From the IMG/VR virus record IMGVR_UViG_3300021956_000080, positions 1 to 23,813 of that record: 23,813 nucleotides of DNA; one strand, written 5' to 3'. The DNA is from a virus. The notes under the pieces are model-generated. The model ran no database searches, had not been told where the DNA came from, and was given only the letters and a program-made list of their open reading frames with translations. Every line of letters starts with the position of its first letter. The first letter of the stretch is position 1. The position numbers and the translations under genes were made by a program. Below are positions 1-23,813 of this stretch, piece by piece.

Positions 1-226
1 ATGTATTGAAAAGAGAGTCATATTTAATTTTTTTAAGGGTTAATTCACTTTTAAGTGATGCAATCGTATCGTTATATTTTATATAAAGTTCGTTAATATT
101 TTCGCTTTGCTTCACTGTTAAAATTACAACAGAATCTCCTTTAATCAATTTTGTGATTGGATATTGGCAGTATAACGTATTGCACACCAGTATCAGCGTC
201 AATAGAATCAAGTTTTTCTTTAACAT
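1..226 (-). CDS. Small secreted or membrane-anchored protein, partial
   Basis: This frame starts at ATG 226-224, inside the preceding lipoprotein gene and in another frame (86 bp overlap), and stays open to the window edge for 75 codons. An in-frame TAA lies just upstream of the ATG. The protein begins MLKKN, then a hydrophobic stretch (LILLTLILVC), then a CQYP segment, which looks like an export signal of the Bacteroidota kind. The rest is hydrophilic and probably helical (KQSENINELYIKYN, then SLKSEL). It is the last visible member of the lysis-like cluster. Its signal sequence and its start inside another small lysis gene recall nested Rz/Rz1 pairs, but no clear lipobox is seen (residue before Cys is V or Y). 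Function unknown. The uninterrupted frame and the signal peptide make it real rather than a shadow. Confidence 0.68.
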   Translation of the reverse strand, partial: MLKKNLILLTLILVCNTLYCQYPITKLIKGDSVVILTVKQSENINELYIKYNDTIASLKSELTLKKIKYDSLFNT

Positions 227-464
227 CTTTTAATTCAGTTTTTAATGTAGTTACTTCCGTCTTTAAAGTTGTTATTTTATCTACCGCTTGTTCTATTAGT
301 TCTTTTTGTTTTTTTTCTATTTTGGTTTGTACTTCAGCACTTTTAGCAACAGTTGCTTTAGTCTTGGCTATTAGTTTCTCAAATTCCTTATCCTTTTGGT
401 CAGGCATATCGGCAATAGCTGGAACGCATCCGCTAAAAAGCAATATGATAATTAAATTTCTCAT
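141..464 (-). CDS. Small lipoprotein, candidate outer-membrane spanin
   Basis: The 107-aa product starts with a short hydrophobic signal ending in a lipobox-like LLFSGC, so Cys13 would be the lipidated residue. Residues about 25-90 are charged heptad-like sequence rich in K, E, T and L (for example TTLKTEVTTLKTELKDVKEKL), a predicted coiled coil. The start ATG overlaps the stop of the preceding membrane/coiled-coil gene by four bases (ATGA). A small coiled-coil lipoprotein directly downstream of a protein with one membrane segment and a coiled coil is the two-component spanin layout (Rz/Rz1 type), which fuses inner and outer membranes at lysis of Gram-negative hosts. The spanin call is inferred from architecture and context, because spanins diverge too much for sequence recognition. 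Another lipoprotein role remains possible. Confidence 0.72.
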   Translation of the reverse strand: MRNLIIILLFSGCVPAIADMPDQKDKEFEKLIAKTKATVAKSAEVQTKIEKKQKELIEQAVDKITTLKTEVTTLKTELKDVKEKLDSIDADTGVQYVILPISNHKID

Positions 465-748
465 TTGATATGCTGAATTTTACCTAATTGCTCTAAAGTA
501 GAAAGTTTAGTCGTAGCAGATGCCAAAGATGAATCGCACTTCCTTAATTCGTTTGAAACTAAGTCAAGTCTATGCTCAATTTTGTCTGCCCTTCTTTCTT
601 GCTTTTCTGCTTGTTTTTGAAACGTGCTTCTTATATCTACGTATAAAATCGTAATACCAACAATCGCTAAGAAAGCAATAGCCTCTTTAGGATGCTTAAC
701 AAAATCCTTAAAACTAACTGGTAATGGATTCGCAGATACTTTTGCCAT
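461..748 (-). CDS. Membrane-anchored coiled-coil protein, candidate inner-membrane spanin
   Basis: A 95-aa protein with about 22 polar N-terminal residues (including VSFKDFVKHPKE), one membrane segment at about residues 24-41 (AIAFLAIVGITILYV), and a long hydrophilic helical region (QKQAEKQERRADKIEHRLDL) to the C-terminus. This is the expected shape of an inner-membrane spanin subunit, or of a holin-accessory protein. It lies one base after the upstream 178-aa gene and shares a 4-bp ATGA overlap with the downstream lipoprotein, consistent with a co-translated pair. No enzymatic motif is visible. The assignment rests on topology and on the neighbouring lipoprotein, not on recognisable homology. 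Confidence 0.68.
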   Translation of the reverse strand: MAKVSANPLPVSFKDFVKHPKEAIAFLAIVGITILYVDIRSTFQKQAEKQERRADKIEHRLDLVSNELRKCDSSLASATTKLSTLEQLGKIQHIK

Positions 749-749
749 A

Positions 750-1286
750 TTAAAACTTTTTATAATAACCTACTTGAAATTCATTAGTAGTTGCAGCAAA
801 GGTAAATAAAGCGTTTTTAGACGTTTTAAATCCTAATCCTATACCTATACCCACTTTATTGTCAAATCGCCTTAAATCGCTTAAAAAGCCTAAATAAATG
901 GCATTTTTGTCCTTGTGGTATATATCGTTGGTTATTATTATCGTTTTTTCGTGAATATCAGCCAAAAATCGCCTTCCTTGAATTGTATTCTTAGAAATAG
1001 TGTCAATAATGGTAAATTTTGAACTATCTAAAGTAAATGAATCGGTAAACACTTTAGTCGTTAAATAATCTTTGACTATTGTAATTGTGTCGTGAATCGT
1101 TGTAGTATCTACGCTTAAAACTATAAAAGGGATAGAATCTCCCTTAGTATATTTTGTAAAAGTTTTCTGTTGGAAAACCGTATCGTATTTTGTAATTATT
1201 GTTTGGTCATCTTTACGATAGGTCGAGCCTCTAAAAATAAAGACTATAAGAATAGCTACCAATATCGTGATAACTACATCTTTCAT
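750..1286 (-). CDS. Single-pass membrane protein of unknown function
   Basis: A 178-aa protein with an N-terminal membrane anchor (VVITILVAILIVFIF, about residues 4-18). A mostly polar, Thr/Asp/Lys-rich beta-prone region with many short alternating stretches follows, and the last 40 residues are glycine/aromatic-rich (KVGIGIGLGFKTS, then GYYKKF). The end resembles a beta-strand domain, but I do not recognise a family with confidence. Its start shares one base with the stop of the upstream gene (TAATG), so translation is probably coupled. Its place between two small coiled-coil membrane proteins suggests a role at the cell envelope during lysis, which is inference from context only. Confidence 0.75.
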   Translation of the reverse strand: MKDVVITILVAILIVFIFRGSTYRKDDQTIITKYDTVFQQKTFTKYTKGDSIPFIVLSVDTTTIHDTITIVKDYLTTKVFTDSFTLDSSKFTIIDTISKNTIQGRRFLADIHEKTIIITNDIYHKDKNAIYLGFLSDLRRFDNKVGIGIGLGFKTSKNALFTFAATTNEFQVGYYKKF

Positions 1287-1504
1287 TATTCTCTATCTTG
1301 CTTATTTTCTAAAGCTACAAATAGCTTGTTTAAACCTGATTGAATATTGTCAAGTTTCTTGGCTATAACATCCTCTTGTTTCTCAACCATATTAACACGC
1401 ACTTCAAGTTCTTTAAGTTTTAAACTTACTTTAACATAAATGCTGATTAATCCAGTTATAATAACTAAGGCTTGTCCAGCCAAGAAAATTGCAATACTTT
1501 CCAT
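1286..1504 (-). CDS. Small membrane/coiled-coil protein, possible holin or holin accessory
   Basis: A 72-aa protein with a hydrophobic helix at about residues 4-26 (IAIFLAGQALVIITGLISIYV), followed by a charged amphipathic helix with heptad-like spacing (LKELEVRVNMVEKQEDVIAKK). One membrane span plus a coiled coil in a protein this short resembles XhlA-like and other holin-accessory proteins, but XhlA has the reverse domain order, so a holin function is only a suggestion. It is joined by TAATG overlaps to both the upstream 49-aa gene and the downstream 178-aa gene. No endolysin gene is in the window. Confidence 0.72.
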   Translation of the reverse strand: MESIAIFLAGQALVIITGLISIYVKVSLKLKELEVRVNMVEKQEDVIAKKLDNIQSGLNKLFVALENKQDRE

Positions 1505-1653
1505 TACTCCTCTGTTTTAACTTCTTCAGCTTGTACTCCTTGCTCTTTGGCGATTTGACCTAAGAACGAGAAAATAGGGTTAGCGTACTTAGAAGGAATT
1601 TCGCCTAAGTAGGCTTCTAATTCTTTGATTTGTTGCTCATTTAATGTAATCAT
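1504..1653 (-). CDS. 49-aa conserved-looking small protein
   Basis: A short frame of 49 codons plus TAA, starting at ATG 1653-1651. The product is acidic and soluble (MITLNEQQIKELEAYL, then GEIPSKYANPIFSFL, then a Glu/Lys-rich tail). Support that it is real: it begins 2 bp after the stop of the homing endonuclease gene, its TAA overlaps the ATG of the next gene as TAATG (the same junction seen at five other places in this operon), and it fills a stretch that would otherwise be the only uncovered gap of more than 100 bp in the window. It was probably the original neighbour of the 111-aa gene before the endonuclease gene inserted. Function unknown. Confidence 0.7.
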   Translation of the reverse strand: MITLNEQQIKELEAYLGEIPSKYANPIFSFLGQIAKEQGVQAEEVKTEE

Positions 1654-1655
1654 GG

Positions 1656-2372
1656 TTATTGATTTTTTAATTTTAAAATATGTGCTTTTTTATTTGCTTC
1701 TCCAATTCTGCGTTTTGTTTCTTCACTCATTGGATGTCTTTTTCTACCTGTCCAATAATCACTCATTTTTTTTCTTGCCTCATCACTTGCTTTTTTGCCT
1801 TTATTAGCTTTGCTAATTTTATCTTTAGTTTCTTGAGTTCTTTTTTTTCCTATAAGCGATTTTCTTCTATTTTCTATTTCTTCAATAGGTTGTTTTCTTC
1901 CTCTTGTTGCTATCCTAGCTTTCATAAAGTTTTCCCATCCTTGTTCAGTAAATGGTTTATGCTTTAATCCTTTGTGAGCTTCAGATTTCTTTTTACGTTC
2001 TTCTTCAGATATCTTTTGCCCAGTCCTGCTTTTATTCCCTTTTGAGAGTTCAGAAATTTGTTTCCTTCTTTCCTCACTCATTATAACCCCAAATGCTCCA
2101 TCACCTCCATCTGTCAAATTTACTAAAATCCCATTATGCTTATCAATTCTACCATAAAGAGATATAAATTCTTTTTCTTTCTCACAAGCCTCATTCCAAC
2201 TTAAACCATCAAATAAAATTTCAATTTCGTATTGTGTTTTATTTACAATACCCTTCCAAATTTTATTCCTGCCAGTTTTATCTTTTGCCCTTTTATAATT
2301 TTCATCACTTCCAATCCCAATATAAAAAGGTTCGTTTTTGTCTAATCTTATGTGCCTATATACATAAGCCAT
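1656..2372 (-). CDS. Free-standing GIY-YIG homing endonuclease with NUMOD3 repeats
   Basis: A 238-aa protein. The N-terminal nuclease domain shows the two GIY-YIG signature strands (YVY at residues 3-5 and YIG at 17-19), conserved Arg28 in the following helix, the expected acidic residues in the ACEKEKEFISLYG helix (about 62-74) and Asn85 in the NLTDGGDG segment. Residues about 98-230 carry repeated SEE-(T/R)(K/R)-KIS-x-x-x-KG/TG-(K/R) modules typical of NUMOD3, which bind DNA in homing endonucleases such as I-TevI relatives. It interrupts a tightly packed run of small genes, with 27 bp upstream and 2 bp downstream, and a promoter-like element lies before its start. This is a selfish gene that makes a double-strand break in cognate phages lacking it; the target site is not evident from one sequence. 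Confidence 0.93.
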   Translation of the reverse strand: MAYVYRHIRLDKNEPFYIGIGSDENYKRAKDKTGRNKIWKGIVNKTQYEIEILFDGLSWNEACEKEKEFISLYGRIDKHNGILVNLTDGGDGAFGVIMSEERRKQISELSKGNKSRTGQKISEEERKKKSEAHKGLKHKPFTEQGWENFMKARIATRGRKQPIEEIENRRKSLIGKKRTQETKDKISKANKGKKASDEARKKMSDYWTGRKRHPMSEETKRRIGEANKKAHILKLKNQ

Positions 2373-2388
2373 AGTATTTGATTTTTTA

Positions 2389-2396
2389 CAAATATA
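2389..2396 (-). promoter_or_regulatory. Promoter-like -7 element (TATATTTG) before the homing endonuclease
   Basis: On the minus strand TATATTTG matches the Bacteroidota -7 consensus TAnnTTTG and lies 16 bases before the endonuclease ATG. The 15-base block beginning here (TAWATTTGTAAAAAA) also occurs before the connector gene at 14539-14546. No convincing -33 TTG is visible, so confidence is modest. Confidence 0.35.
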
Positions 2397-2399
2397 AGA

Positions 2400-2735
2400 T
2401 TAAATTGATTCAGTAGGAGTATCTACTAAAATATCTGCACTTGGATTTTCAGGTACTGGTGGTACATAATCGCCTGTGATGGTTAATTTTAACTCACTAG
2501 CTACAAAATCCCACGCTTGTCCATTTGTTTGCCAAGTATTGTAAGGTTGACCAGTCATTACTAAATTACCTTGAGCAACTCCTTGTCCGATTGTACCATC
2601 TTCGTTTTCTGCTAATAAAGCATAGTAAAAAGTAGCTGCGTTAATTAAGTTGTCATTAATAACGTATGCGTTAAGTATTTTAGCTTCTACTGCTTGTCCG
2701 TTTGCCCAACTTGTAATAGGTGAAATTGTCTTCAT
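2400..2735 (-). CDS. Unknown phage protein downstream of tail fibre
   Basis: A 111-aa protein starting MKTISPITSWANGQAVEAK, followed by a mixed alpha/beta segment with NAATFYYALL and GTIGQGVAQGN, and a Pro/Asp-rich C-terminal tail (YVPPVPENPSADILVD). It begins one base after the tail-fibre stop codon, so it is co-translated with it. Small proteins in this position are often fibre-associated or fibre-assembly factors, but no family is recognised here. No signal peptide or membrane segment is seen. The frame and junctions make it a real gene. Confidence 0.8.
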   Translation of the reverse strand: MKTISPITSWANGQAVEAKILNAYVINDNLINAATFYYALLAENEDGTIGQGVAQGNLVMTGQPYNTWQTNGQAWDFVASELKLTITGDYVPPVPENPSADILVDTPTESI

Positions 2736-2736
2736 C

Positions 2737-5700
2737 TTATTTTTTTTCTAATTTATTTAATCTATCTTCTAATTCTTCAATTCTTAACATAGCTTCTTGT
2801 AATGCTTTAATTGCTTTTATTTCAATAATACTTGTTTTAACTGATTTCCAAGTTTCATCTGAATCTTTTTTACCAGCTTCATATACAAGATTTGGACTTA
2901 CTTTTTCAACCTCTTGTGCAATGAATCCAATTTGTCTTAAAGCATTTTCACCCTCTAATTCAACATCTTCTTTATATTTAAAATTAACTACTCTTAATTT
3001 TTTAATGTCATCCCATTGACTATTTGCGTCAGTAATGTCTTGCTTATATTTAATATCAGATATAATAGAACCATAAGTACCAGTTCTTGAGCCATAAGTA
3101 CCATTAGAATAAATTATTGCTTTATCATTAACTGTGTCTGTTGCTGCATAAAAATAATTTGTTGTGTTATTAGGAGCTGCTCCAGTAAATGCAAGATATA
3201 ATCCATAAGGCGATGCTGCAGTATGAGTAAATGCAGCAAGTGATGAATTTGTATTGCTTTGCCTTAATTCGTGATAACTTGCATTTGCATCTAGATAAGT
3301 TCCATTAGTTGTTGCTTTAAAAGAACCTCCACTTGTAAAACGACCTCTTTCATTCCCAGACGCAGTAAGAAATATTATTGGAGCAGTTCCACTTGAACCT
3401 ATATTAAGTGAATTGCTATAAGAATAAATTAATCCAGCACTTGTTCCATTAGTTTGAAAATCAATCATACCACCATTTGTGGCATTATTTAATGATAAAA
3501 TTGTATATCCTGATATAACTAATGGACTAGAAGTTCCGATACCTACATTGCCCCCAAAAGGCATTAATGATAAATTACCATTTAATATACCTCCACCTTT
3601 TTGGACATCTATAATACCAGTAGCATCACCGCTATTTGCAGAATGCCCTATTCTAACTATTGTACCACTTGAACTTGGAGTATAAGAACTTGTAGAAACT
3701 ACTAACCCATTATAATAAGCTGCTGAAGGAGCTGCAACATTTAATGCGCCATTTGAACTTGTTGTAATACCATTAACCCACATTTGCCCTCCATTTGCCA
3801 CACTACTAGAGAATGTAGCTGCTCCTGTAGAAGTTGCTATTGTCAATGCTGGGTCAGCACCTAATACTGATAATCTTATACCACCATTATTATTTACTAA
3901 TCTTAATGTTGAATCAGAGTTTAAATAATACAAACTAGATACTACTGTTCCAGCTTGTAACATTCGTAAAAATACGTTACTTGATGCAGTAGTTTCAATT
4001 CCTAAAATAGTTCCTGTACCATAAACGTGAAGATTGTATCCACTTGCAACTGAACCACCAACACCTAAAGTGCTACTTGTTCTCATTGTTCCGTTTACTT
4101 GGAATCCTTCTCCGTAATCTGTACCACTATAATTTATTGCTACGTTTCTTGTACTTCCTAATATTTGAATTTGATTAGGGTTAGTAGAACTTAAAGTGAA
4201 AGCTGGGTTTACTGTAAAGTATATATCTGCTCTTGTAGCACCACCACCACTATTTGTACCAAATCCAATTTTTTGTGAAGCAACAGTATTAAAGAAGAAA
4301 GTATCTCTTAATGTTGTATTTGCATACGTAGTAGAGATATAGTTCATTTGTGCCACCGTTGTAGCACTTGTATTTTGTATTGATATACCAGCTAAAGCTG
4401 ATGAACCTGTATTGCTATTTTTAATCGTTAAACCACCATAAGAGTTATCATTATAGAAAACATTGGTAAGTCTATATAATTGTATATAAGTTCCGTTATC
4501 GCTTATTGCACTATCAGTTAATGAAGAAGGGCCATTTGCCACAGGAACATAACCACTTGATAAAGTACCGCTAATTCCAGCAGAAATAGTCCAGCTTCTA
4601 TCAGCACTTAAATCATAAGTTGTTCCGTTTATAGTTAAAGTTCTAGAAGTTGGAACATATCCAGCTAAAGCCAAAGTATAGTTAGGAATGTTTAAAGTAT
4701 TTCCTATTAAAGTAGCTGCTCCACTTCCACCTGAAGTTGTTAAAGTTATTGCACCTTGCTTATTGTTAAAAGTATTCCAATCCGTAGAACTTAAATAACC
4801 ACTTGTTGTAGTAGTTGCTTGAGCAATAGATATAGCAACACTTGTACTACCAGTTGAACTAATAGGCGATGTTCCTGTTATACTTGTAACGTAAGTTCCA
4901 GCAGGTTGATAATCCGTTCCAGCTACCGCAGCAGTAATAACCCCACTAACCGACTTAAGCATAGCGTTTGCTACCTTAGATTGATAAATAGAGCCATCGG
5001 AGTAGTTAATTCTAAAGTTTTCCGTTCCTTGTGTTTGTAAGGATATATCTCCAGCGGTTGAACCACCTGATAAGGTAATACCACCTTCTAAGTTTCTTAA
5101 TACAAAACCTAAAGAATTAGTCAAGTATAAGTATGCACCATTTGTGTTGCCTGTGCCACTTGCAGTATTATGGAATCCTAAACCAGCAGCAGAACTACCA
5201 CCATTAATATCAATTCCTAAGCTACCTACACCACTTGGTGATGCAGTTGGCGTTAAAATATTTAAACCTAAACTACCAGCTTCCGTTAAACTTATATAAC
5301 CTGTTTGGTTAGTAAAAGTTAAATTCATTGCAGCAGCCGTTCCAGTCTTTTGAGTTTCAAAAGAGTTACCATAAGTAGAACTTAAACCGAAAGCTATACC
5401 ATTGTAGTTACTTGCACCGCTTTTAAGCATTAAAGCATATCCGCTATCTATTGTTGAGTTAGCACCTATTGTAGCGTTAGGAACTGTTGTATTAACCCCT
5501 AGTCTTTTAGTAGATGAATCGTAGATAAAAGATGAATCGTAAGTCTGCGTTGTTGTGCCATTCCAAAAAGCAACCGTTCCACTTGTACCAGTACCTGTTA
5601 CTGGGTTAGTTAACGCTGCTTGATATTGAGGAATATTTAAAACACCAGTTGTTGAATTGTATGTTGAAGCACCACTTGTGCCACTTGTTGTTAAGCTAAT

Positions 5701-6786
5701 TGCTGCTCTTGCTCTAGCATCCGTAAAATAAAGGTTAGTTCCTTCTGCTATGTTTGTTGTAGTTCCAGCAACAGATGTCCATAAGTTAGTTGAAGAAACG
5801 TATTGTAAAATATTTCCGTTTGAAGGACTTTGAGCAGATACGTTATGAAGTTCATCCATTTCGTATCCGTTTTGTACCTTAATTTCTACCACACCCTGAG
5901 TAGGGTGTGAACGTACTACGATACCTACATAAACCAAGTGAGCAGGTGCATATTGCTTAGTAGAAGTCCAAGCACCAGCCGTTGTAGAACTTAAATAAAG
6001 AATAGTTCCATTTGTGTAGGCTTGAGTATCTAAATCGCCTAATAAACCAATAACAACAACATAACCATTATTCATATTGGTTATATCAGATTGGACTACT
6101 CCGTATGTTTGTGCAGATGTAGAATCGCTAGTAGCTAAAGCCTTTGTAATCGTTGGTAAGTTACCATGACCACCATTTATGTAAACAACAGTTCCCTTAG
6201 TTAAAGTTGCTCCTGTTTCGTTGTAAACTTCAGTTATTAAAGTTTGTGCTTGGCTAACAGTTGAAGGGAAAGTAACTAAACTACCATCACCAGCTACATA
6301 TTGAGCCGATGTACCAGCGAATCCTATGTTTATAGTTCCTGATGTTGTGATAGGTGAGCCTGTAATATTTAAAGCAGCACTTGATTCACTAATTGCTACG
6401 CTAGTTACCGTTCCGCTTGAGCCACTTGCTCTTTGCCACGCTGAACCATCATAGATAGCTTGGTCGCCATTATAAAACAAAATAGCACCAGCACCAAAGT
6501 CGTGAGTTGTACCCCCAGTTGCAGCACCAGTTACAATATAAACATCCCCAGCGTTTCCTACACCATTTACAAGATAAGGAGTATTTGTAGTTACGTTCCA
6601 AGTTCCTTTGTACTCCATTACAGAATTAGGTAATTGACTAACTAATATTTTGCCACTAGAATCTAGTTGCGGAATACCATTAGCCGTATTAATAGGCAAA
6701 GAACTTAAAACACCAACCGTTCCTGTTATTACACCTTCTAAATTTCTTACTTTAGCACCGCCAGTTATAGTAATCTGATTTGACAT
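2737..6786 (-). CDS. Tail fibre/tailspike with C-terminal S74 intramolecular chaperone
   Basis: A 1349-aa protein, the largest in the window. The N-terminus has a linker (LDSSGKILVSQLP) and a short module at residues 59-120 (YKGTWN...DVY...W) common in receptor-binding fibres. The long middle is Ser/Thr/Gly/Asn-rich and strand-forming, with recurring ISxTxxGxSG and LNIPxY blocks. From about residue 1240 comes the peptidase S74 domain: SDIKYKQDI with the self-cleavage Ser1243/Asp1244, then the LRVVNFKY and IGFIAQEVEKVSP motifs and a terminal coiled coil (EAMLRIEELEDRLNKLEKK). S74 domains trimerise the fibre and then cut themselves off. The protein most likely recognises the host surface. The gene follows the second tail-tube-like gene after 12 bp. 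Confidence 0.93.
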   Translation of the reverse strand: MSNQITITGGAKVRNLEGVITGTVGVLSSLPINTANGIPQLDSSGKILVSQLPNSVMEYKGTWNVTTNTPYLVNGVGNAGDVYIVTGAATGGTTHDFGAGAILFYNGDQAIYDGSAWQRASGSSGTVTSVAISESSAALNITGSPITTSGTINIGFAGTSAQYVAGDGSLVTFPSTVSQAQTLITEVYNETGATLTKGTVVYINGGHGNLPTITKALATSDSTSAQTYGVVQSDITNMNNGYVVVIGLLGDLDTQAYTNGTILYLSSTTAGAWTSTKQYAPAHLVYVGIVVRSHPTQGVVEIKVQNGYEMDELHNVSAQSPSNGNILQYVSSTNLWTSVAGTTTNIAEGTNLYFTDARARAAISLTTSGTSGASTYNSTTGVLNIPQYQAALTNPVTGTGTSGTVAFWNGTTTQTYDSSFIYDSSTKRLGVNTTVPNATIGANSTIDSGYALMLKSGASNYNGIAFGLSSTYGNSFETQKTGTAAAMNLTFTNQTGYISLTEAGSLGLNILTPTASPSGVGSLGIDINGGSSAAGLGFHNTASGTGNTNGAYLYLTNSLGFVLRNLEGGITLSGGSTAGDISLQTQGTENFRINYSDGSIYQSKVANAMLKSVSGVITAAVAGTDYQPAGTYVTSITGTSPISSTGSTSVAISIAQATTTTSGYLSSTDWNTFNNKQGAITLTTSGGSGAATLIGNTLNIPNYTLALAGYVPTSRTLTINGTTYDLSADRSWTISAGISGTLSSGYVPVANGPSSLTDSAISDNGTYIQLYRLTNVFYNDNSYGGLTIKNSNTGSSALAGISIQNTSATTVAQMNYISTTYANTTLRDTFFFNTVASQKIGFGTNSGGGATRADIYFTVNPAFTLSSTNPNQIQILGSTRNVAINYSGTDYGEGFQVNGTMRTSSTLGVGGSVASGYNLHVYGTGTILGIETTASSNVFLRMLQAGTVVSSLYYLNSDSTLRLVNNNGGIRLSVLGADPALTIATSTGAATFSSSVANGGQMWVNGITTSSNGALNVAAPSAAYYNGLVVSTSSYTPSSSGTIVRIGHSANSGDATGIIDVQKGGGILNGNLSLMPFGGNVGIGTSSPLVISGYTILSLNNATNGGMIDFQTNGTSAGLIYSYSNSLNIGSSGTAPIIFLTASGNERGRFTSGGSFKATTNGTYLDANASYHELRQSNTNSSLAAFTHTAASPYGLYLAFTGAAPNNTTNYFYAATDTVNDKAIIYSNGTYGSRTGTYGSIISDIKYKQDITDANSQWDDIKKLRVVNFKYKEDVELEGENALRQIGFIAQEVEKVSPNLVYEAGKKDSDETWKSVKTSIIEIKAIKALQEAMLRIEELEDRLNKLEKK

Positions 6787-6798
6787 TTTTAATTTTTT

Positions 6799-7503
6799 TT
6801 ATTGGAATAAACCTCTAATAAACTCATCACTCTCCAAAGGTCTGCCGAATTTAACCTCGCCTGTTGCACTTATAAACACGATTTGGTCGCCTGTTGGCGT
6901 TCCACTTGAATAAATCTCTCTTACATCCACACCACCACGAGAGAAATACAAACAAGTCTTGCCTATCATATCTGTCCAAGTAATTGAGTTTTCGCCACCA
7001 GCAGCCGTGTATTGTTTTGTATAAACTTGACCACCAGCTACTATAACCGTTCCTTCAGGAGTTACACTTGTACCGCTTGTTCCATAAGCACCGCTTCCTT
7101 GTAAACTTACGCTATAAGTAGCGATGTCTTTATAAGGTGCGTTCATTTGAAAACTAGATAAATTACAAGTTCCTGATATTATTACTAAACCATCTGTTCC
7201 GTTGTCTATAACGAACTTGATTGAAATAGGAGTTCGGTTTTGTTGTATGCTTAAAAAATCTAAATAATTATATCCATTTAATGTTACTATTCCATCACAA
7301 GTTACTGTCCAAGAAGCTATGTCTATTTTAAATTCTCTATACCAAGCCGAAGATTGGCTAGTTACTTCTTTTTGTCCAGCTTGTACGCTAAAACTACAAT
7401 TCGTAGAACACGCAAATGCTACATCACGACCTAAAGGATATTCCTCACTAGGTGCGTAGTGCTTGTAAAGCATTATATTTTTACCATTTACTTTATCTGC
7501 CAT
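6799..7503 (-). CDS. Second tail-tube-like structural protein
   Basis: A 234-aa protein. The first 155 residues look like a siphovirus tail-tube fold: a conserved-looking pattern of FACSTNCSFSVQAGQKEVT, SWTVTCDGIV, a helix with LDFLSIQQ, then VIISGTCNLSSFQMNAPY and ATYSVSLQGSG. About 80 extra residues (TPEGTVIVAGGQVY to RGLFQ) form a beta-rich addition, possibly a surface or hub-facing domain. It lies between the tail-tip protein and the fibre, far from the main tube gene at 12206-12646. That position suggests a distal-tail ring or adaptor with a tube-like fold rather than the main tube, which is inference. Its ATG lies 9 bp after the upstream stop codon. Confidence 0.65.
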   Translation of the reverse strand: MADKVNGKNIMLYKHYAPSEEYPLGRDVAFACSTNCSFSVQAGQKEVTSQSSAWYREFKIDIASWTVTCDGIVTLNGYNYLDFLSIQQNRTPISIKFVIDNGTDGLVIISGTCNLSSFQMNAPYKDIATYSVSLQGSGAYGTSGTSVTPEGTVIVAGGQVYTKQYTAAGGENSITWTDMIGKTCLYFSRGGVDVREIYSSGTPTGDQIVFISATGEVKFGRPLESDEFIRGLFQ

Positions 7504-7512
7504 AAGTCAAAG

Positions 7513-9912
7513 TTAACCATAAATTTCAAGTATTACCCCACTCGTAGAAATCTTAAATGCTCGGAAATTGAAGTCATCAATCATTATTTTCCACCAAAGA
7601 CTTGCTCCGTTAAAAGGAGTAGTTAAATCTTCATTAGCATAATAAACATTCCCAACCGAAGGACTGCCGTAATTTATGTTGTTATATACTAAAAATGTTG
7701 TTAAAGGTGCTGCATACGCTTCTTCCTTAGTTGCATAAGCACTTGACCTTAAATGTCCAAATCCTGTAACAGTTGGTTTTAAAGTATTAGTGAAATACCT
7801 TGTTGCTATTGTTGCAGTTATATTATTTTTATTTATATCTAATAAAGTAGCTTGAATTGTATCGTTAAATAAATCAATAGTTGAATTACCTAACATATAA
7901 TTCCTTGTGCTTACGTTTATTTGAGCTGGGTCTGTGTCAGACATTGTTATTTGACTAGCACCGCTAAATCTACCTAATGTAGTGTTCATTCCCATAAAAG
8001 ATGAATCAACATTAATTAAGTTATTACTTAAAGCGTTACAATATTGTTTTATAACTAATTCACTTAAACTATAATAAAATTCATTTGGGTATTCATATCT
8101 ATACCAAGAACTTAAACTATAACCGCTTGAATCACAATAAAACCCTTTATAAGCATAAAACCCTAGTTTATCACTATTATAACCATAAGGTAAATCTATA
8201 TCATAAACATATTGTTGTGAATCTGAAGTATATCCTTCAGTCAATAATGATGTATAATTAGGTATAAATTGAAAAACAAAGTTTTGTATTTCAGCATAAC
8301 TTGAAGTATAAAACGGCTCGTGGCTAATTAAAGGAATTGGATAATTACCTTTAGTTAATAATATTTCAATACTTAATGAGCCAGTATATGGTGCTGGTGG
8401 CAATTTAAAACTTGTACTTGAAGATGTTTCTAAAGGCACAAATGCGTAACCTGGTCTTCTACTCCAAGCAGTTCCGCCATAAGTAACTAAATCGCCTTTT
8501 TTAAAGGTATAATTAGATGCACCAAATGTTCTTACTCCTTCAACATTACATAAATAAACATCATTTACATTGCCTGTGCCATTTGTTAATGTTGGCGTAT
8601 TTGTTGAAGCATCCCACACTCCTTTATAATTCTTTGTATATTCTTGAGTCCAATTACCATCAGAATCTAAAAAGTAAACATAAGCATCTGTTGTAAGCAA
8701 AATCTTTAATCCTACTGTTGCAATAGCACCGCCATCTGCACTAACGTTTGTTGCATTTATTGAAAATGTAGCACTTTCATTTTGTGTTAATAAAGGTAAA
8801 TTGTCAGGACTAACACTTTCTTTAACATTACCCAACTGCATTATAAAACTATTTAATGCATTAGATGGATAATTTTTTATTATAATATTTCCGCCTGTTC
8901 CTGAATGTACTTGTGTCCAAGCAGTAGCAGTATTACCATCGTGTATTTTAAGGTCATAATTAGTTATATAATTGCTAGAATAATCTATACCTCTTGATAA
9001 TCTTACTTTATTATAACCTTTTCTAAATACCTTAAATTGACTATTGTCAACAAAGAACAATCCGCTAGTATTACCTGTAAATCCTTCTATATTATTTACA
9101 AATGATTTAGTTCCTGAAGAAACAACAGTCAATGATGTATTATATTCTGTATAGTAAAATGATGTTTGAGCAAATTCATTAATTGCTACAATCCACCATT
9201 TTCCTTGTGCTTGAAATAATTTAGCACCAAAACTTTTAACAATATTGCTTAATAAAACTAAACAAGTTTCTGTCGCTTGAATATTTGATGTTGTTGTAAC
9301 AATATTTGCTTGGTCTAAAATTGTATTTAATTTTAAATATGTTTGATTTAAAGGCTCGTATTGACTACCATCGCCTCTATCGTTCATACTTAAAGTATAA
9401 TAACTTATTCCGCTTATTATATTTAAACCAGTTGGAAAAGCTATTTTAGCAAGACAATTATTAATGACTTCTGTCAATTTAACTTTATCGCTTAAAGTAT
9501 AAGGATTTGTTAAAGGATAAAATGTGTTTTCTAATAAACCTAAACCATCAATACAGTTAAAAGTAATAGTTTTTCTGCCTGTGCTAAAACTAAATTGAAC
9601 ACTATCGCTTAGTGTCCAACCTTGCCATTCTAATGTTGTATCGTAATATAATTGAGCAAGATATTTTCTATCATTTAAAGATGTCAAATTTGGCATATTT
9701 GCTACATCATCTGTAACATCCATAGTTACATTTAATTGACTAACTACAATAGGCTCAAATACGTTATCACTTTTGGGTAAATATTGTATTTGTATGCTAA
9801 TTGCTGGATATTCAATTATTGCACCATCATATCCATCTTCTAATAAGTATAAATACGATGTACTACCACTTTTAGTAGCCATCGTTAATTTGTATTTGTT
9901 AGCGTATGCCAT
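7513..9912 (-). CDS. Tail tip / baseplate hub-like protein
   Basis: A 799-aa protein directly after the tape measure gene (TAATG overlap), where distal-tail and hub (Dit/Tal) proteins are encoded in siphoviruses. The N-terminal third (KYKLTMATKSG, then IIEYPAISIQIQYLP) is beta-rich like the barrel part of hub proteins. The segment CLVLLSNIVKSFGAKLFQAQGKWWIV resembles the gp27-like region seen in many Bacteroidota phage tail proteins. A YKGVWD...DVY...W module (residues about 427-485) is also present near the N-terminus of the tail fibre. No lytic or protease motif is visible. Role in sealing the tube and anchoring fibres is inferred from gene order and size; the family itself is not recognised with certainty. 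Confidence 0.7.
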   Translation of the reverse strand: MAYANKYKLTMATKSGSTSYLYLLEDGYDGAIIEYPAISIQIQYLPKSDNVFEPIVVSQLNVTMDVTDDVANMPNLTSLNDRKYLAQLYYDTTLEWQGWTLSDSVQFSFSTGRKTITFNCIDGLGLLENTFYPLTNPYTLSDKVKLTEVINNCLAKIAFPTGLNIISGISYYTLSMNDRGDGSQYEPLNQTYLKLNTILDQANIVTTTSNIQATETCLVLLSNIVKSFGAKLFQAQGKWWIVAINEFAQTSFYYTEYNTSLTVVSSGTKSFVNNIEGFTGNTSGLFFVDNSQFKVFRKGYNKVRLSRGIDYSSNYITNYDLKIHDGNTATAWTQVHSGTGGNIIIKNYPSNALNSFIMQLGNVKESVSPDNLPLLTQNESATFSINATNVSADGGAIATVGLKILLTTDAYVYFLDSDGNWTQEYTKNYKGVWDASTNTPTLTNGTGNVNDVYLCNVEGVRTFGASNYTFKKGDLVTYGGTAWSRRPGYAFVPLETSSSTSFKLPPAPYTGSLSIEILLTKGNYPIPLISHEPFYTSSYAEIQNFVFQFIPNYTSLLTEGYTSDSQQYVYDIDLPYGYNSDKLGFYAYKGFYCDSSGYSLSSWYRYEYPNEFYYSLSELVIKQYCNALSNNLINVDSSFMGMNTTLGRFSGASQITMSDTDPAQINVSTRNYMLGNSTIDLFNDTIQATLLDINKNNITATIATRYFTNTLKPTVTGFGHLRSSAYATKEEAYAAPLTTFLVYNNINYGSPSVGNVYYANEDLTTPFNGASLWWKIMIDDFNFRAFKISTSGVILEIYG

Positions 9913-11516
9913 TATAGTCCTCGTTTAAGGCTTAAGTTATAATTAGACCTTTGCAAAGCTAAAACTAAATCATTACCTTTTATAGTAAATTCCCCAGTAC
10001 TCGCTGCTGAATTAGTAATTATTCCACTAGTATCCATTCCACTACCAACTGACATTTTACCATTTGTTATGTTATATAACGCAGATAGCCAACCTGTTCC
10101 TGCATCTCCTGATGCTGGATTAATTGCACTTTCAAGTGGATTTACTGCGGCTGCTTCAGGTGCTAATGAAGCCATAATTGCTTTTAATATATATGCCTTA
10201 ATAACAGATGCTGCAATATCTTCTGCTAATCTTAAGAATGAATCTCCTAATGATTTTAATACATCCCCACCTTTAGCCATTGTATCAAAAACGCTTATTA
10301 ATGCATTAGTTACATTGCCTGATAAAGTATCTGCAAATTGTTTATAAGATTCGTTTTGTTTTTTTATTTTTTCTTGTTCTTCTTTATAATGTTCAGTTGA
10401 CATTTTCTGTCTAAACTTAAAGAAATCAGATAAAAAGTTTTGAAACTCTTTATATTTCTTCATTTCATCTTCAATGGCAGTATCTTTTTCTTTAGGTGCT
10501 TCAGGTTCTTTAATAGGATATTTGCGTTGAATTATTTTTAATGCATCAGCATAATTCATTGGGATTATTGTCTTTCCTTTTTTATCAGGTGTTTCAAATC
10601 CACTTATTGCATCTTGAAAATCTTCTCCTACTTTTAATGCAGCTGGTAAACTTTTTTTAGCTTCAGCTATTTGTTCAGCAAAATCTTTATTAATTTTATT
10701 TTTTGCAGCTTCTATACCTTCTTTTCCTACACCTACACTAGATAAAAATTCAGTTGTGCTTTTTATTTTAGCATTTCTTTCATCTTCTAGTTCTTTTACT
10801 TTTGCAAAAATAGTTCCTAATGCTTGAACATTATTTTTTTCTTTTGCTAAATATTCTTCTTGTTTTGCTGCTCTATTGATGGCGTAGTTCATGTATTTTG
10901 TACTACTTTCAATAGTTAAGTCTTGTATTTCTTTATTATCCTTATAAATATCTTTTAAATATTTTAAGGCGGTTTTTCTTTTTTCTATTGATTCTGTATC
11001 AGAACCAGCAATAGCAGAAAATCCCATAGCAACTTCTCTGTTTGCTTGAGCACTTCCTACTATTCTATATATATCTTGATTAAGTTTATTTAATTCTTCT
11101 TTAAATGCTTTTAATTTCTCCGTAGGAGTTTCAAACATTTCGCTAAGTTTTTTGCTAAAAACTACAAGCAAAGAAGATACAACACCGACTGCAACACCAA
11201 TACCAGCTGGACCAGAAAGACCAGCAACCATTGCTTCTAACGCTTTTTTAGTTCCACCTTCAGTTGCAGCTAAACGTTGAAAAGATTCAACCATTGGGTT
11301 AAGGTTGTTAGCTATACCTTGAATCCCATAAGGAGCATCTTGAGCAATACGTGAGAAATTAATTAAAGATTGACTTGCATCACCAATAGGCTTTTTAACA
11401 TCATTTAATTGATTGCCAAAACTTGTAACTGCTGATGAGGCTTGTTGAAGACCTTGTTGTAACGGTTGTACATTAATACCTAAATCAATTACTAAGCCTT
11501 TACTGTTATTATCCAT
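9912..11516 (-). CDS. Tail tape measure protein
   Basis: A 534-aa protein. It has the composition of a tape measure protein: a Gln/Ser-rich N-terminus (NVQPLQQGLQQASSAVTSFG), a hydrophobic stretch (GPAGIGVAVGVVSSLLVVFS, about residues 95-114) and long charged helices through about residue 385. The C-terminal part has LSDFFKFRQKMSTEHYKEEQ, then GNVTNALISVFDTMAKGG, another typical element. It follows the two chaperone frames and precedes the hub gene, the standard order. At the usual 0.15 nm per residue this predicts a tail of roughly 80 nm, which is short for a siphovirus. The protein fills the tube lumen, sets its length and helps DNA ejection. Confidence 0.88.
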   Translation of the reverse strand: MDNNSKGLVIDLGINVQPLQQGLQQASSAVTSFGNQLNDVKKPIGDASQSLINFSRIAQDAPYGIQGIANNLNPMVESFQRLAATEGGTKKALEAMVAGLSGPAGIGVAVGVVSSLLVVFSKKLSEMFETPTEKLKAFKEELNKLNQDIYRIVGSAQANREVAMGFSAIAGSDTESIEKRKTALKYLKDIYKDNKEIQDLTIESSTKYMNYAINRAAKQEEYLAKEKNNVQALGTIFAKVKELEDERNAKIKSTTEFLSSVGVGKEGIEAAKNKINKDFAEQIAEAKKSLPAALKVGEDFQDAISGFETPDKKGKTIIPMNYADALKIIQRKYPIKEPEAPKEKDTAIEDEMKKYKEFQNFLSDFFKFRQKMSTEHYKEEQEKIKKQNESYKQFADTLSGNVTNALISVFDTMAKGGDVLKSLGDSFLRLAEDIAASVIKAYILKAIMASLAPEAAAVNPLESAINPASGDAGTGWLSALYNITNGKMSVGSGMDTSGIITNSAASTGEFTIKGNDLVLALQRSNYNLSLKRGL

Positions 11517-11522
11517 CTTATA

Positions 11523-11867
11523 TTAATTTACTCCGTACAATTTTAATGTTCTCGCTAATTGTTCATCTGTTAACATTACCTTTTCTTCTTTTTCCTCAAT
11601 ATCGTCAATTTCAGGTATATGCCAAAAAGACCTAATAGACTTTGGTGATGATTCCATAGTGCTACTTAAATATACAATATAGGCGAGGTTTCTTGTCCTC
11701 GCCCATTCGTTTAACTCTTGTTTTTCCTTTCCCATTACAATAATAGAAAAGTCTTTCCAAGTCATCTCCCAAAACTCGCTTGGGCGTATATTACATTCAG
11801 CAGCCTTAACTAAAATATCATCCCAAGTTTGATTATTTAGACTTTTTTTTTTCGACTTTAGCAGCAC
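11523..11867 (-). CDS. Tail assembly chaperone, downstream frame (gpT-like)
   Basis: The frame runs from the overlap with the preceding chaperone to TAA at 11523-11525. Its only start-like codon is a GTG at 11867 inside the upstream gene, so the main product is probably a fusion made by frameshifting in the A10 run at 11843-11852. Content: NNQTWDDILVKAAECNIRPSEFWEMTWKDFSIIV, a motif seen in the T-part of many phage chaperone pairs, then a helical region and an acidic end (IEEKEEKVMLTDEQLAR). Frameshifted product would be about 220 residues. Gene order (tail tube, chaperones, tape measure) supports the call. In such systems the longer form recruits the tape measure protein. Confidence 0.8.
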   Translation of the reverse strand: MLLKSKKKSLNNQTWDDILVKAAECNIRPSEFWEMTWKDFSIIVMGKEKQELNEWARTRNLAYIVYLSSTMESSPKSIRSFWHIPEIDDIEEKEEKVMLTDEQLARTLKLYGVN

Positions 11868-12189
11868 CTTGTACAGTTGTTATTGTATTTTCTACAATGT
11901 ATTTAATGTACTCTATGTATTGACCTTTGTCGTTAAAAAGTCCTCCTAATTCATCTACCCAATCACAAACATCTACATCTGTATATTCAATAGGTTGTTT
12001 GTTGCTTATACAAGCAGATTTATAACCTATGTAAATCATTTTTACAATAGTATCTAAATCATATTGAGTTTTTCCTAATAATTCAAAGTACTTATCTATC
12101 GTAATATTGTTTTCGGTACAAAATTCACGCATCGACCAAGTACCCCATTTAAGAGGAATTGTTTTGTTGTTTAATTTAAGTTCGAACAT
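11833..12189 (-). CDS. Tail assembly chaperone, upstream frame (gpG-like)
   Basis: A 118-aa protein starting MFELKLNNKTIPLKWGTWSM. The pattern of a short beta N-terminus followed by helices (CTENNITIDKYFELLG, LDTIVKMIYIGYKSAC) is typical of gpG-like chaperones in Gram-negative siphoviruses. It ends VEKKKSK in the A10 run and overlaps the next frame by 35 bp. It lies 16 bp after the tail tube gene. The normal product is the short chaperone; a fraction of ribosomes would shift to give the G-T fusion. Both forms act before tail assembly and are absent from virions in studied phages. Confidence 0.82.
   Translation of the reverse strand: MFELKLNNKTIPLKWGTWSMREFCTENNITIDKYFELLGKTQYDLDTIVKMIYIGYKSACISNKQPIEYTDVDVCDWVDELGGLFNDKGQYIEYIKYIVENTITTVQGAAKVEKKKSK
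11843..11852 (-). other. Slippery A10 run, probable -2 or +1 programmed frameshift site
   Basis: The minus-strand RNA reads GUC GAA AAA AAA AAG UCU AAA UAA in the upstream chaperone frame. The downstream chaperone frame reads AAA AAA AAA AGU CUA AAU, which is +1 (equal to -2) relative to the first. Tail chaperone frameshifts are conserved in tailed phages; most are -1 (lambda), with -2 known in Mu. Ten consecutive A residues allow either route. Which direction is used cannot be told from sequence. Confidence 0.75.
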
Positions 12190-12205
12190 AGTTGTTGTTG
12201 GTTTT

Positions 12206-12646
12206 TTATGCGGTTACAGTTTGAGTTAATGGAGGTAATGCAACTGTAAAAGTAGCACTAAACTTCACATCATCTTTATCTGCTGCATTTACATCAAAAG
12301 CTGATACAAATACAGTTCCGCTATAAACCACGTTACCAGTTACTGGTGTAGCTTCACCCATTTTCATTGCGAAAATAGTTTTGTTAACGAAAGCAGCATA
12401 TAATTGATTATAAGAATCTTTAGATGCAGTTCCTGTTTGGTCAATCGCAAATCCGTCAGCTTTGATTGTTTGTGTGTAAGCTGGACCAGGTTGAAATTGG
12501 TCGCCACATTTAGATGTAGCATCAATTACGTTTACTGTTGATGTAATTGAGTTAGATGTAAGACAAGCAACAGGCTTGAATGTGCTATCTCCATCTATGT
12601 CCGCCATTAGGATATAATCCCTAGCTGATACTTTAGTTTCTGCCAT
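12206..12646 (-). CDS. Major tail tube protein
   Basis: A 146-aa protein with the layout of small siphovirus tail-tube proteins: SARDYILMADIDGDSTFKPVAC, then TSNSITSTVNVIDATSKCGD, YTQTIKADGFAID, a helix (YNQLYAAFVNKTIFAMK) and C-terminal strands (YSGTVFVSAFDVNA, then FSATFTVALPP). Acidic N-terminal loop and central helix are typical. It sits between the tail terminator and the chaperone genes, the expected position, 4 bp after the former. It assembles into the hexameric tube around the tape measure protein. A second protein with similar features is encoded at 6799-7503. Confidence 0.85.
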   Translation of the reverse strand: MAETKVSARDYILMADIDGDSTFKPVACLTSNSITSTVNVIDATSKCGDQFQPGPAYTQTIKADGFAIDQTGTASKDSYNQLYAAFVNKTIFAMKMGEATPVTGNVVYSGTVFVSAFDVNAADKDDVKFSATFTVALPPLTQTVTA

Positions 12647-12650
12647 TTTA

Positions 12651-13058
12651 TTAATTTTGAGTTATTGTTAAATTATATGTTATAAGCGTTCTAAATACGT
12701 TATCTAATGGATTTAAACCATCTAAATTTCTAATACTTTGAACATATAGACTTGTTGAAGTCCATCCGCTTGGCAGCGTAATCTTAGTATCAGAGTTTAT
12801 TGCGGTTAATATCAAGTCGCTAATTTCTTCTGAACGTTTATAGCCAAAGTTAGCATTTTTTGTAACAATGTCAACTACTATAACGTTAGAGTTTGTATAG
12901 CCACTTTTACCTTGTTCTTGTGTTGATGTTCTACCATCAATAATAATATATTCGCCTGATACTAATTCAGGAGCAAAACCATCATAAACACCTAAACCAG
13001 TAGCCGATGCAATATGAGTAATAAACCACTTTTTTATTTCTATATTAGGATTAAGCAT
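12651..13058 (-). CDS. Tail terminator / tail completion protein (DUF3168-like)
   Basis: A 135-aa protein. It has the pattern of the DUF3168/tail completion group: an N-terminal helix (LNPNIEIKKWFITHIASA), a short strand with GLGVYDGFAPE, then YIIIDGRTSTQEQGKSGY and a strand with VIVVDIVTKN, followed by a helix (RSEEISDLILTAIN) and closing strands (FRTLITYNLTITQ). It overlaps the upstream gp10-like gene by 8 bp and precedes the tube gene. Proteins of this group cap the tube at the head-proximal end and join it to the head connector. Confidence 0.8.
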   Translation of the reverse strand: MLNPNIEIKKWFITHIASATGLGVYDGFAPELVSGEYIIIDGRTSTQEQGKSGYTNSNVIVVDIVTKNANFGYKRSEEISDLILTAINSDTKITLPSGWTSTSLYVQSIRNLDGLNPLDNVFRTLITYNLTITQN

Positions 13059-13638
13059 TTTTTATTACGTTTTCAATTCTATTAATTAAATTAGGTTTTT
13101 CTTGCTCAAATGATGGTATTAAAAATGGTTGTGGTCTTAAACCCTTTTTAAGTATGTTTATTGCTATTGCATAAGCAACAGACATATTTTCTTTATTTTG
13201 AGTCGCTTTGCTACCTTTTCTTCTTTGTGTTTTAGTGCTATATGTTCCAGTTATTCCTTTACTTGCTACCCATTTAGCCAAAGCGTTTACCATATCTACA
13301 AACTTGCCACCAGTTTTGCCTTTGAATTGAGCAGCAAAATCTTCATATCCTGATGGTATAGTAACCTTTCCGCCTGTGCCAAATTCAACATAAGGAGCAT
13401 ATAATAAATTAGAACCAACGCTATAAACAAACCCATTTTGATTGCTAACTTCAGTTAGAACTATTGAATTTCTTAATGTGCCAAAATTAACAGGTGCTAA
13501 TCTTTTGGCATCCGATTGAATCTTTAAGGCAGATGCATTAACTTCATTTTTAACTGCTATTTGGATTTTTTTATCCATTTCTTTAAAGCTAGTTAAAACA
13601 TCGTTTAAACCCTTTATTTCAAACGTTATATTAGCCAT
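13051..13638 (-). CDS. HK97 gp10-like minor tail/connector protein
   Basis: A 195-aa protein. The N-terminal half shows the gp10 family pattern: an amphipathic strand (ITFEIKGLNDVLTSF), a long helix (IAVKNEVNASALKIQSDAKRL), APVNFGTLRNSI, and YSVGSNLLYAPYVEFGTGG. The LAP-x-x-x-GTLRxSI and YAxYVEFGT elements are the usual hallmarks. The C-terminal half has a basic KTQRRKGSKATQN segment and PQPFLIPSFEQ, also common in the family. Its start overlaps the stop of the head-tail joining gene in an 8-bp ATGGCTAA overlap, and its end overlaps the terminator gene by 8 bp. In HK97 and relatives such proteins sit at the head-tail interface. Confidence 0.85.
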   Translation of the reverse strand: MANITFEIKGLNDVLTSFKEMDKKIQIAVKNEVNASALKIQSDAKRLAPVNFGTLRNSIVLTEVSNQNGFVYSVGSNLLYAPYVEFGTGGKVTIPSGYEDFAAQFKGKTGGKFVDMVNALAKWVASKGITGTYSTKTQRRKGSKATQNKENMSVAYAIAINILKKGLRPQPFLIPSFEQEKPNLINRIENVIKNA

Positions 13639-13972
13639 TCATTATGATTTCTAAGAAACGGTGCTGATTATCAACATCATTGATGGATTGAATCGTGTAC
13701 ATCGTTCCTTCTATTTCTAATTTATAATCGCTTGTTATAGTTAAGCCATATCTTAAATAAACCTTAGCATCTTGATAAAAGGTAAGTTCAGATTCAAGCA
13801 AAGTTCTTGTGCTTTTTGCTGGTCTAAAATCACCCCAAACTATCTCTTGTACGGCAAATGTGGTTGTATAGCCACCTTGACCATCGCTAACTCGTGTAGG
13901 CACATAAAGAGTTACTCTACGAGTCATCGTGGATGCACTAAGATTCCACCCCTTTTTTTGACCTATTTTCAT
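13631..13972 (-). CDS. Head-tail joining (closure) protein
   Basis: With the start at ATG 13972 this is a 113-aa protein beginning MKIGQKKGWN. It matches the phage head-tail joining pattern: TRRVTLYVPTRVSDGQGGYT, then VWGDFRPAKSTRTLLESE, RYGLTITSDYKLEIEGTMYT and a final IQSINDVDNQHRFLEIIM. An in-frame ATG 66 bp upstream exists, but it would overlap the gp6-like gene by 65 bp and add residues unlike the family, so 13972 is preferred; this start is one base after the upstream TAA. The protein closes the connector after packaging and forms the tail docking surface. Confidence 0.85.
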   Translation of the reverse strand: MKIGQKKGWNLSASTMTRRVTLYVPTRVSDGQGGYTTTFAVQEIVWGDFRPAKSTRTLLESELTFYQDAKVYLRYGLTITSDYKLEIEGTMYTIQSINDVDNQHRFLEIIMNG

Positions 13973-13973
13973 A

Positions 13974-14525
13974 TTATAAAATTGGACTCGTTCTAGTATA
14001 TCTTTGACAGGCTCTCCAAGTCTTTTCACAAACCGCATAAGAATCGTAATGCTCTATATCTGCACCTCTATTCTCGTAATCAAAGTTTATTTGGTCTAAA
14101 ATAGCCACTTTAAGTTCTTTAGGGACACTTGTCATTCCACTTGTGTATGTTGCCCTTAATTGATTCCAAATAGGGAAATTAAGGCTAGGATATTGCCCAC
14201 CGACTAATCGGTAATTAGCTGCTAATACTTCCGTATTATTTACATCATCATATAACTTAAAAGTAGTTGGGTCAACTGGACCATAAGGAAGGTTAAAATT
14301 ACTAGCTGGGTTATTAAACCAAATAGTAACGTTCTTTTGTACTAAACATTGACCAATAGCCTTTTCAACCGCTTCTCTTGCTTCTGTGATTAAATCGGTA
14401 ATTAACGCATCATCTGCCGTTGTTGTTACACGACAATAGTTTTTAGCCTCTGCAAGTGTTACAGGCTCGGTTGGAGTGCCAACGTTTACAAGGGTAAAAT
14501 CAATTAAGTAATTATAGAAAGACAT
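13974..14525 (-). CDS. gp6-like head-tail connector protein
   Basis: A 183-aa protein with the gp6-like pattern: PVTLAEAKNYCRVTTTADDALI, the helix LITEAREAVEKAIGQCLVQKN, then LPYGPVDPTTFKLY, a beta region (LRATYTSGM) and a final helix (VPKELKVAILDQINFDYENRG). These are the standard elements of connectors that add the second ring below the portal. It is the first gene after the terminator at 14565-14587 and has a promoter-like site 13 bases before its ATG, so it may start a separate transcript. The next gene begins one base after its stop codon. Confidence 0.87.
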   Translation of the reverse strand: MSFYNYLIDFTLVNVGTPTEPVTLAEAKNYCRVTTTADDALITDLITEAREAVEKAIGQCLVQKNVTIWFNNPASNFNLPYGPVDPTTFKLYDDVNNTEVLAANYRLVGGQYPSLNFPIWNQLRATYTSGMTSVPKELKVAILDQINFDYENRGADIEHYDSYAVCEKTWRACQRYTRTSPIL

Positions 14526-14538
14526 ATTTCCTTTTTTA

Positions 14539-14546
14539 CAAATTTA
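14539..14546 (-). promoter_or_regulatory. Promoter-like -7 element (TAAATTTG) before the connector gene
   Basis: TAAATTTG matches TAnnTTTG, 13 bases before the gp6-like ATG and just downstream of the capsid terminator on the minus strand. It belongs to a TAWATTTGTAAAAAA block also found before the homing endonuclease. A gene directly after a terminator needs either read-through or a new promoter, which favours this call. No clear TTG -33 box is seen. Confidence 0.4.
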
Positions 14547-14559
14547 CATTAATTATAAT

Positions 14560-14587
14560 AAAAAACCCCCACGTTTTAAGTGAGGGT
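14560..14587 (-). terminator. Rho-independent terminator after the major capsid gene
   Basis: In minus-strand RNA an 8-bp stem (ACCCUCAC with GUGGGGGU, one U-G pair) encloses the 7-nt loop UUAAAAC and is followed by a U run (UUUUUUAUUAU). It begins 25 bases after the capsid stop codon. In the plus-strand RNA the stem would have a C-A mismatch and no useful U tract, so it acts on the minus strand. Confidence 0.85.
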
Positions 14588-14612
14588 CTTTCATTTACTA
14601 TATAAACCTAAA

Positions 14613-15695
14613 CTATGCGTTTAAAGTAGCGTAGATAGCAGAACCTGGTAACATTAAGTTGATTGCTTCGTAGCACTCAATTCTTGCAGTAACTAAGTTC
14701 TTTTGGAAGTTATCAGAATCTTCGTATGCGAACTCGATTGCGATTCCTTCAACTTCTACTCTCTCGATGTAATCAGAATCGATTACAAGAGCCTTATCGT
14801 TAGTAACCCAAGTAGCAGAAATAACTGGTACACCCCAGATAGTGATGTCGCCACCAGTACCGATTTGTACACTACCTGAACCTACATAGTATCCAGCATT
14901 GATTGTGTCAATCAAGATTTTTGATTGTTGAGCAGGAGATACTAAAATGTAAGAAGGATTGAAGTTAGCCGCTTTTTGGTTAGCGATTAATTGTACTAAT
15001 TGCTTTAAGTCAACTGTTTCAGTTGTTGTAGCAGTACCAGTTGCAGCAGAAGATACAGTTGAGAAGAAAGAAGCGTTTTCAGCCTTAAAGAAATCTCTTT
15101 GTAACATTCTTGGTAAAGATTGACTTAAGAATGGTAAAGATTTCATCATTTGCTTAGAGAAACGAGAGAAACCAGCGATGTAAGAGTTTACAATCTTAGT
15201 TTCAGTTAAGCTATAATCGTTTTGACCTTTAGTTGCACCTTCAGTTTGGCTACCGATATTGTTAGTTTCGCCAGTGTTCTCTTTGTAGAAAGTGTAAAGA
15301 CCACTCTCAGAACGTACTGTTGGAACTAAATCACGGAAGTTAACTAATTGAGCTGGTTGCAATGCTGGGCGTAAAGCGTAAGTAGTCATTGGACTTCCTG
15401 TTACGTTACCTGCGATTGTCATAGTCTTTGCTTCAGGCATTTCTAAACGGAACTTACCACCTTTCTTTAAAGTGCTTTCCATTTCATCCATACGACCATC
15501 TAATTTTTCAACTACTAATTGGTCGAAAGATTTAACCTCACGGCTTTCTGCTTTCTTTTGAGAAGCGAATGCAGCATCAATTTGCTTTTGCATTTCATCT
15601 TTTACTACTGATACAGTAGATTTTACATCTTCGATTTGACCAGCAAAACCTTTTACGTTTTCTGCCATTTCTTTGATTAATTCTAAATTTTCCAT
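14613..15695 (-). CDS. Major capsid protein, HK97 fold
   Basis: A 360-aa protein. The first about 85 residues are a charged helical region (ELIKEMAENVKGF, SVVKDEMQKQID) like the delta/scaffolding domain of HK97 capsids, expected to be removed by the adjacent protease. The shell domain follows, with LVPTVRSESGLYTFYKENTG, SSFxxF-like E-loop and helix elements (GFSRFSKQMMKSLPFL), the long spine and P-domain segment (LKQLVQLIANQKAANFNPSYILVSPAQ) and DITIWGVPVISATWV, a common late motif. It begins 2 bp after the protease gene and is followed by a strong terminator, as befits the most abundant late product. Exact cleavage site is not determined. Confidence 0.92.
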   Translation of the reverse strand: MENLELIKEMAENVKGFAGQIEDVKSTVSVVKDEMQKQIDAAFASQKKAESREVKSFDQLVVEKLDGRMDEMESTLKKGGKFRLEMPEAKTMTIAGNVTGSPMTTYALRPALQPAQLVNFRDLVPTVRSESGLYTFYKENTGETNNIGSQTEGATKGQNDYSLTETKIVNSYIAGFSRFSKQMMKSLPFLSQSLPRMLQRDFFKAENASFFSTVSSAATGTATTTETVDLKQLVQLIANQKAANFNPSYILVSPAQQSKILIDTINAGYYVGSGSVQIGTGGDITIWGVPVISATWVTNDKALVIDSDYIERVEVEGIAIEFAYEDSDNFQKNLVTARIECYEAINLMLPGSAIYATLNA

Positions 15696-15697
15696 TT

Positions 15698-16423
15698 TTA
15701 CTTTTTAAATAAATTATTAAATTCTTTTATTGCCTTTAAAACCTCTGCATCATTATCTACTGATTGTTTCGGCTCGATTGCACTTTGTGCGGATTGAGTG
15801 ATTTCCAATGCCAATAAGTCTGCTTGGATTTTTTTTATTTGAATCTCCATTAAAGCAAATGTTTCATCGGTAAACTTACCGTTTCTAAATGACTTTAATA
15901 GTTTTTCTAGCCTAGCGTTTAAGTCCTCTTTGGTTTGTGATTTAACACTCAAAGTAGGAGTTTCAGGATTAGCACCCCAAAGAACTGCTGAACCTTCGTA
16001 AAGTTTCAATTCTGTGATGTATCTAATATCCTTTTGTTCATTCATGCCCATATTAGACTTGATTGTGCTAAAACCGATTGAATGTTGGTTAATTAAACCA
16101 GCATCATAAAGTTTAAGCATATCAGTTCCCTTTTGGGTTTCTACAATCGGAGTAACTGCTACAAGCATATCTCCATCAACATAGATTTCTTCAGGCTTAC
16201 CAATTACGTTATTCATATCGGCTTGATGGTCAACTAAAGAATAAATTAAATTCTTTCCAGCTGGACCTCTTTCTGTTAACGTTTTAGTAAACGCTTCAGG
16301 TACGATTACATCGCCATCTAAATCTACATTGTTCATTCTTGACCAAACGGCTTTGACCTTCCTTGTAGAAGTATCAACATCCATTATGCCATTTGCTATA
16401 TCTTTTGATTGAAATTGTTTCAT
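15698..16423 (-). CDS. HK97-type prohead protease (S78) with C-terminal extension
   Basis: A 241-aa protein from ATG 16423 (a GTG one codon earlier is also open, but ATG is preferred). Catalytic pattern of the S78 family: His66 in LVDHQADMN, Ser115 in NQHSIGFS, and a third polar residue, Glu143, in LYEGSAVLW. The strand set VKAVWSRMNNVDLDGDVIVPEAF fits the N-terminal part. Residues from about 165 on form a helical, charged extension (ARLEKLLKSFRNGKF, then MEIQIKKIQADLLALE), possibly with a scaffolding role. The enzyme matures the prohead by cutting the capsid delta domain. It lies directly upstream of the capsid gene. A TAnnTTTG motif (TAACTTTG) ends 5 bases before the ATG, but at this distance it would give a leaderless message, so it is not scored. 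Confidence 0.9.
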   Translation of the reverse strand: MKQFQSKDIANGIMDVDTSTRKVKAVWSRMNNVDLDGDVIVPEAFTKTLTERGPAGKNLIYSLVDHQADMNNVIGKPEEIYVDGDMLVAVTPIVETQKGTDMLKLYDAGLINQHSIGFSTIKSNMGMNEQKDIRYITELKLYEGSAVLWGANPETPTLSVKSQTKEDLNARLEKLLKSFRNGKFTDETFALMEIQIKKIQADLLALEITQSAQSAIEPKQSVDNDAEVLKAIKEFNNLFKK

Positions 16424-16449
16424 CACGACAAAGTTATTATATTTTTTTA

Positions 16450-17334
16450 TTATTGTAATGCTTCGGTTATCATATTTCCTATCTGTATTCCGATTACGTT
16501 ATTTATTATTCCCCAAATAACACCAACACGACCTAATGGCGGATTATCTTGATATGTTTTTAATTTGCCATCGCTTCCTCTTACTGCTTCGTAACCCATA
16601 GTACATCTGCAATTACAAACATTAGCTGCACTTGCTTTTGAATCACCAGGATGGTCCATTAAATCATATCCTAATCCGTTTCTATCGTTAGGAACTTTAA
16701 ATTGCTTTTCCATTGGAATCTTTACGCCATCCATAACCAAATGGTCGGTGTGGTCTCTTGGCTCACGCCTTGTTCTGTTATCTCTAGTTGAAATCCATTC
16801 TTTCATTGTTACTAATCCTGTGCTTATTGCACCTATTTGTGAACCTAAGTTAGCTGCTCGTGCAGTTTCAGTTCTTGCTATAAGTTCTGCTCGGTAATCA
16901 GTTATTCCAGCTTTCTTTAAATTGTCGATTGTTTCGTTTAAAGGTATGCCTTCAGCTAATGACTTTTGAATGTAATAGTCAATCTGATTTTTTGTTGTAT
17001 CTGTGATATTTTGTGCTAATGTGCTTAATCCATCAACCTCTAACATCTTTAGGATTGTATAAGACCAAATGTCCGTTTGTGTGCTTTTAGTCTCTATTGT
17101 CGTAAAAATCGATTTAGAGCCTTTTTTAACGTCTTTATACGCCGTTGCAGCCATTCTATTCCCCAAAGCTAAATGTAGCTTCTTAATGGTCTTTTCTAGG
17201 CTTTTAGATGATATTGCAGAGAAGTCTTGTGTACGACAAAAAGTATCCACCTGTGCTTGAAGTTCTTTTTTGAACTTGGGTGAATACTCTTTGAGTGCAT
17301 TATTGTAGAGTGTCTTGTATTGACTCCAAATCAT
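16450..17334 (-). CDS. Mu gpF-like head morphogenesis protein
   Basis: A 294-aa protein with a helical N-terminus (KTLYNNALKEYSPKFKKEL) and the conserved C-terminal module of the Mu F/SPP1 gp7 group: DYRAELIARTETARAAN, KEWISTRDNRTR, DHTDHLVMDG, and DHPGDSKASAANVCNCRC with the Cys/His set. The pattern RAExIARTExxRAxN and the CNCRC end are diagnostic. The last 30 residues are hydrophobic (VGVIWGIINNVIGIQIGN). The start shares a base with the stop of the upstream gene (TAATG). Members are minor head proteins thought to stay with the DNA or near the portal. Confidence 0.88.
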   Translation of the reverse strand: MIWSQYKTLYNNALKEYSPKFKKELQAQVDTFCRTQDFSAISSKSLEKTIKKLHLALGNRMAATAYKDVKKGSKSIFTTIETKSTQTDIWSYTILKMLEVDGLSTLAQNITDTTKNQIDYYIQKSLAEGIPLNETIDNLKKAGITDYRAELIARTETARAANLGSQIGAISTGLVTMKEWISTRDNRTRREPRDHTDHLVMDGVKIPMEKQFKVPNDRNGLGYDLMDHPGDSKASAANVCNCRCTMGYEAVRGSDGKLKTYQDNPPLGRVGVIWGIINNVIGIQIGNMITEALQ

Positions 17335-17732
17335 TACTTGTCTATATTTTCTAGCATTTTACCTGCTGCATCAAACACATCGGTTTGTTTTTGTTGTCCT
17401 GCTCTTTGGCGGATAGCTATTAATCCTGCTCTATCTACATTCTTAAAATCACTTGTAAAGATATAATGCCAATGTTCTTTTGTCTTAGGGTCAGCGTTTG
17501 CATCTATTCCTAAATGCCATTTGCCAAATGCAGACATTCCGTTCTTCTCGATGTAGGCGTTTTCTTCACTAGCACTTGGTGCGTTCCAAGATGATGGCTT
17601 AATTACTTTACCTTGACTGATTAAAGAATTAGCGTGTCCAATTCCGCTAGTGTTTTTGCCTGTTGTTTTCTTAGCTTCTAATTCACTTTTAAGTGTATCT
17701 AATAAACTTAAGAATTTATTTACGTTTGCCAT
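17334..17732 (-). CDS. Unknown 132-aa head-module protein
   Basis: The N-terminal half is helical and low-complexity (LDTLKSELEAKKTTGKNT, then NSLISQGKVIKPSSWNAP). The C-terminal half resembles a small domain often seen in head genes of other phages: AFGKWHLGIDANADPKTKEHW, YIFTSDFKNVDRAGLIAIRQRAGQQ and DVFDAAGKMLENI. It might bind portal or gpF-like proteins. It lies between the ferritin-like gene and the gpF-like gene, with TAATG overlaps on both sides, so it is translated with them. No catalytic motif is visible. Confidence 0.78.
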   Translation of the reverse strand: MANVNKFLSLLDTLKSELEAKKTTGKNTSGIGHANSLISQGKVIKPSSWNAPSASEENAYIEKNGMSAFGKWHLGIDANADPKTKEHWHYIFTSDFKNVDRAGLIAIRQRAGQQKQTDVFDAAGKMLENIDK

Positions 17733-18235
17733 TATTTTAAAGTTAAAAGGTAAAGAGTTTCAGCTATTAATTCAGCTATACCATCAATTTGGTTTTGAAT
17801 CCAAGACTCTTGGAATGTTACTTGTCTTTCGCTTTGAACTTCTGCATATAACGCTTGGAAGTATGCTTGTACTTGCTCAACGCTTTGATAATCCATTGGG
17901 TTAACTAATTCGTAGCCTGTTGGTCTGCCATAGATTCCGCTTACGCTTTCTACTAAACCATCTACTAAACCTACGATTTCGCTATAATAGTTATCTAATG
18001 CTTTATGACAAGAATAAGAAGTTGTTTGATGATGCCAAACGATAGCTTGTTCATTAGATTGCTTTAAGCAATAAACTAAGTCAACAAAGTTATCCATTGG
18101 AGTGTCTTCCATTGGATCGTTTTCTACTGGCTCAACACCCATAATAGGCGTTTCTTGCATTTCTACATCGCTGAACGCTTTAAATTGCTTTTCTAATTGT
18201 GCGATTTGATTCTCAAACTCTTTTATTTCTTTCAT
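17732..18235 (-). CDS. Ferritin/Dps-like four-helix protein (DUF5856-like)
   Basis: A 167-aa protein. After an acidic low-complexity N-terminus (about residues 25-50, Pro/Glu/Met-rich), residues 52-167 form what looks like a four-helix bundle: CLKQSNEQAIVWHHQTTSYS, CHKALDNYYSEIVGLVDGLV, a linker, and ESWIQNQIDGIAELIAETLYLL. His77, Asp81, Asp92 and Glu96 have the same spacing (4, 11, 4) as Dps His63, Asp67, Asp78 and Glu82, and His68/His69 lie near the place of Dps His51. DUF5856 proteins of T4-like phages share this HWxTxSYxxHKALxxLY pattern. Role unknown: metal binding or DNA protection is possible, or only a structural fold. It lies between portal and gpF-like genes with TAATG overlaps, so it belongs to the head module. 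Confidence 0.7.
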   Translation of the reverse strand: MKEIKEFENQIAQLEKQFKAFSDVEMQETPIMGVEPVENDPMEDTPMDNFVDLVYCLKQSNEQAIVWHHQTTSYSCHKALDNYYSEIVGLVDGLVESVSGIYGRPTGYELVNPMDYQSVEQVQAYFQALYAEVQSERQVTFQESWIQNQIDGIAELIAETLYLLTLK

Positions 18236-19656
18236 TATTTTGTATTTAAAAGGTCATCTATATTTTTAGGTAATTGTATTGGTTGGTATGTGTCCAAAGG
18301 TTGAAGATTGCTAGGAATATAAATCTTACTTAGTTCTTCTCTTAATTCATCAGGAACGTGAATGCCCATTTCCTCATATTTTTGAATCGGAGTTAACCAC
18401 CAAGCCTTATCTAACCAATCTACTTGCTGAACTTTGTTTGCTTCAAGTTCTTGATAAACAGTAATATCATAGTCAATATAAACATCTTGTTGATTAGCAT
18501 AACCCCAATCTGTGTGAAGTTTCTTGTTAAAGTCATCACGAATCTCATTCAATAAAGGAATCGCACAACGTAACGTTAAAGCCTTTTCGCCTTCTTGTTG
18601 GTTGTTATAAGTCTTATTCATTGAATCGTTCATCAACTGACTTGGTACACCGTAAACATTACAAAGTGAAACCATATCCCATTTCTCTGATTCTAATATA
18701 CCTAATTCAACAGGACTCAATCCAATTTCTTTCCAATCTACTTTATAACCTGATACTGCGATTTGATTAAAGTTTGTAGAACCAGCCTTTTCGCTAACTG
18801 ATTTCTTTAATGCTGCTGCTTGTTCACCACCGCTTATTGGGTCGAATCTATCATCGTTCATAAACAAAACTCCAGCTGGTCCACCATTTTGGAAGGCAGA
18901 AACTGCTGCGGTTTTCGCTTCGTTTGAACGAGTCAAGGTGCGTGATGCTGCTTTCAATGGTGATTGCCCATAAAGTTGATTTCCAGTTATATTCCATTGT
19001 GGGTTAAAGTATTTATCGTGAAGTATTTCTTCTCTAGTAAAAGACCAAAGTTTACCAAAGTATAACTGATAACCAGCAACCACAGGAGGAAACACCTCAA
19101 CATTTGCTATGATAGCCATATATTGTGCAGGAAGTACGTTAATTGATAAAGGTTTGCCTTGATTAGCACCGCCTTCAATTAAACGACCATAAACGAAACT
19201 ATTTCCAGTAACTAATTTAAAAGCACACCATTGTTCAACGATGTCTGCCCAAGAATCTTCATCATTTGGATGCTTAAGTAATTCGTTTAAACGTGCATCG
19301 CCTGTATATTCTTCAAATGCTTTTGTTCTTAATTCTAGTAAATCTTTCCAATTTTTAACCTTTTCAGGTTGGCTAATTAAAGCCTTGTATTTCTTAGCAG
19401 CCTTTTCATCGATTACTTTATAAACTGCAAATGGAGCAAGTTTAGCTTTATCAGTAATAAGTTTAACGATTGAATAAACTATATCATTTGCACAATATCC
19501 ATCGTTTACGAAAGATTGAGCATCTGCTCCTTGCCAAGTTACTATGCCTCTATTTATTGATACCGTAGAACCTAAAGGACCAGACATCGGTAAAACGGAT
19601 TGCAAAGGTTTAACGGCAGAAATCTTTTTCTTGGAGAATACATCCCAAATAGCCAT
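18235..19656 (-). CDS. Portal protein, HK97 family
   Basis: A 473-aa protein of portal size. Recognisable elements: NDIVYSIVKLITDKAKLAPFAVYK (wing start), NELLKHPNDEDSWADIVEQWCAFKLVTGNSFVY, PLSINVLPAQYM, TREEILHDKYFNPQWNITGNQLYGQSPLKAA, then FQNGGPAGVLF and the stem/crown segments NVYGVPSQLMNDSMNKTYNNQQEGEK. These match the phage portal family (HK97 gp3-like). It follows the large terminase gene after 35 bp containing a TAACTTTG -7-like motif (19673-19680), and its stop overlaps the next start as TAATG. It forms the dodecameric ring at the packaging vertex, docks the terminase and then the connector. Confidence 0.93.
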   Translation of the reverse strand: MAIWDVFSKKKISAVKPLQSVLPMSGPLGSTVSINRGIVTWQGADAQSFVNDGYCANDIVYSIVKLITDKAKLAPFAVYKVIDEKAAKKYKALISQPEKVKNWKDLLELRTKAFEEYTGDARLNELLKHPNDEDSWADIVEQWCAFKLVTGNSFVYGRLIEGGANQGKPLSINVLPAQYMAIIANVEVFPPVVAGYQLYFGKLWSFTREEILHDKYFNPQWNITGNQLYGQSPLKAASRTLTRSNEAKTAAVSAFQNGGPAGVLFMNDDRFDPISGGEQAAALKKSVSEKAGSTNFNQIAVSGYKVDWKEIGLSPVELGILESEKWDMVSLCNVYGVPSQLMNDSMNKTYNNQQEGEKALTLRCAIPLLNEIRDDFNKKLHTDWGYANQQDVYIDYDITVYQELEANKVQQVDWLDKAWWLTPIQKYEEMGIHVPDELREELSKIYIPSNLQPLDTYQPIQLPKNIDDLLNTK

Positions 19657-19672
19657 ATTATTAATATTTAGT

Positions 19673-19680
19673 CAAAGTTA
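19673..19680 (-). promoter_or_regulatory. Promoter-like -7 element (TAACTTTG) before the portal gene
   Basis: TAACTTTG on the minus strand matches TAnnTTTG and lies 16 bases before the portal ATG, in the only non-coding stretch between terL and portal. The same octamer occurs near the starts of the second tube-like gene (7508-7515) and the protease gene (16429-16436). A TTG occurs upstream but at a wider spacing than the consensus 19 bases, so confidence is low. Confidence 0.3.
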
Positions 19681-19691
19681 GTTATTTTATA

Positions 19692-21012
19692 CTAAAATAC
19701 TGACACAACAAATTTCGGTGTATATTCAAAAATCATACGCATAGCCAAACAATCCGAAAAGTCAGGTGAACGACCAATTAAAGCCTTTACTTTATCCTTT
19801 GGTATTATTCCCTTACTGCCATCATTATCTACTGCTTTTTGTTTTACTTGTTCAAGTTCTTCTATAATTAATTGCTTCTGTTTGCCATCAGCATTTATGT
19901 AAACTTTATTATCGTTTATCATTTCAGCCAACTTAAAATAACATTGTGATTTAAGATTGTCGAAGTTTTCCTTATGTCTTGTAATTGGGTTATCTAATGG
20001 TCTTGAGTTATTTACAAATCCCTTGCAACGTAAAATATCTACGCAGCCACCGCCTACGCCATCTTCATCCACGACAATGTTAGATGTAGGCACTTGATAC
20101 TCTTGCTGAAACTTTTTTATGATGTCAGCCACTTCCACAACAGACTTACCATTAAACTGATGAAGTTTAACACGCATACCATCCCATACCCCAATGACAG
20201 TACTATCGCCGCCGAAACGAGCAACATCACAAGAAATGTAACGTGAACCACTAGGTACATAAGTGCTAGTGAAAGCATCAAGTATTTTTTCATAGTCTAT
20301 AAGTTGTGCAGGGTCATCTAAATATTCCCAATTACCAAATAACAAACGTTCTTTACTGGTCTTATCTAGTGTTAATAGGTTTTCTTTATAGTGCTTAGAT
20401 ATAAAAGGGTTGTCATCAATTAACGATGAAATGAATCTTTTATTGTTAGTTATCGTGCCATCTTGTTGTGGTTTATAGAACTCCGAGTATGTCCAATTCT
20501 TAGCTGGATTACAAGTGTAAAGAATCTTAGGCACTAAATCGTTTTGGTCTAATTGAAATCTTATCCTTGATTTAATGATGTTTCTTGCTTTGTCATCTAC
20601 CTGATTGGCTTCATCTATAAACGCATCGGTAATCTCCAACGAACCTAATTCATCAAAGTTAGGGTCGCTAGGATATGAGTAAAGGTCTTTGAGTAAGATT
20701 GTTGAGCCGTTAGGAAAATCTATTTGGCTCATTTGTGCGTTATACTTGTAATGCTTTCCAGCTTCTAAGCCTTGCATTTTTGCCACTTGAAAGAAAGACA
20801 CAAGCGTAGTTTCTTTTAATGTCTTTAAGACTGCACGACCTATCAAGCCACGAGTATTGGGATATTTTAGTCGCATCTTTAGTTGCCAATAACAACCAAG
20901 TGCCGTTTTTCCACCTTATTCAGCCCCCAGCACCGCCACCGAACAATATCTCATTTGTGAGATTATCTTCTAAGAGGTCAAGTGCTGAGGTTTGTTTTAT
21001 TGATAGTTCCAT
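19692..21012 (-). CDS. terL: Terminase large subunit, reading frame interrupted in Walker A
   Basis: The gene starts at ATG 21012 (MELSIKQTSALDLLED) and runs 30 codons to GGGAGG, then meets TGA at 20922-20920. The family sequence resumes in another frame at 20912 with GKTALGCYWQLKMRLKYPN and runs to TAG at 19694-19692. Joined, it gives 436 residues, normal for TerL: Walker A 25-33, Walker B ITDAFIDEA (acidic pair 130-131), then the RNase H-like nuclease with Asp259 (ISCDVARFGGD), Asp312 (VVDEDG) and Asp417 (SPDFSD). It cuts and pumps DNA into the prohead. A plain ATG at 20876 gives a 394-aa protein without the P-loop, which should not package DNA. The break is either programmed bypassing, a disabling insertion or an error (see the site at 20913-20925). 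No non-AUG start is needed; an in-frame TAA lies 45 bases upstream of the ATG. Confidence 0.88.
20913..20925 (-). other. Candidate translational bypass site in terL
   Basis: Minus strand: GGC-TGAATAA-GGT followed by GGA AAA ACG. The first frame ends GGT GGC GGT GCT GGG GGC and meets TGA. GGC (20925-20923) and GGT (20915-20913) are both decoded by one glycine tRNA (anticodon GCC). Moving the peptidyl-tRNA from GGC to GGT skips 7 nt, and resuming at GGA yields exactly GGGAGGGKT. The TAA blocks the alternative of a simple +1 shift and a -1 shift leads to a non-family frame. The layout resembles the T4 gene 60 hop (matched Gly codons, stop after take-off) but with a much shorter gap. Not tested. 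Confidence 0.5.
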
Positions 21013-21018
21013 AATTGA

Positions 21019-21082
21019 TATTCGTATTAGTCGTAGTAATCGTAGTAGTCGTAGTTAGTACGAGTGCTACGAGTAGTACGAG
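21019..21082 (-). repeat. 9-bp tandem repeat array able to form a 23-bp hairpin
   Basis: In minus-strand order the array reads three CTCGTANYA units, one spacer A, three CTACGAYTA units and one ATACGAATA. The TCGTA and TACGA cores are inverses, so 21081-21059 can pair with 21053-21031 (19 of 23 positions, 5-nt loop CTAAC). It fills the gap between terS and terL and ends 6 bases before the terL ATG. Possible roles: packaging initiation site bound by TerS, or an RNA structure controlling terL. Not previously identified by me as a known element. Confidence 0.85.
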
Positions 21083-21083
21083 G

Positions 21084-21431
21084 CTAAATGCTACCTGTTC
21101 TTTCTACGTAAGTTTTCTTTTCTTCCCATACAATGTTCATTCCGCCACTAAGTTCTATTTCAGTAGATTGCTTTGCTCTACCTTCCAACCTATCAAATAA
21201 TTCTTTGTAAGCGTTTAAATCGCCTTTTAAAGCCTTATTGATTAAAACCATATCTAATTGCTCTGCTACTGTAAATTCTTCTTTTTCTCCTGTAACTGGG
21301 TTAGTCTTGGTTTGAACTAATTCTAATAAACGTAAAAGTCTAGTCTTGCTATTTGGTACACCTTTAGGTTTACCAGCTGGGTTTCCGCTAACTCCTTTAG
21401 GAAAAGGTTTAAGATTTTGTTCGTTTGCCAT
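21084..21431 (-). CDS. terS: Terminase small subunit (DUF5681-type)
   Basis: A 115-aa protein. The N-terminus has a basic Gly/Pro-rich element (PFPKGVSGNPAGKPKGVPNS) of the DUF5681 kind, usually found in small proteins before terL. A helical middle (RLLRLLELVQTK, AEQLDMVLINKALKGDLNAYKELFDRL) fits a DNA-binding or oligomerisation domain, and EGRAKQSTEIELSGG is a typical end segment. It lies 71 bp upstream of terL with the repeat array between them. TerS proteins recognise the packaging site and stimulate the large subunit. The call rests on family pattern plus position. Confidence 0.8.
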   Translation of the reverse strand: MANEQNLKPFPKGVSGNPAGKPKGVPNSKTRLLRLLELVQTKTNPVTGEKEEFTVAEQLDMVLINKALKGDLNAYKELFDRLEGRAKQSTEIELSGGMNIVWEEKKTYVERTGSI

Positions 21432-21433
21432 AC

Positions 21434-21453
21434 TTCACTGAATTTTCACTGAA
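21434..21453 (-). repeat. Direct repeat pair TTCAGTGAA before terS
   Basis: Two exact copies of TTCAGTGAA (minus strand; 21445-21453 and 21434-21442) with an 11-bp period, about one helical turn. They occupy nearly the whole 22-bp gap between the methyltransferase stop and the terS start. Could be a protein-binding site. The spacing and position make chance less likely, but there are only two copies. Confidence 0.55.
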
Positions 21454-22677
21454 TTACAAAGGTACTCCGTTCTTCTTGATTATTAAGGTTGGGTCTAGTT
21501 TCTTCATTCTATCAACTATAACTTGGCAGTATTTTGGGTCTAGTTCTATGCCAAAACACTTTCGTTTAAGTTGATGTGAAGCTACCATTGTTGTACCAGA
21601 ACCCATAAATGGTTCGTAAATTAAACTTTCTAATTTACTAAAATCTTCAATAGCTTTAAATGGAAGTTCAACTGGAAAACATGCCTTATGTTCATTTTTT
21701 TGACTTCCTGATGAAGATATATTCCAAGTATTCCAATAAACTGAATTTTCACCAATTTTTTGATTTGTCAAATATTTTTCTCCTTTTGACATTAAAAATA
21801 CAAATTCACTATTTCTACTTAATATACCTTCACTTGTAATTGGTATTGCTATACCTTTATTCCAAATAATTGTTTCTTTAACTGAAAATGGGTTTATATC
21901 TGAAAAAACAATTTTGCCATAATTATCTCTTGAATTAGCATTATATGATACATTCCAAAAAACGGTATGCAAATCATTAACATATAAGCTAATATTATTT
22001 AATATGCTAATACAAAATTCAAAATATTCTTCTGGTGTTTTATCATCTTTAAAGTTTTCATATAATGTTTTTGCACCAGTTTTACCAAAAGCAAATTTCC
22101 CACCACCACGCATTGCAACATCACCACTGTTATATGGTGGACTTGTAAAGACTAAATCAATTTTTTGCCCATTCATCAGCTTTGCCACTTGGTCGCTATC
22201 TGTACTATCGCCACAAAGCAATCTATGTTCGCCTATTTCAAATAAATCCCCTAAAACTATATCCGTTTCAATACCACCTTCAGGTGTTGCAAAATCATCT
22301 TCTTCTGCTTCTAAAACTTCTTGCTCAAAGTTGGGTATGTCTAACCCCCATTCGGTTAATTGTTCTACATCCCAATTATTAGCTAGGTCATCCCAATCCC
22401 ATTCGCCATAGCCTACGTTATCTTTAACAATAAATTCTTTCTTTTGTTCTTCGCTTAAATATTTAGCTTGTTTTACAGGCACATCGGTTAATCCTGCTTC
22501 TATACACGCTTTTAAACGCATATTACCACCTAATACAACATTATTCTCATCTATTACAATAGGTCTTAACTCAAGCATTTGGGGGAATGCCTGAATAGAC
22601 TTAACAAGTTGTTTAAACTTATTGTCTTTGATTATACGTGGGTTATTTGAGTTGGGTTTGATTTCTGTTATTAGCAT
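21454..22677 (-). CDS. DNA methyltransferase with N-terminal ParB-like domain
   Basis: A 407-aa fusion. Residues 1-62 have the ParB/Srx-like pattern (MLITEIKPNSNNPRIIKDN, then IDENNVVLGGNMRLKACIEAG). A helical link follows to about 130, and then an amino-methyltransferase: HRLLCGDST (151-159), catalytic TSPPYN (178-183), a long target-recognition region and the SAM-binding motif EPFMGSGTT (355-363), with GIELDPKYC. Motif IV before motif I marks the beta class; the SPPY form is commonest in N4-cytosine enzymes, but N6-adenine is possible. It modifies phage DNA, probably against host restriction. No partner nuclease is encoded nearby. Its ATG overlaps the stop of the 40-aa gene (ATGCTAA). Confidence 0.93.
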   Translation of the reverse strand: MLITEIKPNSNNPRIIKDNKFKQLVKSIQAFPQMLELRPIVIDENNVVLGGNMRLKACIEAGLTDVPVKQAKYLSEEQKKEFIVKDNVGYGEWDWDDLANNWDVEQLTEWGLDIPNFEQEVLEAEEDDFATPEGGIETDIVLGDLFEIGEHRLLCGDSTDSDQVAKLMNGQKIDLVFTSPPYNSGDVAMRGGGKFAFGKTGAKTLYENFKDDKTPEEYFEFCISILNNISLYVNDLHTVFWNVSYNANSRDNYGKIVFSDINPFSVKETIIWNKGIAIPITSEGILSRNSEFVFLMSKGEKYLTNQKIGENSVYWNTWNISSSGSQKNEHKACFPVELPFKAIEDFSKLESLIYEPFMGSGTTMVASHQLKRKCFGIELDPKYCQVIVDRMKKLDPTLIIKKNGVPL

Positions 22678-22793
22678 CTTCCTTGTCTATTATAAGGTTT
22701 AACTGGTTTATCTTTAGGACCAGATGTCTTTTTGTACTTGCCACAACGTCTTTTCCCAAACGATACTTTGTTACTATTTCCTGCTTTAGCCAT
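22671..22793 (-). CDS. 40-aa basic protein
   Basis: A frame of 40 codons plus TAA from ATG 22793. The product is strongly basic (MAKAGNSNKVSFGKRRCGKY, then KKTSGPKDKPVKPYNRQGRC), with Lys/Arg making up about a third of it. It starts inside the end of the NinG-like gene (8-bp ATGGCTAA overlap) and ends 7 bp into the methyltransferase gene (ATGCTAA overlap), the tight packing typical of the operon. Small basic proteins ending near YRGQGR in flavobacterial phages look alike, from memory only. Possibly binds nucleic acid. The frame 22643-22831 on the same strand is a shadow of this one. Confidence 0.78.
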   Translation of the reverse strand: MAKAGNSNKVSFGKRRCGKYKKTSGPKDKPVKPYNRQGRC

Positions 22794-23145
22794 ATTTTTC
22801 TATTAATTCGTTTAACTCTGCTCTCGACCATTTATAAACTTTAACCTTAGTAGCTATTGTTTCTAATCCTTTAACGGCTTGTTCGCCTATCTTATGAACT
22901 AATCCTATTCTATACATAGCTTGGTTACCGTGTTTATAGCAGTTACAAGCGGCACATTGAAGGTGTATATTCCATTCGTTAAATCGTAATGCTGAATGAC
23001 CTTTAACTGCAAAATAGTGTCCAGCCTGATTTGCGTTTGGACTACCACAAGAAATGCAAGGCAATCCTTCATCTCTTTTACGAATGTATGCGTTTACTAC
23101 CTTTTGTGTTTTTTCTAATAACTTAGGTAATGGTGTTACTGCCAT
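22786..23145 (-). CDS. ninG: NinG-like HNH/zinc protein
   Basis: A 119-aa protein of the NinG (Rap) group. It has a helical N-terminus (PKLLEKTQKVVNAYIRKRDE) and a zinc/HNH centre: CISCGS (Cys30, Cys33), the AGHYFAVKGHSALRFNEWNIHLQCAACN stretch with His43, His50, His61, Cys64 and Cys67, and KHGN, then MYRIGLVHKIGEQAV. NinG of lambda-like phages is a recombination protein that acts on branched DNA; here it is shorter (lambda NinG is about 200 aa) and probably only the nuclease core. It is 9 bp after the upstream 73-aa gene. Confidence 0.88.
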   Translation of the reverse strand: MAVTPLPKLLEKTQKVVNAYIRKRDEGLPCISCGSPNANQAGHYFAVKGHSALRFNEWNIHLQCAACNCYKHGNQAMYRIGLVHKIGEQAVKGLETIATKVKVYKWSRAELNELIEKYG

Positions 23146-23154
23146 ATAGCAAAA

Positions 23155-23376
23155 CTAGGACTTTATTGTTCTAAATACAACAATTCTACCTTGATATTCA
23201 AATTTCTTCTTATTTACAGGGTTTAATCCGTTTTTAATAGCATAGACATTTGCTCCTGTTATTCTCCCAGCGTAAGCTACTGACTTAAATATTACTTCTT
23301 CTTTTGTGTCTATGTAAATCATTCTTACTGGTTGTGCGTTCTCGTGTCCTGTTGCTTTAAATTTACTTATAGCCAT
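23155..23376 (-). CDS. Small protein with NUMOD1-like helix-turn-helix pattern
   Basis: A 73-aa protein. The segment VIFKSVAYAGRITGANVYAIKNGLNP is like the NUMOD1/ENR helix-turn-helix modules found in homing endonucleases, with FEYQGRIVVFR as a possible closing strand. No nuclease domain is present, so it could be a small DNA-binding protein or a remnant of an endonuclease. The start ATG lies in the last codons of the 43-aa membrane gene (10-bp overlap). Tentative family call. Confidence 0.65.
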   Translation of the reverse strand: MAISKFKATGHENAQPVRMIYIDTKEEVIFKSVAYAGRITGANVYAIKNGLNPVNKKKFEYQGRIVVFRTIKS

Positions 23377-23498
23377 TTTTTTAATAATACTTTAGATTCA
23401 TAATAAACGTTAACTGTCAAATACAATATACAAGCGACAGGAACGGATATTAGCATAAAGTAAAGTAATTCGTAAGTTAGTTTTATTGTTTCTTTCAT
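23367..23498 (-). CDS. 43-aa small membrane protein
   Basis: An open frame of 43 codons plus TAA from ATG 23498. After MKETIKLTYE comes one hydrophobic segment (LLYFMLISVPVACILYLTV, residues 11-29) and a short basic end (SKVLLKKWL). It begins 3 bases after the stop of the 78-aa gene and overlaps the next start by 10 bp, and covers a 125-base stretch that otherwise holds nothing. Function unknown; a role in superinfection or host membrane effects is only speculation. Confidence 0.65.
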   Translation of the reverse strand: MKETIKLTYELLYFMLISVPVACILYLTVNVYYESKVLLKKWL

Positions 23499-23501
23499 GG
23501 T

Positions 23502-23738
23502 TTATTTGTTTTGGTTAATAAATATCCCATGTTTTTCAAGTCTTGGATATATGTAATTAGTCATTACACTTTTCTTATCTTCTTTAATATCAATTTCAGC
23601 AATATCATCAAGTATTTCTCTTGTTTGTTTATCTACTATATTGGTTTCATTTTTAAACCATTCAAATACCCCTTCAGCAGTTTCATTAATTGTTGCTCTT
23701 ATTAATTCATTTACTTCTTTTTCTGTGAATGTTTTCAT
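23502..23738 (-). CDS. Unknown 78-aa acidic protein
   Basis: A predicted helical, acidic protein: KEVNELIRATINETAEGVFEW at the start, then EILDDIAEIDIKEDKKS, and a C-terminal YIYPRLEKHGIFI. No motif is recognised. It begins 3 bases after the stop of the upstream partial gene and is followed by the 43-aa membrane gene. Likely an early or middle accessory protein. Confidence 0.72.
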   Translation of the reverse strand: MKTFTEKEVNELIRATINETAEGVFEWFKNETNIVDKQTREILDDIAEIDIKEDKKSVMTNYIYPRLEKHGIFINQNK

Positions 23739-23741
23739 AGG

Positions 23742-23813
23742 TTATTTGTTTTTAACTATTTCAATTAATTTTTTAAGACAAGCAAGTTCTGCTTCTTCGT
23801 AGGTTTCGCATAA
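23742..23813 (-). CDS. Partial small protein at the right edge
   Basis: The last 23 codons of a gene whose start lies beyond the window, ending at TAA 23744-23742. The visible end is ETYEEAELACLKKLIEIV and a basic KNK tail, an amphipathic helix. The next gene starts 3 bases after its stop codon. The pattern ETYEEAExACLxxLIEIV is familiar as the end of small Bacteroidota phage proteins, from memory only. No function can be given. Confidence 0.6.
   Translation of the reverse strand, partial: LCETYEEAELACLKKLIEIVKNK

Follow-up and report, generated by a model that had tools for sequence, protein, structure and literature searches.

The terminase large-subunit gene (terL) of the window, by which we mean the whole 23,813-nt stretch analysed, a 23.8-kb linear IMG/VR virus contig, is interrupted inside its Walker A loop by a stop-bearing insert, and comparison with related genes suggests that ribosomes cross it by short translational bypassing. 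We put the probability of this reading at roughly 0.8, including its second part, that the insert came from a mobile endonuclease cassette whose nuclease has since been lost from the window. Several lines of evidence point this way: the insert itself, its recurrence among relatives, the matching of codons on its two sides, purifying selection, association with homing endonucleases and relics of older gene starts.

On the minus strand, the terL frame from the ATG at 21012 reads MELSIKQTSALDLLEDNLTNEILFGGGAGG through 30 codons (exon 1, 20923–21012) and then meets TGA at 20922–20920, inside the Walker A loop; the terL family sequence GKTALGCYWQ... picks up at GGA 20912 and continues for 406 aa to 19695 (exon 2, 19692–20912 with its stop codon). 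Exon 2 matches the Terminase_3 (E = 1e-9) and phrog_2 (E = 8e-29) profiles, identifying it as terminase large subunit, and is the sole match to the window's terL in the record. A preliminary description had placed the stop and the resumption at these positions with ten extra bases, and intact relatives bear this out, the excess being exactly 10 nt. In the notation used here (take-off codon, gap and landing codon, separated by bars) the insert is GGC|TGAATAA|GGT: a Gly take-off codon (20923–20925) with TGA immediately 3′, a coding gap holding two stops (20916–20922; TGA in frame 0, TAA in +1) and a Gly landing codon (20913–20915) that, in the hop model, pairs and is not decoded.

A simple +1 or −1 shift was rejected for the window. 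As previously described, +1 runs into a stop (TAA 20918–20916), and no RF2-type +1 restoration of the frame was found there; −1 leaves the family frame, also as described, although it ends at TAA 20881–20879 and not, by a minor slip, at 20887–20885. Readthrough of the stop was likewise tried and rejected for the window's terL, and an alternative genetic code was rejected because inserts in the relatives occur in all frames. No tRNA or Rfam elements were found in the window. We propose instead that the ribosome translates as far as the take-off GGC, when its A site holds a stop codon; the glycyl peptidyl-tRNA in the P site would then unpair, the mRNA would move by 10 nt, and the tRNA would re-pair with GGT, with decoding restarting at GGA 20912 to give the P-loop GGGAGGGKT.

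Immediately upstream of terL, in the terS position, lies a DUF5681 gene (21084–21431, minus strand), separated from it by a junction (21013–21083, minus strand) that carries a 9-nt tandem repeat (TCGTAGTAG, 21022–21055) and no endonuclease; in relatives, this junction is the site of an HNH homing endonuclease. Similar repeats occur at the terS–terL junction of intact and interrupted relatives alike. Upstream of terS lie a gene that fuses ParB-like and DNA methylase parts (21454–22677) and a NinG gene (22786–23145), and portal, capsid, protease and tail genes come after terL. Two genes (6799–7503 and 12206–12646) both match the major tail protein family phrog_1407, and the connector and tail region holds overlapping gene pairs at 13631–14525 and 11523–12189, the latter of which might represent a tail chaperone pair made by frameshifting. 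A homing-endonuclease-like gene (1656–2372; phrog_314, NUMOD3) lies at the contig's far end.

First, the interruption recurs. A search with the downstream part of terL alone gave 80 close relatives (84–91% amino-acid identity), and pattern scans and further searches reached relatives of 34–50% identity, of which the 73 that could be parsed and had been fetched without regard to the trait form the distant set. The same loop is interrupted in 23 of the 80 close relatives, by differing inserts, and intact in the other 57, the comparison that had been named as a check; it is also interrupted in 15 of the 73 distant relatives, both sets having been fetched irrespective of the trait and the cases coming from many metagenomes. 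Parsed uniformly, 140 distinct sequences include 45 interrupted genes. The window's own 10-nt insert is found, with the same gap, in L035/L209, L195 and L200, which come from other metagenomes and have different flanks, and 21 other inserts break the same loop. About half of the matches to a stop-in-loop pattern were chance hits unrelated to terL, and one locus (L145, TAATAG plus another frame break) was omitted as probably damaged. Every interrupted case is uncultivated and comes from metagenome contigs. Among 45 terL relatives in bacterial genomes (prophage copies) there were no interrupted loops, and none was seen in isolate phages: the loop is intact in the DNA of phages 11b and phi10:1, and terL is annotated as a single uninterrupted gene in P12002L and Versailles. 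Flavobacterium phage 11b and other relatives lead us to infer that the hosts are Bacteroidota.

Second, the codons flanking the inserts match. The 22 insert classes imply bypasses in every reading frame, with lengths of 1, 5, 6, 8, 10, 13, 14, 16 and 17 nt. Besides the window's class, those with Gly at both ends have TGA gaps (GGC|TGAAT|GGC, GGC|TGAAT|GGT, GGT|TGAAG|GGC, GGT|TGA|GGC, GGT|TGAAT|GGC and GGT|TGAAT|GGT), TAA gaps (GGC|TAACCAA|GGC and GGT|TAA|GGC) or other gaps (GGT|TGACTAAACT|GGA and GGC|TGAATAAAAAAAA|GGT); three combine a Gly take-off with a non-Gly landing (GGT|TGA|AGC, GGC|TAACCAA|AGC and GGT|TGAAAAT|TGC), and others have Ala take-offs (GCC|TA|GCT, GCC|TA|GCC, GCT|TAA|GCG and GCG|TGATAAAAAAA|GCT). 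One class is a +1 site, GGG_TAA (L004 and L021), and the endonuclease search described below added GCT|TG|ACA (L367), GGC|TGACT|GGT (L370) and GGT|TAACCTAACAAAAA|GGT (L378). In all 22 classes, the window's included, a stop codon directly follows the take-off codon, and a hop from the pre-stop codon to the downstream codon would yield exactly GGGAGGGK[ST], as in the family, or the corresponding residues; the position of the stop shifts along the loop, and the pre-stop and post-landing residues always sum to the intact loop. The parse presupposed the target product and left only the identity of the landing codon free, which therefore serves as an independent test. Take-off and landing codons match at two bases in 18 of the 22 classes (14 Gly–Gly and 4 Ala–Ala) and at the middle base in all 22; the remaining four differ at base 1 only, third base aside. 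The pairing of Ala with Ala and Gly with Gly gives a permutation p = 2e-4, with classes that are partly dependent, some sharing ancestry. The hop between matched codons that the preliminary description proposed gains strong support from the comparison of relatives.

Third, homing endonucleases accompany the trait. Among 42 interrupted terL genes, 19 have an HNH endonuclease gene immediately 5′ of them, versus 1 of 92 intact genes: 9/29 versus 0/45 in clade A, and 10/13 versus 1/47 in clade B, where the endonuclease of the lone intact gene stands 510 nt off (Fisher p = 8e-5 and 3e-4, respectively, calculated on earlier counts). These genes belong to PF13392, some with a NUMOD4 motif. The endonuclease adjoins its putative target gene in relatives and not at the window's junction. 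A reverse search, seeded with aligned sequences of the clade B enzyme, found terL directly downstream of the enzyme to be always interrupted, including in the newly found L367, L378 and L370, the last two with the interrupted loop in a distant TerL. In L194 and L370 a relic of an old terL start, reaching into the beginning of the P-loop, is followed by the endonuclease and, after it, by another terL start with the insert. An intron inside L370 was considered and rejected (no Rfam match; the arrangement is relic plus replacement start), and a relic match in L101 proved to be an artefact of its short upstream flank.

Fourth, the trait moves locally. On the TerL tree it changes state about 28 times, at least 21 of them forced by well-supported branches, and identical or near-identical downstream TerL sequences can differ in whether they are interrupted. 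Identity profiles delimit the switched segment as the junction or endonuclease plus the first ~100 nt (~30 codons) of terL, between near-identical flanks (for example, L102 versus L074). The distribution is thus patchy and the conversion tract local, as for a homing cassette.

Other mobile elements point to the same loop. The P-loop DNA of terL is a preferred homing target, because inteins sit in the same P-loop, at GK^[ST], in L250 (1376–3742), L265, L289 and L290; a LAGLIDADG domain was confirmed in the L250 intein. In a further set of loci, group V (L116:1140–1164, L139:2641–2665 and L156:918–942), the P-loop carries a +1 site, GGC_TAAAGC, downstream of an endonuclease-like gene (phrog_681 in L139 and L156; MUG113/T5orf172 matches), and L116 and L156 also contain group I introns. 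An intein-like end (...VWHHN|TGKT) was seen in the P-loop of another TerL in L435 (~3108, its minus strand).

These arrangements suggest how the insert could have arisen. An endonuclease would cut terL at its conserved P-loop, and the cassette would enter there together with a recoded terL 5′ end. A gene rebuilt in this way would, by itself, restore the target; the insert would abolish the cut site and so confer immunity, with the ribosome hopping across it. The stop-bearing insert apparently persists because it shields terL from re-cutting by the mobile endonuclease. In the window, the endonuclease would later have been lost from the junction, leaving the bypassed protective insert.

The alternative that survives best accepts bypassing and holds that it is kept for regulation, giving less or timed terminase, and not for endonuclease immunity. 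Many interrupted loci, numerous clade A loci among them, have no junction endonuclease, and Atkins et al. raise a possible regulatory role for Streptomyces phage terminases (PMC5009743). We nevertheless consider a regulatory origin a minority possibility: the association with endonucleases is strong in both clades and extends to other TerL families, relic structures exist, and inserts occur in any length or frame.

Selection bears on a second alternative, that interrupted terL genes are dead alleles, in defective phages or freshly damaged by endonuclease, sustained by helper phages. In the window's clade, pN/pS among interrupted classes is 0.17 for the 28 codons before the site, and the exon 1 peptide is nearly identical in intact genes; in the downstream part it is 0.15 in interrupted versus 0.13 in intact genes, falling to 0.05 in the first 45 codons 3′ of the insert. 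In all 80 interrupted genes whose end lies within the locus, the second part is full-length, with a 3′ ORF of 385 aa or more. Purifying selection therefore acts on both halves of terL, and decay is seen in none of the downstream halves. Dead alleles would accord with the patchiness of the trait, which sometimes differs between near-identical TerL, and the window has one terL and no second copy. With about one-fifth to one-quarter of relatives interrupted, both halves under selection and landing codons constrained, we regard them as improbable. The disabled terminase and the assembly artefact that the preliminary description had left as alternatives are both disfavoured by this combination of recurrence, selection on both sides and absence of decay.

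Other forms of recoding, namely readthrough or an ordinary +1 or −1 frameshift giving a slightly altered P-loop, are improbable to a similar degree. The GGG_TAA class and group V are +1 shifts, and the classes with in-frame TGA or TAA could undergo readthrough. However, readthrough of the in-frame classes would insert two extra residues into the P-loop, neither shift suits the window, and frameshifts cannot account for a single product being restored from inserts in each of the three frames. The longest G-run 5′ of the stop is 3–9 nt in interrupted genes versus mostly 2 in intact ones (p = 5e-15, by a statistic that ignores kinship), and the G-rich codons before the window's stop (GGTGGCGGTGCTGGGGGC, 20923–20940, minus strand) could, by analogy with RF2 (PMC5009743), act as a Shine–Dalgarno-like stimulator. 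No conserved RNA structure, whether a take-off stem-loop or a common fold, was evident at the site, and downstream folding energy did not differ between interrupted and intact genes (p = 0.075).

Less probable again is that the halves are separate polypeptides produced by re-initiation, a split terminase resembling nrdA of phage Aeh1. Some phage genes divided by an endonuclease insertion do work as separate subunits (PMC2988022), and the window has an ATG at 20876. A start there would omit the P-loop lysine and threonine, however, and this ATG is not conserved (L021/L227 has CAG CTT AAA CAA AGA); there is no in-frame ATG between the stop and GKT, and re-initiation leaves the codon matching unexplained. 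Chance or an assembly or sequencing artefact, to which the restriction of cases to metagenome contigs might point, is effectively excluded because identical inserts recur across many metagenomes, the window's own between different flanks, and 22 distinct ones occur at this one loop.

To our knowledge, natural programmed bypassing in bacteria and phages has essentially one proven case, T4 gene 60. A 2016 review knew of no natural in-frame stop-hop (PMC5009743). Going beyond the preliminary description, the sequence comparisons point to bypassing that recurs in many terL genes, with Ala take-offs, in-frame stop-hops and +1 shifts, and with homing endonucleases in attendance. We lean, with less confidence than for the window itself, towards a broader proposal: at least three homing-endonuclease families would have repeatedly invaded the terL P-loop by means of a replacement start and a tiny hopped insert, so that natural stop-hopping, in-frame and at Ala codons included, would be common among phages of the Bacteroidota type, and one gap length could freely replace another. 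About 20 naturally occurring variants, all at a single site of an essential gene, would form a ready mutational series from which to learn how take-off and landing are governed, and the idea of bypass inserts as immunity devices against homing endonucleases would be generalised. Annotation pipelines will call such terminases, probably functional, broken or miss the ATP-binding loop.

The closest parallel is T4 mobA/gene 60, whose bypass insert is thought to protect from endonuclease cleavage (PMC5009743, PMC2988022), and which shares with terL, as modelled here, a hop between matched Gly codons, a stop right after take-off and a free-standing HNH gene 5′ of the target. Its gap is 50 nt, whereas the proposed terL bypasses span 1–17 nt; terL also differs in its many independent inserts, some with Ala take-offs and some in-frame, in the lack of a detected take-off stem-loop and in the replacement gene start of two loci. 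The suspected bypass in the terminase of Streptomyces phage Hau3 likewise involves a terminase gene, a short gap and a Gly-rich context (PMC5009743), although it concerns UUA, with a role in regulation suggested, in contrast to the stop inside Walker A and the endonuclease linkage described here. The byp elements of Magnusiomyces capitatus mitochondria resemble the terL model in having many bypassed inserts and tolerating imperfect codon matches (PMC5009743), with mitochondrial ribosomes and many genes in place of one site in one phage gene. A 29-nt hop has been reported in Prevotella loescheii, and reproducing it in E. coli proved difficult (PMC5009743). RF2 (prfB) has a similar G-rich Shine–Dalgarno-like sequence and a stop near codon 26–30, and GGG_TAA and group V are also +1 sites; most terL classes, by contrast, would be non-overlapping hops, with no autoregulation implied. 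Finally, the terL intron of phage ICP1 and its adjacent T5orf172 endonuclease also place an endonuclease beside a terL 5′ exon (PMC10448857), a case of collaborative or intronless homing at terL; ICP1 uses RNA splicing, whereas here the ribosome itself would have to pass the insert.
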